From: a virus
Reading direction: 5' to 3' (one strand)
DNA length: 64,000 nt
Virus record (IMG/VR): IMGVR_UViG_3300042503_000110
Location: 1 to 64,000 of that record
In this document: piece by piece, positions 1-64,000 of the stretch
Layout of the letters: each line of letters begins with the position of its first letter
How positions within the stretch are numbered: position 1 is the first letter of the stretch
Translations under genes and position numbers: made by a program
The notes under the pieces: generated by a model
Database searches by the model: none
What the model saw: only the letters and a program-made list of their open reading frames with translations
Told to the model about the DNA's origin: nothing

Positions 1-96
<96 letters not shown>

Positions 97-315
97 TTAG
101 GAAAATGGTGGGGCTATCCTATCAACTACTCTACCAAAGGTCTGGTTAGATCTTACCTTGATGTCCTTGTGGGTAAATTGCCAGAGTTCTCCACTGTCTA
201 GTATTACGGTGTATATGGTGTCCGTCTCATGGCCGTAGTCTGTTACTAGCCATACTATTCCTTTTCCTTTAGGTGTGTTTACTTCTAGTCTGTTATGGGG
301 TTCGTATATGTGCAT
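97..315 (-). CDS. Small conserved phage protein, function unknown
   Basis: Leftward 72-residue ORF beginning MHIYEPHNRLEVNTP. An upstream ATG at 387 would give 96 residues but would overlap the preceding leftward gene by 95 bases. The internal ATG at 315 leaves a 23-base overlap and is the likelier start. The protein alternates charged and beta-type residues (for example GIVWLVTDYGHETDT, then LWQFTHKDIKV) and looks like a compact all-beta fold. I recall similar small proteins in other Bacteroidota phages, but no function. It is co-transcribed with the GNAT-like gene ahead of it and ends next to the poly-C contig edge. Confidence 0.6.
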   Translation of the reverse strand: MHIYEPHNRLEVNTPKGKGIVWLVTDYGHETDTIYTVILDSGELWQFTHKDIKVRSNQTFGRVVDRIAPPFS

Positions 316-988
316 GAGAGTCTCGGTTACATAGTTTAATGTAAAGTTGGGTATCTTTAGACCAGTGTTTTCCTGTCCACCATTCAAATCCCTTGAACTG
401 AGATTTGTATATGCAGGATTCTTCGTAGCCCCCTAAGATATAAAGGTATCTACAGTCTAGGAGGTTTGCTAGTTCGGATTCGTACATCTGGGAAATATTA
501 CCTAAAGATAACTTGGGTTCTTGGTAGTCCCATAGGAACTGATAAGATACAAACGCGGATTCGTTGCTCTGTCGGTACAACTTGTGAATCAAAGCCCCTA
601 TCAGTCTCTCCTCCTTATAGTAAAGAAGTACGAAAAAGTCCTTTGTAGTTAAGAAGTCTTTTAAGTTTATCTTACGCTCAAAACCGTGTTTCTCTATGTA
701 CTCGGCATAAATAGGCTCTAGTAGCTCAACAATCTCCGCAGTCAGCCTACAACTGGTATAAGTAACGTCCTTGGCTAGTTTCCTCGTAGTCTTGCTAGGC
801 TTGTACTGACGTAAATCCAGCCTGACCGACCTTAGATTGTACCAGTAGTCTCCCCACTCTACCCAGCCACTCTCAAGATAGTCGATAAAGTCTTTACCTT
901 GAGCAATTCCCTTGGGGTCTGAATAGATAAAATCCTGCTCAGTGATCTTTCCAAATCCCTCTATATGGTCAAAGACTACCTTTATCAT
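293..988 (-). CDS. GNAT-like acyltransferase, Ate1/Bpt-related candidate
   Basis: A 231-residue leftward gene starting MIKVVFDHIEGF. The last 110 residues look like the C-terminal half of arginyl/leucyl-tRNA-protein transferases. There is a strand FFVLLYYKEERLIGALIHKL, then LWDYQEPKLSLGNISQMYESELA followed by CRYLYILGGYEES and YKSQFKGFEWW. This echoes the family pattern of a 'lG..s...Ei..a...g..YlYlGy....c..m.YK..F.P.e' segment. These enzymes transfer an amino acid from charged tRNA to protein N-termini. The N-terminal half is not recognised and lacks an obvious cysteine cluster. The gene is divergent from the rightward late genes, with a possible reverse promoter at 1006-1013. The assignment is by pattern only; another GNAT acyltransferase is possible. 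Confidence 0.55.
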   Translation of the reverse strand: MIKVVFDHIEGFGKITEQDFIYSDPKGIAQGKDFIDYLESGWVEWGDYWYNLRSVRLDLRQYKPSKTTRKLAKDVTYTSCRLTAEIVELLEPIYAEYIEKHGFERKINLKDFLTTKDFFVLLYYKEERLIGALIHKLYRQSNESAFVSYQFLWDYQEPKLSLGNISQMYESELANLLDCRYLYILGGYEESCIYKSQFKGFEWWTGKHWSKDTQLYIKLCNRDSHAHIRTP

Positions 989-1005
989 ATTACTGTATCT
1001 TAATT

Positions 1006-1013
1006 CAAATTTA
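1006..1013 (-). promoter_or_regulatory. Candidate -7 element for the leftward genes
   Basis: Read on the minus strand this is TAAATTTG, matching the Bacteroidota -7 consensus TAnnTTTG, 17 bases upstream of the start at 988. No matching TTG sits at the expected distance upstream, so support is moderate. Confidence 0.4.
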
Positions 1014-1015
1014 AC

Positions 1016-1023
1016 TATCTTTG
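1016..1023 (+). promoter_or_regulatory. Candidate -7 element, nearly leaderless
   Basis: TATCTTTG matches TAnnTTTG. Only four bases separate it from the ATG at 1028, so the transcript would begin at or within a base or two of the start codon. No clear -33 TTG is visible. It lies back to back with the leftward promoter candidate. Confidence 0.4.
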
Positions 1024-1027
1024 TCTT

Positions 1028-1528
1028 ATGGAGAATGTTTTTTTAATTGATGGAGAATTAGAATCTAGTTTAATTAATGTTGTTTGCTTAGAAGTTAAAG
1101 AAAAGTTTAAAGACCTTTCTGAAGTATCTAAGTTAGGAGTCTTGTGTGTTTCTCCTGATTATTCGGGGACAATTGGTATGCGCGTTCTTCATGCCCTGTA
1201 CTCCCTGCACAAAAACCAACTTCCAGAATACGTCTGTATAGACACCCCCTATTCTACAGATTCTGACGAACAAAAAAACAACTTTAAGGTTATCTTAAAT
1301 GTCATAGCTCCCTACTTTAAACAGAAGGTTGACAAAGTTGTTATTGTATCTTCCGTAGACTCCGAAGAATACTCTTGGATAAAAGAAATTTTAATTAAAG
1401 CTAACTTCCTAGAAGAGAACTTAACATTCATTTCTCTGGTAGAATCCCAAGATTCTGAATTTAAATCAGAGATCGTAGGAGAGTACATAGAGTTCACGCC
1501 TAAGTTCTGGTGGGAAGCTATTTCTTAA
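1028..1528 (+). CDS. Hypothetical protein, possible Rossmann-type alpha/beta fold
   Basis: A 166-residue protein beginning MENVFLIDGELES. It alternates predicted beta strands and helices: KLGVLCVSPDY, YVCIDTPYSTD, then DKVVIVSSVD followed by a helix and NLTFISLVESQDSE. The VVIVSS strand followed by D/E and a helix, and the preceding CIDTPYSTDSDE segment, are loosely like a phosphoribosyltransferase fold, but I see no complete pyrophosphate-binding loop, so no enzyme is claimed. It is the first rightward gene, separated from the giant fibre by 54 bases that carry another promoter. Its close -7 element implies a very short leader. Confidence 0.6.
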   Translation: MENVFLIDGELESSLINVVCLEVKEKFKDLSEVSKLGVLCVSPDYSGTIGMRVLHALYSLHKNQLPEYVCIDTPYSTDSDEQKNNFKVILNVIAPYFKQKVDKVVIVSSVDSEEYSWIKEILIKANFLEENLTFISLVESQDSEFKSEIVGEYIEFTPKFWWEAIS

Positions 1529-1566
1529 CACTTAAAGTTAAAACTTTACTTTTTTGGGCAAAATCT

Positions 1567-1574
1567 TATCTTTG
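1567..1574 (+). promoter_or_regulatory. Candidate -7 element for the giant fibre gene
   Basis: TATCTTTG matches TAnnTTTG and lies eight bases before the ATG at 1583, implying a leader of only a few bases. A clean -33 TTG at the usual 19-21 base spacing is not visible, although a T-rich stretch precedes it. Confidence 0.45.
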
Positions 1575-1582
1575 TATAAGTC

Positions 1583-4500
1583 ATGCCTTACAGCAATCCT
1601 ATTACCCAGGCCGAACTCACGGACCTCGCCTATTATAATCCCTTACATCCGAGGGATGGCAGTCCTGCTGAGCAGTATATGCCACAAGCGTACTTCCTTG
1701 TTCCTCCTGCAACACAGGCGGGGCCAGTTAAATGGAGATTATTTGACGCAGCCTACATTACTACGGGTATCATCGACCCCAATAGGCTAGGAACTGGAGC
1801 CACTGGGGCAGGGAACCTTTACTTAGCAGATGATGGAACATGGAAACCTGTTTCAGGAGGAGGAGGCGGAGCTGTAGATAGAATAATAGCAGGAACTAAT
1901 ATAAGCATTAGTCCAACAGGAGGAACAGGTGTAGTGACCATTAATGCAACTACTCTCAATCCAGACCCTACTGGATACGGTTCTTTCTTTTCAAACCAAA
2001 CTCAAGCTATATCTGTTATTAATACACCTCAAGTTGTTACCTTTAACAACACTTACGAGGCAAATGATGTTTACCTTTCTTCTAACCGTATTTACTTTAA
2101 TAAGGCAGGTACATATCAGTTTGCTTATATCGCTCAAGTATTTAATACTGCTAATAGCATAGAGCATTGTTCTTTTTGGATAAGGTATAACGGAAATAAT
2201 TTTCCTAACTCTGCTACACATATAACTGTAAACGCAAGAAAGTCTTCTACAGAGCCTTCTGAACAGCAGATGAAACTTATCTTAAGTGGAACGGCTCAGA
2301 ACGATGGAGACTACATAGAGCTATATTGGCAAGGTACTACTACTAGTTTGAGTTTGGGATATATTGCTGCAGGACCAGGTGAGGCTCCAGTAAACTCCCC
2401 TTCTGTAATTGCAAACATTATCCCTATTGGTGCACAAGGAAGAGATTCTAACTTAAACGAGTTAAACGACGTTACTATTACCTCTCCTGTTAATAATCAA
2501 TTACTCAGATACAATTCAGGAATTTGGGAGAACTGGACTCCTAACTTCTTAACTTCTGTTCCTACTTTAGATCAAGTTACTACTGCTGGTAATACTACCA
2601 CTAATGCGATTACCATTGGTGGGTTAAATAGTATCAATAAAGACATTGGAACAAATCTACATTTGTATACAAAGCCAAATTTTATTCAAGATGGTAGTTC
2701 TATTGTGTACGCTAAGAATTTATCTGGCAGTAAAGGTTCTTTTTCAGGAGTTGTAGTAGATAATGTTTCGGGGGCTTTTGGGGGACATTTCATAACAAGT
2801 TCGGCATCTGCCAATCCAGATTGGTTAATTGGACTTAGTAAAAATGTAGGTACTTGGGGAGATTTGTTTTATATGGCAGATAGTCTTGCAGCATCAGTCG
2901 TTTTGACATTAACTAAAGCTACAAAAAATGTCCTCATAGGCACTACTACTGATGCAGGATATAAATTAGATGTTAATGGGACTGCAAGAATTAATGATGT
3001 CTTTACTATTACTAAACCATTCCAAACTGGAGTAAGAGAAAGATTATTAACAGCAAGTGTTTCTGATGCATCTGGTGATTTCTTTTTTATCAATAATGGT
3101 ACAATTGGTGATGGTAGATTTGCTCCAGCTTTTGGTGGTATAATGAATACCACTAATAGTTTATTTGGATTAAGTTTTCAAGGATTTACAACCTCTGCAT
3201 TAGATACAGCGGCTGGAAATTTTGGGTTAGTGGATTTTGGAGCAATGCGAACTACAAATGCAACTGACCCCCTTAATGGAACATTATCTAATGTAGTTAA
3301 TAGAAAACTTTTTACTTTTAGAGGATTAGATGCTTCAAGCACATATTTAACAATTTTTTCTAGTGGTAATGTTAATATTGGAAATGTTCTTACTGATACG
3401 GGATATAAATTAGATGTAAATGGAACTGCCAGGGTACAAGGAGAACTAACAGTAAATGTACCTTCAGGTGGTAGTTTTGTAAGAGAGTCTTTAGTTAGAA
3501 TGTCTGTAGCTGATGCTCCTAATGATGCTTTTTTTATTGGTAATGGAACTAATGGAAATAATGTATTTTGGCCATCTTTTGCAGGATTCGGAACTAATGC
3601 TAATAGAGCAGGTATACAATTCTTAGGAATAGTTAATGAGACTAGTGACGTTGTTGGAGATGGAATTACATCAATTTTAAATTTTGAGGTAGCAAAAATT
3701 AGCGGAACGTCTGATCCGTTAAATGCTACTCGAAGTTCCGTAACTACAAAATCAGTACTAACTGTTGTAAACAATGGTGCATTTTATTTAAGAATGTTTG
3801 CTAATGGTAACTTAGCAATAGGTACTACTACAGACAATGGATATAAATTAGATGTTAATGGTAACACAGCGGTAAGAGGTAGTTTATTAGTAACAGACAC
3901 AGCAGGTACTCTCAGAACCGCTATATCTGGATTTGATAATAATGAAATTGCTTTTAATGGGACTAGATGGGTTCCAGATGCGTCATCAAATATAACTTAC
4001 AGTAATGGACAACTTACTCTTGGGGGAAGTAATCCTAGAATACTTGCTGGAAACCAAGATATTATTATAACAAACGTTAATGGTAACGTACCAAACAGTT
4101 ACATAACTTTAAGAGGTGTTGGAGCAACTAGTATTTACAGTAATAGAACAAGAGACATAGTTTTACTAACTATGTCTACTGTAATTCCATCTGGTTCAAG
4201 TAATATAAACTATAATTCATTAAGTATATCTCCCTCTGTAGATTACTCAGGAGTTACTGGGTCTAGTATTTTTAGAGGGTTATACTATGCCCCTATACTA
4301 ACAGGGTTTGTTGGTGAACATGAAGCAATAAGAACTGCCGCAGGAAAAGTAATACACCAAGGACTAACCAACGCAACACACTCAGATGTAGTTTATTATA
4401 ACTCTACTACAGGAGAGCTTACTTATGGAGCATTACCTACCCCTGCTACGCCAACATTAGATGCTGTAACTACTGCTGGTAATAGTACTACTAACGGAAT

Positions 4501-7237
4501 AACTGTAGGTGCTTCTGTTATTGATGGCATTACAATATGGGATAGTAATAGTTCAGGAACAAAAAATATAGGTATTGGATTCCAAACTCTTTTAAACTCT
4601 ACTACTGGGTTTAGCAATACTGCTGTAGGTTATAGGGCAGGGGAAGCTACAACTACTGGTTTAGGTAATGAGTTTTTTGGAGCAGAAGCTGGAATTAACA
4701 ATACTACAGGTTTTGCAAACGTTTATCTGGGAGGAAGTGCTGGTTATTTTGAAAAAACAGCAAACTATAATGTATATATAGGTAATTCGGCTGGAGGAGG
4801 TTTTTCAGATGGAACATCTACTAGTGGAAACAATGTAGCTATTGGCAGATTAGCGGGAAATAATTCTAGTGGTGGAGACAACGTGTTTCTTGGACATAGT
4901 GCTGGTAGAAATTCTACTGTGTCGAATCGACTTATTATAGGCAATAGAAATAATTCCAGCTTACTTGAGGGAAATTTTAGCACAGGTAATATTTTAATTG
5001 GCACAAGTACCGACAGTGGATATAAGTTAGATGTAAATGGAGATGTCCGCATTCTTGGAAACTTGTACATGAACGATGCAACCAACCGAACTATCTACGG
5101 TATAAATGGAACTTATATAAATCTATACAACGGAGGTACAGGAGGTATGGATTTTTACTCCTTAGGTGGGAATGCGGAATCTAGATTTTTTGGAGGACTA
5201 AGAGTAACAGGAAACTTAATTACGCAGGGTTCTTTCAGCATGAGTGGAAACCTAGACATAGGAAGCAACAACTTTGTAGGGGCTGTATCCAATGGTATAC
5301 GTCTTTATAGAGGATTTGATGCAAGTATGCAGTTTTATCTAGGACATCCAACAGTCGGAGACTTTCTTTGGGATTACCCAGAAAACACAACGTTAATGGT
5401 TTTAAAGCGTGGAGGTAACTTAGGAATAGGAACTACAAACCCAACCGATAAATTATACGTTCAAGGAAACTCTACAGTTACAGGGTACTTAGGAGTGCAT
5501 GGTCTTTTATATCACAGGTCTAGTTTTGCAGTCTTAAATAAAGCAGCAGGAGGATGGTTATTCTGGGCTAACAGAAACGACAGCGAAGCAGAAGTTGCTA
5601 TGCGTTTAGATTATGTAAGATCTATTAACGGTACAGCAGGAGGTAATGTTGGAATAGGTACAACAACCCCATCACATAAATTAGAGGTCGTAGGCGATAG
5701 TTTTATTCAAACACAAATAAGATCTACTAATAGTGCAGCAGGAATTAAACTTGTTCCTTCTAGTGGACATAACTACGAGATACAGGCAACTACCTCAAAC
5801 GAATTTTTAATTTATAATAGAACAACAAATCAATACAATTTATTTATTACTGGAGGTGGTTATGTAGGTATAAACACAAGTAGTCCTACTCATACTTTAG
5901 ATGTAAATGGGCCAGGGAGATTTACAGGTGTTTTAAGAGCAGATAATGCTGTAGACTCCTATAGTTCAACAGCTTCACATAGATTATTTACTGGGTCTTC
6001 TGTGTTTGCAGGAGGTATTGGACTTTCTAACTGGACTGGTAGAGGAGGATCTGATATTGATATATATTCAGTATCAAATATCGCTTTCCAAACCAATGAT
6101 ACAAATGTTCCTAAAATGTTTATTAATACCACTGGAAATGTTGGTATAGGAACAACAGCTCCTAACTCTAAACTACATATTTACGGAGGTATACAGAACT
6201 GGAATGCTGATATTCCAGGACAAACAGTAGGGACAATTCACTTAGCCCCTAACAGCAATGCTAGTGATTTTGGAAATGCTATTACATTTGGAGCAATTGA
6301 CTGGAATAGTGGGGGAGATGCTCAAGCAGGTATTTATGTAAAAGCAAGTGGGGCATATGGTACTAAAATGTACTTTGCTACTACTAATAGTTTTGCAACT
6401 GGTTCTAGAACTAGAATGATGATCAACAATGATGGAAGAGTTACAATAAATACAACAGTTCCAGCTTCAGTATTAACCGTAAACGTAGGAAACGGAGGAG
6501 CAAATGGTTCAGGAGGTGTCACAATTTATGGAACAGGAAATTACCATAGCTTAGAAATGGGTATTGAAGGTAATTACGATGGAATGATTCGTACCTATGG
6601 TAATGACCTTTTGTTATATGGAGGACATTGGAGAACTGTAGGTGCAGTAGCTAGTGGAGACCATAGTATTAAATTCTTTACTACAAAGAGTGGTAGTGCT
6701 GACTGGTCGACTGCTAAAATGGTCCTAAACCATAACGGTAACTTAGGAATAGGTACAACTAATCCAGGATATAAATTACACGTTAATAATGGAGATGTAT
6801 CTATAGGAGATTCTACTTCTCAAACTTATTTTGCTCCAGATACTGTTTACAGCAGAGGTGCAATTATGGGCCTTGGTAGTACTATTTCTGCTGAAGGAAC
6901 TACTAGACATCTTAGATTACTTACAAGTTTAAGCGGAGCAACAAGTAAAATATCTATTGGATATTTTAAAGCAGGGCCTGGTTGGTATGCAGCATTCCAT
7001 GTAGATAGTTCTCAAACAAACCCAGCAGTTCTTCTTCAGCCTGAAGGAAACAACGTAATTATTGGAGGCACTACAGACTCTGGAGACAAATTAAACGTAG
7101 TAGGTACTGTAGCTGCTACTGGGTATAAGATTAATGGAAACGTTGGGTGGACAGGAACTATCTTTATTGCAACCAATCCTCCAGGTCAACAAAACATTAC
7201 TGTTGAAGGCGGTTTGATTACAGGTTTTGGTGCTTGA
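1583..7237 (+). CDS. Giant tail fibre / adhesin with KLDVNG and LbR repeats
   Basis: An 1,884-residue protein, probably a trimeric fibre that binds the host surface. The N-terminus (MPYSNPITQAELTDL) is a short attachment region followed by a Gly-rich linker. Residues about 130-280 look like a jelly-roll of the C1q/TNF-like type (GTYQFAYIAQVF, DYIELYWQGTT). The rest is built from at least ten fibre repeats of the type 'GIGTTxxGYKLDVNG' (near 2960, 3400, 3840, 5020, 5445, 5665, 5895, 6170, 6770 and 7085). Residues about 990-1130 form left-handed beta-roll repeats like trimeric autotransporter heads (NTAVGYRAG, NVYIGNSAG, NVAIGRLAG, NVFLGHSAG). No C-terminal S74-type chaperone peptidase is apparent. 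The TGA stop overlaps the -33 element of the next promoter. Confidence 0.85.
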   Translation: MPYSNPITQAELTDLAYYNPLHPRDGSPAEQYMPQAYFLVPPATQAGPVKWRLFDAAYITTGIIDPNRLGTGATGAGNLYLADDGTWKPVSGGGGGAVDRIIAGTNISISPTGGTGVVTINATTLNPDPTGYGSFFSNQTQAISVINTPQVVTFNNTYEANDVYLSSNRIYFNKAGTYQFAYIAQVFNTANSIEHCSFWIRYNGNNFPNSATHITVNARKSSTEPSEQQMKLILSGTAQNDGDYIELYWQGTTTSLSLGYIAAGPGEAPVNSPSVIANIIPIGAQGRDSNLNELNDVTITSPVNNQLLRYNSGIWENWTPNFLTSVPTLDQVTTAGNTTTNAITIGGLNSINKDIGTNLHLYTKPNFIQDGSSIVYAKNLSGSKGSFSGVVVDNVSGAFGGHFITSSASANPDWLIGLSKNVGTWGDLFYMADSLAASVVLTLTKATKNVLIGTTTDAGYKLDVNGTARINDVFTITKPFQTGVRERLLTASVSDASGDFFFINNGTIGDGRFAPAFGGIMNTTNSLFGLSFQGFTTSALDTAAGNFGLVDFGAMRTTNATDPLNGTLSNVVNRKLFTFRGLDASSTYLTIFSSGNVNIGNVLTDTGYKLDVNGTARVQGELTVNVPSGGSFVRESLVRMSVADAPNDAFFIGNGTNGNNVFWPSFAGFGTNANRAGIQFLGIVNETSDVVGDGITSILNFEVAKISGTSDPLNATRSSVTTKSVLTVVNNGAFYLRMFANGNLAIGTTTDNGYKLDVNGNTAVRGSLLVTDTAGTLRTAISGFDNNEIAFNGTRWVPDASSNITYSNGQLTLGGSNPRILAGNQDIIITNVNGNVPNSYITLRGVGATSIYSNRTRDIVLLTMSTVIPSGSSNINYNSLSISPSVDYSGVTGSSIFRGLYYAPILTGFVGEHEAIRTAAGKVIHQGLTNATHSDVVYYNSTTGELTYGALPTPATPTLDAVTTAGNSTTNGITVGASVIDGITIWDSNSSGTKNIGIGFQTLLNSTTGFSNTAVGYRAGEATTTGLGNEFFGAEAGINNTTGFANVYLGGSAGYFEKTANYNVYIGNSAGGGFSDGTSTSGNNVAIGRLAGNNSSGGDNVFLGHSAGRNSTVSNRLIIGNRNNSSLLEGNFSTGNILIGTSTDSGYKLDVNGDVRILGNLYMNDATNRTIYGINGTYINLYNGGTGGMDFYSLGGNAESRFFGGLRVTGNLITQGSFSMSGNLDIGSNNFVGAVSNGIRLYRGFDASMQFYLGHPTVGDFLWDYPENTTLMVLKRGGNLGIGTTNPTDKLYVQGNSTVTGYLGVHGLLYHRSSFAVLNKAAGGWLFWANRNDSEAEVAMRLDYVRSINGTAGGNVGIGTTTPSHKLEVVGDSFIQTQIRSTNSAAGIKLVPSSGHNYEIQATTSNEFLIYNRTTNQYNLFITGGGYVGINTSSPTHTLDVNGPGRFTGVLRADNAVDSYSSTASHRLFTGSSVFAGGIGLSNWTGRGGSDIDIYSVSNIAFQTNDTNVPKMFINTTGNVGIGTTAPNSKLHIYGGIQNWNADIPGQTVGTIHLAPNSNASDFGNAITFGAIDWNSGGDAQAGIYVKASGAYGTKMYFATTNSFATGSRTRMMINNDGRVTINTTVPASVLTVNVGNGGANGSGGVTIYGTGNYHSLEMGIEGNYDGMIRTYGNDLLLYGGHWRTVGAVASGDHSIKFFTTKSGSADWSTAKMVLNHNGNLGIGTTNPGYKLHVNNGDVSIGDSTSQTYFAPDTVYSRGAIMGLGSTISAEGTTRHLRLLTSLSGATSKISIGYFKAGPGWYAAFHVDSSQTNPAVLLQPEGNNVIIGGTTDSGDKLNVVGTVAATGYKINGNVGWTGTIFIATNPPGQQNITVEGGLITGFGA
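2957..5040 (+). repeat. Near-identical dispersed direct repeats in the fibre gene
   Basis: A 23-base unit starting GGATATAAATTAGATGT occurs at 2957-2979, 3401-3423, 3839-3861 and, with one A-to-G change, 5018-5040. It encodes GYKLDVNG. More diverged copies continue downstream. Such repeats allow in-frame recombination that lengthens, shortens or reshuffles the fibre. Confidence 0.8.
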
Positions 7238-7264
7238 CAACTGTAATATAAAATGTTATATTTG
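7234..7264 (+). promoter_or_regulatory. Promoter for the small-gene cluster 7270-8121
   Basis: TTG at 7234-7236, 20 bases, then TATATTTG at 7257-7264. Five bases separate the -7 element from the ATG at 7270, so the mRNA is expected to be essentially leaderless. The -33 element overlaps the stop codon of the fibre gene. Confidence 0.7.
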
Positions 7265-7269
7265 TAATT

Positions 7270-7563
7270 ATGATTAAGATTCAAGACGTTGTAGTTCCGA
7301 CCAAAGGAACAGGAAAATACTTTAACCTTCTTGCGTTGAACTTTCCGCCTAACCCTACATCAGTAAGTTTTTACTGGTCTGTGTACGAAGAAACGCAAAA
7401 CGGACAAACTGAAGAAGGAACTCCTACACTAGGTCCTGGTAAGTTAATCTTAGAAGGAAACATTACTATGAATCAAGAAACCTATGCAAATTGGGGCACA
7501 GACGATGAGTTTGTAATTGACTGGGCTTTGAACGAACTAGGATTCACTAAAGTAACCGAATAA
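7270..7563 (+). CDS. Conserved small phage structural-region protein
   Basis: A 97-residue protein, predicted all-beta, starting MIKIQDVVVPTKGTGKYF. The central part SFYWSVYEETQNGQ and the end EFVIDWALNELGF are patterns I recall from small genes lying between fibre genes in Bacteroidota phages. No signal peptide, membrane segment or catalytic motif is visible. It is first in a three-gene cluster with its own promoter. Its role is not known; a fibre or tail accessory protein is plausible from position. Confidence 0.6.
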   Translation: MIKIQDVVVPTKGTGKYFNLLALNFPPNPTSVSFYWSVYEETQNGQTEEGTPTLGPGKLILEGNITMNQETYANWGTDDEFVIDWALNELGFTKVTE

Positions 7564-7570
7564 ACAAAAT

Positions 7571-7580
7571 AAAACCAACC
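7571..7580 (+). promoter_or_regulatory. AAAACCAACC leader motif
   Basis: This ten-base sequence sits three bases before the ATG at 7584. The same ten bases precede the starts at 21839 and 31082, and close variants precede 28268 and 52468. A shared translation-related element is inferred. Confidence 0.4.
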
Positions 7581-7583
7581 TAT

Positions 7584-7856
7584 ATGTCTACTACAAAAAT
7601 CGACTTAAACAAAGCTATCACAGATCTTGATGGCAAAGAAATTGAAGGTTCTAACCTTGGTAAACTTGTAGCTCAAATGCTTATCACCGCAACTAAAGGT
7701 GATGCTTTGAAGTACATGTCTTGGGCACTTAAATTGCATGCAGGAGAAAGTCTTGAACTAGACCCTAGCGACAAAGACTTGCTTAAGAACTTTATCAAAG
7801 ACCACGAGCAGTTGACTATCCTTTCTAAGGCACAAATGTTAGAATGTTTTAACTAA
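7584..7856 (+). CDS. Conserved small phage protein, mostly helical
   Basis: A 90-residue protein starting MSTTKIDLNKAITDLDGKEI. The pattern 'TKIDL...LDGxEI...NLGKLVAQML...KGDALKYMSWALKLH..ESLELDPSDKDLLKNFI' is one I recall across Bacteroidota phage structural regions, but its function is not established. There is no signal or membrane segment. It is followed after four bases by the next gene. A tail assembly or fibre chaperone role is possible from context only. Confidence 0.65.
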   Translation: MSTTKIDLNKAITDLDGKEIEGSNLGKLVAQMLITATKGDALKYMSWALKLHAGESLELDPSDKDLLKNFIKDHEQLTILSKAQMLECFN

Positions 7857-7860
7857 GATT

Positions 7861-8121
7861 ATGAGCGAAACTAGATTACCATTAAGCCCTGAAGAAAAAG
7901 CTGCATTAGAGCAATTTCAGACTAAAGTACACCAAGTTATTATTGACTTAGGTAAAATTGAATTGCAACTTAGTGACTTACAGAATGTTAAAGACCAAGT
8001 TAAACAAGTAATGTCACAAGTAGTAGCTGAACAAAATCAGTACTTTGCTGATTTAGAAGAAAAGTACGGTAAGGGAGGAATAGATCCAAAATCTTACGAG
8101 TACATTCTTTCTGAAGAATAA
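7861..8121 (+). CDS. Small coiled-coil protein of the fibre region
   Basis: An 86-residue protein with one long amphipathic helix (residues about 10-65, heptad pattern through QVIIDLGKIELQLSDLQNVK and on to VVAEQNQYFADL) ending in KYGKGGIDPKSYEYI. It belongs to a small conserved type frequent in Bacteroidota phages, with unknown function. It is third and last in the cluster that starts at 7270. A promoter and terminator-like hairpin follow. Confidence 0.65.
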   Translation: MSETRLPLSPEEKAALEQFQTKVHQVIIDLGKIELQLSDLQNVKDQVKQVMSQVVAEQNQYFADLEEKYGKGGIDPKSYEYILSEE

Positions 8122-8134
8122 TTTTTAAAAATGG

Positions 8135-8163
8135 TTGGGATATCACAAACTTAATTATATTTG
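8135..8163 (+). promoter_or_regulatory. Promoter in the 8122-8288 gap
   Basis: TTG at 8135-8137, 18 bases, then TATATTTG at 8156-8163. No coding start follows before the strong hairpin at 8205, so it appears to drive a short transcript. Confidence 0.6.
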
Positions 8164-8166
8164 TGT

Positions 8167-8233
8167 TTCCATCTAGCCATTTGTTTTCCATATTCCTTCG
8201 CAAGAAAGGTAGGGCCCTCTCCCTACCTTTTTT
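8167..8233 (+). ncRNA. Candidate small RNA of about 65 nt
   Basis: A good promoter (8135-8163) is followed, with no ORF between, by a perfect 10-bp terminator hairpin with T-run at 8205-8233. The predicted transcript is about 65 nucleotides with its own terminator. It could be a phage regulatory RNA. The alternative is that the hairpin simply ends the upstream operon and the promoter match is chance. A second promoter for 8289 starts directly after the hairpin. Confidence 0.4.
8205..8233 (+). terminator. Intrinsic terminator
   Basis: AAAGGTAGGG (8205-8214), a six-base loop, then CCCTACCTTT (8221-8230) running into further Ts. Perfect 10-bp stem with a T-run. Confidence 0.85.
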
Positions 8234-8238
8234 GTTTC

Positions 8239-8268
8239 TTGACTTTATTTATAATTTAACTATTTTTG
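8239..8268 (+). promoter_or_regulatory. Promoter for 8289-13605
   Basis: TTGAC with TTG at 8239-8241, 19 bases, then TATTTTTG at 8261-8268. The next ATG is at 8289, giving a leader of roughly 15-18 bases. No further terminator or promoter is obvious until 13608, so it probably drives the whole second fibre cluster. Confidence 0.7.
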
Positions 8269-8288
8269 TGAATAGCTGATATTCTGTT

Positions 8289-8636
8289 ATGGGAGATATG
8301 AGATTTAGGCCCGAATTTATGGGCAACGGACACGCTGGTAGAGTGCTGGACCTAATTCTCAAAGGAAGAAGTAGAATCACTTACTTGAATTTAATTGATT
8401 ACAACTCACTTAGATTTATGTTAGGTTCTATTGACGGAATTTCTCTAGATGGCAACATAGCTACAATTAGAGATGCAATTGGTAATTTTGAAACTACGTT
8501 AATTATAGACCAAAAGTTACGTAGTTTTGATTTAAAATTTGCAGACAAATATCCTACGGTATCTTATCTTCTTTACGATGATTTGAGCGGCCCAGGATAT
8601 TTGCTAACAGAATTAGGCGAGCGTTTAGTAGTTTAA
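8289..8636 (+). CDS. Hypothetical protein in the fibre cluster
   Basis: A 115-residue protein starting MGDMRFRPEFMGNGHAGR. It has no signal peptide, membrane segment or motif I recognise. The composition is that of a soluble mixed alpha/beta domain, ending LTELGERLVV. It opens the operon that continues with tail-fibre genes, with nine bases to the next start. A virion or fibre-attachment role is suggested only by position. Confidence 0.55.
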   Translation: MGDMRFRPEFMGNGHAGRVLDLILKGRSRITYLNLIDYNSLRFMLGSIDGISLDGNIATIRDAIGNFETTLIIDQKLRSFDLKFADKYPTVSYLLYDDLSGPGYLLTELGERLVV

Positions 8637-8645
8637 AAATATAAA

Positions 8646-9953
8646 ATGGCAACTTTAGAAAGAAGAACCTCCGAACTCCCCTTAGTCTCTGGTCTATCTG
8701 CTGTAGATAGAATCCTTGTATTAAAAGCAGGGGTGACTTCACTTGCAACAGTAACTGAGGTAACAGCAGCTTCTTTCTTAGGTAAAACTACAGACCAACT
8801 TGCTGAGGGAACAAACAATCTTTATTTTACACCTAGTCGAGTATCTCAGCAGATTTTAAATACGCTGGTAGCAGGGACGAACATATCTTTTGGATATAAC
8901 CTTACGACCAATCAAATTACAATCAACTCTACTGGTAACGTCTTTAGCGTAAATAATAAGACAGGAGCAGTTAGTTTAAATACAGACGATATTGGAGAGG
9001 GATCTACTAATCTTTACTATACAAACGAAAGAGTAGATGATAGAGTAGCTACCTTACTACAAGCAGGAAGTAACGTTAGTTTAGTTTACAACGACCTACT
9101 AAATACTTTGACTATTAGCAGCACAGGAAACGTGCGCTCAGTTAACAGCCAAGTAGGAGACATTACTCTAAACACAGATAATATTGGAGAAGGCTCTAAC
9201 AATGTTTATTATACAGTCGCTAGAGTAAATCAGTGGTTAATTACAAAGTCAACTACAGACTTAGCAGAGGGCACAAACAAATACTTTACTGAGCCTAGAG
9301 TTTTGGTTTCTTTGTTGGCTGGACTAACAAACCAGACGAACACACCAATCACAACAGCTGATTCAGTTCTGACTGCTTTTGGTAAACTCCAAACTCAGCA
9401 CACTACTCTTCTAAACTCTACAAATACGCACGTAGGCCGCACAGACAATCCTCACAACGTTACTAAAGCTCAAGTAGGATTAGATAACGTACCTAACGTT
9501 AATACGTCAAACGCATCAAACATAACAAGTGGGGTACTTCCTGATGCGCGACTTTCGTCAAACGTAACTCAACAAGGAAACACATTTAACGGACTTAATC
9601 AGTTAGTTAGATTAGACGCTCTAGGAAAACTTCCTGCAATAGACGGATCTCAACTAACAGGGTTAATTTCTCAAATCGCTAACTTATCAGACGTTCAACT
9701 TATAGATTTACAAGTAGGACAAACTTTGTCTTACAATGGTACTAAGTGGGTAAACACCACCTCAGCTACTGCGACTGTACGCCACGACTACTCAGGCGTT
9801 TACTCGTATGTAGGAAGAGCACCTCAGTTAAGTCCTGAAGCGAGCGCAGTCTGGAAAATTACCCGAATCCAAGTCCTTACGGACGGTAACGTTTTAACAA
9901 CAACAGCAAACAACGTGACCTGGACAGGTCGCCTAACTCATTCATATTCATAA
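8646..9953 (+). CDS. Tail fibre protein with GEGSTNLYYT repeats
   Basis: A 435-residue phage fibre. It carries at least four copies of a repeat of the form 'DxGEGSTNLYYTNERVDDRV' (LAEGTNNLYFTPSRV, DIGEGSTNLYYTNERV, NIGEGSNNVYYTVARV, LAEGTNKYFTEPRV) separated by 'VxSVNxxxGxxxLNTD' strands. A common fibre segment DNPHNVTKAQVGLDNVPNV follows (residues about 265-285), then a C-terminal beta region. These repeats are typical of trimeric phage fibres. It is soluble with no export signal and sits in the host-recognition module. Confidence 0.8.
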   Translation: MATLERRTSELPLVSGLSAVDRILVLKAGVTSLATVTEVTAASFLGKTTDQLAEGTNNLYFTPSRVSQQILNTLVAGTNISFGYNLTTNQITINSTGNVFSVNNKTGAVSLNTDDIGEGSTNLYYTNERVDDRVATLLQAGSNVSLVYNDLLNTLTISSTGNVRSVNSQVGDITLNTDNIGEGSNNVYYTVARVNQWLITKSTTDLAEGTNKYFTEPRVLVSLLAGLTNQTNTPITTADSVLTAFGKLQTQHTTLLNSTNTHVGRTDNPHNVTKAQVGLDNVPNVNTSNASNITSGVLPDARLSSNVTQQGNTFNGLNQLVRLDALGKLPAIDGSQLTGLISQIANLSDVQLIDLQVGQTLSYNGTKWVNTTSATATVRHDYSGVYSYVGRAPQLSPEASAVWKITRIQVLTDGNVLTTTANNVTWTGRLTHSYS

Positions 9954-9965
9954 GATTATAATATT

Positions 9966-10262
9966 ATGCCTATACAATCAACAAACCCAACCATTGTAGA
10001 TGGAGTAGAGTATCCTCTTCTTCTTGTTAATTTGGCTATATCTCCTTTAGTTAAAGAGGGAGGACAAATTGGAGCATCTGTAGCTATGCGTCTTGTTCCC
10101 TACAGAGATTTGGGGGGAGACATTGAGCAACTTCCTGAGTCTATGAAAGCTGTTTCATATTTTGACATATTCAAAGAAGCTGAGACAGATCCTGAAATAG
10201 CGTCTGCTGTTACTAAAATAATGGAAGGTCTACAAGAATTTATCAACGATAAAGGACTTTAA
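9966..10262 (+). CDS. Hypothetical small protein between fibre genes
   Basis: A 98-residue protein starting MPIQSTNPTIVDGVEYPLLL, with a beta-rich N-terminal half (LVNLAISPLVKEGG, GASVAMRLVPYRD) and a helical end (AVTKIMEGLQEFINDK). Small proteins of this kind often sit beside tail-fibre genes in Bacteroidota phages. No enzymatic motif is visible. It is two bases from the next gene, so translation is probably coupled with the discoidin-like fibres. Confidence 0.55.
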   Translation: MPIQSTNPTIVDGVEYPLLLVNLAISPLVKEGGQIGASVAMRLVPYRDLGGDIEQLPESMKAVSYFDIFKEAETDPEIASAVTKIMEGLQEFINDKGL

Positions 10263-10264
10263 TT

Positions 10265-11902
10265 ATGGGACTTAGAGTTGCAGTAGCTAATGGAAACTGG
10301 AGTAATCCTAGTACTTGGGAGGGAGGTATTCTTCCTACTGCTACAGATGTTGCAGCAACTAACGGTTTTGTAGTTAATATTGACCAAGATATAACAGTCG
10401 AAGGTCTTACAAACTTAGCCCATTATCCAAGTGCTATTCCTCCTATGGTTGACAATGACTTCCCTGGAGGAGTAGTTACTACGAGTGGTACTTTTGATCC
10501 ATCTTACGATTCTTGGAAAGCATTTAATTTTAGTACTGATACATTCCAATCATGGATTCATACCAATGGTGTTGTCGCAGGTTGGTTGGCTTACGAGTTT
10601 AAAATTCCTAAAGTTATTAATAAATACGTAGTCGTAAGAACATATGCTAACCAACTTGCTAGTATGCCTAGAGACTGGACGTTTGAAGGTTGGACTGGAA
10701 GTACTTGGGTAGTTCTTCATACAGTTACTGGACATAACTCTCTCACTCCTTACACAGGAACATTTACAAATACAACAGCATATAAAAAATACCGTATAAA
10801 CATAACAGCAAATAATGGTGGAAGCTACAGTGCTATTGATTTGATGTATATGGGCCTTACTACGGACCCAACAACTACAAGTAATGTAGGAGGGTCTTTT
10901 ACAGTTACTCCTGGGAGAACAATTACCTGTACTCAAATTGGTTTATTAGGAGGGGGAAATAATGTTCTTATAACTTTAAATTCTACAGGAACTTATAATA
11001 TTATTGGGGACATTATAAAACAAGGAAGTGTTAATGTTTTAAATATTACCGCAAATTGCACTGTTAATATAGTTGGAGATATTAAAGCAACATTTTCGGG
11101 AGGAAGAACAATACAAACTTTTAGTACTTGTACTTTAAATATTACAGGAAATATTTTAGGACCATTTTCTAATAACTCAAATTGTTTGTATTTAGATTCA
11201 GTTGCTGCTGTTTATATTACGGGAAACATTACTTCTAATAATAGAAGCAGTGGCACTGATTATGCGATTTTTATAGTAAATAGTTCTAGATGTGAAATAA
11301 CTGGAAATGTATTTCATAATTATGCTGGCCAAGGAATAATAATAAACAACTCGGGACTTTTAAGAATAGTAGGAACTTTAAATGCAAAAGCTATTAATCT
11401 TGGAGGGTTTCCTGTAATTTACAATGATTATAGCAGTTCAGCCACAAATTTATTTTCTGGTCCCTTTGTTTTTTCAGAGAGTGCACACTCTCCTATTATG
11501 GTAGCAAGAATGAATTTAATCAGAACTTTTAACTCTTACGTAGAGTTTAGAGACAATTCTACAAACGGAGCATTACTTCCAGCACTTCAAGCACCTGCGA
11601 CAAGATTAGTATCTCCAGATACAGTAGCGGATGCTCCAAGTCCAAATAACGTAAGACAAGGAATTGCATACTCTTTAGGTGCTTTGACTGGAACTATGAT
11701 AGTACCAAGTCCAAGTAATGTAGCAAACAACGTACCTGTAGACAACACAGTAGGTACGGCTGTACTAGACGCTAGTTCAATTTGGGCAGTTCCTTTGACT
11801 AACTTAAACATTTTAAATAGTATAGGAAGAAGAGTCAAAAACGCTGCTACGGTAGAAACTACGGGAGCACAAATTCAAGCAACTTTAAACGATAACGAAT
11901 AA
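10265..11902 (+). CDS. Fibre/adhesin with discoidin-like domain, copy 1
   Basis: A 545-residue protein. N-terminal module GNWSNPSTWEGGILPTATD (seen in surface beta-helix proteins), then residues about 70-197 resembling an F5/8 type C (discoidin) sugar-binding domain: WKAFNFSTD, WLAYEFKIPKVINKYVV, PRDWTFEGW, WVVLHTVTG, TAYKKYRINIT. Next comes a right-handed beta-helix-like region of short repeats (NITANCTVNIVGDI, TLNITGNILG). The last 100 residues match a widespread fibre tip: DVRQG-like, LTGTM..PSPSNV, VPVDNTVGTAVLDA, NSIGRRVKNAATVETTG. Its stop overlaps the start of its paralogue (TAATG). Probable receptor-binding protein. Confidence 0.75.
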   Translation: MGLRVAVANGNWSNPSTWEGGILPTATDVAATNGFVVNIDQDITVEGLTNLAHYPSAIPPMVDNDFPGGVVTTSGTFDPSYDSWKAFNFSTDTFQSWIHTNGVVAGWLAYEFKIPKVINKYVVVRTYANQLASMPRDWTFEGWTGSTWVVLHTVTGHNSLTPYTGTFTNTTAYKKYRINITANNGGSYSAIDLMYMGLTTDPTTTSNVGGSFTVTPGRTITCTQIGLLGGGNNVLITLNSTGTYNIIGDIIKQGSVNVLNITANCTVNIVGDIKATFSGGRTIQTFSTCTLNITGNILGPFSNNSNCLYLDSVAAVYITGNITSNNRSSGTDYAIFIVNSSRCEITGNVFHNYAGQGIIINNSGLLRIVGTLNAKAINLGGFPVIYNDYSSSATNLFSGPFVFSESAHSPIMVARMNLIRTFNSYVEFRDNSTNGALLPALQAPATRLVSPDTVADAPSPNNVRQGIAYSLGALTGTMIVPSPSNVANNVPVDNTVGTAVLDASSIWAVPLTNLNILNSIGRRVKNAATVETTGAQIQATLNDNE

Positions 11903-13605
11903 TGGCAGCAATCGTAGCAATAAAAAGTGGCAACTGGAATGATCCTACTGTTTGGCATTTAAGTAGAATACCCGAAGTAGATGATGTAGTTTATGCAAGT
12001 GGTTATACTGTAACTGTAAATATAAGTACAACTGTTCGACGAATTTCAAATAAAGCTTCTACGGGATTTAGTGCTGTTCCTATTATGACTGGGTATACTA
12101 CTCCTTCAGGTATAGCAAGTTCACTAACTAGATACGATGACAATAACTATCAACCTTGGAAAGCTTTTGATAATACTACTTCTACTGAATGGATTGGAGT
12201 TAGCGGAAGACCATTACCCGAGTGGTTACAATATGAATTTGTTAGTCCTAAAATTATAATAGGTTATTCAGTTCAAAATATTACTTATAATGGAGATCGT
12301 CCTACGAACTGGCAATTTCAGGCTTGGGATGGAACAAATTGGGTTGTTTTAGATACTGTAACAGGTGCTCCCTCCCAAACAACTCCTTATGTAAGAACTT
12401 TTACTAATTCTACAGCTTATTCTCGATATAGAATCTATATCACTGCAAGTTTAAGTACAAATTATGTGGCAATATCTGAGTTAAGATTATTTGAAACTAT
12501 AACAGACGCACAAAACGCTGCAAGTGGCGGAGGATTTATTTTAAATCCAAACGTAAGTTTAAATTGTACTGAATGGATTGAAGCCTCTAACGTTACTATA
12601 TTAACTTGGGCTGGAGGAGCAGGAACAACTAGTTCAGTTACTAGCCCTATTTTATATGCAGCAACTGCAGGCAATACTTTTGTTATTAATGGACAAGGAA
12701 CTTTAAATGTTAATATTGCCTCTACTACGACTCAAGGCGGAAGCACAAATATTTATTTTATATCTAATACAGGCACAGTTAACTTAGTTACTAATATTAC
12801 TCCATTAACTACAGCAAATACTGGTGGAAGAATGGTTTATATAAGTGCCAATGCGCTTGTAAATATTACTGGAGATTTAACAGGAGTATTTAGAAATATG
12901 GGTATGGTCCAAATAACAAGTAATTGTACCGTTAATATTGTAGGTACTGTTACCTATACTGATGTTTCTTATCCTTTTGATATTAACACTTCTATTTGTA
13001 CAATGAACATAACAGGAACAGTGCGCAGCGCTGTAAATGCAACTATTTCTCTAGGAATAGTAGTTTACAGTAGTATTGTTTTGACTATTGTTGGACCTAT
13101 TATAAGTCAAGGAAATACCGTCCCTTTGTATTTACCTTCAAATAACTCAATTGCTCTTCTTTCAGGTCCCTTTGTGTATTCACCTTATGGATATAGTCCT
13201 GTTTGGGCTTCTAGATATCATTTGATTCCAAGTACAACTACTTATATTGAATTTGCAGACTCAACTACAGGAGGCTTACCTTTTCCAGGAGCTATAGCAC
13301 CTAGAGCACAGTTTATTTCTCCATCAGCAAGTAGTGATAGTCCTGATCCAGAAGATGTTAGATTTGGAGTGTCTTATGCTTATAATTCTCTTACAGGAAC
13401 TTTGCGCATGCCTCATCCTAACCAAGTAACCTACGGAGTAGCAGTAGATAATACTTTTGGTAACGCAGTACTTACCGCAGCTTCTGTATGGGATTATCTA
13501 GTCTCAAACATTACTACAGAAAACAGCATAGGTATGAGATTAAAGAACGTATCTACTCCCCAAACTACGGGAGAACAACTTGAAGCATTCTTGCGCTTAG
13601 AATAG
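11902..13605 (+). CDS. Fibre/adhesin with discoidin-like domain, copy 2
   Basis: A 567-residue paralogue of the preceding gene with the same domain order: GNWNDPTVWHLSRIPEVDD start; discoidin-like domain at residues about 66-197 (WKAFDNTTS, WLQYEFVSPKIIIGY, PTNWQFQAWDG, TAYSRYRIYIT); beta-helix-like middle (NALVNITGDLTG, SNCTVNIVGTV); and the same tip (EDVRFGVSYAYNSLTGTL, VAVDNTFGNAVLTA, NSIGMRLKNVSTPQTTG). The middle has diverged while both ends are kept, as expected for duplicated receptor-binding proteins with different targets. The TAG stop lies just before the next promoter. Confidence 0.75.
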   Translation: MAAIVAIKSGNWNDPTVWHLSRIPEVDDVVYASGYTVTVNISTTVRRISNKASTGFSAVPIMTGYTTPSGIASSLTRYDDNNYQPWKAFDNTTSTEWIGVSGRPLPEWLQYEFVSPKIIIGYSVQNITYNGDRPTNWQFQAWDGTNWVVLDTVTGAPSQTTPYVRTFTNSTAYSRYRIYITASLSTNYVAISELRLFETITDAQNAASGGGFILNPNVSLNCTEWIEASNVTILTWAGGAGTTSSVTSPILYAATAGNTFVINGQGTLNVNIASTTTQGGSTNIYFISNTGTVNLVTNITPLTTANTGGRMVYISANALVNITGDLTGVFRNMGMVQITSNCTVNIVGTVTYTDVSYPFDINTSICTMNITGTVRSAVNATISLGIVVYSSIVLTIVGPIISQGNTVPLYLPSNNSIALLSGPFVYSPYGYSPVWASRYHLIPSTTTYIEFADSTTGGLPFPGAIAPRAQFISPSASSDSPDPEDVRFGVSYAYNSLTGTLRMPHPNQVTYGVAVDNTFGNAVLTAASVWDYLVSNITTENSIGMRLKNVSTPQTTGEQLEAFLRLE

Positions 13606-13607
13606 AC

Positions 13608-13637
13608 TTGACTTATTTTTTTAAAGGTTTATATTTG
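13608..13637 (+). promoter_or_regulatory. Promoter for the lysis/secretome operon
   Basis: TTGAC with TTG at 13608-13610, 19 bases, then TATATTTG at 13630-13637. First start at 13661. The next eleven genes are packed with gaps of at most five bases or with overlaps, and no terminator is visible before 21726, so this one promoter probably serves the whole operon. Confidence 0.75.
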
Positions 13638-13660
13638 TCTTAGGACAAAGAACTATATTT

Positions 13661-13909
13661 ATGAAATTTGTAAATTTTATTGGAGGTCTTTTCAAGGATG
13701 AAAAAGGCAATGTCTCCATGAAACGTTTGTGCGGATTGGTATGTACTCTTACTCTTTGCGCAACGTTGTACGCTAACTCTTTTACAGAGTCTCACTTTGC
13801 TCCATCTACTCCTTTGGTAGATGCTGTAGCATTACTTGCATTTGGCACTCTCGGGCTCACAAGTGCCGAAAAAATTCTGAAAAAGAAAGAAGGAGACTCT
13901 GCTGAATAA
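13661..13909 (+). CDS. Holin-like small membrane protein
   Basis: An 82-residue protein with two likely membrane helices (residues about 22-40, LCGLVCTLTLCATLYANSF, and about 52-68, VDAVALLAFGTLGLTSA), a short periplasmic loop and a basic C-terminus (EKILKKKEGD). Size and topology suit a class II holin, which would open the inner membrane for lysis. It is first in the operon and two genes ahead of a cell-wall enzyme candidate. The separation by a homing endonuclease gene suggests the two were once adjacent. No direct holin signature exists, so this is by topology and context. Confidence 0.6.
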   Translation: MKFVNFIGGLFKDEKGNVSMKRLCGLVCTLTLCATLYANSFTESHFAPSTPLVDAVALLAFGTLGLTSAEKILKKKEGDSAE

Positions 13910-13911
13910 AC

Positions 13912-14610
13912 ATGGCTTATGTCTACAGACATATCAGGTTAGATAAGAATGTACCTTTCTATATTGGATTAGGTACAGATTCTAATTATTCTAGAGCACA
14001 TCAAACTAAAAGTAGAAATCAACACTGGCATAATGTTGTAAAACACTCTGAGTATAGGGTAGAGATTATGTTAGACGATTTATCCTTTGAGGAGGCTTGT
14101 GCAAAAGAAATAGAACTGATAAGTGTGTATGGCAGAGTAGATACTTGTGGAGGTACTCTAGTTAATTGGACTGATGGAGGACAAGGTACTTTAGGTTGGA
14201 GACATGAGATAGGTTACTGGACAGGTAGGACTTTACCAGAATCTATGCGTAAGAATCTATCTGAAGTTGCTAAGTTAAGAGTAGGAGAGAAGAATCATTT
14301 TTATGGGAAATCTCACTCCGAAGAAACAAAAGAAAAACTTAGACAGTCTAGACTAGGTAGTGCTCTTCCAGAAGAAACTAAACTTAAAATAAAAGAGTCT
14401 TTAAAGAACTCTGAAGCTTTTAAGAATAGAGTTCAGGCTGTTAGGCTAGGGGCAGACAATCCTAAATCTAAACAAGTAATCAATACCGAAACAGGAGAGA
14501 CTTATGAGAACCTTAGAATAGCTTCAGAAATTACTGGAATAAACTACGATAAACTAAGATCTTACTGCCAAGGAAAAGTAAAAAGTAAAACAAATTGGAG
14601 ATATAATTAA
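13912..14610 (+). CDS. GIY-YIG homing endonuclease
   Basis: A 232-residue protein. Residues about 3-95 form a GIY-YIG nuclease domain (VYRHIRLDKNVPFYIGLG, later ELISVYGRVDTCGG and LVNWTDGGQG). The next part has NUMOD3-type DNA-binding repeats (GEKNHFYGKSHSEETKEKL and a second related copy). The C-terminus is a NUMOD1-like helix-turn-helix (TGETYENLRIASEITGI). Such enzymes cut an unoccupied allele and spread by repair. It is a free-standing gene fitted with two-base spacers between the holin-like gene and the endolysin candidate, without disturbing either frame. It is probably a selfish insertion. Confidence 0.85.
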   Translation: MAYVYRHIRLDKNVPFYIGLGTDSNYSRAHQTKSRNQHWHNVVKHSEYRVEIMLDDLSFEEACAKEIELISVYGRVDTCGGTLVNWTDGGQGTLGWRHEIGYWTGRTLPESMRKNLSEVAKLRVGEKNHFYGKSHSEETKEKLRQSRLGSALPEETKLKIKESLKNSEAFKNRVQAVRLGADNPKSKQVINTETGETYENLRIASEITGINYDKLRSYCQGKVKSKTNWRYN

Positions 14611-14612
14611 TC

Positions 14613-15263
14613 ATGAACTATACTAGAGAACAAATCGAAGCCGCAGTAAAAGCCAAGGGCTATGTTTACTTTGATGGCGCAAAAGACTATGATGTAAATA
14701 TCATAGGTGTACGTAATTCTTCTACTGGAAATGATGTTACCAACCTATTTGATGACACCATGACTGTTGCTTACAAAGTAGCAGGTAAATGGGTATTTCA
14801 TCAATGGCAAGCTACTACCGATCCTGGAACAAAAGGTGTTATGCAGTTCCATAACCCTGGCGGAGTAGCGCGTCTAGTTGCTGGTCAATATCGTGGAAGC
14901 CACGCTATTGGGTTGCACCAAGGAAAGTATGAAGCGTTGAAACAAAAAGCAAACGTAAAAGTTTACCGTGACGCTAACAAAGACATGACTTATGATGAGT
15001 CTAAAATCACTGAAGGTGTGTATGGTATTAACATCCACAAAGCAGGTGCAGATTCTACATTTGTAGAGAACTGGTCTGAAGGATGTCAAGTATTCAAACG
15101 TGAAAAAGATTTTAACCAATTTATGGAAATCATGCGCCAAGCACGTGGTGTCCATGGTAACTCTTTCACTTACACTTTGATTGAGTCTGGGGACTTTCTT
15201 GCCGCAGACAAAGCAGCTGGAGAAGCAAAGAAAGCAGCAAAAGCAGCTAAGGCAAAAAAATAA
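14613..15263 (+). CDS. Putative endolysin-type cell-wall enzyme
   Basis: A 216-residue protein starting MNYTREQIEAAVKAKGYVYF. Its core has YKVAGKWVFHQWQATTDPG, HNPGGVARLVAGQYRG and then INIHKAGADS...WSEGCQVF. The His followed 13 residues later by Ser-x-Gly-Cys is reminiscent of the L,D-transpeptidase (YkuD) active site 'H-x(13-16)-[ST]-H-G-C', with Glu in place of the second His. There is no signal peptide, as expected for a holin-dependent lysin. The C-terminus is a Lys/Ala-rich helix. The holin-like gene two genes upstream supports a lysis role. The exact reaction is not certain. Confidence 0.55.
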   Translation: MNYTREQIEAAVKAKGYVYFDGAKDYDVNIIGVRNSSTGNDVTNLFDDTMTVAYKVAGKWVFHQWQATTDPGTKGVMQFHNPGGVARLVAGQYRGSHAIGLHQGKYEALKQKANVKVYRDANKDMTYDESKITEGVYGINIHKAGADSTFVENWSEGCQVFKREKDFNQFMEIMRQARGVHGNSFTYTLIESGDFLAADKAAGEAKKAAKAAKAKK

Positions 15264-15722
15264 ATGAAAAATTGGAAGGCCCTTTGTAGTCTTCTTTTCT
15301 TAGTCAACTCCTGCTTTTGTCAAACATTGTCAAAGGCAGGGGATGGCTGGGACTTAAAAATTGATTCGGCAATCAACCTAATTAAAAACTATGACATTGA
15401 TAAGTACATAGTTTTTACTGAAGTCTGTGAGCGGATTGATTTTTGGAACAGTTCTTTTTCTTCCACAGGTATAGTTGAAGGTCGCTATACCATACTTGTA
15501 GCAGATGCAGACATTAAGTTAAATTCAATTAACAACTTAGCCTGCGTCTTAGTTCACGAAAGCCAGCATCTTTTCTACGCAAAAGAAGGCATTGTTTTAA
15601 GTGAAGCGGAAGAAGAATATAAATGCTACATGTACGAGTTGTCCTTCATCAAAAACATTCCAACCCCTGAGCCATGGTTACTGGCAAATCTTTATGAAAA
15701 ACTGCAAAAATATAGACAATGA
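15264..15722 (+). CDS. Exported small HExxH metallopeptidase-like protein
   Basis: A 152-residue protein with an N-terminal export signal (KNWKALCSLLFLVNSCFCQ). Cysteine at 17 after LVNS could be a weak lipobox, so it may be a lipoprotein or be cut by signal peptidase I. The motif LVHESQHLFYAKEG at about residues 94-107 is a zinc-peptidase HExxH, and the acidic helix SEAEEEYKCYMYE 15-20 residues later could give the third ligand, as in small gluzincins. It is therefore a candidate secreted protease working in the host periplasm or envelope. Its start directly abuts the previous stop, and its TGA overlaps the next ATG (ATGA). Activity is not proven. Confidence 0.55.
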   Translation: MKNWKALCSLLFLVNSCFCQTLSKAGDGWDLKIDSAINLIKNYDIDKYIVFTEVCERIDFWNSSFSSTGIVEGRYTILVADADIKLNSINNLACVLVHESQHLFYAKEGIVLSEAEEEYKCYMYELSFIKNIPTPEPWLLANLYEKLQKYRQ

Positions 15723-17608
15723 AAAAACTAATTCTATTTGTAGTCGGGGTAATAACCTTGGCTACTAACCTATTTGCACAAAGTGCAAACACTTCTCCAG
15801 GTACGGGCCATTGGGTTGTTATTGACTCAGGCTATCAAGTAGCTACAACTACTGTAGGACAAACAGTAGCTCCACTTCATTTTTACAACACTTCTACTTC
15901 TGAAAAGATCACAGGTATGCAGTTTCGTGTATTCTACGACAACACTGCATTTACTGCTGTAGTGCCTTCCTTAAAGATCTCTACTTCAGACCAATACCTT
16001 CAGTATGTAGATAGTAACGCACAGGGATTCTTAACTGTAACTTTAGCGTACACAGGTTCTAGTGCTAGTTTTAACTATTCTAACGGAGCAACTTTTGACC
16101 TGACTTTCACTCATGCTAGTAGTGCTATTTGGAACAACTTAGATTCTATTAAGACTATGAAAGTTGCAGGTGTTAAATCATTTGCAAACAAAGCTGCTAC
16201 TAACTGGGGTAACGACACTACTTTGGTAGTTTACTCTTACGGAGGTCGTTTCAATCAGAAAGTTTTAAGATTCGCTGCTAAGTTCAAAAACGTTACAGGC
16301 TCTGATGCTAAGAGTTTGTGGGTGTCTTTAGAAAAGAAAGCACCAACTGGGTCTTGGACTCAAGTAGATGCTAAGGCAACTAACTCTGTAGGACATGTTG
16401 TGTTTAGAGAATTTTTAGATACTACATATTGGGATGTCCGCATGGTTGTTAAAGGAGACACAATGACTCCAGGTAACGTATTCTCTACTGCGGATGCACA
16501 GAAGATTAACCAATCTATACTAGGTCAATACACTCCCTCAGGCTTTGATTACTACACAATGGATGTAAATGGAACTACTGGAGACATTAATATTGCTGAC
16601 GTATACTCTGTGTATGGAAGATTAGCTGGTAGATTTACTTCTTGGCCTAACTCTAAGAAAGACGTAATGTTCTTTACTGTCGCTGAGTACAACGCAATCA
16701 ACGGGGCTACATCTAACTTAACTTCAACTTATGCTACTGTAAATAACTTTAATTACACTATTGACGGTAGAGACTCCATTACCTATTACGTAGCAGTAAA
16801 AGGAGACGCAAACTCTACAGGATTTAAGATGGCTCGTTTGACTCCTATTAAAATTGTCAACCAAGCAAATGCTAAGAAATACATTATTGACCAAACAGTA
16901 TCTTATGACAATCCTACTTTAGATAAAGTAGAAATCAACATGCCGAAAATTACCGTGGAGAGTGGAAACTTAGTAAACGTACCAGTTAAAGTTCTTACAA
17001 ACGGAAAATCTTTGGGCGCTCTTCAGTTAGATCTTAAATACGACACATCTTACTTAGAGTTTAAGAACATTGAAATGACTGAAAAATTAATGAAGTGGAC
17101 TGCATACACTAATCCTTCAGGAGGAATTGTTTCCTGGGGAGGAGCAGACTTAACTAACACTAATCTATTGGTTGATGGAGAACAAGCATTTACCTTACAG
17201 TTTATTGCTAAAAAACCACAAGACTCTTGGGCAACCGCAGCTATCTGGACATCTGAAAAATACGTAGGTGATGACAAAGCAAAAGACATGGTAATCACTC
17301 CTACTATGGGTATCGTAGAGGTGCGTAGAAAAGGCACAGTAGCAATGAAAGATATTTCATCTATGCTGGCGTTTCCTAATCCTACAGTAGATTACGTAGA
17401 GATTCATTTTAAAGTAGAAGAAGAAAGCCAAGTTGATTTATCTCTGTACAACGAAGTAGGTCAATTAATTGAAACTATCTTACATACAAAAATGCCTAAA
17501 GGGTCATACCAATACACTACAAATCTAGAAAGATTATCTAATGGAACTTACATTTTGGTACTAAGAACAAACAAACAGTTACTAAATTCTAAACTATTAA
17601 TTATATAA
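15719..17608 (+). CDS. Secreted cohesin/dockerin-like protein with T9SS sorting domain
   Basis: A 629-residue protein. Signal peptide at residues 1-20 (KKLILFVVGVITLATNLFAQ). Residues about 37-150 and 410-500 look like cohesin-type beta sandwiches (the second has NVPVKV, then SLGALQLDLKYDTSYLEF). Residues about 254-308 are dockerin-like with two calcium-loop halves (FSTADAQKINQSILG and DVNGTTGDINIADVY, then GRLAGRF). The last 80 residues (551-629) form a type A T9SS C-terminal domain: FPNPTVDYVEI, VDLSLYNEVGQLI, LSNGTYILVL, ending in KLLII. Known T9SS cargo is moved across the outer membrane and anchored or released. A T9SS signal in a phage protein is unusual. The same dockerin-like module recurs in the gene at 20300. 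Confidence 0.75.
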   Translation: MKKLILFVVGVITLATNLFAQSANTSPGTGHWVVIDSGYQVATTTVGQTVAPLHFYNTSTSEKITGMQFRVFYDNTAFTAVVPSLKISTSDQYLQYVDSNAQGFLTVTLAYTGSSASFNYSNGATFDLTFTHASSAIWNNLDSIKTMKVAGVKSFANKAATNWGNDTTLVVYSYGGRFNQKVLRFAAKFKNVTGSDAKSLWVSLEKKAPTGSWTQVDAKATNSVGHVVFREFLDTTYWDVRMVVKGDTMTPGNVFSTADAQKINQSILGQYTPSGFDYYTMDVNGTTGDINIADVYSVYGRLAGRFTSWPNSKKDVMFFTVAEYNAINGATSNLTSTYATVNNFNYTIDGRDSITYYVAVKGDANSTGFKMARLTPIKIVNQANAKKYIIDQTVSYDNPTLDKVEINMPKITVESGNLVNVPVKVLTNGKSLGALQLDLKYDTSYLEFKNIEMTEKLMKWTAYTNPSGGIVSWGGADLTNTNLLVDGEQAFTLQFIAKKPQDSWATAAIWTSEKYVGDDKAKDMVITPTMGIVEVRRKGTVAMKDISSMLAFPNPTVDYVEIHFKVEEESQVDLSLYNEVGQLIETILHTKMPKGSYQYTTNLERLSNGTYILVLRTNKQLLNSKLLII

Positions 17609-17612
17609 AACT

Positions 17613-17963
17613 ATGAGTTTAAAGAACAAACTTGGCTTCGGCCAAGCAGAACCCGTAGCAGTCGAGCCTAACAATAGGTTTTATTACATGCTACAACAGA
17701 TGCAAGCTAATCGTTGGAGAATTACTGCCATCGTATTAGGTTTATTTTTCTTCATTATTGTTGGGATTAACTCAGCAGTATTCTTTGGAGTCGAGATTCA
17801 AGAATCTTGGAAAGAAATGTTACTTATCCTTTTTGGAGCCTTTGTAGGTAATTTGAACAAAGTAGTAGACTACTGGTTTAATTCAGAAGACCGCGACAAA
17901 ATGCTTATTCAAAAAGTAGATGAGGAGGATGGAGTATCTTTGTCTAACACAACTAACTCTTAA
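17613..17963 (+). CDS. Small two-helix membrane protein
   Basis: A 116-residue protein: soluble N-terminus of about 35 residues, two membrane helices (ITAIVLGLFFFIIVGINSAVF and EMLLILFGAFVGNLNKVV), then a charged tail (SEDRDKMLIQKVDEEDG). It resembles phage membrane proteins of the holin/antiholin class and could be a second holin or an accessory to the exported proteins around it. It lies within the tightly packed operon, with four-base gaps on both sides. No family is firmly recognised. Confidence 0.5.
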   Translation: MSLKNKLGFGQAEPVAVEPNNRFYYMLQQMQANRWRITAIVLGLFFFIIVGINSAVFFGVEIQESWKEMLLILFGAFVGNLNKVVDYWFNSEDRDKMLIQKVDEEDGVSLSNTTNS

Positions 17964-17967
17964 TATT

Positions 17968-18288
17968 ATGTCAGAAGAACAAGAAGGCGGAATGTCTGGA
18001 GTAAAGAAAGCTATTATCGGAGCCATCACCACCGCAGTTACTGCAGGTGGTGCTTGGTTCGCTACTACTTTAGGTGGTGGAGAAGAGAAAGATAATACTC
18101 CAACAGCTGTAACAGCGCCCGCACCCGTAATCAACATTACTAACAGTAATGAGAATCAACAGAAGCAACAAAATAATGGCGGTGGCAACACTGTAATTAT
18201 TAAGGAAAAAACAGTTCCTGCTCCTGCTCCTACCCCTGCGACTGCACCAGCTTCTAAACCTCCAGCAGATGAAGAAGATCCTTGGTAG
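17968..18288 (+). CDS. Single-span protein with proline-rich tail
   Basis: A 106-residue protein (MSEEQEGGMSGVKKAIIGA). An in-frame ATG at 17920 would overlap the previous gene; the start at 17968 gives a tidy four-base spacer. One membrane helix (AIIGAITTAVTAGGAWFATTL), an Asn/Gln-rich stretch (NSNENQQKQQNNGGGN), then a Pro/Ala linker (VPAPAPTPATAPASKPP) and acidic end DEEDPW. A membrane anchor plus extended Pro-rich segment is the layout of TonB-like or inner-membrane spanin proteins that span the periplasm. The gene overlaps the start of an outer-membrane lipoprotein gene by 20 bases, as spanin pairs often do. The function is inferred from layout only. Confidence 0.5.
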   Translation: MSEEQEGGMSGVKKAIIGAITTAVTAGGAWFATTLGGGEEKDNTPTAVTAPAPVINITNSNENQQKQQNNGGGNTVIIKEKTVPAPAPTPATAPASKPPADEEDPW

Positions 18289-18958
18289 CCTATTGATTGT
18301 AATCCTTGTCTATGGTTGTGGTTCTATGAAGACCACAACCGAGGATGAGGTTATTGAGAAAGCAGACATCTCTACTGTCTCTAACTATACGGACTCTATC
18401 AAGAGAACCGTACAAGTTATTAGTATGGACATGACTAAAGTATTGGCTATGTATCCAGACTTGCAAGAGAAGAACGTAGGGTTAGGTTTTGCGGAATCCG
18501 TATTAGATTATTTAGATGAGACAAATCGTTTTGTATTTACTGAGGAAAAGGGTGAAATCAAGGAAAGGATGGTAACTCAGTTCAAAGCCTCTAAAAAAGG
18601 AGTCTTTGAAGAACCCATTGATGGCAAAGGAAAGATCAAAGCAGCACAATACTTTGTGTATGTGACTGTGGCAGATTTTGCCGTAGATGAAGACGAAACT
18701 GTAGAAGGAGCTAAAGCTAAAGTAGTTGTTACTACTTTTATCCGTTTACAAGTTCGTTTTGTAGATGCAAAAACAGGACAAATCTTTATTGGCTCAGGAG
18801 AAGGAGAGTCCACTAAAACTGGAGAATCTTTTCTTAAGTCGCTAGACGGAATGAAATTTTCTCAAAGCACAGTAGGTAAGGCTACACGTAAATCACTAGA
18901 AACTGCTACAACTAAAGTGATTGAAAACCTTATCAAGAACGGTGTCTTTAAGAGTTAA
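18269..18958 (+). CDS. CsgG-like outer-membrane lipoprotein
   Basis: A 229-residue protein with a lipoprotein signal (MKKILGSLLIVILVYGC; lipidated Cys17). The body resembles the CsgG family that forms the curli secretion pore: NVGLGFAESVLDYLDETNRFVFTE matches the 'G.g....e.l...L..t.rF.v.er' pattern, followed by AAQYFVYVTVADFAVDED, then IRLQVRFVDAKTGQIF and a C-terminal helix VGKATRKSLETATTKVIENL. CsgG monomers assemble into an outer-membrane ring. Other members of this broad family are plain periplasmic lipoproteins, so pore formation is not assured. It overlaps both neighbours. A phage-encoded CsgG-like protein next to a putative barrel protein is notable. Confidence 0.6.
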   Translation: MKKILGSLLIVILVYGCGSMKTTTEDEVIEKADISTVSNYTDSIKRTVQVISMDMTKVLAMYPDLQEKNVGLGFAESVLDYLDETNRFVFTEEKGEIKERMVTQFKASKKGVFEEPIDGKGKIKAAQYFVYVTVADFAVDEDETVEGAKAKVVVTTFIRLQVRFVDAKTGQIFIGSGEGESTKTGESFLKSLDGMKFSQSTVGKATRKSLETATTKVIENLIKNGVFKS

Positions 18959-20303
18959 CATATTAATCTTGTTTATGTGTATAGGACTGAGTTTAAACGC
19001 TCAGTCCTTTACATATTCGTACACAGACCCGTGTACAAAAGAGCTAAAGTTTATATTCGCAGATATGAACTCTCCTATAGTGATTAGTTACTATGGGCAA
19101 GTCAGAAGTTTTAATTACGCAGAACTTCAGGATGGTACATTTGACAATTGGTTAAATAGTACCTACTTGAATTTTCGAAACGCTAAACCCTGCGAAGGAG
19201 TATTTTCAACAACTACAACCACTACCTCAACTAATACAGTAACATCTTTAGTTAGTAGTGTGATGAATTTAAACTCAATATCTAGTTTAGATTTATCCTC
19301 AACTTCTATGGGATCTAGTACCTCTATAGGAAGTACAACATCTTCAGGAACAACAAGTACAGACAGTAAAAATGAAAGTTCGAACGACAAGCCCAGTAGC
19401 AATGGAGATAATAATTCTACTGGTAATTCTGGGGATAACTCTGGTCAAGGTGGCGAATCATCTGGACAAGGGTCCAATACGTCGCAAGGACAAGTAAGTG
19501 TTGGGAGCAAATCTAAGGGAGGCTCTGGCGGAAGTGGTGGAAGTGGCGGAGAGGGCGAAACTCCAGCCGAAGAAAAAACCCCTGAAAAAATTGAAGAACA
19601 AAAGTCCGAAACCCAACAAGCAGGCGGAAGTGCGTCTGCAAAGTCAGCAGCAAAAGGTAAAGTAGAAACACAGAAACCAGCTATCCTAGTTACAGGAGAC
19701 ATTGTAGGTGTTCAGACAGTTAAAGACCAAGCACAAGACGCGCGTGGTACTATGTCTTTTACTCGTGTTAAAGGAGATGGCACAGCTTCAATTGGATTGT
19801 CTGCTGACTATATGGTTAATGCAAAGATTGGAAACTTTAACGGTATGCGATCTTGGATGGGCGTTAACAAAAAAGGACACAAGCACATTAACGTATTATC
19901 TGCGGGAATTAACTTAATGCCTAGGTCTTACAACGGCTCATTGCTTTTTGTAAGAGTAAACTCGCTTAAAAACTTTACAGCTCTGTACGGAGCAGCCGCT
20001 TCTTACGGAGAGTTATTTAAAGAAGAAGTAATCTCTACTCTTCTTATAGGAGGTTTTATGTACAAAGGACAACTAACTAAACATATTGACGCTACCATTA
20101 TCGCAGCTAGTGTGTACGCACCATACACAAAATACTACACTGAGAGTTTGTTTGAGTCTCAGCCTATTATAGTTCCGTTCCTAAACATTAACTATTCTAT
20201 AACTAAGACTTTTAAATTTGGCTTAACCGCAGGAGGTACGTATATCGCAAACCAGGATATAGTAAACTATCAAGTCTTAATGGGAGGTAAACTAAAGATA
20301 TGA
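18921..20303 (+). CDS. Exported protein with low-complexity linker and putative OM beta barrel
   Basis: A 460-residue protein. Export signal at residues about 1-27 (basic start, then VNILILFMCIGLSLNA). A small N-terminal domain (SYTDPCTKELKFIF, ISYYGQVRSFNY) precedes a Ser/Thr/Gly-rich stretch (residues about 95-245, including GGSGGSGGSGGEGE and a charged EKTPEKIEEQ). Residues about 265-460 alternate polar and hydrophobic amphipathic strands (ASIGLSADYMVNAKIG, INVLSAGINLMP, FKFGLTAGGTYIA) and could form an 8-10-strand outer-membrane barrel. The N-terminal part would then sit on one side of the outer membrane. The start overlaps the lipoprotein gene by 38 bases, which supplies the basic n-region of the signal. 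Confidence 0.55.
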   Translation: MKTLSRTVSLRVNILILFMCIGLSLNAQSFTYSYTDPCTKELKFIFADMNSPIVISYYGQVRSFNYAELQDGTFDNWLNSTYLNFRNAKPCEGVFSTTTTTTSTNTVTSLVSSVMNLNSISSLDLSSTSMGSSTSIGSTTSSGTTSTDSKNESSNDKPSSNGDNNSTGNSGDNSGQGGESSGQGSNTSQGQVSVGSKSKGGSGGSGGSGGEGETPAEEKTPEKIEEQKSETQQAGGSASAKSAAKGKVETQKPAILVTGDIVGVQTVKDQAQDARGTMSFTRVKGDGTASIGLSADYMVNAKIGNFNGMRSWMGVNKKGHKHINVLSAGINLMPRSYNGSLLFVRVNSLKNFTALYGAAASYGELFKEEVISTLLIGGFMYKGQLTKHIDATIIAASVYAPYTKYYTESLFESQPIIVPFLNINYSITKTFKFGLTAGGTYIANQDIVNYQVLMGGKLKI

Positions 20304-21283
20304 GATGGCTGATTGTTCTTTTTTTATTCTCGTCTCCTCTAATAGCACAATTTACCTATTCGGGATATCTCTATAATGCGAATGGTTCTGGCGCAGCTAA
20401 CGTGGCTGTTAAACTGTACAGAAGAACAAACTCAACCATTGCAGGATTTACTAACCAACAAAATTATAATGGACACTCTTACTATCGTTCTACTGGAAGT
20501 GCTACTTGGACTACTGCTAGGTCTAACTGTGTAGCTATGGGTGGACACTTAGTAACCATTACAACTTCAGGTGAACAATCATTTATATTTAATATATGGC
20601 CTTCAGGATGGATAGGACTAACAGATGAAGTCAGTGAAGGTACTTGGAGATGGGTAACAGGAGAAACTTATTCTTATACTAACTGGAACTCTGGAGAACC
20701 AAACAATGCAGGTAATGAAGACTACGTACAGTTTGTATCTAATGGAAGGTGGAATGACTTACCTAACAACTACAATCTTCCTTATGTACTAGAGTTTGAA
20801 TATTTAGTTACAACTTCTTCTTGGACTCTCTATAAAACAATCTATACTAACTCTTCAGGTTATTATTCTATTTCAGAAGCCTACGATCCATCAAAGGAAT
20901 ACTATATTCAGATAGATGCGCCTACCAGAGTTCAAGCCTACACCAATGCAGACATACAAAACATTTCTAATATTATCTTAGGTAAGACTACAATTAACGG
21001 TCTTACCTATCATAGATTTGATCTTAATGACGACGGGCGAATAAACATAGCTGACAAGTATTATCTATCTGGTAGAAAGGCAGGAAGATTTAATCGGTGG
21101 AAAACTGCACCTGATGTAAGAATCTTCACACTTGCTCAGTATAATGCTATAGTCGCATCTAAAGTAAATGTGCGCACAACTTACCCTGGAGTAGCTACAT
21201 TTACAACCTCAACACTTACTACAGGAGGAACACTAAACTTATATCTTATTGCTCCAGGGTACTCAGGACAAGTAACTTATTAA
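20300..21283 (+). CDS. Secreted C-type lectin with dockerin-like module
   Basis: A 327-residue protein. Signal peptide about residues 1-16 (RWLIVLFLFSSPLIAQ). A carboxypeptidase-regulatory-like beta domain (GYLYNANGSGAANVAVKLY) begins and, after the lectin, appears to resume (IYTNSSGYYSISEAYDPS), so the C-type lectin domain (residues about 54-172) is inserted in it. The lectin has GWIGLTDEVSEGTWRWVTGE, the calcium/sugar motif EPN in NSGEPNNAGNEDYV, and WND in GRWNDLP. Residues about 213-267 are a dockerin-like module (TNADIQNISNIILG, then DLNDDGRINIADKYY and GRKAGRF) clearly homologous to that in the gene at 15719. No T9SS tail is present. Predicted to be exported and to bind glycans. Confidence 0.7.
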   Translation: MRWLIVLFLFSSPLIAQFTYSGYLYNANGSGAANVAVKLYRRTNSTIAGFTNQQNYNGHSYYRSTGSATWTTARSNCVAMGGHLVTITTSGEQSFIFNIWPSGWIGLTDEVSEGTWRWVTGETYSYTNWNSGEPNNAGNEDYVQFVSNGRWNDLPNNYNLPYVLEFEYLVTTSSWTLYKTIYTNSSGYYSISEAYDPSKEYYIQIDAPTRVQAYTNADIQNISNIILGKTTINGLTYHRFDLNDDGRINIADKYYLSGRKAGRFNRWKTAPDVRIFTLAQYNAIVASKVNVRTTYPGVATFTTSTLTTGGTLNLYLIAPGYSGQVTY

Positions 21284-21285
21284 CC

Positions 21286-21726
21286 ATGAAAAAACTAATT
21301 ATAATTCTCACAGCTGCTATTACAGCATCGTTAAGCGGTCAATGTTACAAAATTGACACAGTTAGAAATCACACACAGATGAAGGAACTTGCAGGGAGAC
21401 CTGTAGATTTTGGAATTGTAACAACAGCCGAACAATTAATTGCAGATAAGTATAGTATTTGTGACACAGGCATTAAGGTAGACTTAGCACTAAACACTAT
21501 TGGTATTCCAGAAAGAATAATTAACATTGCAGGAATCCAGTTACTAAAAAGAGACTATATAGTAAATATGTCCATTACTGCTAATAACATTACACATTAT
21601 TCTAGGCACATTAAGACAGTTTACGTAAATGCAATGTTCTTAACTGTAGAGCAAATTCCTCACAATAAAAAAGCCTATTCAAAAGCAGTTGAGAAGTGTT
21701 TAATAGATTTAGTTAAGAAGTTATAG
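21286..21726 (+). CDS. Small exported protein, function unknown
   Basis: A 146-residue protein with an N-terminal signal (KKLIIILTAAITASLSGQ) and cysteines at about 20 and 58. The mature part is mixed alpha/beta (GIQLLKRDYIVNMSITANN, HIKTVYVNAMFLTVEQIP) and ends in a basic helix AVEKCLIDLVKKL. The strand-then-helix ending is vaguely like small periplasmic lipoproteins of the LptE/CsgG-accessory sort, but I recognise no family. It is the last gene of the exported cluster, with a two-base gap to the lectin gene. Confidence 0.5.
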   Translation: MKKLIIILTAAITASLSGQCYKIDTVRNHTQMKELAGRPVDFGIVTTAEQLIADKYSICDTGIKVDLALNTIGIPERIINIAGIQLLKRDYIVNMSITANNITHYSRHIKTVYVNAMFLTVEQIPHNKKAYSKAVEKCLIDLVKKL

Positions 21727-21794
21727 TGGGAATCTTTATCTTAACTTTCTATGTTAATTATGAAAAATTAACTTGATGAGTTATAACTTTTAAC

Positions 21795-21824
21795 TTGACT
21801 TTTTTTGGTTGTATATTATCTTTG
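21795..21824 (+). promoter_or_regulatory. Promoter for the regulator/packaging operon
   Basis: TTGAC with TTG at 21795-21797, 19 bases, then TATCTTTG at 21817-21824, before the ATG at 21839. An 8-bp palindrome GTTATAAC sits just upstream at 21780-21787. Confidence 0.75.
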
Positions 21825-21827
21825 TTT

Positions 21828-21837
21828 AAAACCAACC
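21828..21837 (+). promoter_or_regulatory. AAAACCAACC leader motif
   Basis: Ten bases directly before the ATG at 21839, identical to those before 7584 and 31082. Confidence 0.4.
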
Positions 21838-21838
21838 A

Positions 21839-22231
21839 ATGAAAGTAGCAAGAAAATACGAATCGGGCGTGCAACTTCATCAAGCATACATAGATATTTT
21901 ACTACGTCTGGCAGGACATAGATTGTCAGATTTGTACACTAGTATTCTAGCGCACAGCTCTTATTATGGCACAATTAACAAAGAGATTAAAGACTCTATT
22001 GCAGAAAGAAATCAGACTTCTGCGCAGGTTATCTCTAACGCAATCACTCGGTTACGTAAATTAGGGCTGTTAGAAAAGAATATAATAAACAAGAAACTTT
22101 CTCCTATAGCTAGAGATAATGCTTCTATTACTTTGTTATTGTCTTTGAAGGAATTGGCCCCCGTAGTATTGAATACAACATCTCCTGAATCTAATATAAC
22201 ATCTAATGTTAAGTTCGAAACGGCACACTAA
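21839..22231 (+). CDS. Winged-helix-like DNA-binding regulator
   Basis: A 130-residue protein starting MKVARKYESGVQLHQAY. The middle reads as a helix-turn-helix with wing: GTINKEIKDSIAERNQTSAQ, then VISNAITRLRKLGLLEKN, the 'SNAITRLRKLGLL' part being a typical recognition-helix-to-wing passage. It probably binds DNA and regulates late or packaging genes. It is the first gene after a strong promoter and is followed by an IHF-like gene that overlaps its end by 26 bases, an arrangement I recall from crAss-like phages. No cofactor motif is seen. Confidence 0.65.
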   Translation: MKVARKYESGVQLHQAYIDILLRLAGHRLSDLYTSILAHSSYYGTINKEIKDSIAERNQTSAQVISNAITRLRKLGLLEKNIINKKLSPIARDNASITLLLSLKELAPVVLNTTSPESNITSNVKFETAH

Positions 22232-22763
22232 CGAAATCAAATTCAACACGCATGGATTCTTTTCTTCTGTAGCTAGAAAGACAGGATATAGTGTGTCAGA
22301 TGTTAATACTGTTTATACTTGGTACATAAACAAAAGTTTAGAAGAGGCGCAGAATACTCCTGCATGTAAGGTAAAATTAAAAGGATTAGGTGCTATGAAG
22401 TTTAGTCCTGGTCTTTCTATTCGTAATCTCACAGGTTTTATTGCTGGACTAGAGACAGCAGTCAATGAGTTTTTAGATCCTGAGTTAGAACCTAAGGTTG
22501 CGTACAGTATTATAGTTGCCAAACATAAGGTTCTTTTAAATGCCCTTTATTCTTTTAGAGAAAGAATAACGAAACTTAAAGACACAGGTTTTGTGAACGA
22601 AACGTATCACATAAACAAAATGACTCGATCAGAACAACTGGAAAACCAACTAAACCAAATATATGAATCTATTCAAAGAATACCTGAGTATCAGCAAAAA
22701 AGGACTTCAGAACGCGGACAAGATTTTACATGGACTGACGAACAAGGTAGCAAACCGTTTTAG
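22206..22763 (+). CDS. IHF/HU-like DNA-bending protein
   Basis: A 185-residue protein starting MLSSKRHTNEIKFNTHGFF. The phrase FFSSVARKTGYSVSDVNTVYTWYINKSLEEA and the following VKLKGLGAMKFSPG, then IRNLTGF, match the HU/IHF pattern (helical dimer arm, then 'G.G.f....r.....' beta arm). It corresponds in position to the IHF-subunit-like gene of crAss-like phages. Likely role: bending or organising phage DNA, perhaps at the packaging site. The C-terminal third (VNEFLDPELEPKVAY on to helices) is an extension beyond HU size. The end overlaps the next gene by 101 bases, both apparently real. Confidence 0.7.
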   Translation: MLSSKRHTNEIKFNTHGFFSSVARKTGYSVSDVNTVYTWYINKSLEEAQNTPACKVKLKGLGAMKFSPGLSIRNLTGFIAGLETAVNEFLDPELEPKVAYSIIVAKHKVLLNALYSFRERITKLKDTGFVNETYHINKMTRSEQLENQLNQIYESIQRIPEYQQKRTSERGQDFTWTDEQGSKPF

Positions 22764-23043
22764 ACTATTAAGCAATGAGAAGAAAGAAGTTATATCTTCC
22801 CGAATGGACATTTGCCTTGGATGCCCTTACAATTCTATCAATGCTAGAATATCCGAGGAATATGAACAACTCACTGGAAAGCACTACGACACGTCCAGAC
22901 CTGAGCTACACTGTTCGCTATGTGGCTGCATCCTCGAAATTAAAACGTCTTCCCTATCTTCGGATTGTGGTATCGTAGACTGGAACGAAGATAATCCAGA
23001 TAAAAAACTAAACCCTAAATGGACTCAATATGAACAAAACTAA
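22663..23043 (+). CDS. Cysteine-cluster (zinc-binding) protein of crAss-like phages
   Basis: A 126-residue protein (MNLFKEYLSISKKGLQNADK). It has three metal-type clusters: CLGCPYN, HCSLCGC and a final DCGIVDWNED. The N-terminal 'LFKEYLxISKKGLxNADKI' matches what I recall at this locus in crAss-like phages, which supports the full-length start despite the 101-base overlap with the IHF-like gene. A shorter start at 22804 would avoid the overlap but would remove that conserved N-terminus. Likely a small zinc-binding DNA or protein adaptor; its function is unknown. Confidence 0.65.
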   Translation: MNLFKEYLSISKKGLQNADKILHGLTNKVANRFRLLSNEKKEVISSRMDICLGCPYNSINARISEEYEQLTGKHYDTSRPELHCSLCGCILEIKTSSLSSDCGIVDWNEDNPDKKLNPKWTQYEQN

Positions 23044-23173
23044 CACACAACCCCAGAACCAAACCACAATCACTAATGGCTGTGGTGGCAAAAAAGGCAC
23101 TAAATGCGGAGTAGAACTTTACATTATGCCTCATGACTCTCAAATCAGCATAACCAAAGCTGTTAAAAAGTAA
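23030..23173 (+). CDS. Small 47-residue protein
   Basis: A short ORF (MNKTNTQPQNQTTITNGCGG...) ending AVKKstop at 23173. It overlaps the preceding gene by 14 bases and is followed by a seven-base gap to the next start, filling an otherwise empty interval in a dense operon, which argues that it is real. It has Cys at 18 and 26 (NGCGGKKGTKCGVEL) and a beta-type end (YIMPHDSQISITKAV). The function is unknown. Confidence 0.5.
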   Translation: MNKTNTQPQNQTTITNGCGGKKGTKCGVELYIMPHDSQISITKAVKK

Positions 23174-23180
23174 TCAGACA

Positions 23181-23396
23181 ATGCAAACCAACCAACCGAA
23201 GTCTTCTAGAAGGGAAAAAGAAATCATTCAACCCTCTAAAACATTCCAAGATTCTTTGTTCTCTGTAACAAAGGTTTTTTGGAAAGCTGGTTATCAGTAT
23301 AGCCAGAAGGGAAAGAATGAAGATTTTTATGCTACTCTTCTAGAGGACTTTATGAATTTATCCTACCAAGAATTTTTAACCAAATATGGCGAATAA
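23181..23396 (+). CDS. Small protein upstream of the terminase genes
   Basis: A 71-residue protein (MQTNQPKSSRREKEIIQPS). Basic N-terminus followed by a helical segment (FSVTKVFWKAGYQYSQKG, then ATLLEDFMNLSYQEFLTKYG). It overlaps the next gene by 11 bases. No family is recognised; position suggests a packaging or regulatory accessory. Confidence 0.5.
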   Translation: MQTNQPKSSRREKEIIQPSKTFQDSLFSVTKVFWKAGYQYSQKGKNEDFYATLLEDFMNLSYQEFLTKYGE

Positions 23397-23700
23397 AAAG
23401 CAAACATACGTATCAGCAGAACTAGAATGGGCAGAATCTAAACTAGCCGAATGGCGAGCGTACATAGATAACAACCCTATCAATACTCTGAAGGACAGAA
23501 TAGAATGGAAGCCAACATCCAAAGGTGGAACCATGCCTATGGTAATTGCCTCAATCGAGAGTCAGATTAAATCTCTTAGAGATACCATGAAAGAGTACCT
23601 AGCCTTACTAGATGTTGTAGATAAGCTTAGAGAAAAAGAAGAAGCCAAACAAGAGGCTCGTGGTTCTCAAGAGATTAACGGTAAAATGAAAAACTTTTAA
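23386..23700 (+). CDS. Small terminase candidate (pre-TerL coiled-coil protein)
   Basis: A 104-residue protein (MANKKQTYVSAELEWAESKL). It is largely helical with LKDRIEWKPTSKGGTMPMVIASIE in the centre and a long coiled coil (IKSLRDTMKEYLALLDVVDK). I recall this gene directly before the large terminase in crAss-like phages. Size, helical nature and two-base spacing to TerL make it a candidate small terminase subunit that recognises phage DNA, but I do not see a helix-turn-helix, so it might instead be a structural accessory. Confidence 0.55.
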   Translation: MANKKQTYVSAELEWAESKLAEWRAYIDNNPINTLKDRIEWKPTSKGGTMPMVIASIESQIKSLRDTMKEYLALLDVVDKLREKEEAKQEARGSQEINGKMKNF

Positions 23701-23702
23701 GT

Positions 23703-25715
23703 ATGCATTTAGACAGTCCAGAATTTTTAATTAACGTAAAGTCTTTGCCTGACCCAGAGTCAGCAGAGTATACTGCGTTTTGGCAAAATGAGGACAAAAA
23801 GATAAATGAAGGAGTAACTATAAATGGTTTCTACTTTTCTCCTTTTGTATACTGGCATTTAAATTTTGGGGCCTTATACATTGACGAAAAGGTAGGAAAT
23901 AGAAATATAAGGAAACTAGGTAAGCCCCAGTTATGGGATACATACCTAGAAGTGGATGATGCGATTTACCGCGCAGAGAATCACCCAGATGGAAAGAAAG
24001 GTCTGGTGATAGTAGGTAGTCGACGTATTTCAAAAACCATTCTTACATCTTCATACATTGCCCATAAGGCAATTACACTTCAGGGAGGGGACAATCTAAT
24101 TTCCGCTCTAAACCAACCTGACTTGAATAACACTACTCAAGCCGTGGATCTTATTTTGCGTAACCTCCCTGATTATTTTAGATTCCCCCGTATTGAAGAC
24201 GACTGGAAACGTCAAGTAACTTTAGGTTACAAAGACAAAAAGTCCAACGCAAGACACGAGTGGTCTAAGATACATGTAAGAAACTTTGACGAAGGGAACA
24301 ATACGGAAGCAGCAGCAGGTCTTACTCTATCCTCTTTCATGCTTGAAGAAGCAGGTAAAGGCAGAATCTTGAACTGCTTGGCTGCGACTATCCCATGTTT
24401 TGACTCACCTTATGGATGGCGTTGTTCTCCTATTGTAATTGGAACATCGGGAGACATGACTAAGGCAGGAGACTTAGAAGAACTTTTTAATAACCCTGAC
24501 GCATATAACTTTCTTCCCGTAGCTGTAGAAGAGTCTGGAAAGTCTTACGGACTATTTGTCCCAGGAACAAAGTCTCTTAAAGTACCTAAAGAACCAACTC
24601 CTCTTGGACTTTACCTAGAGAAAGAAGATCCTTCTGAACTAGATAACATTACTATTTGGGTAGCCAACCAAGACAAGGGTAAGGAAATGATTATAAAGAA
24701 CAGGGAGCAAGTTAAAAAAGCCTCTGGTCTTGAAGCTTATCTAAAGGAGGTCATGTACTACCCGCTCACGCACGAGGAGTGTTTTATGGAAATGTCACAG
24801 AACATTTTTCCTGTAGACCTTCTTCAGGAGCAATTACAGAAACTTGTAGCAAATGAAGTACGTGCAGATTTTGTAGAATTGTACGTAAAGCCTGATGGAA
24901 AAGTAGGACACAAGTTCACGGATAAAAAGCCTGTAGAAAACTTTCCAACTAAACCAGCAGATAATCTAGAAGGCGTAACCCAAATATGGGAGTATCCTAT
25001 TCTAGATGCACCTTATGGACTTTATACAGCAGGGACTGACCCATACAAACAATCTCAAGCACAATACTCTACTTCATTAGGATCTACTTACATTTATAAA
25101 AGAGTTCATAATCTTTCAGGTGAAGGTTGGCAGAATATTGTTGTGGCCGCATACACAGGTCGTCCTAAGAAGATTGACATGTGGTACGAGAATACCAAGA
25201 ACCTATTAAAATTCTATAATGCCAAGAGTCTTTGTGAAAACATGGACTATGGTTTTATTCAACACTGCGTAGAGAAAAATGAAGGTGCACGTATTCTAGA
25301 ACGTACTCCATCATTCTTAACGGACATCCACCCCAACTCTATGGTAAACCGTGACTACGGAATACACATGACCAAAGAGATTAAGGCTTATCTACTAGGT
25401 CTTATTATCGAGTATATAACTGAAGTCATTGATGTAGAGCGTGATGCAGCAGGAAATATTACAAAAGAACGCTTAGGTGTAACTAGAATTTTAGATCCCC
25501 TTTTGATAAAAGAATTAATAAAATATACACCAAAACTCAATGTTGACCGTATTATTGCATTTGGTTTGACATTGGCTATGACTCGAAGTCTTTCTAATAA
25601 AATTACCATCCATAGTAATGCAGAGGACGACAGGATTAGAGAATACTTTCAAACCAAAAAAACTTCTAGTCCATTTAGGATTGGAGGATCAACACCATTT
25701 TCAAGATTTAGATAA
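23703..25715 (+). CDS. terL: Terminase large subunit
   Basis: A 670-residue packaging motor with ATPase and nuclease. The Walker A-like loop GSRRISKT lies at residues 105-112, with Ser in place of the usual second Gly. The Walker B stretch SSFMLEEAGK is near residues 208-217. The nuclease (RNase H-like) part includes YTAGTDPYKQ near residue 445 and CENMDYGF near 510. It matches the size and layout of crAss-like TerL. It translocates DNA into the prohead and cuts it at the end of packaging. It is preceded by the small terminase candidate and followed after eight bases by the portal gene, the classical head operon order. Confidence 0.9.
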   Translation: MHLDSPEFLINVKSLPDPESAEYTAFWQNEDKKINEGVTINGFYFSPFVYWHLNFGALYIDEKVGNRNIRKLGKPQLWDTYLEVDDAIYRAENHPDGKKGLVIVGSRRISKTILTSSYIAHKAITLQGGDNLISALNQPDLNNTTQAVDLILRNLPDYFRFPRIEDDWKRQVTLGYKDKKSNARHEWSKIHVRNFDEGNNTEAAAGLTLSSFMLEEAGKGRILNCLAATIPCFDSPYGWRCSPIVIGTSGDMTKAGDLEELFNNPDAYNFLPVAVEESGKSYGLFVPGTKSLKVPKEPTPLGLYLEKEDPSELDNITIWVANQDKGKEMIIKNREQVKKASGLEAYLKEVMYYPLTHEECFMEMSQNIFPVDLLQEQLQKLVANEVRADFVELYVKPDGKVGHKFTDKKPVENFPTKPADNLEGVTQIWEYPILDAPYGLYTAGTDPYKQSQAQYSTSLGSTYIYKRVHNLSGEGWQNIVVAAYTGRPKKIDMWYENTKNLLKFYNAKSLCENMDYGFIQHCVEKNEGARILERTPSFLTDIHPNSMVNRDYGIHMTKEIKAYLLGLIIEYITEVIDVERDAAGNITKERLGVTRILDPLLIKELIKYTPKLNVDRIIAFGLTLAMTRSLSNKITIHSNAEDDRIREYFQTKKTSSPFRIGGSTPFSRFR

Positions 25716-25723
25716 CTACAACT

Positions 25724-28168
25724 ATGATAATTGAAGCTTTAAAAGAATACAATGACCCGCTAAATCATGCGTATTTTTATCCTAAACAGTTTGTAACTAG
25801 GAAGGAAAAAGGCACTGAGCAGTTTATTAAGTCTACTTTAGACTACTTTGCTAACATTGCTTTTGCTCAGTACAAACAAAATATACAATTCCGTAAAAAC
25901 TATAGATTGTTTAACGGTGAATTTAACTTTGAGGATTATGTTAATCAGCCAGAGTTCAAAGAGATTCTTGATTACTTGGCAGATGTACCTGACCAAGAGC
26001 CTGAAGTTCCTCAGTATCTTAAACATTATTCTATAGTAACTCCGCCAATTAACCAACTTAAAGGTGAATTGATTAATCGCCCACACAAGTACAAGGTAAA
26101 GGCAGTAGACGATGCGGCTATAGAAGAGACAATTGATTTCAGAACTAATCTCCTTAAAGACTATTTCTTAAATCAACTACAAGCTAAGCTAGAAGGCCAG
26201 CCTATATCTCCTGAAGAGATGGCTGCTCAAGAACAAGAGATTCAAAACAAAATTTTAGACTATACTTCTTTAGCAGAAGAGTGGGGTAATAAAACATTAA
26301 CTGCACTTAAGTATCACTTTAACTTTAAAGAGAAATCAGCGCAGGCTTTTCTTGATTTCTTAATTACAGGTAAAGAGTATCACCACTTCTATCCAGATAA
26401 CTCTCGTGTAGGTTATAGTTACAAAGTAGAGAACCCTTCAAACGTTTGGTACTTAGCAAATCGTAATGCTATCTACACAGATGATTGTTGGGCAATTGGA
26501 ACTATTGAAGTTCTTTCTGTTTCTGAGATTCTTGCACGTTACCAATTAACAGGAGAGGAAGTTGAGCATCTTGAAACCAGAGCAATCCAGAATCTTCGTA
26601 ACAACGAATATTCTCCACTAGCTCCAGCACTTCCTAACCCTAACGATCCTTTGTGGCAGTTGACCTTCGAAAACGTAGGTGACTTTGCTAACGGAGGTAT
26701 TGACCATAACGTATTCTCGTTTAACTCTCAGCACGCCTTTACAGTAGTTACTTGTTACTGGCAGTCTAAGAAGTTAATCTACAAAAGAACTTTCCTAGAT
26801 GAGCAAGGCTTCCAGCAAGAAATGTTTGTAAACGAAGATTACAAGTTTGACAAACGTATGGGAGATGTATCTCTTGAAGAGATTTGGATTAACGAGTGGT
26901 GGAGAGGAATTAAGATAGGAGCAGATATCTACATCAACGTAGAGCCTTTAGAGTATCTTTCTTCGAGTCCTATTGTAGGAGTAATCAACACAGCACGTAA
27001 TACTCAAGGTAAATCTTTCTTAGACTTGCTTAAGCCGTACCAGATTCTTTATAACATTGCAATGAACCAATTGTGGGAGTTGCTTGAAAAAGAAATAGGT
27101 GTTGTGTTCCTAGGTGACTTGAAGGTGATTCCTAAGAAAGATTCTCAAGACCCTATTGAGATGCTTTTGTGGAACGCTAAGAACAGAGGTACATTGTTTA
27201 TCGATACTTCTATTGAGAATACAGGAGGTGCAGTTCAGTTTAACCAAATGTCTCGCGTAGACCTTTCTCGTTCTGCTGAGATACAGACTCGTATTCAATT
27301 AGCACAAATCTTAAGAAACGAAGCTTATGAATTGATTGGTATTACTCGTCAGCGTTTAGGAGCAACTCAACCTTCAGAAACTGCTACAGCTACCAACCAT
27401 GCAATGGTACAATCTTTTGCACAGACTGAAACTTGGTTTGCTTGGCACGACACTATTCTTCAAAAAGTCTATCAGACTATTCTAGATATGACTCAATACA
27501 TAGAGTTGCAGAAGCCAACTTCTACATTAAACTATCTTAACTCTGAATTAGAGAATGTCTTTCTCCAGATTACGAAAGATGAACTTCTTCACGAGTTATT
27601 TGTGTTTGTAACTTCATACGCAGAAGATAAAGCTACTCTTGACCAATTGAAACAGTTGGCACAACCTGCAATGCAGAACGGAGCCGAGCTTATCGAGATG
27701 CTTGACTTGTTTACTGCATCATCTGAAAGAAACTTACGTAAGACTCTAGAAGATGTACAGAAGCGTAAGCAAGCAATGATGGAGCAACAGAACCAGTTGA
27801 AGCAACAAGAGATGGCTCAACAGCAAGAACAGTTCCAGCAAAAAATGCAAATGGACGCTGCTGAAAAAGCTGAACAGGCTCGTCGTGATGATATGAACAA
27901 AGAACTTGACAGACAAAACCGCCTAGAAGTTGAAAAGCTTAGAGGTATTGCAAACGAAGGTTCGTTTAATCCAACAGCAGACACAACTGATTTGCTAATC
28001 AAACAAACGTCTCTATCTCAACAAATCTCTAAGGATGCTTTTGAAAAAGCAACCAAGCAAAGACAAAACTCTTTAAAAGAAAGAGAACTTGATCTTAAAG
28101 AGAAGGAGATAGACACTAGTCTTCAGATAGCAAAAACCAATAAAAACAAGTATGATAAGAAAAAGTAA
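25724..28168 (+). CDS. Portal protein
   Basis: An 814-residue protein between TerL and the capsid genes. It has the crAss-like portal pattern: an N-terminal YFANIAFAQYKQNIQFRKNY, a wing/stem region with GNKTLTALKYHF and WINEWWRGIKIG, a hydrophobic IVGVINTARNTQGKSFLDLL, then GATQPSETATATNHAMVQSF (typical of portals near the stem/tunnel loop). The last 130 residues are a long Gln/Lys/Glu coiled coil (EQQNQLKQQEMAQQQEQ). A dodecamer would form the DNA entry channel. A hairpin follows the stop. Confidence 0.85.
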   Translation: MIIEALKEYNDPLNHAYFYPKQFVTRKEKGTEQFIKSTLDYFANIAFAQYKQNIQFRKNYRLFNGEFNFEDYVNQPEFKEILDYLADVPDQEPEVPQYLKHYSIVTPPINQLKGELINRPHKYKVKAVDDAAIEETIDFRTNLLKDYFLNQLQAKLEGQPISPEEMAAQEQEIQNKILDYTSLAEEWGNKTLTALKYHFNFKEKSAQAFLDFLITGKEYHHFYPDNSRVGYSYKVENPSNVWYLANRNAIYTDDCWAIGTIEVLSVSEILARYQLTGEEVEHLETRAIQNLRNNEYSPLAPALPNPNDPLWQLTFENVGDFANGGIDHNVFSFNSQHAFTVVTCYWQSKKLIYKRTFLDEQGFQQEMFVNEDYKFDKRMGDVSLEEIWINEWWRGIKIGADIYINVEPLEYLSSSPIVGVINTARNTQGKSFLDLLKPYQILYNIAMNQLWELLEKEIGVVFLGDLKVIPKKDSQDPIEMLLWNAKNRGTLFIDTSIENTGGAVQFNQMSRVDLSRSAEIQTRIQLAQILRNEAYELIGITRQRLGATQPSETATATNHAMVQSFAQTETWFAWHDTILQKVYQTILDMTQYIELQKPTSTLNYLNSELENVFLQITKDELLHELFVFVTSYAEDKATLDQLKQLAQPAMQNGAELIEMLDLFTASSERNLRKTLEDVQKRKQAMMEQQNQLKQQEMAQQQEQFQQKMQMDAAEKAEQARRDDMNKELDRQNRLEVEKLRGIANEGSFNPTADTTDLLIKQTSLSQQISKDAFEKATKQRQNSLKERELDLKEKEIDTSLQIAKTNKNKYDKKK

Positions 28169-28170
28169 GA

Positions 28171-28191
28171 AGCCAAATTTACAGTTTGGCT
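28171..28191 (+). terminator. Hairpin after the portal gene
   Basis: AGCCAAA (28171-28177), seven-base loop, TTTGGCT (28185-28191). The bases after it are not a clean T-run (a run of seven Ts comes about 15 bases later), so termination may be weak. Confidence 0.5.
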
Positions 28192-28218
28192 ATAATAATC
28201 ACGACTTTTTTTAACTTG

Positions 28219-28248
28219 TTGAATTAATTTTTTTAAACATTAATTTTG
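28219..28248 (+). promoter_or_regulatory. Promoter for the scaffold/capsid genes
   Basis: TTG at 28219-28221, 19 bases, then TAATTTTG at 28241-28248. The ATG follows at 28268 after an AACCAAACCAACCAC leader. Confidence 0.65.
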
Positions 28249-28255
28249 AACTAAC

Positions 28256-28265
28256 CAAACCAACC
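28256..28265 (+). promoter_or_regulatory. CAAACCAACC leader motif
   Basis: One-base variant of the AAAACCAACC element, two bases before the ATG at 28268. Confidence 0.35.
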
Positions 28266-28267
28266 AC

Positions 28268-29440
28268 ATGATAACAAATGACAATCCACTAGAAAGTCTA
28301 GAGTTCTTAGATTTACTATCAGGAGAAGATCCAATTGATTCTCCCGCCTATGACCCCAACAAGAATATCGCACCTGATATTCTTTCTGGCAAACCATTAA
28401 CTCCTCCAGATGATAATTTGGATGACGAAGATGAAGATGACGATACATCTAGTTCTAACGATGAGCCACCAGCTCCCGCACAGAAAACTCAAAGTCAACC
28501 TCCTGCAAATGAACCTGCAGATGAGGATGAACCTTTAGATGATGATGAGGACGATGATGACATCAACTACTTTGAAACCTTTGGAAAAGGATTAATCAAA
28601 GCAGGAATGTTGGAAGTAGGAGAAGGAGAAGATCCAGAAAAGATTGAGTGGACTGAAGAAACTTTCTTAAATAAGATGGAAGAAACCATTGAGAAGAAAG
28701 CTTGGGATACTTTAGAAAGCATTGCTTTGGAAACTTACGGAGAAGCAGGAGTTAAACTTGTTGAGGACTTATTTATAAATAAAGTTCCAGTTAACGAGTA
28801 CTTGACTATGTTCCGTAACGAAGAGGTTGTAGCTAACATTGACTTGAACAGTGAAATGAATCAAGAAAGAGTTGTACGTCTCTACCTAGCAAAGACAGGA
28901 ATGGAAGAAGAAGAAATCGACGATCAGATTGCTTATGCAAAAGATAACGAAAGACTTCCTTCTTACGCTAAAAAGTATCACGGAAAACTGCTTGAGAGAA
29001 TGGAGTATGAGCGTCAAACTATGGCACAAGAAAGTGCTGCTAGAGTAGAGGCCGCTCAACAGAAAGAACAAGAGCGTCAAGAGTTGTATGCTAATGTTCT
29101 TGAGAAATCCATTAAGGACGGATCAATTGAAGGATATCCTATAAACGAAAACTCTGCTGGGGAGTTGTTTGATTTTGTTTTAGCTAAATCAGTACAATTA
29201 CCTAACGGACAAAAAATCAGCGAATTTGAATACAAACTAGCTGTAATGCGTCAAGAGGATCCATCTAAATTTTTAGCTGTAGCAAGACTAGTTCAGAACG
29301 GCCTAGACTTGAGTCCAATTAAAAAGAAAGGTGTATCTGAAGAGACAAACTCAATTTTCAACGAATTGAGAACCAAAACTAAAAAGCCCGCCAAGAGCAA
29401 CAAGTCTGACCAAGACATGTTCTCTAGGTACTTTAAATAA
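28268..29440 (+). CDS. Putative scaffolding protein
   Basis: A 390-residue acidic protein between portal and major capsid protein, the usual place for a scaffold. Residues about 50-100 are dominated by Asp/Glu, Pro and Ser (DDEDEDDDTSSSNDEPPAP, later DDDEDDDDINYF). The rest is strongly helical with coiled-coil character (RMEYERQTMAQESAARVEAA). The C-terminus is short and basic (KTKKPAKSNKSDQDMFSRYFK), as in scaffold segments that touch the capsid protein. It has its own promoter. No protease motif is visible. Confidence 0.65.
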   Translation: MITNDNPLESLEFLDLLSGEDPIDSPAYDPNKNIAPDILSGKPLTPPDDNLDDEDEDDDTSSSNDEPPAPAQKTQSQPPANEPADEDEPLDDDEDDDDINYFETFGKGLIKAGMLEVGEGEDPEKIEWTEETFLNKMEETIEKKAWDTLESIALETYGEAGVKLVEDLFINKVPVNEYLTMFRNEEVVANIDLNSEMNQERVVRLYLAKTGMEEEEIDDQIAYAKDNERLPSYAKKYHGKLLERMEYERQTMAQESAARVEAAQQKEQERQELYANVLEKSIKDGSIEGYPINENSAGELFDFVLAKSVQLPNGQKISEFEYKLAVMRQEDPSKFLAVARLVQNGLDLSPIKKKGVSEETNSIFNELRTKTKKPAKSNKSDQDMFSRYFK

Positions 29441-29460
29441 TAACATAAACTAAAAGAACT

Positions 29461-31005
29461 ATGCCAAATCAAAACATTCCAAGAGTCAATGGGCGAGTGA
29501 TAGCTAACGCCCACATGACTAGTTCTTACTATTCCAAAAATGGTTTGAACAAACTGACCGACAAAAACTTTGTCGAAACTATGTTGCGTACTAAGCCTGA
29601 CCAGTATGACAAAATGATGATTCGTTTGTTTACAGACACTCGTTTGTATTCTAACGATTTGATCGATCTTGTTATGAAGTCTGGCAAGCCCTTCATGGTA
29701 AACGATCCTAATGGTGTTTTCACCTACAAGATTAAGAAACGCGCTGAACTTCCTAAAGTTGTAGCTGCTTACTCTGCTGGTACTACTTCAGCTTTGCCTG
29801 CAAAGCCTGGTATCGACGGACAAGAGTTTGACATTATCCTTGACAAGCAAGTATTTGCTGTTAACGATATTATCACTTCTCACCGTTACGAGCAAGAGGT
29901 TCAAGTTCAGATTGTGTCTGAAGGTGAGCGTTTTCAAAATGCTTTCCGTTATCGTTGCCGTGCTGCTGGTGCTAACTCTGCTGATTTCGTAAGCTCACGC
30001 TTCTTGACAGTAGGGGTTGAGTACTTCAAAGTTGGTAACGTATTGGGTGAGTTCTCTACTAGCTTCTCTGGTTTAGGCTTGTTCGATGGTCACTTAGAAG
30101 TTATGGCTGATGTTCTTAACCAATATGGTGTAGAGCATACCATCACTGACTGGGCTGATGCTACCAAATTAGGTGCACAAACTGACGCTTCTGGTAATCC
30201 TTTGGATATCACTTACTACTCTGTAACTGATCCTAACGCTGAAGGTGAGAAAACCAAAATCGTTGGTTGGGAGCCTACAGTATCTAGATTGCTTCGTATG
30301 GAGATGATGCGCATGCGTGCGAACATGTTGATGTGGGGTCGTCAAGGTAACACTAAAGATGAAAAAGGTCGTCCAACTCGTTTGAAGCCAGGTTTGTGGC
30401 AGCAATTGCACTTGGGTAACGTTATCTACTATGATCGCGGTCAATTCAGCTTGAACCTTTTGCGTTCTGCAATCGGTGACTTGTTCTACAACCGTGTGAA
30501 AGTATCTGAGCGTTATGTAAAAGTATACACTAACCGTGCAGGTATGGAATTGGCTTCATCTGCAATGCGTAAAGACTTCAACAACTCTAACTTCATGTTG
30601 TCTGCTGACAAATTCATGGATGGTAAAGATCGTTTGAAGCAAGGTTACGCTTTACAGTTTGACCACTTCATGACTACTGAAACTGGTCCTGTTGAGTTCA
30701 TCGAACTTGAACAATTGAACGAGCATGCTACTTTCTTGGAATTAGGTCCTAATAAGAAAGTTCCACCAATTTTCATCATCATGGACGTGAGCAACGAAGG
30801 TGGCTCTAACATCCGCGAGGTGAAATTGTCAACTCGTCCTAACATGTACTACCAGTACATCCCTGGTTCAGTAGGTTTCGGAAGTCAACAAACTGTAATT
30901 GCTAACAAAGATCCTTATAGCACTTACATCATGAAAGACTTCTGCGGTATCTTCTTGGAAGATCCAACCAGAACTGTAATCATTAAAGAATACCCACGCC
31001 TCTAA
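29461..31005 (+). CDS. Major capsid protein
   Basis: A 514-residue protein starting MPNQNIPRVNGRVIANAHMT, in the position and size of crAss-like HK97-fold major capsid proteins. Recognisable stretches are KFVETMLRTKPDQYDKMMIR-like helices, HRYEQEVQVQIVSEGERF, VEPTVSRLLRMEMMRMRANM-like spine helix text and MWGRQGNTKDEKGRP. Codon choice is strikingly biased compared with neighbours (CGT for Arg, GGT for Gly, TTG for Leu), as expected for the most abundant phage protein. A GGGGGAG/CTCCCCC hairpin follows. The name rests on position, length and remembered family pattern. Confidence 0.85.
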   Translation: MPNQNIPRVNGRVIANAHMTSSYYSKNGLNKLTDKNFVETMLRTKPDQYDKMMIRLFTDTRLYSNDLIDLVMKSGKPFMVNDPNGVFTYKIKKRAELPKVVAAYSAGTTSALPAKPGIDGQEFDIILDKQVFAVNDIITSHRYEQEVQVQIVSEGERFQNAFRYRCRAAGANSADFVSSRFLTVGVEYFKVGNVLGEFSTSFSGLGLFDGHLEVMADVLNQYGVEHTITDWADATKLGAQTDASGNPLDITYYSVTDPNAEGEKTKIVGWEPTVSRLLRMEMMRMRANMLMWGRQGNTKDEKGRPTRLKPGLWQQLHLGNVIYYDRGQFSLNLLRSAIGDLFYNRVKVSERYVKVYTNRAGMELASSAMRKDFNNSNFMLSADKFMDGKDRLKQGYALQFDHFMTTETGPVEFIELEQLNEHATFLELGPNKKVPPIFIIMDVSNEGGSNIREVKLSTRPNMYYQYIPGSVGFGSQQTVIANKDPYSTYIMKDFCGIFLEDPTRTVIIKEYPRL

Positions 31006-31022
31006 TCTAGGCGGTCTCTAGA

Positions 31023-31043
31023 GGGGGAGCCGAAAACTCCCCC
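31023..31043 (+). terminator. Hairpin after the capsid gene
   Basis: GGGGGAG (31023-31029), seven-base loop, CTCCCCC (31037-31043), followed by only two Ts. It is probably a partial terminator or a 3' stabilising hairpin. The same stem recurs at 34096. Confidence 0.65.
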
Positions 31044-31071
31044 TTACAGGGACATAGATTAAACAAAAACA

Positions 31072-31081
31072 AAAACCAACC
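31072..31081 (+). promoter_or_regulatory. AAAACCAACC leader motif
   Basis: Ten bases directly before the ATG at 31082, identical to those before 7584 and 21839. Confidence 0.4.
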
Positions 31082-32020
31082 ATGACTAAAGAATTATTAA
31101 AGGGAGTGCGTATAATCCGCCCTTACAAAAAATCGATCTCTAATCCTCGCACATTAGAAGGATCATTAGCCCAAAACGGCTACAACTTTATCCCAGGAAC
31201 TGCTCGAAAGTTTTATCCGAGAGTAGATTCAAGGGGTGTAATAAGAACAGGACTCGATGAAAACTCTCCGAAGTTGAAAGGAATCCTGGACTTAAAAACA
31301 AGGGAACAAGAAACTGCACGAGTTAAGCAATTAAAAGAGTACTACGAATCTTTGCTTGACGAGTCACTTGAACCTAACAGTACGTTCTATGACGAAATAA
31401 AAGAAAATGGAATTAACCTCGAGGACGGAGATAACATTTTTAATATGGACAATCCAAGAGATGCAGTAAACTTTTACTGGTTGATGGAGACAGAAATGGT
31501 TGCACCTAGTTTAGATGCAATTGAGTCTGGCGAAACTGACGGATCTATGGTAAGATTTTACGTATTTGATGGAACCGTTGAGACTAAGAGTACATTTGAA
31601 CGCAAGAAGCGTATTAACAGTGCGATTGCGGCTTTAGATAAAATGAGCCAAATCAAACGTAAGAAAGTTCAAAAGCTTATTGGCTTAGGTCTTTCTAATA
31701 CAGCTTCCGAGGAAGAAGTATACAATGCAGTGGATGAGTACTTAAGAACTCCTTCAACTGCTTTGGGACTTGATCCTATAGAAAACTTTATGAGAATCAT
31801 GAATTACAGTGATGACTTGTTAGATGTCAAATCTTTGATTCGCGATCTTGTAGACACAAACATTGTCCGTGTAAAAGGTTCTGTAGTTTACGAAGGTGAG
31901 CATGTGTGGGCTAAATCAGCAGAGGAGTTTGAACTTCTTTTGGTTGACCCTAAGAACACCGTAGAATACGATTCTTTCAAAGACAAGTTAAAACAAAAAC
32001 TAAAGATTAATACCTTATAA
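31082..32020 (+). CDS. Conserved virion protein after the capsid gene
   Basis: A 312-residue, mostly helical protein (MTKELLKGVRIIRPYKKSIS). A basic N-terminal segment is followed by helices such as ETARVKQLKEYYESLL and FERKKRINSAIAALDKMSQI. Its location immediately after the major capsid protein suggests an auxiliary capsid or head-completion protein of the crAss-like type. No enzymatic motif is seen. Its codon use (AGA, TTA) is ordinary, unlike the capsid gene. The TAA stop overlaps the next ATG (TAATG), so translation is coupled with the ring-protein candidate. Confidence 0.55.
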   Translation: MTKELLKGVRIIRPYKKSISNPRTLEGSLAQNGYNFIPGTARKFYPRVDSRGVIRTGLDENSPKLKGILDLKTREQETARVKQLKEYYESLLDESLEPNSTFYDEIKENGINLEDGDNIFNMDNPRDAVNFYWLMETEMVAPSLDAIESGETDGSMVRFYVFDGTVETKSTFERKKRINSAIAALDKMSQIKRKKVQKLIGLGLSNTASEEEVYNAVDEYLRTPSTALGLDPIENFMRIMNYSDDLLDVKSLIRDLVDTNIVRVKGSVVYEGEHVWAKSAEEFELLLVDPKNTVEYDSFKDKLKQKLKINTL

Positions 32021-32736
32021 TGATACCTGTTCAAGAGTTGATATACGAGTTTAAACTGATGATTAACAAAGTTAATCGCCAGGACAATGTGGATATTCCA
32101 GTTGAGGATATTATCATTTATTTGAATCGTGCTCAACTCTCTTGGGTTAAAACTAAGATTAACCCTAACAACGTATACAAAACAGGGTATGAGTCTATTA
32201 GGAAACGTATTGATGACTTGCAGACCTTAAAGGTTACTAATGCAAAACTCAATGCAATTAAAACGAATGATACTTATCTAGTAGGCTATGAGTGCCCATT
32301 AGACCAAGCAGCAGATTATATGTTCTACGTATCTGGCCACTGTGCTGCCACAAAAAACAAATGTGTGCAGAACATTGGAATAGATTTAGTAAAGCAAGGA
32401 GACATCCGAACCATGTATTTTGACGCGAACTTTAGCCCTTCATTTGAATGGAGAAGCACACTAGCTACCATAGGCGATGATAAGTTGTACGTATATACTG
32501 GAGAGGAGTTTACAGTGAATGAAGTCTTTTTAACTTACTTACGTTATCCTAAAACTATTGATGTTGAAGGTTACGAGAAGTTAGATGGAACTTTATCTAA
32601 AGATGTAAACTGTGAACTTCCTGCTTATGCTAAATATGATATAGTAGATTTAGCCGTAAAATTTGCAGCACAATCTAATGATAATCAAACTCAGGCATTA
32701 TTTGCCGAAGATAGGTTCGTTAAACACTCTGAATAA
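32020..32736 (+). CDS. Head-tail connector (ring) protein candidate
   Basis: A 238-residue protein. The N-terminal helices (MIPVQELIYEFKLMINKVNR then VPVEDIIIYLNRAQLSWVKT-like text) match the pattern of crAss-like ring/adaptor proteins, which sit below the portal. A beta region around YLVGYECPLDQAADYMFYVS and a helical end (YDIVDLAVKFAAQSNDNQ) follow. The start overlaps the stop of the preceding gene, and 11 bases separate it from the next. The function is inferred from order and pattern. Confidence 0.6.
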   Translation: MIPVQELIYEFKLMINKVNRQDNVDIPVEDIIIYLNRAQLSWVKTKINPNNVYKTGYESIRKRIDDLQTLKVTNAKLNAIKTNDTYLVGYECPLDQAADYMFYVSGHCAATKNKCVQNIGIDLVKQGDIRTMYFDANFSPSFEWRSTLATIGDDKLYVYTGEEFTVNEVFLTYLRYPKTIDVEGYEKLDGTLSKDVNCELPAYAKYDIVDLAVKFAAQSNDNQTQALFAEDRFVKHSE

Positions 32737-32747
32737 TATAAAATAAC

Positions 32748-34088
32748 ATGAATCACAAAATCACACAAGTATTCGTGCCTACCTCAGTAAACACCTCGTT
32801 GACTACTGACGCTTTAGGCAAACAAGTGATGGGCGTGTACAACCCCAACACTTATGCTAACATTGGTGGAACTACTGCTGACGCAGACTTCTTGGTTGCA
32901 ATTGGCTCAGCTGCCGTTGGAAGCAAGTATGGCTCTTTCAAAAGTTCTCCCATCAAATTGTCTAACATTATCTCTACCCGTAAAACACAGGCAGATACTA
33001 CTGTTAAACAACAGATCACTTACATCGGTTACGATGACGTAAACGATTCTAAGTCTCCCGTTTTCGGTTGTGACGAAGAGTACACTTTGACTATCAAGAT
33101 TGATGAGTACTGGTCTAAAGGTATTTTCCAACCTATGATTCAGGAGTCAGTACGTGTTAAAACCACTTGCTGCACTGAGTGTGGTGGAAACTGCGATGCT
33201 TTAGGTTGCTACCCTTTCATGATTGAATTGGTAAACAAAGTAAACAGCAATCCTTTGTTGAGCAAGTATGTAGTTGCTACTATGGTAAACAAAGGTAGTG
33301 CACCTACCTACAAGTTCCGTTTGGTAGTAGCTGACCCAGGTGACAGTACTGCAGAGACTTCTGTATTGACTGCTTTGCGTTCTGCTTATGCTTCTTTCGT
33401 TGCAACTGCTGGTACTGACATCGTTATCACTTCAGACACTGATGGTGACTCTGATGCGGATAGCTTAGGTACTACTATGTATGAGTTGACTTCTAACGTA
33501 GCTGCTATCAACAGCGGTGCGCAAGAGTTGCCTCCTTACAATGGTATTGCTTGGGAAAAATTCGAAGCTAGTGCTGGTTCAGTAACTGCTTGCGGTATTG
33601 AACTTGAAGGTAAAGCTTTGGACGAATTTGGAAACGCTTGTGTTCCTGATGCAGTTCCTTACGTGTTTAACTTGGTTCGTTTCCAAGCTGTAGTTCACAA
33701 AGGACCTTTCACCACTATGGATTTTGACTTGCCTTCAGATTGCGGAAACTGGGCCGTGACTAAAGTTCAAGACATTAAATATCCTGTAGGTGTTGGTGCT
33801 GCGATTGCAGAATTTGAGCGTCACCATTTCACTAATAACTTGCCTGCAACTGCAGATGCTCGTTACTACTGGAATCCAATTTACAACGAAGATGCTAACC
33901 AGTACTTGTATGTTAACTCTGCAACTACTTATGACATGTATGAGATCACTTACTTGGAGGATTCTCCTGTAGGTTTCGAGAACAAAACTCGTAACACTCA
34001 TTCATTGGTTGTGTTGGCTTCTTCAGGTGTTACTGCTGCGGTAACTACTGCGTTGAACAACGTATTGCCTACTGTTCTCCACGTGTAA
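32748..34088 (+). CDS. Abundant structural protein, cysteine-rich segment
   Basis: A 446-residue protein starting MNHKITQVFVPTSVNTSLTT. It has beta-rich domains, a Cys cluster CCTECGGNCDALGC at about residues 143-156, and an acidic calcium-loop-like DTDGDSDADSLG near 227-238. Codon usage resembles the capsid gene (GGT, CGT, TTG), suggesting a high-copy virion component such as a tail-tube or head-surface protein. A strong terminator follows its stop. I cannot tell which virion part it forms. Confidence 0.6.
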   Translation: MNHKITQVFVPTSVNTSLTTDALGKQVMGVYNPNTYANIGGTTADADFLVAIGSAAVGSKYGSFKSSPIKLSNIISTRKTQADTTVKQQITYIGYDDVNDSKSPVFGCDEEYTLTIKIDEYWSKGIFQPMIQESVRVKTTCCTECGGNCDALGCYPFMIELVNKVNSNPLLSKYVVATMVNKGSAPTYKFRLVVADPGDSTAETSVLTALRSAYASFVATAGTDIVITSDTDGDSDADSLGTTMYELTSNVAAINSGAQELPPYNGIAWEKFEASAGSVTACGIELEGKALDEFGNACVPDAVPYVFNLVRFQAVVHKGPFTTMDFDLPSDCGNWAVTKVQDIKYPVGVGAAIAEFERHHFTNNLPATADARYYWNPIYNEDANQYLYVNSATTYDMYEITYLEDSPVGFENKTRNTHSLVVLASSGVTAAVTTALNNVLPTVLHV

Positions 34089-34095
34089 TTTATTT

Positions 34096-34120
34096 GGGGG
34101 AGGTAACACTCCCCCTTTTT
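34096..34120 (+). terminator. Intrinsic terminator
   Basis: GGGGGAG (34096-34102), six-base loop, CTCCCCC (34109-34115), TTTTT. The stem arms are identical to those at 31023. Confidence 0.85.
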
Positions 34121-34142
34121 ACCTTTAACCCAAAAAAAATAA

Positions 34143-34586
34143 ATGAAAGATTTAATTTTAAAAACTGGAACATACGTAGAGTTAGTTACCAACAAAAACA
34201 CTCAAAGCAAAGCTGTCCCTGGCGCTTCTTTGGAGAAGTTTGTGGTTACTCTACTAAAGAATCCAACTTGCTGTGCCAAGTTCGTTTCTTTGACTAAAGG
34301 AGTTGTTACAGGTATTGCTGCTGGAGGTAGTACTACTTTGCAAGCCCCTGCGGGTGATTTAACTATTGCTAGCCAAACTATTGGTGCAGGCTCTTCAATT
34401 TCCTTTACATTGAACAATTCTTTTATCAAGGCGGATTCTGTAATTTTAGCTACGGTAAATGACACAACTGGGACAGGTGTTTTATTCTGTATGGTAGATA
34501 ATATTGTTGCAGGTTCTTGCACAATAACAATCTACGCGCTTACTGCAAACACTGGTGTTGTAACTGTTGGATTTGCAATTTTCTAA
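34143..34586 (+). CDS. Small virion surface/decoration protein candidate
   Basis: A 147-residue beta-rich protein (MKDLILKTGTYVELVTNKNT). The first half has a Cys pair (NPTCCAKFV). The C-terminal domain (SISFTLNNSFIKADSVILAT, then ALTANTGVVTVGFAIF) is of a type I associate with small head-decoration or fibre-tip domains in Bacteroidota phages. It lies between two intrinsic terminators, implying that its expression is set separately. Confidence 0.5.
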   Translation: MKDLILKTGTYVELVTNKNTQSKAVPGASLEKFVVTLLKNPTCCAKFVSLTKGVVTGIAAGGSTTLQAPAGDLTIASQTIGAGSSISFTLNNSFIKADSVILATVNDTTGTGVLFCMVDNIVAGSCTITIYALTANTGVVTVGFAIF

Positions 34587-34597
34587 ACAAACTAATA

Positions 34598-34622
34598 GGG
34601 GAGAGAAATCTCCCCTTTATTT
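34598..34622 (+). terminator. Intrinsic terminator
   Basis: GGGGAGA (34598-34604), GAAA tetraloop, TCTCCCC (34609-34615), TTTATTT. Confidence 0.8.
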
Positions 34623-34628
34623 AAACCT

Positions 34629-35141
34629 ATGCCAAACATTAAATTAAACCTAGAAGTATATAAATCAAAAGATTGTGGTACTATGGCTGTGCTAGACACA
34701 TCCTATTATCCTGTAGCTCCTGACACTGCAAGCATAACTATTGACGTGCCAGGTTACGATACTCCTTACAATTTTCCTTTTGTTTTAAATGAGATTAACA
34801 TTTTAAACGCCTACTCGTTTGGCTTGGTTGCTAGTGATGAAGATAGTGCCCAGTATCAATTACCTGATGGTGTCTATCATCTCACAATTACTACTTGTCC
34901 TGACTTAGGATTAAATAGCAGATTTCATTTAAGAACCTGCAACATTGATTGTCGTCTTGCAGCTCAATGGGTAAAATACATTGACTGTTGTGAAGACGAA
35001 AAAATGCTCTATTACTTAGATAGAGTTGACTTTTTACTTCGTGGTGCGGAAGCGCATGCCGATTTGTGCAACCCTGAAAAGGCTACTGAACTTTATAGAA
35101 AAGCAGATGACTTACTCCGAAGAATTGAGCTTGACTGTTAA
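34629..35141 (+). CDS. Cysteine-containing structural-region protein
   Basis: A 170-residue protein. N-terminal beta domain (NIKLNLEVYKSKDCGTMAVL, ASITIDVPGYDTPYNF) and helical C-terminus with cysteines (TCNIDCRLAAQWVKYIDCC, later HADLCNPEKATELYRKADD). It resembles small proteins found next to fibre or head-fibre genes in related phages. The function is unknown. It overlaps the next small gene. Confidence 0.55.
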   Translation: MPNIKLNLEVYKSKDCGTMAVLDTSYYPVAPDTASITIDVPGYDTPYNFPFVLNEINILNAYSFGLVASDEDSAQYQLPDGVYHLTITTCPDLGLNSRFHLRTCNIDCRLAAQWVKYIDCCEDEKMLYYLDRVDFLLRGAEAHADLCNPEKATELYRKADDLLRRIELDC

Positions 35142-35295
35142 GAAGAAACTTGCTAATGCTGCATACAAAGAGTTACAGCATATCAAGTATCTTACAAAAC
35201 CATACCATAAGAAGTCGCGTAAATACGTTAGCTTCTTAAGATACCAACACTGCCTTGAATGTGCAGACACATTAAACTTTAAATTAAAACACTAA
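35107..35295 (+). CDS. Small basic protein
   Basis: A 62-residue protein if started at the ATG at 35107 (MTYSEELSLTVKKKLANAAY). A longer in-frame reading from 35026 would lie inside the preceding gene and looks less natural. It is Lys-rich and helical (ELQHIKYLTKPYHKKSRKYV) and ends one base before the next start. Role unknown; a chaperone or virion accessory is possible. Confidence 0.5.
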   Translation: MTYSEELSLTVKKKLANAAYKELQHIKYLTKPYHKKSRKYVSFLRYQHCLECADTLNFKLKH

Positions 35296-35296
35296 A

Positions 35297-35851
35297 ATGG
35301 CCAAATGTTGTCAAACTAATAACTGCGTAGAAATACAACCTTCAGGTTGTGTTAAGTACACTGGTACACCCACCGCTAATGGTTTATTGGATAAACAAGA
35401 CTATTGTGATCCTTACCTAAACGATGTCATCAAGTTTATTGATGATACTATGACTGGGTTGGATACTCGCGTAGGTCTTGATAAAACAGCTCTTGACACT
35501 GCAAATTCAGCGTGCGGAACTGTTCCTCTAATGAATCTTGCCACTGTTACCGTAAAGGATAACAAATATTACTCAGCTGAAGTAGTCCTAAAACTAGTAG
35601 CTGTGATATGTGAATTACGTTCTAGACTTAACTATCTAGTTAACGAAGATATTAATACTAATCAAGGAAACTTGCATTGGGAAGATTTGCCTCTAAGCCA
35701 AAACTTTAAAGATTGGATGCAACAAAACGGTTATACAGCATGTTTAGGTAACGATCCCTGTGATCCTACTAAACAAATTTTAACATTGGGAACACTTCTT
35801 CAGGCTTTAATTAAAAAGATTTGTGAGTGCTGCGAGGGTACTATTCAATAA
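35297..35851 (+). CDS. Structural protein with Cys-rich N-terminal motif
   Basis: A 184-residue protein starting MAKCCQTNNCVEIQPSGC and then VKYTGTP. The N-terminal 'C..C...C.xYTG' pattern recurs, in altered form, in the following fibre-like protein and is typical of related phage structural proteins. The middle is helical (VVLKLVAVICELRSRLNYLV) and the end again Cys-rich (KICECCEGTI). Probably a virion component that attaches next to the head-fibre candidate. Confidence 0.55.
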   Translation: MAKCCQTNNCVEIQPSGCVKYTGTPTANGLLDKQDYCDPYLNDVIKFIDDTMTGLDTRVGLDKTALDTANSACGTVPLMNLATVTVKDNKYYSAEVVLKLVAVICELRSRLNYLVNEDINTNQGNLHWEDLPLSQNFKDWMQQNGYTACLGNDPCDPTKQILTLGTLLQALIKKICECCEGTIQ

Positions 35852-35859
35852 AATAAACT

Positions 35860-37779
35860 ATGGGACATTGTACTGATTGTTACGGATCTTCGGTTGTAGC
35901 CCCTTGCAGTGATCAAGGTTGCTTATCGACAAACTTTGGTAAGTGTATAACTTACTCAGGTGTAGACTTATTTTGTGCTACAGGCGCAATAGGAAATATT
36001 AGTGTTGGAGGAACTGCTGTGGTTCCTGGGACAACTACTACCCACGCAAACATCTCTGGTACTAACATTACAGGTACTGGTACAGGTGCTACATTCGACG
36101 TAGTTAGAACAGCAGGTTCTAATACGTACAGTGTAATAGTGGCGAACAGAGGTTCTGGGTATGCTGCGCTTAATCAAATTAGAATTTTAGGTACTAGTGT
36201 AGGTGGAGCATCTCCAGCTAATGACATCACTATTACTATTTCTACGTTGAATGCAGTTATTGCTTCAGGAGCTAATCTAGACACTATCATCACCACCTTC
36301 CACAATGCTTTGTGTTCTGGAATAAGTGGTGCAGGAGGATTAGATTACTCTACCTTAAACTACTCTTGTCTTCGTCAGAATGGAGTGCTTACTGGTATTG
36401 GTACTCCAATTACTACTGAAGCTCAATTTGTTCAAGCCGCTGCTGCTGCAATGTGTGCACTTAACACTACACTGCAGGACTACGATGGACAAATTATTCT
36501 AAACAACATTGAAGGAAGTATCCCAGGATTACCTGGTACTTACAATCTAGACCAGTATTTGACTTCTCTTACTTCTTATGTAAACACCATTAGAGGTTAT
36601 GTAGAGATGAATACTGTCTTGGACAATCCTTGCGTAGGTTATGCGTTTACTACTAAACCTAGTACCGATATAATTGCTGATTATATTAACTGGATTACAA
36701 CTAACATGTGCGGAATGTATACTTCATTAAATGGAAGTATTACCAGCACAACTACTACTGCAAATAACTTAAAAACTTATATTGCAGGTGCAGGAACAAT
36801 TCCTTCAGTTGTAAATACATCTACACTTCCTGGAGGTTCTACTACTAGTAATGCTTCAGCAGCGATTACATTGCTTGTTTCACAAGTTGCGTCTATCAAT
36901 ACTGCTTTATCTAGTGTACCATCAGCAAACTACGCATTAACTTGGGCTACTTGTTTCCCAGGATCTTTCCCAGCTAACTCTGTATTCAAGAGTCAAACTT
37001 GGAACTACTCCAATACAGCGACTACTTTACAAACTCAGTTAGACAGAATCGTAGCAGTACTTTCAAGACTTAATATTAAGTTTGACGCTACCTTATTTAC
37101 CGTAGATGCTACGTCTAGTTGTGGTGCTACAATCGGACTTCAGTCAGGAGTTGCATTTACTCCTGCTAGTTTGAATGCTGCTGTCTTGAATGACTTAGGT
37201 GATGTAACAACTTCATCTCTTGTTAATGGAGACTTCTTGACTTACGATACAGGTATTTGGAAAAACAAAGTAGTTACTGTTAAAATCAACGGTTCTACTG
37301 CAAATGTTACTAAGACTGTAAGTGCGAGTGAGATTAGCTTTGACTTAGCAATCACAAGTGCTACTCCAGCTATCTATCCTCTTGCGCCTTTCAACACTGT
37401 AGAGTATACTGTTGCTAATGCTCCAAGATTTCCTATGGGAGGTCAACCTTTTCCTTATGCTGTGTTGCATGGTAATATGGTTACTCTTCATGGAGTATTG
37501 CAAATGAATACAAGTAGTTTTAGCTGGAACCATCTTGGAACTAAGCTGATTGCTACTCTTCCTGCTCCTGTTAGACCTCTTACTACGGATGTTTACTTTA
37601 ACGTAGAACTTTACGTTAAAGTGGGTGCGAACTACTCACCTACGTACACTAGAGCTACAGGACAAATCACACCTACTGGAAACTTAATTCTTCACTTAAT
37701 GAATCCTGCTGGAGGTATTGTACTTACGTCAAGTGATTTAATTGAAGTCTTAATCGGAGGCGTTACCTACGCTATCTAA
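35860..37779 (+). CDS. Fibre-like structural protein (head fibre candidate)
   Basis: A 639-residue protein. Cys-rich start (HCTDCYGSSVVAPC then CLSTNFGKCITYSG), a beta domain, then long helical heptad stretches with Leu/Ile/Asn spacing (TTTANNLKTYIAG; ITLLVSQVASINTALSS; TQLDRIVAVLSRLNIKFD), a linker LNDLGDVTTSSLVNGDFL typical of phage fibres, and a C-terminal beta domain (VLHGNMVTLHGVLQMNTSS, ending VLIGGVTYAI) resembling fibre tips. Its position among capsid genes suggests a head fibre rather than a tail fibre. Confidence 0.6.
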   Translation: MGHCTDCYGSSVVAPCSDQGCLSTNFGKCITYSGVDLFCATGAIGNISVGGTAVVPGTTTTHANISGTNITGTGTGATFDVVRTAGSNTYSVIVANRGSGYAALNQIRILGTSVGGASPANDITITISTLNAVIASGANLDTIITTFHNALCSGISGAGGLDYSTLNYSCLRQNGVLTGIGTPITTEAQFVQAAAAAMCALNTTLQDYDGQIILNNIEGSIPGLPGTYNLDQYLTSLTSYVNTIRGYVEMNTVLDNPCVGYAFTTKPSTDIIADYINWITTNMCGMYTSLNGSITSTTTTANNLKTYIAGAGTIPSVVNTSTLPGGSTTSNASAAITLLVSQVASINTALSSVPSANYALTWATCFPGSFPANSVFKSQTWNYSNTATTLQTQLDRIVAVLSRLNIKFDATLFTVDATSSCGATIGLQSGVAFTPASLNAAVLNDLGDVTTSSLVNGDFLTYDTGIWKNKVVTVKINGSTANVTKTVSASEISFDLAITSATPAIYPLAPFNTVEYTVANAPRFPMGGQPFPYAVLHGNMVTLHGVLQMNTSSFSWNHLGTKLIATLPAPVRPLTTDVYFNVELYVKVGANYSPTYTRATGQITPTGNLILHLMNPAGGIVLTSSDLIEVLIGGVTYAI

Positions 37780-37829
37780 AGATATTGGCGGGAATTTAAA
37801 GGTTGGTTTTCCTCGTCTGATGCTGAAAT

Positions 37830-37859
37830 GAGCCTAGGTGACTAGGCTCTTTTAGTTTA
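37830..37859 (+). terminator. Intrinsic terminator
   Basis: GAGCCTAG (37830-37837), GTGA loop, CTAGGCTC (37842-37849), TTTTAGTTT. The rest of the 37780-37911 interval holds only this hairpin and the next promoter. Confidence 0.75.
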
Positions 37860-37867
37860 ATATAAAC

Positions 37868-37897
37868 TTGACTAAAAATGAAATTTAAGTATATTTG
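37868..37897 (+). promoter_or_regulatory. Promoter for the tail operon
   Basis: TTGAC with TTG at 37868-37870, 19 bases, then TATATTTG at 37890-37897, before the ATG at 37912. Confidence 0.75.
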
Positions 37898-37911
37898 TAA
37901 TACCCAGAGTT

Positions 37912-38553
37912 ATGTTAACTAACGGAGAATTAATAGCAAGAGTTAAAAACGCTAACAAATTTGTTAGTGATGATGACGTTATTAGCGATAGGTTCATCTA
38001 TGATTTGCTAAAAGCAAAGGCTTCTGTCCTAGTTAAACGGGAACTAAATCTTCGTAAATTATTAGCTTCAGATAACGTTTATCAAGCATACGAATGTATC
38101 TGTTTAATTGAGGCTCCTGGTGCGGAATGTGACTTAGGGTGTAATATAAGAAGAACTAAAAAGAAACTGCCTAAGATTGAAGAAGGTCTTTATTCCTACT
38201 TTATTCAGGGAGTGTTTAATACATCTAATTCTGAAGAACTTTTTCCTACTACTATTCGCGATTTTATTAATCACGGTAGACTTCGTATTAAGACTCCTAA
38301 GAAGTTTTATACGATACGTAACGGCTATCTTTATGTACTTGATCCCGATGTAGAATCAGTAAACATGTACGCATATTTTACAGAGTCTATAGAAGACATA
38401 GATGGAGTAGAATGTTTGAGCATGTACGACAAAGAATTTAAGATAGCATCTTATCTTATAGATCCTTTGGTTCAATTAGTAAACCAGGAGTTAATTAACT
38501 ACCATAAATTACCAGTTGAGCAAGAGGATAACAACAGAGATGAACAAATATAA
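37912..38553 (+). CDS. Tail/ring connector protein candidate
   Basis: A 213-residue protein (MLTNGELIARVKNANKFVSD). N-terminal helices (RFIYDLLKAKASVLVKRELN) and a beta part with cysteines (ECICLIEAPGAECDLGC), then FYTIRNGYLYVLDPDVESV and a helical end. The layout matches crAss-like ring or tail-connector proteins of about 200-250 residues. It is the first gene of the operon leading to the giant tail protein, with a two-base gap to the next. Confidence 0.6.
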   Translation: MLTNGELIARVKNANKFVSDDDVISDRFIYDLLKAKASVLVKRELNLRKLLASDNVYQAYECICLIEAPGAECDLGCNIRRTKKKLPKIEEGLYSYFIQGVFNTSNSEELFPTTIRDFINHGRLRIKTPKKFYTIRNGYLYVLDPDVESVNMYAYFTESIEDIDGVECLSMYDKEFKIASYLIDPLVQLVNQELINYHKLPVEQEDNNRDEQI

Positions 38554-38555
38554 CT

Positions 38556-39011
38556 ATGGAAGTTAGCCAACCTAAGAAGACACTGAAAAGATTAAGTTCC
38601 GATGTTAATTGTAATAACGCAGCTGCCTATCGGAAGTTTATAAAAGAAACCCAACGTTCTGACATTAGCTACGAAATGTTTTCTAAAATCCCTGAGTTAG
38701 TTCACGAAGAGATGCTTAGAAAATTAAAGTCTGGTCCATACGCAATCTTGATACCGAAACTTGGGGTATTAAAATTAATTAAAGTAATTCCCTACATTAA
38801 GGGACATGCTTTGATAGACTGGGGCAGATACAATAAGACAAAAGTGTGGGCTCCTTATAGAAACAATCACTCCGATGGTTATATTTATAAGACACATCTC
38901 TACACTTACACAAGAAAGTACCCAAACCTAGGTCTTTTTGAGTTTCAAGTAATTCGTAAACATCAAAGAGAACTAGCACAACTTATAAAAAATAACGAAC
39001 TAAACCGATGA
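38556..39011 (+). CDS. Conserved tail-region protein, possibly IHF-like
   Basis: A 151-residue basic protein (MEVSQPKKTLKRLSSDVNCN). The part SGPYAILIPKLGVLKLIKVI is reminiscent of the beta-arm entry of HU/IHF proteins (compare the real IHF-like gene at 22206), and helices precede it (YEMFSKIPELVHEEMLRKL). I recall two IHF-like genes in crAss-like genomes, so this could be the second, but it sits between tail genes and may be structural. It overlaps the next gene by four bases. Confidence 0.45.
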   Translation: MEVSQPKKTLKRLSSDVNCNNAAAYRKFIKETQRSDISYEMFSKIPELVHEEMLRKLKSGPYAILIPKLGVLKLIKVIPYIKGHALIDWGRYNKTKVWAPYRNNHSDGYIYKTHLYTYTRKYPNLGLFEFQVIRKHQRELAQLIKNNELNR

Positions 39012-39844
39012 AGTACGAGCACATAAACTTCATATCTTCTGAGCCTCTTATTGCGGAGGTTAAACAAGAGCTTAAAAGTTACTTTGAGTCAGGGGCTATC
39101 TCTGAAGTTTTAGTACCTACTTTCATAGACCAGGCTTTACGTAAGTTAAAGGTAATGGTGCTTACTCCAGAGGATGTTGTATTGCACTTTGTAAATTATA
39201 AGTCTGAGTTGCCCTGCAACTTTGCTCTTTTAGATCGAGCAACATTGTATGATTCTGATATTACGTTCTCTTCAGGTATGACATCTCTTAAGGGGTACTG
39301 GTATCAATCTTACGAAGTTCTAGAAGGCTGCGTAGACTGTACTCCTAAGACGGAATACTTTGAGCAGTTAATGATTCCTACTCCTGGCTTTAAAATAACT
39401 ATGAAGAATCCAAAGTGGGTAAGAGTTTATCACGGATCAAAAGCTTTATGTACTGAAGGTTGTCCTAACCTAAACGAGCCTAGTCCTGATATTATCCAAA
39501 TACACGATAACAAAACAGTTAGTTCTTCTTTTGAAGAGGGCTGTGTGTACGTAAGATATTTCTCTAGACCAATGGATGATGATGGAATCCCTACTGTGCC
39601 TGAGATACTTGAGGTCGAGGAATACGTTAAATCTTATATGAAGTTTAAATTCTTTGAAATGTTGTGGCACTCACAGATTGACGAAAGTGCAGCACAGGTA
39701 GAACGAAAATTTCAATACTACAAACAAGATCAATTAAATAAACTACAAGCTGCCTTTGCTTATCTTTTGACTAAGACTAAACAACAAAGTGCGGACAGTG
39801 TAGTAAAAGGACGTAAACAGTTTGTTAAGTTTCATATCAAGTAA
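39008..39844 (+). CDS. Tail/ring structural protein
   Basis: A 278-residue protein (MKYEHINFISSEPLIAEVKQ). N-terminal helices (VLVPTFIDQALRKLKVMVL), a beta region with paired cysteines (GCVDCTPKTEYF, CTEGCPNLNEP), and a long C-terminal helix pair (YVKSYMKFKFFEMLWHSQI, AAQVERKFQYYKQDQLNKLQ). It fits the crAss-like series of ring/tail proteins just before the giant stump protein. Its TAA overlaps that ATG (TAATG), indicating coupled translation. Confidence 0.6.
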   Translation: MKYEHINFISSEPLIAEVKQELKSYFESGAISEVLVPTFIDQALRKLKVMVLTPEDVVLHFVNYKSELPCNFALLDRATLYDSDITFSSGMTSLKGYWYQSYEVLEGCVDCTPKTEYFEQLMIPTPGFKITMKNPKWVRVYHGSKALCTEGCPNLNEPSPDIIQIHDNKTVSSSFEEGCVYVRYFSRPMDDDGIPTVPEILEVEEYVKSYMKFKFFEMLWHSQIDESAAQVERKFQYYKQDQLNKLQAAFAYLLTKTKQQSADSVVKGRKQFVKFHIK

Positions 39845-42800
39845 TGGAGAATAAAATAAATCAGAACCTCATTGGTCTTAATTTAGATGCTATTACTTGG
39901 CAAGTAAAGGAAAACCAAATTACGTGGGCATTGAACGCAAACATTCAAGCGCACGATGGAGATTCTATTACCTATACAAATGAACCAGGAAACACTCCTT
40001 GTTACTCTTTTACGGAAGGGCAATTAGCGGGATTTAAAGTTGTAGGATTTACTAACATTGTAGAGCAATCTAAAGTTATTTTATTTCTTACTCACCCTGA
40101 TGGAAGATCTCGTATAGGACAAATTACTTCGATAAATGATTCTTGTCTTGACATAGAAATAACTGAAAAGGACTGTGGTTGTAAAGAAGGAACTGTAATT
40201 ACTGAAGGAGTAGTTGTATCTAACTTACCTAACGTAGAGATTATTCCTACCTGTCCTGATGGATATTATTATGACCCAGCAGACCAGCTCTGCAAAAGAA
40301 TCCAATATGCTCAGCCTGAGATACAGAAAGAAACATTTGTTCTAACAGCAACTAATAACTCAGCTTTTGGATTTATGAATCCTGTCCTCTATGATGAAGG
40401 CTGGAACTCTAGAGGTTGGGGTGGTAATGGTTCTTTTAATAATGGAATAACCCGTCTAACTCTACCTTGGTGGAGATTCAATGGGACACCAGGAAATCCT
40501 GGACGTATTAACGAAATAGCTGTAAGAATTTCTTCAGGGTCTGTTGTAAATACTTGGTTAAGTTTTACTACTACTTTGTGTGTGGCTGAAGAGAAAGTAT
40601 ACTACTTTGCTATTGCAGCAGACAATGCTTTTAGAGCAAAGTTAGATGGTGTTACTATTCTTGACCCGACTTTATCTTCTTTGTATGATATCTCTGGATT
40701 AGAAGACCAATGGAGAACAAATGTATTTGGTTCTCCTACAGCAGTCAATGCAGATCGCATAGGCTATGGTATGCTTCACATCTACCCATTAAGACTTACT
40801 GCGGGAAACCATATTCTACAACTTGAGTATGTTGACTATGGTACTCCTCAAATGATTGCTGCTGAGATTTACGATAATACTCATGCTGAGATAATCGCAG
40901 CTACTTCTATTGGAGACCTTGATTTAATTTGGACTACCGACAACCAAACCCAAGTAGAATCTATAACAGCAATAGACTGCCCTGATGGATACACTTTAGG
41001 AGCAGATGAAGATTGTAATTTAAGTTGCGTACTCAAAATTGAGAGTGAACCTACTTATGTACAAAGCGCACCTTCTTGTTGTAAGTACGAAGACATTGTA
41101 GTCGATGACTGCCAAGATATTTGTCCAGACTCTTGCTATGAATACGTAGTAGGATTTATACCTAACAATGCTACTGTTGTAGTGGATGGGGTTACTACTG
41201 TTATTCCCGACCCTGTATCAAGTATTGAGAAGACATTTAGTTACGTTGATTGTTTAGGTAATCCTGTTTCAAACTTTATCTTAGGAGACAATAAAAGATT
41301 CACAGCAAGAAAAGGAACTCTTGAACTAAACCACAAGAGGCTTATCATCTTCCAGGAAACAAAAGTTATTGACCCAGCAACTCCTACATTCTCTAAAGAC
41401 AACTGTTGTTTAAAGTTTGATATTGCATTTCCTATCAATGCAGAATATCGCATAGACGAGTGTGAGACTAAAATTTATTATGTAGGACGTAATATTCCGC
41501 CTAGATACTTCTCTATTGAATATCCTTACGGAAGAGATTCCTGTGGAAATTCTAGAGATTGTATTAAAGACTCTTGCGAAGACTCTAAGTTGTTTCCTGA
41601 CTTCTGTATTCCAGAAGTTCACGCAACTAGCGTAGATAGTAACGGACAGTTAAAAGCAGGGGTTTATTCTTTTGCCATAGCTTATGCAGACGAGCAGGGA
41701 ATTGAACTTACTGACTACTGTGACCTTACTAATCCTATTCCTGTATTTGAGCGTAGCATTACTGAACAAACAGAATACGTTACTTCTAAGTCAATAAGTG
41801 TACAAGTTCAGCATAAGACTAGAATCTTTGAATACTTTAACTTAGTAGTAGCTGAGAACGTAAACACAGTTACTAACTATCACTTAGTAGGAACCTACAG
41901 AGTAAATCAATACACCGACCAAGATACGTTGACTTACACAGGGGACTTTAAATCTACGTTCTCTTCTATTGTACCTCTTATTAGATCTCCTCACTATGAG
42001 ACTGCAAACATTATTGAGAAACAAAACGACATCTTAATGATTGCAGACCTAGAAGAGTTTCCTAAATTTAACTTTCAACCGTTTGCCTCTAAGCTGAATC
42101 TTTTCTGGGAGACAGTAGAGATGCCAGCAGATAATGATTTAGACTACTCTTCTCCCGAAGTTGCCTACTTCTTCCGCACTTATCAGCGTGACGAGGTGTA
42201 TGCTTTTGGTATAAAGTTTAGATTAAAGAACGGAAAGTATACAGACGTATTCCATATTCCTGGAAGAAGACCTGACTCCAATGATCTTGAATTAGAATCT
42301 TCTGCTACAAACAAAGACGTATTTGTAGCCGAGACTGATTGTTTGATTCCAGACTCTTCTCCTAGATGGAAAGTTTACAATACCGCAGGATTTGGTGGTT
42401 CAGTTTTAAAAGACCCTGACTTAGCTAACGATATTGAAAAACAATACAACTGCGCTATTACTGTACACGAGCGTGGACAGTTTGCTTATTGGGAATCTAT
42501 TGATGTGTATCCTTGCTACGATGAAATTTGGGAACAATCAACTGACCCTAACGCACCTTACTTTAATCCAGATGCTTTAGCGGGTAAACCTATCCGTCAC
42601 CATAAGTTTCCTGACTCTGCAATTTCGCACATTCACGGAAACAAAAGATTAACTACAGAGTTATTCAACGACCAAATAGGAAACGAATCTACTAGTGTAC
42701 TATATCCTGTAGGAGTTCGTTTAAATGAAGAACTAATTGTTGCGCTTCTAAACGAAAAACTACCTAACGGTCAATACAAACACACAGTGTTTGATCCCAT

Positions 42801-45800
42801 CAACAAAAAGAACGTACCAATCAAAGATGTAATCTGTGGCTACGAGCTAGTTAGGGGCAATCGTGTAGGTAATAAGTCTGTAGTAGCTAAAGGTCTTTTA
42901 TATGATGTAGGGGAGTTTGAAGATACTTCTGGGGACGGAGTTGCCAAAAAGTACTACTATTCTAATTATCCCTATAACGATTTGCGTGTAGATCCATTTT
43001 TGCGCATAGACTCTAAATGGTACAATGACAGTAGAGGACCGAGATTAGGTTGGCTAGGCATTCCGTTAGGAGGAAATGATTTAAACGACTCAATTGTACC
43101 AAGATTAAATGGATTTAAAACATACTCTGACAATGGTGGAAATAATAGATATACTTTTTACTCTCCAGACACTTCTTTCCAATATCCTAAGATTGGTACG
43201 GAACTAAAATTAGAGACCGTAGAATTTGGTAAAGTATTTGGGCACTTTGTTTCTGTACTTGAGCACCCAAGATATAGATTCTTAGATAAAGGGACATACT
43301 TTGACGCTGGGCTTTTAGCAGGTCTAACTTCGGTAGACCTTGAAGGAGATACACAAGTTGACGCTAGTGTTACAGGCGGGCTTAGAAATACAGTACGTCC
43401 TGGTATTCGTTACGATAGGATGTTGGTTAACGAGCAGATTATTTTGGATATAGTAGAGAAACTTATTCCATTTGTAAACTTTGCCTACCAATATAACTCT
43501 ATTGCAAACTACAATCAGTTTATTTCAATAGATCCTCAGCGTACTTTAAGTCATCGTGGACAGTCTAGAAGATTTATTGAGTTAGGGTATTATGCAAATG
43601 AACGTATAGTTCAAGTATTTGATGATGCTCCTTTACACAATAGACTTAGAGAAACTTCAGTTTATCTTAAACTAAAAGATTTCTTACCTCAACACGAATC
43701 TCAAATCTTTGATGACAGTCGTTACTTAGCATCTGAGCACAGAGGTGCGCCTACTGACCTAAACGAAGACAAGAAAACTAGAGCATACTATGCCTCAGTT
43801 AAAAGACAATTCCCTAATCAGTACGGAGTAGTCGAGAATCTTAAGTACGTATCTACTGGATACAAGCAAGATGTTATCTTAGACATAAACGGAGAAGCGA
43901 CTGTAGAGTACAAATACTATCCTGCATTTGGTGGAGATACTTATATTACTCCATTTGCTTTAAAACGTAAACACTCGTTCTTTACTCGTAACTTGGTAAA
44001 CCTTCCAGCCAAAGTAGATGAGGTTCCTTTTGACTACTGGTTATTCCCTAACATGGCATATCCAACTTACTTTATAGGAACGTCTACTGAAGCTGCGGAC
44101 ATTACTGCAGTTGATTTTGCTACTGCAGCTGGTGTAATTATTCTTGGAATAACTGGAATTACTTTAGGTGCAAGTTTAACAGGTGCGGTAGCAGTAGTAG
44201 CATTAGTTGCAAGTAATGCACTAATTTTAACAGGAATTAATGCTTTGTGGTCAAAGTTTGTAAAGAAAACTGCACTAGACAAAAACCAACAGCATCGTTA
44301 CTATAAAGATGGTATCTTCTACACAGCTTCTTACGGTATTCCTATTTTCTTTGTAGAGTCAGATGTTAACGTACACTTCCGTCACGGAAGAGATATGGAC
44401 AAAGAAAACTTCTACCCTAACGTAGGTGGAGGTGTGCCTGATGAGTGGTTACAAGAAGCTACTGTACCAATTAAGTTTGATAACTTCTATCATTACAACG
44501 CGACTTACTCTGCACAGAATCAATCTCCTAACTTCCCTTACAAATTAAAGTACCCTAATCTTGAGTGTATTATTAATCATCAGAACAGAGTAATCTACTC
44601 TGACCAAGCAAGTGATTCTAATCTTACTTCAGATAAGTGGTTAGCTTTCCGCCCAGGTAACTTCTATGACTTCCCTAAACAAGGTGGTCGTTTGATTGAC
44701 TTGAACGCAGGGGAGAGTGAAAGAGTATATGCTAGGTTTGAAAATACCACAAAGGTTTACAATGCACGTATTGTCCTTAGCTCTACTTCTCCTTACCAGT
44801 TAGAGATAGGTAACGCAGATATGTTTAAACAGAAACCTGTAGACTTATCAGCAACTGACTTGGGCTATATTGGATCGCAGCACAAAGCGTACATACGTTG
44901 TGAGTACGGAACCTTCTGGGTAGACGCTAAACGTGGTCACGTATACCAAATCACAGGTGGAGGATTTAACGAGATTAAATCTGAACTTAACTACAATTGG
45001 TTCAAAGAAAATCTTCCTTTCCAAATCTTAAAAGATTTCCCTGAAGCAGATGTAGACAGTCCTTCTTTAGGTATTGGTATTGTAATGGGCTGGGACGAGA
45101 GATTTGAGCGTGTCTTTATCACTAAACTAGATTATAGAGTAAGACCTCAATATCTTCAAGGACCTGCTAAGATTGAATACATCACCGACAGATTAGATGC
45201 CGATTACAAGTACTATGTGTTGAACGATAATGGAGTTAAGACTAGAGTAGACTTTAGCAATAAACTATACTTTGAGAATAAGTCGTGGACTGTAGCCTAC
45301 AGCCCTAAGATGAAAAACTTTATCTCATTCTACTCATTCTTACCGAACTTCTTTATTTCCCAACTAGGTAACTTCCAGACTATCATCACTACTCCTGCAG
45401 GTTCTTCTTTGTGGAATCATAACTTAAGTCCATACTTGTATCAGACTTATTATGGCAAACTATATCCTTACATCATAGAGTACTTAGTAAATACTATTCC
45501 GATGAATGGTAGCGTCACAAGTGTTTCTATGATTCTAGATATCCAAGAGTACTTCTCTAAATACGAGTACTACTCATTAGGAACTACTAACAACAAGAAT
45601 ACTGCAAACTTCACAAAAGCGATTATCTATAACAGAGAGCAGTCGTCAGGTATTATCAGCTTAGTTCCTGAGATTTACGGCAACACTCGTCAAAAGGTTT
45701 TGTATCCAAGAATGACAACTAACGGTATTGAAACTCTTTTATCTAGAAGAGAAAACAAATACACGTTTAATGGCTTCTGGAACATAGCCGCACAAGCGAA

Positions 45801-46020
45801 TGGTCAACCTCTTTGGACTACTAAGTGGGATGATTTACAGAACAACTACTTTATAGATAAACTACCAAACACAAAAGCTATTAGAAATTTAAGTATTGCT
45901 TATCAGAAAAATAAGATAAAGTCTGACTTTACGAAAGTTAGATTAATACAAGATAAGTATAATAGATATAAATTTGTGAATAATCTACAAATAACACAAC
46001 TAAATAACACTACCTTATAA
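39844..46020 (+). CDS. Giant tail protein (crAss-like 'stump/muzzle')
   Basis: A 2,058-residue protein starting MENKINQNLIGLNLDAITWQ. The opening with repeated beta strands (VIEQSK-like, ILFLTHPDGRSRIGQI) and an early Cys-rich segment (ITEKDCGCKEG) matches crAss-like stump/muzzle proteins. Residues about 162-375 look like an inserted PA14-like carbohydrate-binding beta domain (YYFAIAADNAFRAKLDGVTI). A second Cys-rich part follows (CCKYEDIVVDDCQDICPDSC). Near residues 1418-1470 there is a long hydrophobic stretch (AAGVIILGITGITLGASL, then VVALVASNALILTGI) that could insert into a host membrane. It probably forms the tail barrel through which DNA and cargo proteins pass. Confidence 0.75.
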   Translation: MENKINQNLIGLNLDAITWQVKENQITWALNANIQAHDGDSITYTNEPGNTPCYSFTEGQLAGFKVVGFTNIVEQSKVILFLTHPDGRSRIGQITSINDSCLDIEITEKDCGCKEGTVITEGVVVSNLPNVEIIPTCPDGYYYDPADQLCKRIQYAQPEIQKETFVLTATNNSAFGFMNPVLYDEGWNSRGWGGNGSFNNGITRLTLPWWRFNGTPGNPGRINEIAVRISSGSVVNTWLSFTTTLCVAEEKVYYFAIAADNAFRAKLDGVTILDPTLSSLYDISGLEDQWRTNVFGSPTAVNADRIGYGMLHIYPLRLTAGNHILQLEYVDYGTPQMIAAEIYDNTHAEIIAATSIGDLDLIWTTDNQTQVESITAIDCPDGYTLGADEDCNLSCVLKIESEPTYVQSAPSCCKYEDIVVDDCQDICPDSCYEYVVGFIPNNATVVVDGVTTVIPDPVSSIEKTFSYVDCLGNPVSNFILGDNKRFTARKGTLELNHKRLIIFQETKVIDPATPTFSKDNCCLKFDIAFPINAEYRIDECETKIYYVGRNIPPRYFSIEYPYGRDSCGNSRDCIKDSCEDSKLFPDFCIPEVHATSVDSNGQLKAGVYSFAIAYADEQGIELTDYCDLTNPIPVFERSITEQTEYVTSKSISVQVQHKTRIFEYFNLVVAENVNTVTNYHLVGTYRVNQYTDQDTLTYTGDFKSTFSSIVPLIRSPHYETANIIEKQNDILMIADLEEFPKFNFQPFASKLNLFWETVEMPADNDLDYSSPEVAYFFRTYQRDEVYAFGIKFRLKNGKYTDVFHIPGRRPDSNDLELESSATNKDVFVAETDCLIPDSSPRWKVYNTAGFGGSVLKDPDLANDIEKQYNCAITVHERGQFAYWESIDVYPCYDEIWEQSTDPNAPYFNPDALAGKPIRHHKFPDSAISHIHGNKRLTTELFNDQIGNESTSVLYPVGVRLNEELIVALLNEKLPNGQYKHTVFDPINKKNVPIKDVICGYELVRGNRVGNKSVVAKGLLYDVGEFEDTSGDGVAKKYYYSNYPYNDLRVDPFLRIDSKWYNDSRGPRLGWLGIPLGGNDLNDSIVPRLNGFKTYSDNGGNNRYTFYSPDTSFQYPKIGTELKLETVEFGKVFGHFVSVLEHPRYRFLDKGTYFDAGLLAGLTSVDLEGDTQVDASVTGGLRNTVRPGIRYDRMLVNEQIILDIVEKLIPFVNFAYQYNSIANYNQFISIDPQRTLSHRGQSRRFIELGYYANERIVQVFDDAPLHNRLRETSVYLKLKDFLPQHESQIFDDSRYLASEHRGAPTDLNEDKKTRAYYASVKRQFPNQYGVVENLKYVSTGYKQDVILDINGEATVEYKYYPAFGGDTYITPFALKRKHSFFTRNLVNLPAKVDEVPFDYWLFPNMAYPTYFIGTSTEAADITAVDFATAAGVIILGITGITLGASLTGAVAVVALVASNALILTGINALWSKFVKKTALDKNQQHRYYKDGIFYTASYGIPIFFVESDVNVHFRHGRDMDKENFYPNVGGGVPDEWLQEATVPIKFDNFYHYNATYSAQNQSPNFPYKLKYPNLECIINHQNRVIYSDQASDSNLTSDKWLAFRPGNFYDFPKQGGRLIDLNAGESERVYARFENTTKVYNARIVLSSTSPYQLEIGNADMFKQKPVDLSATDLGYIGSQHKAYIRCEYGTFWVDAKRGHVYQITGGGFNEIKSELNYNWFKENLPFQILKDFPEADVDSPSLGIGIVMGWDERFERVFITKLDYRVRPQYLQGPAKIEYITDRLDADYKYYVLNDNGVKTRVDFSNKLYFENKSWTVAYSPKMKNFISFYSFLPNFFISQLGNFQTIITTPAGSSLWNHNLSPYLYQTYYGKLYPYIIEYLVNTIPMNGSVTSVSMILDIQEYFSKYEYYSLGTTNNKNTANFTKAIIYNREQSSGIISLVPEIYGNTRQKVLYPRMTTNGIETLLSRRENKYTFNGFWNIAAQANGQPLWTTKWDDLQNNYFIDKLPNTKAIRNLSIAYQKNKIKSDFTKVRLIQDKYNRYKFVNNLQITQLNNTTL

Positions 46021-46028
46021 CTACCGCT

Positions 46029-46409
46029 ATGGCAGAAAAAGAAATTTTCACAACAGTCCGTCCTGAATTAGTAATAGGCCAACTGTTCCAGTCTAGAGAC
46101 ACAATCCACATTGCGCATCTTCAGACCGTAAGTTATGCAGAGCATAAAGCTTTGAATGAGTACTATGACTCTTTACTAAATTTAACCGATGGTTTACTAG
46201 AAACTTATTTCGGCACAATCGGAAAAAGAATTAATATCAAGATCCCTGCGTCTGAGTACGTAAATCCACAGCAGCATCTTAAGCAGTTAATGGACTACGT
46301 TAAAAAGCACAGAGGGGTTTTTGGTATTGAGAATACTCATCTCCAAAACATCGTTGACGAAATCTTAGCTTTAATTGCTAAGACTTTGTATTTATTAACC
46401 TTATCATAA
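46029..46409 (+). CDS. Small helical protein, DUF5856/ferritin-like type
   Basis: A 126-residue all-helical protein (MAEKEIFTTVRPELVIGQLF). The core 'AHLQTVSYAEHKALNEYYDS' followed by LLNLTDGLLETYFG and a C-terminal helix NIVDEILALIAKTLYLLTL is a pattern I recall in a small phage family (DUF5856), with a four-helix bundle look like Dps/ferritin proteins. Conserved His/Glu positions could bind metal, but function is not established. It stands between the tail giant and the virion lysin genes. Confidence 0.55.
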   Translation: MAEKEIFTTVRPELVIGQLFQSRDTIHIAHLQTVSYAEHKALNEYYDSLLNLTDGLLETYFGTIGKRINIKIPASEYVNPQQHLKQLMDYVKKHRGVFGIENTHLQNIVDEILALIAKTLYLLTLS

Positions 46410-46419
46410 AATCACGACA

Positions 46420-47310
46420 ATGAATAACTTGTATAAAAACTACATGATGAAGAAGGGTGGGCAGTGGATTCAAGCTGCTATTAAAAAACCTGGTGCATTA
46501 ACTAAGCAAGCAAAAGCTGCTGGTATGTCTGTTCCTGCTTTCAGAGAACAAGTATTAGCTAATAAAGAAGATTACTCTGGCACTACAGTACGTAGAGCTA
46601 ATCTAGCTAAAACTTTATCTAAAATGAAAAAGGGACAAGGCGGTATGGAATTTAAAGATCCAATGGGTCCTGACCGTATGATGGGTGAGGCAGAGATGGT
46701 AGACAATAATTCTTTGACAGGAAGCGAGTTTGAAGTAGCTCCTTCTATTCAAGCCCTTGACCCTAATTTAGATTTTGCACGTCAAGATATTGCTAGCCTA
46801 GAAAAACAAGCAGAACGTGATAACGTAAAAACTTATCAAAGAATGCTTAATCAGAAGTATGGGGCTGGCTTATCAGAAGATGGTGCATGGGGTCCTAAAA
46901 CTCAAGCTGCTTATGAGAAGTTTATTATGGCTAAGAAAGCCGCTCCTGCAAGTAAAGAGCCTAACCCAATGACTAAGAATCCTGAAAGAGACTTACCTAA
47001 TTTTGAGAGAATGTCTCCAATAGAGATTAAAGCTAAGAAGAAGGCTGAACCTATGACTTTATTGCCTAAGCGTCCTATTCCTCAGATTCAACCTACAATG
47101 AGTAACTTTATGAACAGCCCTGCTGCTAAATTTAACTCTCGTAGTTATTCTGACAATACCAGAGTAGCACCTGCCGCTAGACCAATGACTCGTACTGCGC
47201 CTGCTGCTAAACCTGCAAATCGTTTTGACCGAACCACAATAGGACCAACTCCTAGCGGATACCGTTCTGTATTGTACGATCAGTTTCTACAAAGAAACAA
47301 ATTAAAGTAA
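46420..47310 (+). CDS. Virion cargo protein with peptidoglycan-binding domain
   Basis: A 296-residue protein. The N-terminal module (GQWIQAAIKKPGALTKQAKA, then TTVRRANLAKTLSKMKKG) is a basic segment found in packaged phage proteins. Residues about 135-170 are a PG_binding_1-type repeat (TYQRMLNQKYGAGLSEDG, then WGPKTQAAYEKF). The remaining part is Pro/Ala/Arg-rich and probably flexible. It contains GG motifs (KKGGQW, GQGGMEF) like its neighbours. It probably travels in the virion and contacts host cell wall during entry, together with the lytic protein encoded four bases downstream. Confidence 0.65.
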   Translation: MNNLYKNYMMKKGGQWIQAAIKKPGALTKQAKAAGMSVPAFREQVLANKEDYSGTTVRRANLAKTLSKMKKGQGGMEFKDPMGPDRMMGEAEMVDNNSLTGSEFEVAPSIQALDPNLDFARQDIASLEKQAERDNVKTYQRMLNQKYGAGLSEDGAWGPKTQAAYEKFIMAKKAAPASKEPNPMTKNPERDLPNFERMSPIEIKAKKKAEPMTLLPKRPIPQIQPTMSNFMNSPAAKFNSRSYSDNTRVAPAARPMTRTAPAAKPANRFDRTTIGPTPSGYRSVLYDQFLQRNKLK

Positions 47311-47313
47311 TCT

Positions 47314-48843
47314 ATGGAAATTAAAGCCTTATATAAAAAGTTCTTAAAGCACAAAGGAATCTCTGCGCCTAAAAATAAAGTGCAGAGTAAAAAACCTATC
47401 ACCGTAAGTAATGTAGGATTGTGGGACAAAAGCAAAAAGAAAGTTATTGTTCCTTCTAACAGAATTACTATGAAAGGTCCCAAGGGCGAACAAGACTTTT
47501 TTAAAAGGCCTGTATTAGCTACTGGGTTGCAGTCAGGTAAACAAGTCTTGATGCAACCTGGTGGCGAATACTATTTTCCAGAAGATAAGCAGGTGTTTGA
47601 AAAGCGCATGCAGGGTGGTGGAACAGTTCAGACTAATATGCTTCAGCCTATTAAGAAAGACGAAGAGTCTCTTCCTGTTATTCTAGATTCTTTATTCTCT
47701 CAGTTTCAAAAAACCAAGCAAGAGTTTGGCGTAGAACCTGAAGAGCCTGAGACACCTTCTTTACAAACAGGAGGACACGTTATTCAGCCTGGAGAAACAT
47801 TTTTTGGTATAGCTAATAAGTATAATTTAACTAAAGAGGATTTAATAGATGCCAATCCTGACGTAGATATAAATACTATTCAAATAGGCCAAAGTCTTAA
47901 AATTCCTGTAATAGAATCTGTAGGACAAGTAGAGATAAATGCTGCTGCTGCAAAAACTCCTACAAAATGGTTTGATTATGTTAACCCAATGAACTGGGGA
48001 GCACCGAATTATGATGATGCTGGAAACTTTAGACAAGCTTTTAGAAAAGCTAGAATTGAAGGAGAAAATGATTTTATGTGGTATGGAGATAGATATTCTT
48101 CTGACTTAGCTAATCTAGAAAATAAAAGACAAGAGCTAGTAAAAGATATTGCAGAAGAAACTGAAACTTTAGAGCCTATTAAAACTAATAGACGTAAAGT
48201 TAATGAACAACTCCCCACATCTACTGGAATTAACAACGACATTCTTTTACGCCAAGCATACAAAGAATCTACCTTTGATCCCAAAGCTCAGTCATCTGCA
48301 GGCTATATGGGATTGGCTCAGATTGGTGACGAAGTTATTAAAGATTATAAAAAGGCTACAGGTGTTCAGAGTGTAGATGCTTATGATCCAGAACAAAACG
48401 CTGCTGTACAAAGATGGGCAATGAATCAAATTTATAACTCTGATTTTGTTAATAAAAAAAATCAGTCAGATGAGGTTCGATTAGCTAAAACATTGGCAAG
48501 TTACAATTGGGGTAAAGGAAATGTTAGAAATTATTTAAAAAGACAAAAAGCAAAAGGAGTTGATATTTACAATTCATTAGATTGGTTAGAAGAACTTCCA
48601 CAAGAAACAAGGGACTATGTACATAAAATACAATTAAGAGATGTTCCTGAGTTTGATATACAGTTTAACCAAGCTATAAAGAATAAAAAATATTCTCCTT
48701 ACGTAGAATTATATCAGAATAAGGCAAACGGAGGAATTATTAATACATTCCAAATGGGCGGCATGTCTATACCAGGAGTTAACGGGACTGTAATAGCCAA
48801 TACTAATGCTCCATCTCTTTACAAAAAATATAAACGTAAATGA
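47314..48843 (+). CDS. Virion-associated lysin: LysM + lytic transglycosylase-like
   Basis: A 509-residue protein. Residues about 155-195 are a LysM domain (VIQPGETFFGIANKYNLTK, then IQIGQSLKIP). Residues about 310-400 are an SLT/lysozyme-like domain: LLRQAYKESTFDPKAQSSA, GYMGLAQIGDEV, NAAVQRWAMNQIYN, LASYNWGKGN, where the Glu of KESTF is the likely catalytic acid. Such enzymes open peptidoglycan locally for DNA entry. Several GG motifs flank the domains (RMQGGGTVQ, LQTGGHVIQ, NGGIINTFQMGGMSIPG). It overlaps the next gene by four bases. Confidence 0.8.
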   Translation: MEIKALYKKFLKHKGISAPKNKVQSKKPITVSNVGLWDKSKKKVIVPSNRITMKGPKGEQDFFKRPVLATGLQSGKQVLMQPGGEYYFPEDKQVFEKRMQGGGTVQTNMLQPIKKDEESLPVILDSLFSQFQKTKQEFGVEPEEPETPSLQTGGHVIQPGETFFGIANKYNLTKEDLIDANPDVDINTIQIGQSLKIPVIESVGQVEINAAAAKTPTKWFDYVNPMNWGAPNYDDAGNFRQAFRKARIEGENDFMWYGDRYSSDLANLENKRQELVKDIAEETETLEPIKTNRRKVNEQLPTSTGINNDILLRQAYKESTFDPKAQSSAGYMGLAQIGDEVIKDYKKATGVQSVDAYDPEQNAAVQRWAMNQIYNSDFVNKKNQSDEVRLAKTLASYNWGKGNVRNYLKRQKAKGVDIYNSLDWLEELPQETRDYVHKIQLRDVPEFDIQFNQAIKNKKYSPYVELYQNKANGGIINTFQMGGMSIPGVNGTVIANTNAPSLYKKYKRK

Positions 48844-49310
48844 AACAAATGATAAAACGTAAAGACGGATCATACTCACAACGTGGCTTGTGGGATAACA
48901 TCCGCGCCAATCGTGGTTCAGGCAAAAAGCCTACTGCACAGATGCTTAAGCAAGAAAAGAAGATTAAAGCAGAGGAAAAGTCTAGCATGAAGTACGGAGG
49001 TCGTTTGTATAAATCTTATAAGCAAGGTGGTACTATTGCGCACACTACTAAAGGCCCTGGTGCAAACTACCGTCCTACTAAATCAGGAGCAGGGATGACT
49101 GCTAAAGGAGTAGCTGCATACAGAAGAGCAAATCCAGGTTCTAAACTACAAACAGCAGTAACAGGTAAAGTTAAACCAGGAAGTAAAGCTGCTAATCGTA
49201 GAAAATCATATTGTGCTCGTTCATTAGGACAGTTAAGACAGGCTTCTGCTAAAACTAAAAACGATCCTAACTCAAGAATACGTCAGGCAAGAAGGCGGTG
49301 GAAATGTTAA
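48840..49310 (+). CDS. Very basic packaged protein
   Basis: A 156-residue, highly basic protein (MKQMIKRKDGSYSQRGLWDN). It carries GG motifs (MKYGGRLYKSYKQGGTIAHT). The C-terminal half (MTAKGVAAYRRANPGSKLQT then SKAANRRKSYCARSLGQL and NDPNSRIRQARRRWKC) is a module widespread in phages, ending in a conserved W-x-C. It probably binds nucleic acid and is packaged, but its precise function is unknown. Confidence 0.7.
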   Translation: MKQMIKRKDGSYSQRGLWDNIRANRGSGKKPTAQMLKQEKKIKAEEKSSMKYGGRLYKSYKQGGTIAHTTKGPGANYRPTKSGAGMTAKGVAAYRRANPGSKLQTAVTGKVKPGSKAANRRKSYCARSLGQLRQASAKTKNDPNSRIRQARRRWKC

Positions 49311-49334
49311 TCATTAACTTTTAAAATTAATAAC

Positions 49335-49484
49335 ATGGCAACTAAATCAAAATCAACCAGCGTTTCTTCTTTATTTAAAGAGAAACCTAAAGTAAACAGA
49401 CCAGGCGTACACGCTAAAACAAAAGCTTCTAAGTTGAAGCAGAGCAAGAACTACAAGAAAAGTTACAGGGGGCAAGGGAAATAA
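49335..49484 (+). CDS. Tiny basic conserved protein
   Basis: A 49-residue protein (MATKSKSTSVSSLFKEKPKV). The run RPGVHAKTKASKLKQSKNYK, then KSYRGQG at the end, is a pattern I recall as a very small conserved gene in Bacteroidota phages. Its stop codon lies inside the terminator hairpin. Lys-rich, likely nucleic-acid binding or a virion component. Confidence 0.7.
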   Translation: MATKSKSTSVSSLFKEKPKVNRPGVHAKTKASKLKQSKNYKKSYRGQGK

Positions 49485-49501
49485 AATCCCTTGCTTTTTT
49501 T
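49472..49501 (+). terminator. Intrinsic terminator overlapping a gene end and a promoter
   Basis: GCAAGGGA (49472-49479), seven-base loop that includes the stop codon, TCCCTTGC (49487-49494), then seven Ts. The TTG of the right arm also serves as the -33 element of the next promoter. Confidence 0.9.
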
Positions 49502-49520
49502 GCTTTATAAAGTATATTTG
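49491..49520 (+). promoter_or_regulatory. Promoter for the cargo-protein operon
   Basis: TTG at 49491-49493, 19 bases, TATATTTG at 49513-49520. The start is at 49582, giving a leader of nearly 60 bases, much longer than at the other promoters here. The leader holds the palindrome GTTATAAC (49558-49565). Confidence 0.7.
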
Positions 49521-49581
49521 TAATTACCTATAATATAATGAGTTATTAACTTTTAATGTTATAACTATAAAAATTAATCCA

Positions 49582-52461
49582 ATGTTAAGGCACTCTCTTT
49601 ATAAAAAACTAGGAAAGAAATACCAAAACGGAGCTAAGACTAATGTTGCCGCTGAATTTAAAGCGCCCGCTCCTTTCGGTACTTATACAACACCCAATCA
49701 ACCACAAGGTACTATTACTACTCAGGATGCTTCTTTTGCTCCTGGGGTATTTAGTAATGAGAAGGCAGACAATACCTTTACTCCTTTTCCTGCTCCTTTA
49801 AATATATTTGACGTTAATCTTCAGACACCTCAAGTTGAGCAAGGTCCGCTTACAGAATCTGATACGTCTGAACGAGGTCTTAGTGCTGAACCAGCAGCTG
49901 AGACTAAACCTAAAGAAAAAGAATCTCAATGGCAAGACTATGCCACATTAGGATTAGCTGGTGTATCTGGTGGACTAAACTTCTTAGATACTCAAAAAAG
50001 AGATCGTGAGCTACAACAATCAATTCAACAAAGAGATAGTAAACCTTTATACGATTACAACTGGATGTACGGTAGAACTACTTCTGGTGGTACAGAATAT
50101 CAACCCATTATTATGGCACAACAAGGCGCAAACATCCGTAAGCCTTTAAACTCATTAGAAGCATCTAATGTAGAAATAGAAGGTGGAGAGTTCTTGATAC
50201 TCCCTGACGGAACAACTGAAATTGCAAAAGGCCCATCACACGCAAAAGGTGGCATAGATACAATCCTTCCTAACGGAACTAAAGTATTCTCTAACCATCT
50301 CCGTCCTATGGACTTGCATAAGATGCCAGCCGAGTATAAGAAAATGTTACTAGGAGGCTACATGCAAGCAGGCGGTGAAGTTGGTGATTTAGGATTAGAC
50401 TATCTTGAAGATATGATTGGCTCAGGTAAAAAACCTAAAGGCAAGGACGCACAGAAGACTTTTGCTGAGATTGCTAAACGTTACGACCTTGCAATGTATC
50501 AGAAAGTATTAGATAATCCTTTTGCTTCTGCTGTAGATAAACAAACAGCTTCTGTTATGCTAAAGCGTAACGCTGAAATTCTTGAGCAACTTTTCCGCGA
50601 CCAGCAAATGCTTAACGGTAATTCTAGCGGAGAACCTATGGAAGGTATGAAGAATGGTGGCATAAACAACCCTGGTTTTAAATCACTTCCTGGATATGTT
50701 CAAGCTAAGATTATGTCGAACATGACAGATGGGGGTAAGTATAAGCTTCCTGAAGGAGCTAACGTAGTTTCTGAAGCAGATGTTGCTAAAGCTAACGCAG
50801 GTGACTATGTACGTTTCTCTGACGGAACTATAAAAAAGCTTACAAAGAAAGACGTTAAAACAATTGACAAAGGATTTAATAAGGACTTCTCCGTTATGAA
50901 ACAACGTTGGGATGATCCTAAACTAAACCCTGTTAAAGACCAGATGTGGAACAAGTACATTCAAGCTAATCCGAATGCAAAGATTAGCAAAGAGCAGTAC
51001 TTAAATAACTACATTAAAACTCAAGAGCAACTTTATGCAATTGACGCTGCTGCAGCTAAAGACCCAAGTATTGACTTATCGAATCCAGAGTGGGACAGAA
51101 CCGCAGGAGGCGCAAAGAATAAACGATACAAAGAACTAACTAAAAAGTTAGGACTTCCTGAATTAAACGAGGAGCAGATTACTCAGTTCCAACAAGGATA
51201 CAAAGACTTAGCTGCTATTCAAGAAGACCCTCAATACAAAGAATCACTTGCTGACTTTGACTTAGCACCTAAAGGGGTGGGAGACCAACAATACTTAGGT
51301 AAAGCTATTTCTCCAGCAGATGCTATTTTAGGTAATACTACTGTAAGACAACTTCAGTATTTAAAGAACAAAGAAGAAGTTCCTACCTACGAGTATGAGA
51401 ACGTACCTGAGGAAACTCCAACTGGTGGAGACTACAACTTACAAGGTAAGAATGCTAGAGGCAAGTATGAGCCTATGCCATTCCCACTAAGTCAGGCTAT
51501 TCCTGCTGCTTACGGACTTGCACAAGCACAAGAAACTTTCCCCTATGCTATTCCTGAAGTAGAGGCTCCTTATATCAGACCTCAGACTTTAAACATTCAA
51601 AGTCAACTGCAAGACGCAGATAACAATGCTATTGCTGCTATGCGTTATGGAGCAGATCCTAATCTTGCATACATAGCAGGACTAGATGCAAAGCAAAAGT
51701 CATTTGAGACCAAACAGAACTACGATGCAGAAGGTAGATCTCGTGCTGATATATACAATGCAGATGCTAAGTTTAAAGCAGACACTGTAAACGCAGGTGC
51801 TTTTAACCAAGTCTACAATGATTTGTATGCAACAGCTAAATCTAATCAGTCTGAAGAAAAAGTAAAAGCAGTAAATGCACTAGCTACTAACAGAGCAAAG
51901 TGGGCTCAAGACGAGAATCTAAAGAAGTTTTATTTTAACAACTTCGTTACCAACTACGACTTTGATTCCAACGATCCTAATAAGGAGATGAAAGCAAAAG
52001 GAAGTCAACAATTTAGTATTACTGGAGTTAATCCTACACAGAAAACTACTCCGTCTACAACAGGAACTCCCTCTGTAACTACAGCCCCAACTACAACTCC
52101 AGCTACGTCTCCAACTTCAACTGCACCTACACAAACTAATCAACCACAAACTTCTATGCCAACTTCCTCTACGATGAGAAGAAGCCTTGACCCTAACCTA
52201 CCGCTTTCTATGCAGTATGGGGTTAATAACCCAGGTATTCCTGAAGTAGGTGGTTTTACTCCAAAGAGAAGTTTAAATCCTAACTTACCTTTATCCATGC
52301 AGTATGGTCCTACTTTTAATCAACCTACTGATGTCAACTTATTGACTCTTCCGCAATCTATGGGTGGAGCAGGGTTGCCGCCAAATGAGTTTGAGATGGG
52401 GGGACAGTTAGACAGTTACTTGAATCCATTTAAAAAGAAAAAAGGTTTTAGAAAAAAATAA
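49582..52461 (+). CDS. Large virion cargo protein with VEGGEF module
   Basis: A 959-residue protein. The segment VEIEGGEFLILPDGTTEIAK followed by GPSHAKGGIDTILPNGTKVF (residues about 195-235) is a recurrent module in large Bacteroidota phage virion proteins. GG motifs follow at intervals (MLLGGYMQAGGEVGD, GMKNGGINNPG, FEMGGQLDSY). Long helical regions fill the centre and there is a Thr/Pro-rich linker near residues 815-855. Two copies of SL(D/N)PNLPLSMQYG occur at the C-terminus. The gene order matches crAss-like cargo protein genes, whose products are packed in the tail or capsid and ejected. No enzymatic motif is recognised. Confidence 0.65.
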   Translation: MLRHSLYKKLGKKYQNGAKTNVAAEFKAPAPFGTYTTPNQPQGTITTQDASFAPGVFSNEKADNTFTPFPAPLNIFDVNLQTPQVEQGPLTESDTSERGLSAEPAAETKPKEKESQWQDYATLGLAGVSGGLNFLDTQKRDRELQQSIQQRDSKPLYDYNWMYGRTTSGGTEYQPIIMAQQGANIRKPLNSLEASNVEIEGGEFLILPDGTTEIAKGPSHAKGGIDTILPNGTKVFSNHLRPMDLHKMPAEYKKMLLGGYMQAGGEVGDLGLDYLEDMIGSGKKPKGKDAQKTFAEIAKRYDLAMYQKVLDNPFASAVDKQTASVMLKRNAEILEQLFRDQQMLNGNSSGEPMEGMKNGGINNPGFKSLPGYVQAKIMSNMTDGGKYKLPEGANVVSEADVAKANAGDYVRFSDGTIKKLTKKDVKTIDKGFNKDFSVMKQRWDDPKLNPVKDQMWNKYIQANPNAKISKEQYLNNYIKTQEQLYAIDAAAAKDPSIDLSNPEWDRTAGGAKNKRYKELTKKLGLPELNEEQITQFQQGYKDLAAIQEDPQYKESLADFDLAPKGVGDQQYLGKAISPADAILGNTTVRQLQYLKNKEEVPTYEYENVPEETPTGGDYNLQGKNARGKYEPMPFPLSQAIPAAYGLAQAQETFPYAIPEVEAPYIRPQTLNIQSQLQDADNNAIAAMRYGADPNLAYIAGLDAKQKSFETKQNYDAEGRSRADIYNADAKFKADTVNAGAFNQVYNDLYATAKSNQSEEKVKAVNALATNRAKWAQDENLKKFYFNNFVTNYDFDSNDPNKEMKAKGSQQFSITGVNPTQKTTPSTTGTPSVTTAPTTTPATSPTSTAPTQTNQPQTSMPTSSTMRRSLDPNLPLSMQYGVNNPGIPEVGGFTPKRSLNPNLPLSMQYGPTFNQPTDVNLLTLPQSMGGAGLPPNEFEMGGQLDSYLNPFKKKKGFRKK
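52183..52308 (+). repeat. Two direct 13-residue repeats in a cargo protein
   Basis: Codons 52183-52221 and 52270-52308 encode SLDPNLPLSMQYG and SLNPNLPLSMQYG with differing codons, so the protein repeat appears selected rather than a fresh DNA duplication. Confidence 0.75.
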
Positions 52462-52467
52462 CCAACT

Positions 52468-54135
52468 ATGATTTCGCATAAATCAAAAGGATTTGTATAC
52501 CCAGAATATATCTCTCCGCTACCAGCAGATGAGTTTATTAAAGGTGCGCTTCTTAAACAGAAGATGTACGATGAGGGTATTGACAAAGTACAACAACAAT
52601 TAGATACCTACGGACAAATTCGCAAAGGTCTTTTGAAAGAAGAAGACAAGGCATACTTTGACCAAGAAGCAACTAAGCTAGTAAACGCATTAAATAAAAA
52701 TGCGGGATTAGACTTTGCTAACAAAAACAATGTCCGCTCTGCGTTATCTCTTGGAAACAATCTAGTTAATGACCCTATCATCTCTAACGCTGCGGAGTCT
52801 ACTGCTACCTATAAAAAGATGATGGAAGAGTACAGCAAGTTAGATCCTAAAAACAGAAGTTCTGTAAATGACTACTTCTTTATGAAGGACATTAACAACT
52901 GGATGAAAGACGGCAAAACTGGTTCTAAACTCAGATACAATCCTTATACTGTTTACACAGACGAGCACGTTAAATTATGGGGTGAACTATCTCAAAAATT
53001 AAAACCAGATGAAGTAGAAGTTCCTATGTTTGATGGTAAGAGTGGGGAGTGGATTGTTCAAAAGAAGTATTCGGGTGTAAGTGCAGAGCGTTTTAGAACT
53101 GCATATCTTAATGGACTAAGCGCACAAGCTAAAGCCCAGTTAGAGATGGAAGCACGTTACGTTTTTGAGACAGGAGATAGAGATCAAATAATGTCTCTTT
53201 ATAACCAAGACGTAACTACCAAAATTACTGCTTTAAATTTAGATATAGATAAAGCTACGACTCAACGTACTGAACTTGCGGGTAAATACGGAAACCAATC
53301 TCCTGAAGTACGTAAGGCAGATGAGCAACTGAATCAACTTAGGGCTACTCAACGTTTCTACGAGGAGAAACAAACGGCTGAAATTAAAGACAACGATTTG
53401 ATTACTTTCTTGAGAGATGATAAGATTTTTGACGCAGCAGGTGGTTTTGCTTACAAGAACGAAAGTACTAAACTTGAAGCTAATCCTTATGTAGTAGATA
53501 TACGTAAGATGCAGAACAACATAGCTGAGTACAGAGCTAAAGCAGAAATTGATATTCTTAAAGAACAAGAACTTGTTAGACGTGGGTTAAAAGACGGTGC
53601 AGCTGTTGCTGGACTTAGTATGGGATCTTATTTACCTGATAGTCAGTATAACGGTAGTCCAGTTATTCAAGACCTTAATCCAATTTATGGCCAAACTAGA
53701 AGTACTCAAGAGGCTGGTTTAATCCAAAACGGTCTTGTTAAATTTGCAGAAGGAAAAACTGTAAATGAAGCACTTCAAGCAATAATGGATGAAGGTAAAA
53801 TATCAGGAGAAGACAGACGTGATATTAATGAGATGTTCTTACCTTCTGGAGTTTTAGAAAGACTGCCAGTAGCAGAGCAACGTGCAAGACAAAAAAGAGG
53901 TGATAGATTAGTTGAAGAAATGTTTTGGAAGTTTAAAGGTATTTACGAAACCCTACAAGGAACTAGAACAATTACACAGGGAGAAGATACTTATAATCTA
54001 AAACCAACTGATACTGTTTCAGTTCTAGAAATGACTGGCGGGGTAAGAGATATGAGCGTTTCATCTCTATTAAATAGGGATGGAAGTTATTTATCTCAGA
54101 TTAAAGAAATTAGAGTTAAGACATTAAACAAGTAG
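52468..54135 (+). CDS. Helical virion cargo protein
   Basis: A 555-residue protein (MISHKSKGFVYPEYISPLPA). It is almost entirely alpha-helical, with FIKGALLKQKMYDEGIDKVQ at the start, a coiled-coil segment (ALNLDIDKATTQRTELAGKY) and a Tyr/Asn-rich middle. Start, size and place between two giant proteins match crAss-like inner virion proteins. An AACCAACT leader precedes the start. No catalytic motif is seen. Confidence 0.6.
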   Translation: MISHKSKGFVYPEYISPLPADEFIKGALLKQKMYDEGIDKVQQQLDTYGQIRKGLLKEEDKAYFDQEATKLVNALNKNAGLDFANKNNVRSALSLGNNLVNDPIISNAAESTATYKKMMEEYSKLDPKNRSSVNDYFFMKDINNWMKDGKTGSKLRYNPYTVYTDEHVKLWGELSQKLKPDEVEVPMFDGKSGEWIVQKKYSGVSAERFRTAYLNGLSAQAKAQLEMEARYVFETGDRDQIMSLYNQDVTTKITALNLDIDKATTQRTELAGKYGNQSPEVRKADEQLNQLRATQRFYEEKQTAEIKDNDLITFLRDDKIFDAAGGFAYKNESTKLEANPYVVDIRKMQNNIAEYRAKAEIDILKEQELVRRGLKDGAAVAGLSMGSYLPDSQYNGSPVIQDLNPIYGQTRSTQEAGLIQNGLVKFAEGKTVNEALQAIMDEGKISGEDRRDINEMFLPSGVLERLPVAEQRARQKRGDRLVEEMFWKFKGIYETLQGTRTITQGEDTYNLKPTDTVSVLEMTGGVRDMSVSSLLNRDGSYLSQIKEIRVKTLNK

Positions 54136-54144
54136 TAAGTAGGT

Positions 54145-57100
54145 ATGGCAAAAAAAGTAGATAGTTCCTTTAACTTTTTAGGAATAGATCCTCGCCTAAA
54201 TGTAGGAGATCCAAATGTTGTTAAAACAGCAGTTGATAGGTCAATCAACAGTGACCCTGTTTTATTTAATGCTTATCATACTAAAGAACTTGTAAGACCT
54301 AGATTAGATGAAATAAGAAGGCAAAATGAAATGGAGCGTCTGCGTAATGTAGACGTAAACTCTTTCAATTACCTAGCAAAGAAAGCAGGATACGATGAAG
54401 GTTATGCTGCTAGTCTTTTTAATCGAGTGCAGGACTTATCTTCTATGGAAACCCAAGAAGCTTTGGCAACTTACAGTGACCTGTTAGGAGAATTAAATGA
54501 TCTAAAAGAACAGGCAACTACAGAACAGTTTGGAGGTATAGATAAATTAGCAGACTTTGGAGAGGGCTTTTTTGAGACAGCTAAAGGACTTACTAATCTT
54601 ACTAATTCATTGTTTGGTGGTGAGGCACAGTTTACTGACCCGTCAGAATATTTAGGTAAGAATAAAAATGATGTAATGGCGCAAAAGGCTTTAGATGAAG
54701 TCTTTACTCCTACAGAAATTTATAACTACGCCAAAAGAGTTTTAGATCGCCAACACAAACAAATATCTATTAAGAAGTTCTCTCAAGAGAATGGAGGTGC
54801 AGACAAAATATTGAGTCTTATTGAATCCAAGAATCGTGACTTAACAAGCATGAATGGATTTGATGATTTGATTCTTCCTGTTTTAAATAATCAATTTACT
54901 ACCCCTGGTTCTGACTATTTTAGAGGCGAAGGTGGTGACATGACCGCACAAGATGTTAGAGAGTTTCAGGATTACACTAAACAGCTTTTTACAACTGACC
55001 TAACTAAACGTAGTTCTTGGGGGTCTCATATTGGAAATGACGGAATTGGTTATGGTAAGTATGATTTAGAGAAAGAGGCGCTTAATGACTACAAGTCTGT
55101 ATTACAAGAAGAACTCTTTACTGTTGTAGATGAACGTAGAGGTCTTATAGATCAAGACAAACTAAAGAAAAACTCCAAAGAAGATTTGGTCTACCAAGGT
55201 AAGATAACCAGACTAAACTCTGCTTTAGACAAACTTGTATCAAGAGAAAAGAATATTGACCAAGTATATGGAGTATCTGTAGGAGACCGTAGTGGTTTTC
55301 TTAGAGGTACTTTAGGTAGTGCCTATATGGCTACTAGGGACTTTGCTACTTTTATTACTCCAGGATTTGATAGTCCAAAATTTGATATAGAGACACAACT
55401 TCTTAGGAATGCTATGTATAAACCAGAGGTTGTAAAGTACGACAAGTACGGAAACCCTGTTTTATCTAATCAAGTATTTTATGAGACTGCTTCTGGAAAC
55501 AAAGCTAACTGGTCAGGTTTATTTGAGGCAGGTGGCGCAATGATTGGTGATATGACTCCTGCTATTCTTACAGGGGGTTTTGTTGCTCGTGCAGTAGGGG
55601 CAGGTCTATCATTAGCAGCTACAGAAGCCGCAGAGGCTACATTTGCCGCAAGAGCTGTATCCTCTACAGCTAAGGCTTACGATAAAGTAAACAGATACGG
55701 CAATCTAAGACTGGCAGATAGAGTCAGTACTTTTGGTACAATCTACGGATCTACCAAGCCTAGAATCTATGAGCAAGAAAAGAAATGGGGTGGAGACGCA
55801 GAAGGTAGGGCAACCTATCTTGCTATTGCAGAAGCTGCCGCTGAGTCAATAGGTTTTCCAGATGTAGGAATGCTTAAGGTAACTCCTTATAGTAGAGGAC
55901 TTGGCGCAGCTGCTAGGACTGCTACAGGAGTTAATCTTACACGTTCTCAGTTAGCAGGTGCTTATTTAAGAGGTGGTGCAGAATTTGCAAAGAACGCTGT
56001 TAAAGCAAACCTAGTAGAATCTTTTGAAGAAGAGATGTCTTTACTTGGTGAGACTTTAGTTAGCCAAGCTTATGCTGATGAATACGCTAAAGCAGGAAGA
56101 GAGCAGACTGAGTTTTCCGCAGAAAACATTGTTGATACTTTTGTAGAGTCATTTAAAGGCGGACTTCTTTATAGTGGCTTAATGACTGGACAAAATCATT
56201 ACAGAGCTACCCGTAAAGACGCACTCCTAGATCAAGCCGAATATGAGGCTGCACTTAACCCTGAATTATTTAAAGCTAAGTTAAAAGAGATTCACCAGAA
56301 AAACCCAGCTGAACTTTCTGAAAAACAATTAGCAGATGGGATTGTAACTATAGATAATCTTTCTAACACATTTAAGGGTCTTTCTCAGCTAGAGAACTTA
56401 AGAGACTTAAATACTTTCTTTGAGGATGAAGAGTCTCGTAGAAGATTATTTACTGCTGCTAGACAACGTGATGTACTTCGTAGTATTGACTTTGATAGTT
56501 TAACGCCAGAACAACAAGAGGAGTTTACTAAAGCAAAACTTTCAGGTAAGATTGCGAAAAACGCTACCAAAGAATATAATAAAGTACGTCAGCAGATTGC
56601 TAATCTTGTAACAGAAACCCAAGGTAAGAAGTTAACTCCAGAAGAATCAATTCAATTAATTGCCCTACAAGCCCAAGCTTTTAAATTAAAAGAAGTAACA
56701 AACACAATTGATTTAAGAAAATTAAATAATTCTCAAATGGAGACACTGGCTTCTATGGGAATTATACAAGATAAAGACTTCCAGTTTACCCAAGAAGACT
56801 TGGATAAGATGATTGGGGAAGTTGATACAGAAATTCTTAAAACTGAAAAGCGTGCATTTGAATATGCTTCTATGAGCAAAGCAGAAAAAGCAGAAGCCAT
56901 TAAGAAAGCATACGAGAAGAAGATAGCAGAAATCAATCAAGTAGATGAGCCTAATGTACTTATGGAGTCTTTAATTAAACTTAAGAGAGACTATGAGTAC
57001 CTAGAGAAGAATGTTCCAAACATTAATCCAGAAATCTTAGCTAACAAACAAGCATTGCTGGATGCGTTTGAACAAAAGTTCGACTCACTTACACAGAGAG

Positions 57101-60100
57101 ATGAGTTTGGTAACAATGCTTTTGAAGCTAAACTAAGAGAGTTAGATGTAGATAAAGCAATTACTGATTACAACATAGAAGATTTAGTTAAGTTATCACG
57201 TCAACTTAATTTCAATAAAGAGCATATCAACGAAGACCTGGCTGAACTTTTGGGCGATCAAGTTAGCCAAGCACAGGCTCAGATAATTGAAAACTTAAAT
57301 AAACTTACTGGAGATGCAAAAGTTCAGGCTCTGGCAAAAATCCTAGACCAAACTATAAAGCAAAACACCATTACTTATTTTGATAAAGCTTCTTTCTTAA
57401 AATTCTTAACCTACGATAAGAAGTTCTACGATGCTCAAACAAACAAACTAACTCGTACTGAAACTGTAAGTGCAGCTGTAAGTGATGAAGAGTTTGAAAA
57501 AGTAAGAGCAGAAGTTATTAGACAAAGAGGACTACGTAAGAGTGCGTCTATGTCAACTACTGGCAGCGTAGACAACGTGAGTGCGCCTGTAGATTCTCAA
57601 TTCCAGGAAGATGCTTTGCGTACAATGGCAAAACAAGCAGCTACTGCTTCTAATCAAACAGATGAAGACGGCACGTCTCCACGTTCTGTTCTTGAAAAGC
57701 AATATGCTGATTCTTTCCTAGCAGGAAAAACTCCCGCAGAATCTGTAGCTGCACTTAAAGACAGAATAGGACAACTCCTTAATGCAGGAAGTGCTAGAGC
57801 AACTACTTTACTTAATGCGTTTAATAACCTACTTACCAGTAAAGATACAGTTGCATTTGACTCTCAACTTGCTTCCTTAAAGGCAGCGTTAAAAGCAGAG
57901 GCAGACTCTTTACGTAGTAAAGATAGAAACTCAAAAGCAGCCCAAGCACTTGATGGGGTAATTGCTGAACTAGGTTTATGGCAGAATACCGCTAAGAAAC
58001 TTTTGATTCTTAACCCTGCTACTGACTTTGCTCCTTTAGTAAACATTACTCCACCACCTGTAACTCCAGAAGTACCTCCAGTAGTTGATTTAGAAGAGGA
58101 CGACAATACTCTAACTCCTAATCAAATTAAATCTAAACAGGAAGAAATCAACAAACTAGATGAAGTCCAAAAAAGAAGACGCTCTCGTTTACTTGACCTA
58201 ACTAGTCCTGTTAGAAGTAATGGAATAGAGTTAGATCCAAAAGACCAAATTAACCAAGACCCTGTAGTTAAGCGTAGAGTAGCTTTTATTAATGACCTAG
58301 CTTCTACTCCAGATGCTAAGATTAAAATCTTTAATAAGAAACAATTCTTACGTGAGTTTTTAGCCTCTAAGTATCCTAATAAAACAAGTGTTGAAATCGA
58401 GCAGGATTTAAAGACCATTGAAACTTTCTTTGCACAGCTACCAAAAACTACTGTAGACAATTGGCTTACTCTTGAAAACCAAGCAGAGATTCTGACTCCT
58501 ATAACAGACTTGTTAGGAACAGAGTTTTTAGATAAAGGTCAAGTTAATTACTACGTAGCAAATAAAGGGGCTGGTTTAGTTACGACTCCTGAAGTTATAA
58601 TGACGGCTGCGGATAACAATGGTAAGATTATCCTTAAAGACGGTTATCCTTTAGAACTTAGTTTTGTTGCAGACAACAATACTGGTAATAATTCTAAATT
58701 TGCAGATGTTCCTTGGAAACTTTCAGGTAGAATACAAGATGAATCAGACAACTTAACTATTAAACAAGGTGATGTAATCGATACCCATAAACAAACCTTT
58801 GCTGATAAGAAAGCTGTAAAAGCTTATCTCGAAAAGAACGACACCAGTATTATGGGGCCGTTTGAAATTAGCGAAGGAGTTCTTGTAACTAAGGGCGCTA
58901 CATCTACAACTATTGCTGATTTAGAAAATAACCCACAGCTACAATCTGCAAGTATCAGAGATTTTGCTCTTCCTACTCAAAAAGGAACATTGATTGCAGG
59001 AAAACAATTTAAGTATAATGTAGGTCGTTTATATTACGACAATAATGGTAATCCTGTTTTACTTGGAAATAACAAACTTGATACAGATGAAATTTTAGCA
59101 ATAGCTGAAATTATTTATTCTTCCGAGGAAGTTATAGATCCTAGTGAGTTGGATGCGGCTTTGTTTGATTTAGTCAATCAGATTAACAAAGACAGTAAGT
59201 TAGTATTCTTTCCAACAGAGCCTTTAATGAATACAGAGGGGCAGTACGTATACCCCCAACTATTGAGTCCTAGTAAAGTAACTATTAACGAAAAAGGAGA
59301 ACGTAAGTACAAAAAGCTGTCTAAGGAAGAGTTTATTGAAGAAATGAAGAACTCTTACTACAAAGCAAGTGCTGCGTATTTAGAGGGAGGAACTAAGTTC
59401 AACCAAAAGATAACTCGTTTTGGCATGCAGAACGGTAAGCCTGTCACATATCCACAGCCCTACCTAGAGTTTATTAAAGAGACTCACACTATTCCAGTAA
59501 ACTCTGAAGGAGAAATTGTCCCGCTTGTAAATAAGATAGTTTATCCTAGTCCTTCCATATTTGAAGAGGCAAAGAAAACTTTTAAACTATCTGAAGATAC
59601 TAAGAGCCAACCTCCTAGTAAAGGTAGTGTGTCAGCAAAGTCAAATCCTGTACCTCCAAAAAACACTAAAAAGAGTACAGACCCAGCTAAGACACCTGTT
59701 CCTAACGATGTGTTTAACATGATTCCATTTAGTGAACTTCCTGCTTTCTTGGAGTCACTAGGTTTAGGTGCGTTGATTCCTACTTACTCAGAAGATACCT
59801 ATAATGCTCTGTTAGCTGAGATTCAAAGTAATCCTTCTTTTACTCCTTTTGTCTTTACAAAAGACGGACAAGGTGTAATGAGGAGCGACTATGTAGGTAA
59901 CAATCCTCAGGCATCTTTCTTACGAGCTGCGATAACTTTAAATGGTAAGACATACTTTGTTTACTTCAGACCAGGTTCTCATACTACGGGAGTAAATATT
60001 GGTGCAGTAATGACTGAAGGTAACGTAAGTTTTACAACTCAAATACCTCAGCCAACTCAGACACAAACTTTGCCCGAAGTTCCTACCACTACTGGAGGTA

Positions 60101-60513
60101 AGTTAGAGAACGTAAGGTTCCAAAACAAAGACTACAAAGTAGAATTAGTCCAGCAAGAAGACGGTACTTTCCAAGTTGCAAATATCTTTAATCCTGATGG
60201 CAAAAGTATTCCGCTCCAAACTGCTACGGGAATAAGTGTAATGATGTTATTAGATGACGAAGCTTTAGGTAAAAAAGATACAGGATTTATGAGTGTTAAT
60301 GACTTGATGAATGCTGCTAATCAAACACCACAAAGACCATCTGCTCCATCTAAACCTGCGCCTAAAACTCCTACAAATACTGTCTTTACTGAAGATGAAT
60401 CTCAACAAGCTAAAGAGAACAAAGACAGTTGTGCTAAAGGATTAGGAGAGGTTCCTTCTTTCAAAAAAATTAATAATCAAGTTCCTACTGGGAACAGGAT
60501 TCGCAAAAAATAG
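54145..60513 (+). CDS. Giant inner virion protein
   Basis: A 2,122-residue protein (MAKKVDSSFNFLGIDPRLNV). Mostly helical, with a possible membrane-active region near residues 470-500 (GGAMIGDMTPAILTGGFVAR, AVGAGLSLAATEAAE), long coiled coils around residues 730-1000, and a Pro/Ser-rich linker before a C-terminal beta domain (ISVMMLLDDEALGKKDTGF) and basic tail (NRIRKK). Proteins of this size next to the virion RNA polymerase genes in crAss-like phages are packaged and ejected. I saw no clear polymerase DxDxD motif, so no enzyme is claimed. Confidence 0.6.
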   Translation: MAKKVDSSFNFLGIDPRLNVGDPNVVKTAVDRSINSDPVLFNAYHTKELVRPRLDEIRRQNEMERLRNVDVNSFNYLAKKAGYDEGYAASLFNRVQDLSSMETQEALATYSDLLGELNDLKEQATTEQFGGIDKLADFGEGFFETAKGLTNLTNSLFGGEAQFTDPSEYLGKNKNDVMAQKALDEVFTPTEIYNYAKRVLDRQHKQISIKKFSQENGGADKILSLIESKNRDLTSMNGFDDLILPVLNNQFTTPGSDYFRGEGGDMTAQDVREFQDYTKQLFTTDLTKRSSWGSHIGNDGIGYGKYDLEKEALNDYKSVLQEELFTVVDERRGLIDQDKLKKNSKEDLVYQGKITRLNSALDKLVSREKNIDQVYGVSVGDRSGFLRGTLGSAYMATRDFATFITPGFDSPKFDIETQLLRNAMYKPEVVKYDKYGNPVLSNQVFYETASGNKANWSGLFEAGGAMIGDMTPAILTGGFVARAVGAGLSLAATEAAEATFAARAVSSTAKAYDKVNRYGNLRLADRVSTFGTIYGSTKPRIYEQEKKWGGDAEGRATYLAIAEAAAESIGFPDVGMLKVTPYSRGLGAAARTATGVNLTRSQLAGAYLRGGAEFAKNAVKANLVESFEEEMSLLGETLVSQAYADEYAKAGREQTEFSAENIVDTFVESFKGGLLYSGLMTGQNHYRATRKDALLDQAEYEAALNPELFKAKLKEIHQKNPAELSEKQLADGIVTIDNLSNTFKGLSQLENLRDLNTFFEDEESRRRLFTAARQRDVLRSIDFDSLTPEQQEEFTKAKLSGKIAKNATKEYNKVRQQIANLVTETQGKKLTPEESIQLIALQAQAFKLKEVTNTIDLRKLNNSQMETLASMGIIQDKDFQFTQEDLDKMIGEVDTEILKTEKRAFEYASMSKAEKAEAIKKAYEKKIAEINQVDEPNVLMESLIKLKRDYEYLEKNVPNINPEILANKQALLDAFEQKFDSLTQRDEFGNNAFEAKLRELDVDKAITDYNIEDLVKLSRQLNFNKEHINEDLAELLGDQVSQAQAQIIENLNKLTGDAKVQALAKILDQTIKQNTITYFDKASFLKFLTYDKKFYDAQTNKLTRTETVSAAVSDEEFEKVRAEVIRQRGLRKSASMSTTGSVDNVSAPVDSQFQEDALRTMAKQAATASNQTDEDGTSPRSVLEKQYADSFLAGKTPAESVAALKDRIGQLLNAGSARATTLLNAFNNLLTSKDTVAFDSQLASLKAALKAEADSLRSKDRNSKAAQALDGVIAELGLWQNTAKKLLILNPATDFAPLVNITPPPVTPEVPPVVDLEEDDNTLTPNQIKSKQEEINKLDEVQKRRRSRLLDLTSPVRSNGIELDPKDQINQDPVVKRRVAFINDLASTPDAKIKIFNKKQFLREFLASKYPNKTSVEIEQDLKTIETFFAQLPKTTVDNWLTLENQAEILTPITDLLGTEFLDKGQVNYYVANKGAGLVTTPEVIMTAADNNGKIILKDGYPLELSFVADNNTGNNSKFADVPWKLSGRIQDESDNLTIKQGDVIDTHKQTFADKKAVKAYLEKNDTSIMGPFEISEGVLVTKGATSTTIADLENNPQLQSASIRDFALPTQKGTLIAGKQFKYNVGRLYYDNNGNPVLLGNNKLDTDEILAIAEIIYSSEEVIDPSELDAALFDLVNQINKDSKLVFFPTEPLMNTEGQYVYPQLLSPSKVTINEKGERKYKKLSKEEFIEEMKNSYYKASAAYLEGGTKFNQKITRFGMQNGKPVTYPQPYLEFIKETHTIPVNSEGEIVPLVNKIVYPSPSIFEEAKKTFKLSEDTKSQPPSKGSVSAKSNPVPPKNTKKSTDPAKTPVPNDVFNMIPFSELPAFLESLGLGALIPTYSEDTYNALLAEIQSNPSFTPFVFTKDGQGVMRSDYVGNNPQASFLRAAITLNGKTYFVYFRPGSHTTGVNIGAVMTEGNVSFTTQIPQPTQTQTLPEVPTTTGGKLENVRFQNKDYKVELVQQEDGTFQVANIFNPDGKSIPLQTATGISVMMLLDDEALGKKDTGFMSVNDLMNAANQTPQRPSAPSKPAPKTPTNTVFTEDESQQAKENKDSCAKGLGEVPSFKKINNQVPTGNRIRKK

Positions 60514-60522
60514 TAATTGAGT

Positions 60523-60530
60523 TATATTTG
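60523..60530 (+). promoter_or_regulatory. -7 element before the last giant gene
   Basis: TATATTTG, 17 bases before the ATG at 60548. The expected -33 TTG is only approximated by TTC/TCG about 20 bases upstream. Confidence 0.5.
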
Positions 60531-60547
60531 TATTAAAACAATAAAAA

Positions 60548-63500
60548 ATGATCTGTCCTAATTTTAGTAATCCTCAGATAAGCAAACAATTTTATGATTT
60601 AGCTGGAGTAGTAGGTGAAGACTTTGCTTACTTTTTATGGGATAAAAATGATGGGTTGCCTTTAACTTTAAAAGTTAATCCTAATAATCCTGCTGAGGTT
60701 ATTCCTAATCCTTTATATGAATCTTTGGATGAAAAGTTTGGCGGAGATTTTGTAAAAGCTACTTTGGGAACTGCATTAACATACGGTTCAACATTTAAAA
60801 AAGCTAATCCAAAGTTTAACTCATTTACACCCCAACAACAAGCTGATGCTATTAGTGGTTATGTAAACAATCTAGATATTAGTTTAGAGGATGCAACTCA
60901 AAACTATATTAAGAAAGCAAACACAATTAATAGAACATTCAAACGTGCCTACAAAAACCAAGAACAAGTAGTTGCTAGAGAAGATTTGCGTAAAGACCCT
61001 AACTCTGTAGTTAATCAAGTAGAAGATTTAACCGCAGAAGACCGCACAGCAGCTTACGAGTTCTTCAAGACAAACAATCTTTTAAATAAGATTAGTTTTA
61101 AGAACGCCCAAGGAGTAGTAAACTCTGGAGCTTACGCACAGTGGACTAAGAAAGGAGTAACCTTATATAAAGGTTCCGACTACACAGACCTTTATCACGA
61201 AGCTTGGCACGAGTTTACCCAGTGGTTTTTAACTCCACAAGAGAAAGCAATTCTTTATGGTGCAGTAAGAGCAAGAGAAGGCTCAGTTACTCTAGGAGAT
61301 ATATCGGTTCCTTACTATGCGCTAAGTCAACGTCAAGCTGAAGAAGTATTGGCGGAAGAGTTTAGAGCATTTTCTATCAAGAAAGCCCGTAACGAGAAGG
61401 CAGAAAATCTTGAGCCAAAAGTAAAAGGTTTCTTTGAGAGACTATATGACTGGTTGCAATGGTTGTTCTATGGTGCACCTAAGACAAACACTCCTGTAGA
61501 AACCTTTAATCTACAGAACGTAAATTCTTTGTTTGAAGCTTTCTACAATGGGGACATCTCTACTACTAGAAAAGCGGCTGACAACATTATAGAAGATTCT
61601 TTAAATAGAAGTACTGCATTTAGTGTACCCATTGTTACTGATGAGGGAGTTAAGCAGCGTGACATTGACCCTGCTACTGGTGCAGAGATTATCAGTTACG
61701 TAAGTTACAGTATCTACAAGCAGATGCGCGACCAAAAAATCGGCATGAGTTCTTTGTTGAATCCTGAAACTAGAGCAAAAATTATCCCTGAATTATACAT
61801 AGCAGTAAGAGCAGAGATTAACGACATCATTGATAAGTTAGAAGTTGACTATGAGAAAGCTATAGCTGCTGGTAAAGAAGCTACTGCTAGTATGATAGAT
61901 GAGCAGATGGTCAACCTAATTGATTTGGTAAACGAAGACGAAGCGTGGCAGCGTGTAGTCGACATGCACCAAATTAGTTCCCAAGCACAAATCTTCCTTG
62001 TTGAAGAGATTGACGATACTAAGGACGAAAAACAAGACCAACAGGCAGACAACGAGCCTATTGAAGAAAATACTCGTAACACAGTAGAATACGGAGATAA
62101 ATCAAACGTAAATCCTCTAGACCTTTACGATCCTTATGTGGTTGAGTTGATTAAAGGGATGCCTGATATTATCCGTTCAGGCGACAGAGAGATTCCAAGT
62201 ACAGGACGTAACTTAGGTTTACCTTTAAATGGAGACTTCCAACGCAACAAGAACTTACTTCAGAACTTGTTATCAGGTGTAACTAACTATCAGCAAGCAA
62301 TTGACACTCTAGTTCTAGCTAGTGAACAACACCCACAACTTAAGTATCTTATCCAGCTTTTACCTGACCCTAATGCAGAAACTCTTTCTTTAGAAGAAAC
62401 TTCTTTACAGGCACAGTTCGTACAAGCCTTGTCCATGCCTCGCATAGACCCTTATTCTATTAAGGCACGAGAGACTACTGAGTTAACAAATGACGGAGAA
62501 GTTAAAAACATAACCTTTAATACTTTCTACATAAGCACTCTTACCCAAGATGCTTTGTTAGAGTACTTGGATGATGAGTTTCAGAAATCAGCAGTTAGTG
62601 ATTTTAAATCAGAGGCTGACCAAGCTACTAGTAGACAAAGACAATTTGTAAACAAATCAATTAGTGGATTAGAGTTTGCTACATTCTCTACCGCTTCTTT
62701 ACTTGATGAATACAAAATTACTCCTGAGAGTTCAGACAGTCTTCTTTTTGAGTTTATGGATTCTGCTTTTGGTGTGGACTTATACCAGGGCATTGATCCG
62801 CAATACTTATTTGATGCTAAAGGAAACATAAAACTAAGCAATAGTCGTTACACCAAAGCAGAAAGAAACGCGCTTAACAAAGTTTCTATTGCTACTTATA
62901 ACAAGGTAAAACTATACCACCTTATAAACAACCTTCCTAAAGGAATAGGTAAGTCAATGAAAGACTTAATTCCTGCTAGGATTGAGACTCCTGCAAAAAC
63001 TTTTATTGAAGACGTAAAAGCATCTCTAGTAAAAGAAATAGAAGGATTAAATAAAGTAATTGAAAAGACTACCAAAGAAGAACACAAACAAGCACTGCAA
63101 GAAATCTTAGATCTTTATAACTCATTAATTAAAGGTAATAATAATCTAAGAAACGAAAGACAGATTCTTTTCCGTTCTATCGAAAACCACTACAACAAGG
63201 TAGTTAAGTCAGCTTCTTATTTAAATGATGAGAACAACTTAGAGTGGTCTATTCGTGAGTGGCAGCATGTAGTAACACAAGCCGCAGGTTTAAACCAAGC
63301 TACTAGTTTAGCGGACCTTACTGGGCATTTGTCTACTAGTGATTTTGTCGCTAACTCTAGATTAATTAACAGAGCATTTGACACAGAGACAGGTAGTCGC
63401 ATCTCTAACAGGGATGGAGACAATGTACTATTTGAATTAGTTAATATCTCTGGATACTCAACTAAACCAGAAGGAAAGAAAACAATTAACCTTGACCCTG

Positions 63501-64000
63501 ATGATAAGTTGATTCAGGATCTAACAGCTTTTATCAAAGACGGTATTGTAGAGAACCTACGTTACGGTGCTAAATCAACAAGTCTTGGTCTTAGAACAAA
63601 TGGTTCAAGAGCAGACAGATTGTTTTTTGATCGTAGTAAGTTCGCCTATAACGAAGAGACTGGTAGAATAATACTAGACCCTCAGGTAATTACTACATTT
63701 AAAAACTACTTACGTTATGAACTAAGTAGGATGTATGATGACAGAGCTGAATCTACTGCTAAAGAAAAACGTGGGTTTGACTTAATCATTCTTAAAGACA
63801 TCTTAGGAGATAGAGTAGAGAGTTTAAAGGCAATGATTAAAAACTCTACTGAAGGCAAAGAAGCTACAGTAGAGAGTGTGCTTAAGACAATTAGTGGGGC
63901 TGAGATGAATGTGCGCATAACTGATTACTTTAATAATGAAATAAACGCCTTCAAACAAGACTTAGCAGAAGCCCTTAACCAAGGTAATGTAGAAGCCAAA
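60548..64000 (+). CDS. Giant virion protein with CPN start and HExxH-like motif, partial
   Basis: An ORF open for 1,151 codons to the window end with no stop. The N-terminus (MICPNFSNPQISKQFYDLAG, then VVGEDFAYFLWDKNDG) is a recurrent start of very large crAss-like phage proteins. Near residue 216, LYHEAWHEFTQWFLTPQEK holds an HExxH zinc-peptidase motif, also recalled from crAss-like giant ORFs. The rest is largely helical (for example FRAFSIKKARNEKAENLEPK). It may be part of the giant virion-packaged RNA polymerase/cargo series. The catalytic role is not established and the C-terminus lies outside the window. Confidence 0.65.
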   Translation, partial: MICPNFSNPQISKQFYDLAGVVGEDFAYFLWDKNDGLPLTLKVNPNNPAEVIPNPLYESLDEKFGGDFVKATLGTALTYGSTFKKANPKFNSFTPQQQADAISGYVNNLDISLEDATQNYIKKANTINRTFKRAYKNQEQVVAREDLRKDPNSVVNQVEDLTAEDRTAAYEFFKTNNLLNKISFKNAQGVVNSGAYAQWTKKGVTLYKGSDYTDLYHEAWHEFTQWFLTPQEKAILYGAVRAREGSVTLGDISVPYYALSQRQAEEVLAEEFRAFSIKKARNEKAENLEPKVKGFFERLYDWLQWLFYGAPKTNTPVETFNLQNVNSLFEAFYNGDISTTRKAADNIIEDSLNRSTAFSVPIVTDEGVKQRDIDPATGAEIISYVSYSIYKQMRDQKIGMSSLLNPETRAKIIPELYIAVRAEINDIIDKLEVDYEKAIAAGKEATASMIDEQMVNLIDLVNEDEAWQRVVDMHQISSQAQIFLVEEIDDTKDEKQDQQADNEPIEENTRNTVEYGDKSNVNPLDLYDPYVVELIKGMPDIIRSGDREIPSTGRNLGLPLNGDFQRNKNLLQNLLSGVTNYQQAIDTLVLASEQHPQLKYLIQLLPDPNAETLSLEETSLQAQFVQALSMPRIDPYSIKARETTELTNDGEVKNITFNTFYISTLTQDALLEYLDDEFQKSAVSDFKSEADQATSRQRQFVNKSISGLEFATFSTASLLDEYKITPESSDSLLFEFMDSAFGVDLYQGIDPQYLFDAKGNIKLSNSRYTKAERNALNKVSIATYNKVKLYHLINNLPKGIGKSMKDLIPARIETPAKTFIEDVKASLVKEIEGLNKVIEKTTKEEHKQALQEILDLYNSLIKGNNNLRNERQILFRSIENHYNKVVKSASYLNDENNLEWSIREWQHVVTQAAGLNQATSLADLTGHLSTSDFVANSRLINRAFDTETGSRISNRDGDNVLFELVNISGYSTKPEGKKTINLDPDDKLIQDLTAFIKDGIVENLRYGAKSTSLGLRTNGSRADRLFFDRSKFAYNEETGRIILDPQVITTFKNYLRYELSRMYDDRAESTAKEKRGFDLIILKDILGDRVESLKAMIKNSTEGKEATVESVLKTISGAEMNVRITDYFNNEINAFKQDLAEALNQGNVEAK

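Follow-up and report, generated by a model that had tools for sequence, protein, structure and literature searches.

A group of viruses infecting Bacteroidota carries, in most cases beside the lysis genes, a conserved gene set that is predicted to build an adhesive scaffold on the outside of the infected cell, with a binding head that related viruses exchange for other heads. We found no earlier description of such a viral structure. The copy analysed here lies in a 64,000-nucleotide window (positions 1 to 64,000 of the 78.7-kb IMG/VR record IMGVR_UViG_3300042503_000110), where eleven + strand genes (13661-21726) lie between two Bacteroidota-type promoter motifs. The 629-aa protein encoded at 15719 is scaffoldin-like, with a predicted signal peptide, two cohesin-like domains flanking a putative dockerin, and a type IX secretion system (T9SS) C-terminal sorting domain. 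The 327-aa protein encoded at 20300 is a C-type lectin carrying a putative dockerin, and the lipoprotein encoded at 18269 is predicted to have the fold of CsgG, the curli pore.

Table 1 Positions and predicted identities of the operon features in the window.
Position (strand)	Feature	Supporting data
13608..13637 (+)	Bacteroidota-type promoter motif TTG-N19-TATATTTG before the operon	Conserved about 55 nt before the first gene in six relatives
13661..13909 (+)	Small protein with two hydrophobic stretches, holin-like by size, topology and position (inferred)	Adjacent to the module in 63 of 70 loci; no family match in Pfam
13912..14610 (+)	NUMOD3 homing endonuclease, a passenger that most relatives lack	Pfam PF07460 8.3e-9; phrog_314 2.1e-25
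14613..15263 (+)	Endolysin-like protein	phrog_33083 endolysin 1.2e-13; phrog_3000 1.6e-35
15264..15722 (+)	Exported protein (predicted signal peptide, Q at +1) with invariant HExxH (HESQH) and downstream Glu; candidate zinc metallopeptidase	H98, E99, H102, E117 and E118 invariant in 26 sequences
15719..17608 (+)	Scaffoldin-like protein: signal peptide, cohesin-like domain 1, Ig-like domain, putative dockerin, cohesin domain 2, T9SS sorting domain	Pfam PF00963 4e-11 (two stretches) and PF18962 6.6e-11; TIGR04183 6e-9; Foldseek cohesin hits
16481..16633 (+)	Putative dockerin region inside the scaffold (calcium loop DVNGTTGDINIAD)	
16931..17290 (+)	Cohesin domain 2 (residues 405-524)	Pfam PF00963
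17372..17602 (+)	T9SS type A C-terminal sorting domain, the only one in the 78.7-kb record	Matches the sorting-domain chains 8glj_D and 8glk_D
17613..17963 (+)	Small protein with two hydrophobic stretches (inner membrane, inferred)	
17968..18288 (+)	Single-span protein, inferred N-in, with Pro-rich periplasmic tail ending DEEDPW; overlaps the lipoprotein gene by 20 nt	Terminal W invariant in the sequences shown
18269..18958 (+)	Lipoprotein predicted to have a CsgG (curli pore) fold	Lipobox; AlphaFold2 pTM 0.67; Foldseek 6l7c 1.3e-7 and 4uv3 7.9e-7; Pfam CsgG only 0.018, below cut-off
18921..20303 (+)	Exported protein: N-terminal domain, Ser/Gly-rich linker, conserved C-terminal domain that may be an outer-membrane beta-barrel (not shown)	Alternation test p = 0.056
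20300..21283 (+)	Adaptor: signal peptide, split Ig-like domain, C-type lectin, putative dockerin, C-terminal module	Pfam PF00059 3e-17; Dockerin_1 (PF00404) 0.11, below cut-off
20501..20788 (+)	C-type lectin head (residues 68-163), the exchangeable part	
20924..21103 (+)	Putative dockerin of the adaptor (calcium loop DLNDDGRINIAD)	
21286..21726 (+)	Small exported protein	Conserved in 68 of 70 modules

The original prediction had described a phage operon of eleven tightly packed genes behind one strong promoter, with six exported proteins and two further small membrane proteins, and this observation was confirmed. The intergenic gaps are 0-4 nt, or the genes overlap. We corrected one start, since the ORF called at 17920 really starts at ATG 17968 (MSEE...), as in most homologues, and we counted three small membrane proteins (13661, 17613 and 17968) rather than two. 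The homing endonuclease gene does not belong to the conserved block. The promoter motif matches the Bacteroidota -33/-7 pattern, and the next such motif on the + strand is at 21795 with none in between, so the block fits one transcription unit. Among the related loci, which we numbered with the prefix L, the motif recurs in L002, L005, L008, L010, L031 and L076, while three relatives (L017, L041 and L071) lack it.

To examine export, we scanned the 48 non-overlapping + strand ORFs of at least 70 aa in the window. Seven have a strongly hydrophobic N-terminus and all seven are in this operon, comprising the membrane protein at 13661 and the six proteins originally named as exported (15264, 15719, 18269, 18921, 20300 and 21286). 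The five non-lipoprotein signals are of the signal peptidase I type and all have Gln after the predicted cleavage site, in line with the Q-rule described for Bacteroidetes (PMC5837995). An A/G/S/C-Q pattern after the hydrophobic region is kept in 90-100% of unique homologues of four of these proteins (51% for 21286), and a lipobox is kept in 58 of 68 homologues of 18269.

We next examined the domain content, which the original prediction had missed, as it recognised neither the cohesins, the putative dockerins, the C-type lectin nor the T9SS signal. The PF00963 and PF18962 matches of the scaffold are above their cut-offs, and the Foldseek top hits are mostly cohesins (6kgc 1.8e-8, TMt 0.72), although the structural model of the scaffold has low confidence (mean pLDDT 58). 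A T9SS sorting domain was found in 13 of 14 long phage records searched, while the divergent scaffold of L130 shows none. For the putative dockerin, the calcium-loop residues are invariant in 33 sequences and the best PDB hits of its profile are cellulosomal dockerins (2y3n_B 0.004, 4fl4_A 0.038). However, only its second loop is canonical, the first repeat lacks a calcium loop, and the Pfam score remains below cut-off also in L025 (0.0067).

The remaining proteins gave fewer leads. No PDB or Pfam relatives were found for the protein at 18921. We also considered by eye a CsgG/LptE-type fold for the small protein at 21286, but a profile comparison with the lipoprotein gave only 6% probability, and this fold is not claimed. 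No Pfam match to CsgF, CsgE or the CsgA/B repeats was found in the operon.

The original prediction had proposed searching related crAss-like genomes for the same block, and this search showed that 69 of 70 informative loci keep the order scaffold, 17968-, 18269- and 18921-homologue, adaptor. These loci occur in phages with crAss-like TerL, in phages with T4-like TerL and major capsid protein (MCP), including the isolate immuto (Immutovirus immuto, infecting Flavobacterium sp. LMO8), and in one apparent jumbo phage. The phage of the window itself is crAss-like, since its TerL matches crAss-like phages at 27-30% and Cellulophaga phi17:2 at 30%, together with PHROG portal and head hits. A DNA-level search of named phages found nothing, and protein-level searches found only immuto. 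We rejected a host-derived origin, since the lipoprotein had only three hits in 84,980 bacterial and archaeal genomes, two on short contigs (12.6 and 16.5 kb) and one on a long contig beside phage genes; the block looks phage-borne.

Immuto carries a divergent copy of the block (gp013-gp019), in which lectin and cohesin domains are already named in the GenBank record, although no description of the system was found in the literature searched. Here the scaffold is naturally split into a cohesin-T9SS anchor and a putative dockerin adaptor. Specifically, gp014 consists of a signal peptide, the N-terminal cohesin-like region and the putative dockerin, whereas gp015 has its own signal peptide, a cohesin (5.9e-9) and a T9SS tail (2.4e-8). 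The fusion in other phages implies that the two parts work together.

The adaptor head is exchanged between modules that are otherwise 97-100% identical. In the pair L006/L008, the neighbouring genes of the module core are 97-100% identical, while the adaptors share 55% and the heads only 21%; the pairs L045/L094, L059/L092 and L044/L047 also show exchange. The heads are a lectin, PA14, GEVED or an unknown domain. We considered a diversity-generating retroelement as the cause of lectin variation and rejected it, since no reverse transcriptase (RVT_1) match was found in the 78.7-kb record, which may be incomplete, and the heads differ by whole-domain exchange instead of point variation.

The exchangeable heads, the position beside lysis genes and, in crAss-like members, the location of the module next to the tail-fibre genes could also suggest receptor masking. 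In this view the displayed head would bind the host's own surface glycan or receptor, blocking superinfection and keeping progeny from being trapped on the debris of their mother cell, as T5 Llp is thought to do (PMC4728585). However, head type does not follow adjacent fibre type (partial correlation -0.01, permutation p = 0.49, 22 phages), which argues mildly against receptor-matched exclusion, although the test is indirect as the true receptor-binding protein is not identified. Moreover, the heads are a few conserved types shared by unrelated phages, whereas receptors should track the fibres. We consider this explanation unlikely. We regard a nutritional role, in which the infected cell would gain a small cellulosome for capturing polysaccharide, as very unlikely. 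The predicted cohesin-dockerin architecture, the carbohydrate-binding-type heads and the glycoside hydrolases among Cryophage T9SS cargo (PMC7468147) would fit it, but no glycoside hydrolase was found in any of the ten adaptors scanned, and the position is late and lysis-linked. Decoration of the virion by scaffold and adaptor as adhesion fibres is likewise very unlikely. C-type lectin and PA14 domains also occur in phage adhesion proteins, but the conserved Sec signals, the lipobox and the T9SS tail take the proteins out of the cytoplasm where heads and tails assemble.

The module usually adjoins the holin-like gene and one of two non-homologous endolysins. This synteny fits a lysis role as well as a late adhesin, and the block might be the Bacteroidota counterpart of spanins. 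In that case, the inner-membrane protein at 17968 and the overlapping lipoprotein at 18269 would span or perforate the envelope after endolysin action, while scaffold and adaptor grip the surface layer. The two proteins have an i-spanin/o-spanin-like arrangement beside the endolysin-like gene, with topology inferred from hydrophobicity and charge, and a lysis or pinholin role has been proposed for phage CsgGF (PMC9004378). On the other hand, the lipoprotein is a 229-aa protein with a globular CsgG-type model and not a short Pro-rich o-spanin, and a T9SS-exported scaffold with swappable heads makes little sense for breaking membranes. In immuto, the nearest annotated endolysin is about 9 kb from the lectin-scaffold genes, which led us to reject a purely lysis-linked operon and to describe the block as syntenic with, instead of fused to, a lysis cassette. 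An outer-membrane rupture machine is doubtful in our assessment.

Our preferred reading, which we hold with about even confidence, is a self-assembling adhesin on the outside of the infected Bacteroidota cell, made late together with the lysis proteins. Sec would export the scaffold, the adaptor and helper proteins, and the host's T9SS would recognise the sorting domain and fix the scaffold on the cell surface. The cohesins would bind the putative dockerin of the adaptor, and possibly that of another scaffold, giving chains, while the adaptor displays its exchangeable ligand-binding head. The inner-membrane proteins, the lipoprotein and the linker protein at 18921 would form the envelope-spanning base or exit route. 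Because the block sits with holin-like and endolysin genes, the coat should be present when the cell bursts, and it would tether the dying cell or its debris to neighbouring cells or polysaccharide, so that progeny are released beside new hosts ("sibling capture"). Of these steps, the sequence analysis shows the export signals, the sorting domain, the cohesin and putative dockerin domains, and the head domain with its exchange. In contrast, a host T9SS, export to the surface and calcium-dependent cohesin-dockerin binding are inferred, the location of the base is only predicted, and sibling capture is the weakest inference. It also counts against this reading that the OM43 myophage Melnitz, which carries CsgG/CsgF but no fibre genes, showed no clumping (PMC9004378).

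The original interpretation, an assembly in or on the host envelope serving superinfection exclusion, adhesion of infected cells or envelope breaking at lysis, is partly supported: the envelope assembly and its tie to lysis genes are strengthened by the T9SS sorting domain, the cohesin and putative dockerin domains, the predicted CsgG fold of the lipoprotein, and the synteny with holin-like and endolysin genes across unrelated phages, whereas sequence cannot settle which of the three roles is right. A bolder version, which we consider possible but unlikely, is a virus-encoded cellulosome-like surface organelle, in which phages install polymerising cohesin-dockerin chains with interchangeable lectin heads through the host's T9SS, timed to lysis, so that the dying cell captures its next victims, with the module behaving as a mobile unit shared by unrelated phage lineages. 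If the adhesin reading is true, viruses use cohesin-dockerin assembly, until now known as a cellular system, to rebuild their host's surface shortly before killing it. This would make phage-driven aggregation in aquatic Bacteroidota testable, with an isolate pair (immuto and LMO8) making gene removal and binding tests feasible now, and would explain why a conserved eight-gene envelope block travels with lysis genes between crAss-like and T4-like phages. The naturally exchanged heads also offer a set of binding modules for a shared dockerin socket.

Compared with known systems, the curli (T8SS) modules of pelagiphages and Melnitz (PMC9599517, PMC9004378) are likewise phage-encoded multigene envelope or surface modules, moved between unrelated phage families; they have a CsgG-type lipoprotein, which the lipoprotein at 18269 resembles in its predicted fold, and proposed roles in sibling capture, superinfection defence and lysis control. 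Those modules use CsgF and CsgA/B amyloid repeats, while the present block, which would be a second solution beside them, has a T9SS-sorted cohesin scaffold, adaptors with exchangeable heads and Bacteroidota-type export signals. The cellulosomal scaffoldins of the Clostridium thermocellum CipA/OlpA type have surface-anchored cohesins, a dockerin-bearing adaptor scaffold and a dockerin-bearing effector, an arrangement that the present system is predicted to share, with matching domain folds, but the present system is virus-encoded, has a T9SS sorting domain instead of SLH or sortase anchoring, has only two cohesin-like domains and no enzymes were found. The immuto copy differs in its split scaffold, its T4-like myovirus background and its endolysin located elsewhere. 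The Cryophage T9SS cargo (PMC7468147) also comprises Bacteroidota phage genes with type A sorting domains that are highly variable between close relatives, one with a PA14 domain, but there the cargo includes hydrolases with their own sorting domains, and no cohesin-dockerin system, operon or lysis linkage was described. Finally, T5 Llp is, as predicted for the proteins here, a phage protein placed on the surface of the infected cell and thought to protect progeny from debris, but it is a single small lipoprotein matched to a protein receptor.

The window lies in a 78,728-base virus record whose terminase, portal and capsid are crAss-like. The closest named terminase (40% identity) belongs to Leptolyngbya phage Lbo-JY46 (PP438436.1), a phage recorded from a cyanobacterium, although the other relatives infect Bacteroidota, and its host assignment may deserve checking. 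This phage gave no scaffold match. In the window, eleven genes are packed with gaps of 0-4 bases or with overlaps. A Bacteroidota-type promoter motif, TTG-19-TATATTTG, stands before them, and the next one on that strand lies behind them. The motif is conserved at the same distance in six relatives, while three lack it. Among the 48 non-overlapping + strand ORFs of at least 70 aa in the window, seven have a strongly hydrophobic N-terminus, and all seven are in this operon. The five signal peptidase I-type signals carry Gln at +1, in agreement with the Bacteroidetes Q-rule (PMC5837995). This pattern is kept in 90-100% of homologues for four of the five families and in 51% for the 21286 family. 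The observation of a tightly packed operon of exported proteins was confirmed. However, the start called at 17920 should be 17968, and there are three small membrane proteins rather than the two of the original prediction. The accompanying interpretation, that the phage builds an assembly in or on the host envelope for superinfection exclusion, adhesion of infected cells or breaking of the envelope at lysis, was partly supported.

Features of the operon and of other regions, with positions in the window unless another phage locus (L052, L124) is named
Sequence	Start	End	Feature
Window	10265	11902	Tail protein (phrog_17517)
Window	11902	13605	Tail protein (phrog_17517), adjacent paralogue
Window	13608		Bacteroidota-type promoter motif
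Window	13661	21726	Eleven-gene operon
Window	13661		Small membrane protein, holin-like gene H
Window	13912	14610	Homing endonuclease gene (NUMOD3 type)
Window	15264	15722	Small exported HExxH protein
Window	15719	17608	Scaffoldin-like protein
Window	17613		Small membrane protein
Window	17968		Single-span protein with Pro-rich tail
Window	18269		Lipoprotein, predicted CsgG fold
Window	18921		Exported protein with Ser/Gly-rich linker
Window	20300	21283	Adaptor with C-type lectin and putative dockerin
Window	21286		Small exported protein
Window	21795		Next promoter motif on that strand
Window	39844	46020	Very large ORF (2058 aa)
Window	54145	60513	Very large ORF (2122 aa), no PHROG match
L052	12261	13421	Low-complexity protein (387 aa)
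L124	972	2132	Low-complexity protein (387 aa)

The central protein of the operon is scaffoldin-like, and it consists of a signal peptide, a cohesin-like domain, an Ig-like domain, a putative dockerin, a second cohesin (PF00963 4e-11) and a T9SS type A sorting domain (PF18962 6.6e-11, TIGR04183 6e-9). The sorting domain also matches the solved sorting-domain chains 8glj_D and 8glk_D, and no other such domain was found in the record. Although the AlphaFold model of the scaffold is weak overall (pLDDT 58), its better domains match cohesins.

The adaptor contains a signal peptide, a C-type lectin (PF00059 3e-17) and a dockerin. The dockerin match is below the Pfam cut-off (0.11), but 33 homologous segments share invariant calcium-loop positions, and the best PDB matches of their profile are cellulosomal dockerins. 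Homologues keep the dockerin part but carry different heads, namely C-type lectin, PA14, GEVED, or an unknown domain of about 200 aa. We found that the head is exchanged between modules that are otherwise nearly identical. The phage loci L006 and L008 share 97-100% identity in the scaffold and the neighbouring module genes (89% in H), but only 55% in the adaptor and 21% in the head, and the locus pairs L045/L094, L059/L092 and L044/L047 show the same. The fibre region just upstream of the promoter, which in the window encodes the two paralogous tail proteins, also varies strongly between relatives with near-identical modules.

A natural experiment is offered by the isolated Flavobacterium phage immuto (T4-like, host LMO8), in which the scaffold is split. 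Here gp014 has a signal peptide, the part corresponding to the N-terminal cohesin-like domain, and the dockerin region, while gp015 has its own signal peptide, a cohesin (5.9e-9) and the T9SS domain (2.4e-8), and the lectin-dockerin protein gp013 precedes them. This is the layout of anchor, adaptor scaffold and effector seen in cellulosomes, and the fusion of the two parts in other phages argues that they act together.

For the rest of the block, the model of the lipoprotein 18269 (pTM 0.67) matches CsgG, the curli pore, as the whole top of the PDB list (6l7c 1.3e-7), whereas the Pfam CsgG match is below cut-off (0.018), so that this remains a fold-level claim. Protein 15264 has an invariant HESxH and a downstream Glu, making it a candidate secreted zinc metallopeptidase with no family match above cut-off. 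We also considered whether the C-terminal part of 18921 is an outer-membrane barrel, but this was not shown. No fold could be given to 21286. Homing endonuclease genes of the NUMOD3 type insert at different points of the same operon in different phages, at 13912-14610 in the window and near the 17613 homologue in the phage loci L003, L030 and L032. In addition, the low-complexity protein of L052 and L124, which is Ala/Glu/Ser-rich, sits with a small membrane partner inside or beside the module in some phages.

To examine the distribution of the block, we compared 70 fetched loci that hold both scaffold and adaptor. All of them have the homologues of 17968, 18269 and 18921, 69 in the same order, while 68 have the 21286 homologue and 63 the holin-like gene. 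The carriers are phages with TerL 75-80% identical to that of the window, phages with TerL about 29% identical, T4-like phages, immuto, and an apparent jumbo phage, a 254-kb contig in a Bacteroidetes MAG (L129) that carries the module beside phage genes. Since the T4-like modules are 71-73% identical in the scaffold to the window, the block has moved between phage lineages. In crAss-like phages it follows the holin-like gene and endolysin, whereas in others the holin-like gene and an unrelated PG_binding_1/GH19 endolysin follow it. In bacterial genomes the block is almost absent, and the short MAG contigs L128 and L130, filed under Sphingomonadaceae and Flavobacterium, which carry the module, are probably phage contamination of the bins.

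Taken together, the analysis established the export signals, the T9SS domain, the cohesin and dockerin domains (the dockerin with the below-cut-off score), the head exchange, the phage-to-phage mobility and the lysis synteny, while T9SS-dependent fixation at the surface, cohesin-dockerin assembly, late timing and adhesion were inferred. We favour surface adhesion at the time of lysis, that is, 'sibling capture', a term used for pelagiphage curli (PMC9599517, PMC9004378). We also asked whether the head would mask a receptor matched to the tail fibres. However, the head type does not follow the adjacent fibre type (partial r -0.01, p 0.49, n = 22), which argues mildly against receptor-matched masking. 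Envelope rupture remains a serious rival because of the lysis synteny and the spanin-like gene pair.

In the library searched, which lacks most subscription journals, we found no paper describing a phage cohesin-dockerin system. Phage T9SS cargo (PMC7468147) and phage curli modules are already known, and the immuto record already names lectin and cohesin domains. We regard the block as a further phage-encoded host-surface module beside these.

Follow-up and report, generated by a model that had tools for sequence, protein, structure and literature searches.

Type IX secretion system (T9SS) tags on phage proteins are already known from two published accounts, of which the parts available to us describe T9SS sorting domains in the crAss-BACON cluster 2 phages (2019, PMC6949934) and T9SS-tagged genes with variable cargo in Cryophage (Bellas et al. 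2020, PMC7468147). For Cryophage, use of the host T9SS was presumed, and superinfection exclusion was one of the roles suggested. In these parts of the two accounts the tag is carried by the functional protein itself (endoglucanase, GH39, PA14 or BACON), and neither cohesin nor dockerin is mentioned. Text searches of the literature, which covered open-licence papers, returned no recognised phage cohesin-dockerin system.

The DNA analysed here, referred to as the window, comprises 64,000 nucleotides (positions 1 to 64,000) of IMG/VR record IMGVR_UViG_3300042503_000110, a record of 78,728 bases that encodes phage terminase, portal and major head genes. An earlier note on this sequence reported a T9SS sorting domain on a phage-encoded protein and proposed that the phage displays its own product through the host T9SS. 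The tag proved to be real, but the note had overlooked both the phage precedents in print and the fact that the tag belongs to a cohesin- and dockerin-like scaffold within a multi-gene cassette. In contrast to the tagged proteins of Cryophage and the crAss-BACON phages, as far as the available parts of those accounts describe them, the tagged protein of the window is a scaffold, and the binding module resides on a separate protein. On our best reading of the sequences, this combination of a scaffold with a separate, swappable cargo is new relative to the phage T9SS proteins described there.

Results

The scaffold gene (15719-17608; plus strand, as are all cassette genes described below) encodes a protein of 629 residues arranged as a signal peptide, cohesin 1, an X-like module, a dockerin-like module, cohesin 2 and a T9SS C-terminal sorting domain (CTD). 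The CTD is of type A and occupies residues 552-628 (17372-17602), where the earlier note had placed it, with matches to TIGR04183 (35.8 bits, cut-off 23, E 6e-9) and, in a second library, to PF18962 (42.8 bits, cut-off 27). The motifs on which the original assignment was based, FPNPTVDYVEI, VDLSLYNEVGQLI and LSNGTYILVL, are all present in the C-terminus. The basic end that was also described holds for many relatives, which end in lysine, but not for the window copy, which ends in NSKLLII with a single lysine five residues from the end. Residues P553, N554, P555, F564, G581, G595, Y599, L606, G609 and Y611 were invariant in 32 diverse copies, and a profile of 32 diverse scaffolds matched the solved T9SS sorting domains 8glk_D (E 2.3e-4) and 8glj_D (E 0.001). 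The CTD is the quickest-changing part of the scaffold; across 76 sequences its mean identity to the window copy was 46%, against values between 74 and 89% elsewhere in the folded parts. Despite this fast drift, its median dN/dS of 0.18 indicated purifying selection.

The scaffold N-terminus, MKKLILFVVGVITLATNLFAQ, resembles a Bacteroidota Sec signal peptide by its sequence and by a crude rule, in agreement with the Sec signal noted previously. The predicted signal peptide spans residues 1-21 (15719-15781), with cleavage after FAQ or nearby, as judged from sequence reading, conservation of Q21 (invariant in 18 rows) and the same rule, which was positive for 129 of 132 fused scaffolds compared to 400 of 1033 other ORFs longer than 200 residues.

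The cohesin family PF00963 matched the whole scaffold at 43.7 bits (cut-off 24.1) over two stretches, the better of which covers residues 405-524. Cohesin 2 (residues 399-535, 16913-17323) was identified by family score above cut-off and by fold, in that its best Foldseek matches were cellulosomal cohesins and cohesins of cohesin-dockerin complexes, with TM-scores of up to 0.80 over the target. The scaffold structure model (18 rows) had a mean pLDDT of 50, with higher values over most of cohesin 2, which was the only part used; a model of the cargo protein (20 rows) was discarded at a mean pLDDT of 42. Cohesin 1 (residues 24-183, 15788-16267) is a borderline case. When cut out alone, the window copy scored 24.3 bits against the PF00963 cut-off of 24.1, and among five relatives three fell below the cut-off and two had no match. 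Since comparing the two profiles revealed no relationship between cohesin 1 and cohesin 2, the identity of cohesin 1 leans on this borderline Pfam score.

Profile comparison placed an X-like (Ig/transthyretin-like) plus dockerin-like module between the cohesins (residues 186-308, 16274-16642). Its loop, DVNGTTGDINIAD, retains D282, N284 and D294 as invariant residues in 32 rows, and the profile of 32 diverse scaffolds matched a solved dockerin, 4uyp_B (E 0.012), from a cellulosomal adaptor scaffoldin. This region is related to the C-terminus of the cargo protein described below (profile comparison, probability 99.8), and the best PDB match for a profile of 25 cargo docking ends was a cellulosomal scaffoldin (2b59_B, E 0.001), which we take to be an X-dockerin pair. 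The dockerin-like modules keep just one clear calcium loop, with a conserved D-x-N. Because the cargo proteins scanned did not reach the cut-off of the Pfam dockerin family (PF00404, 22.9 bits; 13.2 for the window cargo and 17.0 for the best of the others), the term dockerin is used here for resemblance only. The docking module was found in all 27 cassette records surveyed, on the scaffold or adaptor and on the cargo (twice in 26 records and three times in one), and in none of six control phages; the window's record likewise has two copies.

The cargo gene (20300-21283) encodes 327 residues that form a signal peptide, an X-like module interrupted by a C-type lectin domain, and a dockerin-like module; no T9SS tag was found in the protein. 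The lectin domain (residues 55-166, 20462-20797) scored 63.7 bits against PF00059 (cut-off 22.6) and carries the EPN and WND calcium-site residues of C-type lectins, both of which were invariant in 21 lectin-type rows. The EPN motif denotes mannose-type C-type lectins, and the best PDB matches of the domain include mannose receptors. Unlike these, the window lectin interrupts an X-like module within a phage protein, and its sugar specificity is a prediction.

The X-like and dockerin-like modules that form the cargo's docking end (20831-21280) stay conserved while the front module is exchanged among relatives. The front may be a C-type lectin, a LamG-interrupted lectin, PA14, GEVED or an unnamed module or fold, and domain scans found lectin, PA14, GEVED, LamG and Ig_7 modules. 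No enzyme family exceeded its cut-off in the scanned cargo proteins, so that the dockerin-bearing enzymes of a cellulosome were not found among them. On a tree of 64 scaffolds the front-module type, assigned by motif patterns in place of complete domain scans of the individual copies, changed at least 24 times, where six labels require a minimum of 5 changes; two typings that differed slightly in their labels both gave 24. The labels were nonetheless more clustered on the tree than when shuffled (mean of 31.6 changes, with a value as low in 0 of 200 shuffles). Two scaffolds that are 97.3% identical (L004 and L007) carry different cargo modules. One group of cargo proteins (L119:11329-12999 and relatives) has a nested insertion, with LamG inside a C-type lectin that is itself inside an X-like module.

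The remaining cassette genes were compared with those of Flavobacterium phage immuto (MW353175), a cultured relative in which the cassette corresponds to gp13-gp19; loci with more than 6 kb downstream (n = 53) were used to count the genes beyond the scaffold. Upstream, a small exported protein with a HESQH motif (15264-15722; 52 of 55 loci) overlaps the scaffold start by ATGA. The HExxH motif was present in all 119 homologous ORFs, and the protein is perhaps a protease that processes cassette proteins. The scaffold is followed by a membrane protein (17613-17963; 50 of 53 loci) and a small membrane protein with a Pro/Ala/Gln-rich tail (17965-18288, the ORF being listed from 17920; 53 of 53; immuto gp16). 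The next gene (18269-18958; 53 of 53) encodes an exported protein that faintly resembles CsgG and shares 43% identity with immuto gp17. The label of a CsgG pore was rejected, as PF03783 scored 14.8 bits against a cut-off of 20.8 and three relatives had no match; a crude pattern found a lipobox-like motif in 89 of 162 homologous ORFs. The exported protein encoded at 18921-20303 (53 of 53; immuto gp18; start uncertain) has a low-complexity middle and a beta-rich-looking end, and by eye is suspected to be an outer-membrane barrel. The cassette ends, beyond the cargo gene, with a small exported protein (21286-21726; 53 of 53; immuto gp19). In the window, the cassette sits between tail-fibre-like genes and the terminase, with lysozyme-like and holin-like genes nearby; a lysozyme-like gene was present in 39 of 55 loci. 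An ORF that by eye looks like a GIY-YIG homing endonuclease (13912-14610) lies between the holin-like and lysozyme-like genes and was matched in only 11 of 55 loci.

IMG/VR was scanned with the scaffold (97 relatives, 80 kept), and a second scan used an independent gene, immuto gp17 (115 relatives, 80 kept); the searches overlap and may share contigs (L085 and L091, for example), so that locus counts are not counts of independent genomes. A separate cargo gene was present in all 50 scaffold loci with more than 6.5 kb downstream and in all 49 gp17-scan loci with long flanks on both sides. Among the 74 gp17-scan loci with more than 2.6 kb upstream, every one had a cohesin ORF and 73 had an ORF with both cohesin and CTD, the single miss being a shortened cohesin ORF. 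The scaffold was fused in 52 gp17-scan loci and split in 21. In 27 large cassette records, the terminase family of the window had a strong match in 6, a weak match in 4 and none in 17, the last group including immuto and contigs of 271, 306 and 309 kb. From these 17 records, the cassette appears to move between phage lineages, although the terminase region may be missing from some records because they are incomplete.

TIGR04183 was above cut-off in 50 of 51 cassette records (50 of the 80 kept loci plus immuto), the sole miss being a record with a broken ORF (L029). In a second set of 50 records (49 loci from L085-L170 plus a Leptolyngbya phage), 48 were above cut-off, including one in which the match falls in a different protein (L167); the two misses were one control phage and one 18-kb fragment. 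No match above cut-off was obtained in 11 related phages without the cassette, namely the Leptolyngbya phage and ten crAss-like or related phages (Cellulophaga, Flavobacterium, Bacteroides, Azobacteroides and gut). The contrast between the two cassette sets and these controls indicated that the CTD matches are above chance. In one cassette-bearing phage, a T9SS-like domain (29.9 bits) forms the end of a lysozyme-like protein (L184:1109-1993) that resembles phage tail lysins. This protein lacks an obvious signal peptide and therefore fits no export route.

In immuto, which was cultured on Flavobacterium sp. LMO8, the scaffold is split into two exported proteins, gp14, which carries a cohesin-1-like region and the X/dockerin-like module, and gp15, which carries a cohesin and the T9SS tag. 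The two halves are 31% and 28% identical to the window scaffold, compared to 49% for the lectin cargo and 43% for the CsgG-like protein. The immuto cassette differs from that of the window in that the cargo gene comes first and the genome neighbourhood is another one, with the cassette placed among replication and nucleotide genes and not among structural ones. No counterpart of the 17613-17963 family or of the HExxH protein was found in immuto, nor was there a match to the window's terminase family.

The host of the window phage is likely a T9SS bearer. Flavobacterium has a T9SS, and the sole cultured relative with a host label, immuto, infects a member of this genus. Two observations counted against such a host. 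A search for two peptide patterns in 84,980 species genomes, which reaches close relatives only and so is no evidence that hosts are without the family, returned one relative, a 16.5-kb contig binned in a Sphingomonadaceae MAG; this contig is probably mis-binned. The window terminase (23703-25715) is closest (40%) to that of the Leptolyngbya boryana phage PP438436, in which neither a T9SS tag nor a docking module was found. Either the host label of PP438436 is unsure or the lineage has crossed phyla.

Discussion

At the level of sequence, the sorting domain and cohesin 2 are established parts of the scaffold, and export through the host T9SS would be the most economical reading of the tag. We infer, with slightly better than even confidence, that the infected cell shows a glycan-binder chosen by the phage, through the host T9SS and cohesin-dockerin-like docking. 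The scaffold would pass through Sec, after which the host T9SS would recognise the CTD and fix the scaffold on the outer face of the cell. The dockerin-like module of the cargo would then plug into a scaffold cohesin, and the scaffold's own dockerin-like module would plug into a second cohesin. In the split form, as in immuto, gp15 would be anchored, with the adaptor gp14 plugged into gp15 and gp13 into gp14; in the fused form, the dockerin-like module may chain scaffolds together. The existence of both split (21) and fused (52) scaffolds links adaptor and anchor. The displayed glycan-binding module would be exchanged in evolution by swapping the cargo front. The untagged cargo might cross the outer membrane through the T9SS together with the scaffold or via other proteins of the cassette, or it might be set free when the cell lyses.

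The points in favour of display are the CTD scores above cut-off, the purifying selection on the CTD, the fold match of cohesin 2, the X-dockerin match of the cargo end, the constant pairing of scaffold and cargo, the docking module that they share, and the 24 front-module changes. Set against them are dockerin-like modules below the Pfam cut-off, a borderline cohesin 1, poor structure models and a cargo without a tag.

The proposed assembly resembles a cellulosome in its cohesins, its X-module/dockerin pair, its surface-anchored cohesin and the swappable modules on dockerin carriers. Cellulosomes are anchored by S-layer or sortase mechanisms, whereas the window assembly is phage-encoded and would use a T9SS tag as anchor. 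It differs further in that its modules are glycan-binding, with no enzyme found, its dockerins fall below the Pfam cut-off, and there is mostly one cargo per phage. Whether the whole amounts to a cellulosome-like chain of anchor, adaptor and cargo, held by cohesin-dockerin contacts, mounted by the T9SS and bearing a quickly exchanged glycan-binding head, with one cassette common to unrelated phages on contigs as long as 309 kb, is in our estimate evenly balanced.

The likeliest use of the displayed module may be to mask or cross-link host surface sugars and so to keep rival phages, or progeny of the same phage, from adsorbing to a lost cell. Masking is a guess. We prefer it to adhesion on the grounds that the exchange of modules suits an arms race over surface sugars and that a role in superinfection exclusion has already been suggested for Cryophage. 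Expression of the cassette may be too late for exclusion, since in the window it adjoins lysozyme-like and tail-fibre-like genes. With the same anatomy and the varied cargo modules (lectin, PA14, LamG, GEVED), a surface lectin could instead glue infected cells together or attach them to algae or particles, where progeny would meet new hosts. We consider this adhesive role unlikely, although the evidence presented here fits it and masking equally well. The tagged protein could also be displayed alone, with the second protein undocked, as proposed for other phages in the parts of the published accounts available to us. Those precedents and the low Pfam scores of the dockerin-like modules speak for such a plain T9SS cargo, which is quite unlikely given that scaffold and cargo keep constant company, have a docking module in common and occur with both split and fused scaffolds.

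Glycan-binding modules are common on phage particles, and scaffold and cargo, once at the surface or in the lysate, might coat released virions and so provide them with a lectin that attaches to cells or particles. The position of the window cassette between tail-fibre-like genes and terminase is consistent with this, as is the lysozyme-like protein with a T9SS-like tail in L184. Virion decoration is decidedly improbable, however, as scaffold and cargo both carry signal peptides, the immuto cassette lies outside the structural genes and the T9SS tag is maintained under selection. A relic tag on proteins that act inside the envelope during lysis would account for the nearby lysozyme-like and holin-like genes of the window and for the lysozyme-like gene in 39 of 55 loci. 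The invariant CTD motifs in 32 diverse copies and the dN/dS of 0.18 argue in the other direction, and no gene annotated as lysozyme or endolysin lies directly beside the immuto cassette, which makes a periplasmic function very improbable.

If display through the host T9SS is correct, phages remodel the exterior of Bacteroidota cells with a two-part system, and not with a single surface protein, and this system is common to unrelated phages. The cassette is carried by many phages of aquatic Bacteroidota-type bacteria and looks built for a host-secreted plug-and-socket scaffold. The swappable cargo heads would form a naturally occurring collection of glycan binders that share one plug, and immuto with Flavobacterium sp. 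LMO8 is one cultured pair with a whole cassette, which makes testing simple.

Further T9SS-tagged exported proteins were observed in contigs of the cassette group (L183:1588-2637 and L185:1907-3529). The latter adjoins a gene that by eye is YceI-like, and may thus represent either host sequence or a gene that was acquired. Small T9SS-tagged proteins of 186 and 199 residues were also present in two huge uncultured phages of 642 and 635 kb (LR756502, L181:7647-8207, and LR745206, L182:7605-8204, respectively). No cohesin was found with these proteins; each combines a T9SS sorting domain (49.1 and 42.1 bits) with a short domain and a signal-like start, and each gene lies directly after one that by eye is DnaJ-like.

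Follow-up and report, generated by a model that had tools for sequence, protein, structure and literature searches.

A conserved phage cassette with a modeled CsgG-fold and barrel core, a cohesin scaffold, and lectin-bearing putative display proteins

Three overlapping phage genes, encoding a Pro-rich single-span protein, an exported protein modeled with a CsgG fold, and a predicted outer-membrane barrel protein, are the core of a larger conserved cassette that is common to unrelated phages whose hosts are of Bacteroidota type. Encoded alongside the trio are a cohesin scaffold that ends in a T9SS sorting tail, a display protein with a dockerin-like module, and a small secreted protein. We think it probable that the cassette serves surface display. 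Specifically, the reading we favor, with modest confidence, is that the cassette decorates the infected Bacteroidota cell with carbohydrate-binding adhesins, and that the trio acts as the envelope core of this arrangement.

The cassette and the phages that carry it

A scan of viral contigs with the CsgG-like protein of the window (the whole stretch of DNA analyzed here, 64 kb out of a 78.7-kb virus record) confirmed 120 relatives, and the best 80 of 120 were used. A parallel scan with the version from Flavobacterium phage immuto confirmed 113 relatives, and the best 80 of 113 were used. These 160 loci, together with immuto (L082) and a MAG contig (L150), make 162. Ninety-nine of the 162 are well flanked, with at least 4 kb of upstream and 5.5 kb of downstream sequence around their CsgG-like gene. 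Cassette members were called by running family HMMs, derived from close relatives, over the ORFs. In the window, the cassette comprises the following features.

15264..15722, + strand: g152, secreted HExxH-motif protein, putative zinc peptidase, optional (71/99 well-flanked loci)
15719..17608, + strand: scaffold, 629 aa, upstream of the trio
~16493-16648, + strand: scaffold, internal dockerin-like motif within the N-terminal part
~16904-17341, + strand: scaffold, cohesin domain
~17372-17602, + strand: scaffold, T9SS C-terminal sorting domain
17613..17963, + strand: g116, predicted two-span membrane protein, optional (65/99 well-flanked loci)
17968..18288, + strand: Pro-rich single-span protein, 106 aa; hydrophobic segment ~18010-18066; C-terminal end EEDPW
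18269..18958, + strand: CsgG-fold exported (lipo)protein, 229 aa, by fold match of a model; Pfam below cut-off; purifying selection
18942..20303, + strand: predicted outer-membrane barrel protein, 453 aa; conserved GTG start; signal peptide at the N-terminus
~19005-19196, + strand: barrel protein, DPCT N-domain
~19278-19670, + strand: barrel protein, disordered S/T/G/N-rich linker
~19680-20297, + strand: barrel protein, modeled 12-strand barrel
20300..21283, + strand: display protein with signal peptide, 327 aa, downstream of the barrel gene
~20501-20788, + strand: display protein, C-type lectin domain
~20948-21055, + strand: display protein, dockerin-like module
21286..21726, + strand: g146, small secreted protein (99/99 well-flanked loci)

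All 99 well-flanked loci, every one recruited through its CsgG-like gene, carry both halves of the scaffold, its T9SS tail (by family HMM), the Pro-rich and CsgG-like genes, both ends of the barrel gene, the display gene, and g146. Their CsgG-like proteins reduce to 68 distinct sequences, or to 37 at 95% identity, and the loci are therefore not 99 independent cases. Twelve gene arrangements occur among them. The order scaffold, Pro-rich, CsgG-like, barrel is constant throughout, and the position of the display gene varies. A single ORF encodes the scaffold in 78 of the 99 loci, and it is split in the rest; in immuto, its two halves are neighboring genes. The one-ORF and split states constitute a gene-fusion link. 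As judged from sequence, every cassette product has a Sec signal apart from two membrane proteins, g116 and the Pro-rich protein. The g152 product matched no Pfam family. We note that the original prediction concerned the trio, whose three reported ORFs are all present, and that much of the cassette lies beyond the stretch it covered.

The carriers have different virion genes. The window terminase is crAss-like (PHROG 6681, 8e-91), with relatives among crAss-like and Cellulophaga phages, and the annotation of phage immuto includes T4-like gp20 and gp23. Among 22 sampled records, four have a crAss-type terminase (PHROG 6681, E <1e-90), 12 have a phrog_2-type terminase (E <1e-40), which is the type matched by the immuto record, and six have neither type at those E levels. 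In a midpoint-rooted tree of 56 CsgG-like rows, 39 of them lacking a terminase label, the five crAss-type rows (window included) form a single subclade with support 95/91, and the clade enclosing it also contains three phrog_2-type rows. Because this clade mixes crAss-type and phrog_2-type phages, carriage of the cassette does not depend on virion type. The branching of the tree is compatible with transfer of the cassette between phages that differ in their virion genes.

Conservation, compared across 24 loci, has a median of 88% for the CsgG-like protein versus 75% for the terminase. CsgG-like proteins reach 98% amino acid identity while identity at 4-fold sites is ~0.7; the gene is under strong purifying selection, and its changes are silent. 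The immuto cassette sits amid replication and nucleotide-metabolism genes. Among phages of the window clade, an endolysin-like gene and the gene for a predicted 2TM protein border the cassette, and a lysis reading could draw on these neighbors.

A bacterial origin of the cassette was considered and gained no support from a scan of genome contigs with the CsgG-like alignment, which relies on two short peptide patterns that distant bacterial relatives could escape. The scan yielded one confirmed match among 158 pattern matches. That match is a 16.5-kb contig with the same cassette aboard, from a MAG labeled Sphingomonadaceae, and it is probably a misbinned phage. A search of PMC, beyond which lie most subscription journals and preprints, found no description of the cassette and no paper on the isolation of immuto. 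The excerpted text of a study of freshwater Bacteroidetes phages with bS21 (PMC9723584) mentions no lectin, curli, secretion system, or cohesin.

Domains of the scaffold and of the putative display proteins

The scaffold contains two domains that score above threshold. Its cohesin domain matches PF00963 with 43.7 bits against a cut-off of 24.1 (4e-11), and the cohesin profile finds solved cohesins (2vn5) at 5.7e-7. Its T9SS tail matches PF18962 with 42.8 bits against a cut-off of 27 (6.6e-11). The display protein of the window has a C-type lectin domain (3e-17) and a dockerin-like module with a conserved DxNxD-like loop. The latter scores 13.2 bits against PF00404, under the cut-off of 22.9, which the dockerin-like modules do not reach, and their profile finds the CipA dockerin at E=0.002. 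The display proteins carry no T9SS signal.

The heads of the display proteins vary. Our alignment contains 51 display proteins. One is the window's own, and the other 50 come from a set of 53 representatives at 85% identity, drawn from 116 unique display ORFs; the remaining three, an additional display copy from L158 and two ORFs of scaffold type (L002 and the scaffold half of immuto), were left out. Lectin_C heads occur in 32, GEVED in 8, Laminin_G_3 in 7, SdrD_B in 7, PA14 in 2, and Ig_7 in 1. These assignments indicate that sugar-binding or adhesion domains are exchanged on a constant display-protein base. A diversity-generating retroelement behind the variable heads was also considered and set aside: the window's record, which is possibly incomplete, contains no reverse transcriptase (PF00078).

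The notion is that the scaffold would reach the surface through the host T9SS by means of its C-terminal sorting domain. Display proteins would then dock, by their dockerin-like modules, onto the scaffold cohesin. The internal dockerin-like motif of the scaffold could, in addition, allow scaffolds to chain.

The envelope trio

The Pro-rich and CsgG-like genes overlap by 20 nt at 18269-18288, exactly as originally described, and the corresponding value is -20 or -7 in most readable loci, with a gap in a few. The overlap between the CsgG-like and barrel genes had been put at 38 nt, a figure that needs a TTG start at 18921. We consider GTG 18942 the most likely start because most relatives start at the equivalent codon (-17) or at an ATG at -20, and the likely overlap becomes 17 nt. 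Both overlaps are of the short kind common in translational coupling, and the genes are not nested in the manner of Rz/Rz1.

The Pro-rich protein has the single span ascribed to it, one hydropathy segment at residues 15-33 (KD 1.39), and it also contains a variable Pro/Ala/Asn/Gln-rich stretch. Its last residue is Trp in 81/81 clade-1 and 78/78 clade-2 copies tallied, and the C-terminal end is mostly E-(D/E/S)-(P/S)-W. The constancy of this end suggests that it is a docking peptide.

The second protein had been called a CsgG-like lipoprotein, and each half of that name survives in part. Regarding lipidation, visual inspection finds the Cys of a GCGS motif in 20/20 clade-1 representatives. The window protein, however, has Tyr at position -2, and the lipobox pattern does not match it. 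That pattern is matched by 27/46 CsgG-like representatives and not by the other 19/46, and it also misses the window's VYGC; the signal of the immuto protein ends in SAQ, with no Cys. Regarding CsgG, profile scores are below threshold. Specifically, Pfam PF03783 matches residues 115-223 of the window protein with E=0.018 and 14.8 bits, below the 20.8 cut-off, and it matches 7/46 relatives at E<=1, with a best E of 0.01. Comparison by hhalign with nine CsgG/HfaB proteins gives 2%, or 0.8% for the mature protein only, and the CsgG-like profile found no useful match among PDB sequences. The short segment originally quoted as CsgG-like is indeed paired by hhalign with a helix-strand of CsgG, though the probability is 2%, and the Pfam match lies elsewhere.

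The fold, by contrast with the profile scores, points to CsgG. An AF2 model from 46 sequences, of low to moderate confidence (pLDDT 66.8, pTM 0.64), has CsgG as its best match both in Foldseek (4uv2, 2.3e-7) and in VIA (Z 12.0, rmsd 4.2, 163 aligned). The next fold matches are CT253, Cj1090c, PelC (Z 9.5), FlgT, and LptE. At the position of the first pore hairpin, the family has a segment of reduced length whose tip carries an invariant Glu-Asp, and the second pore hairpin is absent from the model. A membrane-hairpin alternation score separates the CsgG-like and CsgG families poorly. The periplasmic domain, as modeled, has the CsgG fold, with a kinship to CsgG that is fold-level only. Because the sequence evidence is weak, the first hairpin is altered, and the second is unmodeled, we call the protein CsgG-fold rather than CsgG, and we consider a ring or adaptor more likely than a pore that suffices by itself. 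The nonameric CsgG-type pore invoked in the original prediction gains no support, given the sub-threshold scores, the short acidic first hairpin, and the unmodeled second one. No curlin repeats appear among the Pfam matches of ten products from the scanned region. The g146 profile likewise has no useful match among PDB sequences. As a candidate for a second CsgG-fold protein, g146 is paired by hhalign with the CsgG-like protein at 54% with signal peptides and 17.5% without them, and with true CsgG at 0.4%.

The third protein is, as proposed, a predicted barrel. Its AF2 model (40 sequences; pLDDT 61.1, again low to moderate) begins with an N-domain and, after an unstructured linker rich in Ser, Thr, Gly, and Asn, ends in 12 strands that form a barrel at residues 247-452. 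VIA matches it to NalP (Z 24.2, 226 aligned, rmsd 2.6), followed by EspP (22.3), KdgM (19.6), FapF (19.1), and a designed 12-strander (15.2). The 12-strand barrel is a common shape; since KdgM and the designed protein match too, the predicted strand number is fairly secure and a translocator kinship is not. The barrel profile has no relevant match in PDB at E<=10. The N-domain retains the DPCT motif and a second Cys. It was considered as a CsgF homolog on the basis of an hhalign probability of 88% with signal peptides, which dropped to 0.2% without them, and we therefore count CsgF as not detected.

Probable surface display and comparable systems

Our favored reading places the trio beneath a decorated cell surface. 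The CsgG-fold protein would form a periplasmic ring or adaptor beneath the 12-strand barrel, roughly like PelC beneath PelB, and the Pro-rich protein, seated in the inner membrane, would reach outward with its conserved EEDPW end. The trio might then export or anchor either the display proteins, which have no T9SS signal, or the barrel's own N-domain. Cells coated in this manner could bind neighboring cells, glycans, or competing phages, promoting spread or blocking superinfection. That the trio is an export or translocation device is a tentative proposal. Rather doubtful is the bolder version, in which the cassette would be a mobile, virus-owned cellulosome-like machine with exchangeable lectin heads on a T9SS-displayed, possibly self-chaining scaffold, and the trio, as a CsgG-fold ring, a FapF/autotransporter-like barrel, and the Pro-rich protein, would be a new two-membrane exporter for those heads. 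As for the trans-envelope export channel first suggested for these genes, the CsgG fold, the translocator-like barrel, and the surface-protein neighbors fit it, but a CsgG-type pore gains no support.

Other explanations deserve consideration. The barrel could be an autotransporter- or invasin-like anchor that shows its own DPCT domain, with the CsgG-like protein and g146 as periplasmic assembly factors; there would be no new channel, and the surface would still be decorated. The layout of N-domain, long S/T/G/N-rich linker, and C-terminal 12-strand barrel agrees with this proposal, as do the type V translocators that top the VIA matches and the short, acidic tip of the CsgG-like hairpin. We nonetheless regard it as unlikely, given that the barrel has no Pfam autotransporter match and that the exit of display proteins without a T9SS tail would be left unexplained. 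Sugar-binding heads of comparable kinds are known from virions, and the scaffold and lectin proteins might coat the particle after passage through the periplasm at lysis. The Sec signals and T9SS sorting tail in the sequences, and the presence of one cassette on phages with unrelated terminases, make such virion adhesins very improbable.

Two further explanations draw on the endolysin-like gene near the cassette in the window. A CsgG-type oligomeric outer-membrane pore could be repurposed for uptake or lysis timing, a role that the excerpted Melnitz report proposes for the CsgGF of that methylophage (PMC9004378) and that is in keeping with CsgG as the top fold match. We deem this improbable: the sequence relation is sub-threshold, there appears to be one polar hairpin and not two amphipathic ones, CsgF was not detected in the barrel N-domain, and the surroundings of the immuto cassette are genes for replication and nucleotide metabolism. 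The spanin-like lysis complex of the original prediction, pairing the Pro-rich inner-membrane protein with an outer-membrane lipoprotein, has in its favor a single-span protein and a possible lipoprotein encoded by overlapping genes. It is barely credible given overlaps of 20 and 17 nt with no nesting, a 229-aa outer protein with a folded, CsgG-like 180-residue domain, and a lipobox that part of the family lacks. The cassette, moreover, moves with adhesin genes between crAss-type and phrog_2-type phages, and the immuto context counts against lysis here as well.

If surface decoration by the cassette is correct, immuto on Flavobacterium sp. LMO8 offers an isolate-based system for testing whether viruses remodel the exterior of the cells they infect. 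The cassette would be a second, independently built counterpart of pelagiphage curli, and it would provide a virus-encoded cohesin-dockerin assembly with swappable carbohydrate specificity. These considerations bear on the several kilobases of surface-protein genes carried by aquatic phages, for which cell capture, aggregation, or superinfection exclusion could be the use.

Several known systems share parts of this design, though none of the reports, as excerpted, describes the full combination. The excerpted reports describe phage CsgG/CsgF with curlin repeats in pelagimyophages, Melnitz, and HTVC023P-type phages, with cross-family transfer, and they offer sibling capture, superinfection defense, and lysis timing as ideas for the function of such curli modules (PMC7029224, PMC9004378, PMC9599517). 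In the excerpted Melnitz study, no clumping was seen for the CsgGF phage (PMC9004378), a point against the surface-display reading. We find that gp018 of HTVC008M joins a PA14 domain to curlin repeats. Bacteroidetes phages offer a second precedent: according to the excerpted report, Cryophage encodes variable secreted proteins with T9SS type A sorting domains, one of them with PA14, and superinfection exclusion was suggested (PMC7468147). Cryophage thus resembles the present phages in its T9SS-tagged variable secreted proteins. Its variable cargo, as described there, consists of single genes, whereas the present cassette adds a docking scaffold and envelope proteins.

Bacterial systems offer further likenesses. 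In PelBC, as excerpted, a PelC lipoprotein ring lies beneath a separate outer-membrane barrel, and the CsgG-like protein has PelC as one of its fold matches; PelB, however, has 16 strands in its barrel as well as TPR domains, and the system exports polysaccharide (PMC12141448). Pseudomonas FapF, an exporter of functional amyloid, shares a 12-strand barrel, a long N-terminal extension, and a linker with our barrel protein, but in the excerpted account it is trimeric with a coiled coil (PMC5557850). The phage protein instead carries a DPCT domain, and no kinship to FapF was detected in its sequence. As in cellulosomes, a cohesin domain and dockerin-like modules are encoded by neighboring genes; here, they are phage-encoded, with adhesion heads instead of enzymes. 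The curli modules of HTVC008M, Melnitz, and HTVC023P-type phages, as far as the excerpted reports describe them, are alike in outline, having a CsgG channel gene and exported adhesive proteins in a phage operon that moved between phage families. Theirs is a true CsgG/CsgF pair with curlin repeats, whereas here the CsgG fold alone is found, with CsgF and curlin undetected, and the cohesin/dockerin-like scaffold, T9SS tail, and 12-strand barrel belong to the present cassette. Our best reading, by analogy, is that the cassette would be a counterpart of the pelagiphage curli modules, built from cellulosome-like parts.

Genes of the cassette and its surroundings

13912-14610, NUMOD3-containing, homing-endonuclease-like protein
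15264-15722, g152, secreted protein with an HExxH motif
21286-21726, g146, present in all well-flanked cassettes (99/99)

g146 evolves fast, with a median identity of 51% versus 88% for the CsgG-like protein, to which its C-terminal part shows weak similarity. g152 lies close to the cassette in 71 of the 99 loci, in some on the opposite strand. g152, a putative zinc peptidase, matches no Pfam family. In some relatives, genes similar to the NUMOD3-containing one reside inside the cassette, for example, in locus L001, between the two-span membrane protein gene g116 and the Pro-rich gene.

Carriers of the cassette

The cassette also occurs on a 16.5-kb contig (L150, RFPL01000028.1) of a MAG labelled Sphingomonadaceae, probably a misbinned phage contig. 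The nearest named relative of the window's terminase (23703-25715) is that of Leptolyngbya phage Lbo-JY46 (40% identity), an unexpected match for a crAss-like terminase, otherwise Bacteroidota-linked.

The pelagiphage curli-type module

In pelagiphage HTVC008M, gp018 (L232:10638-11963), annotated as hypothetical, combines a PA14 domain (2.7e-6) and curlin repeats (5.2e-8) in one protein.
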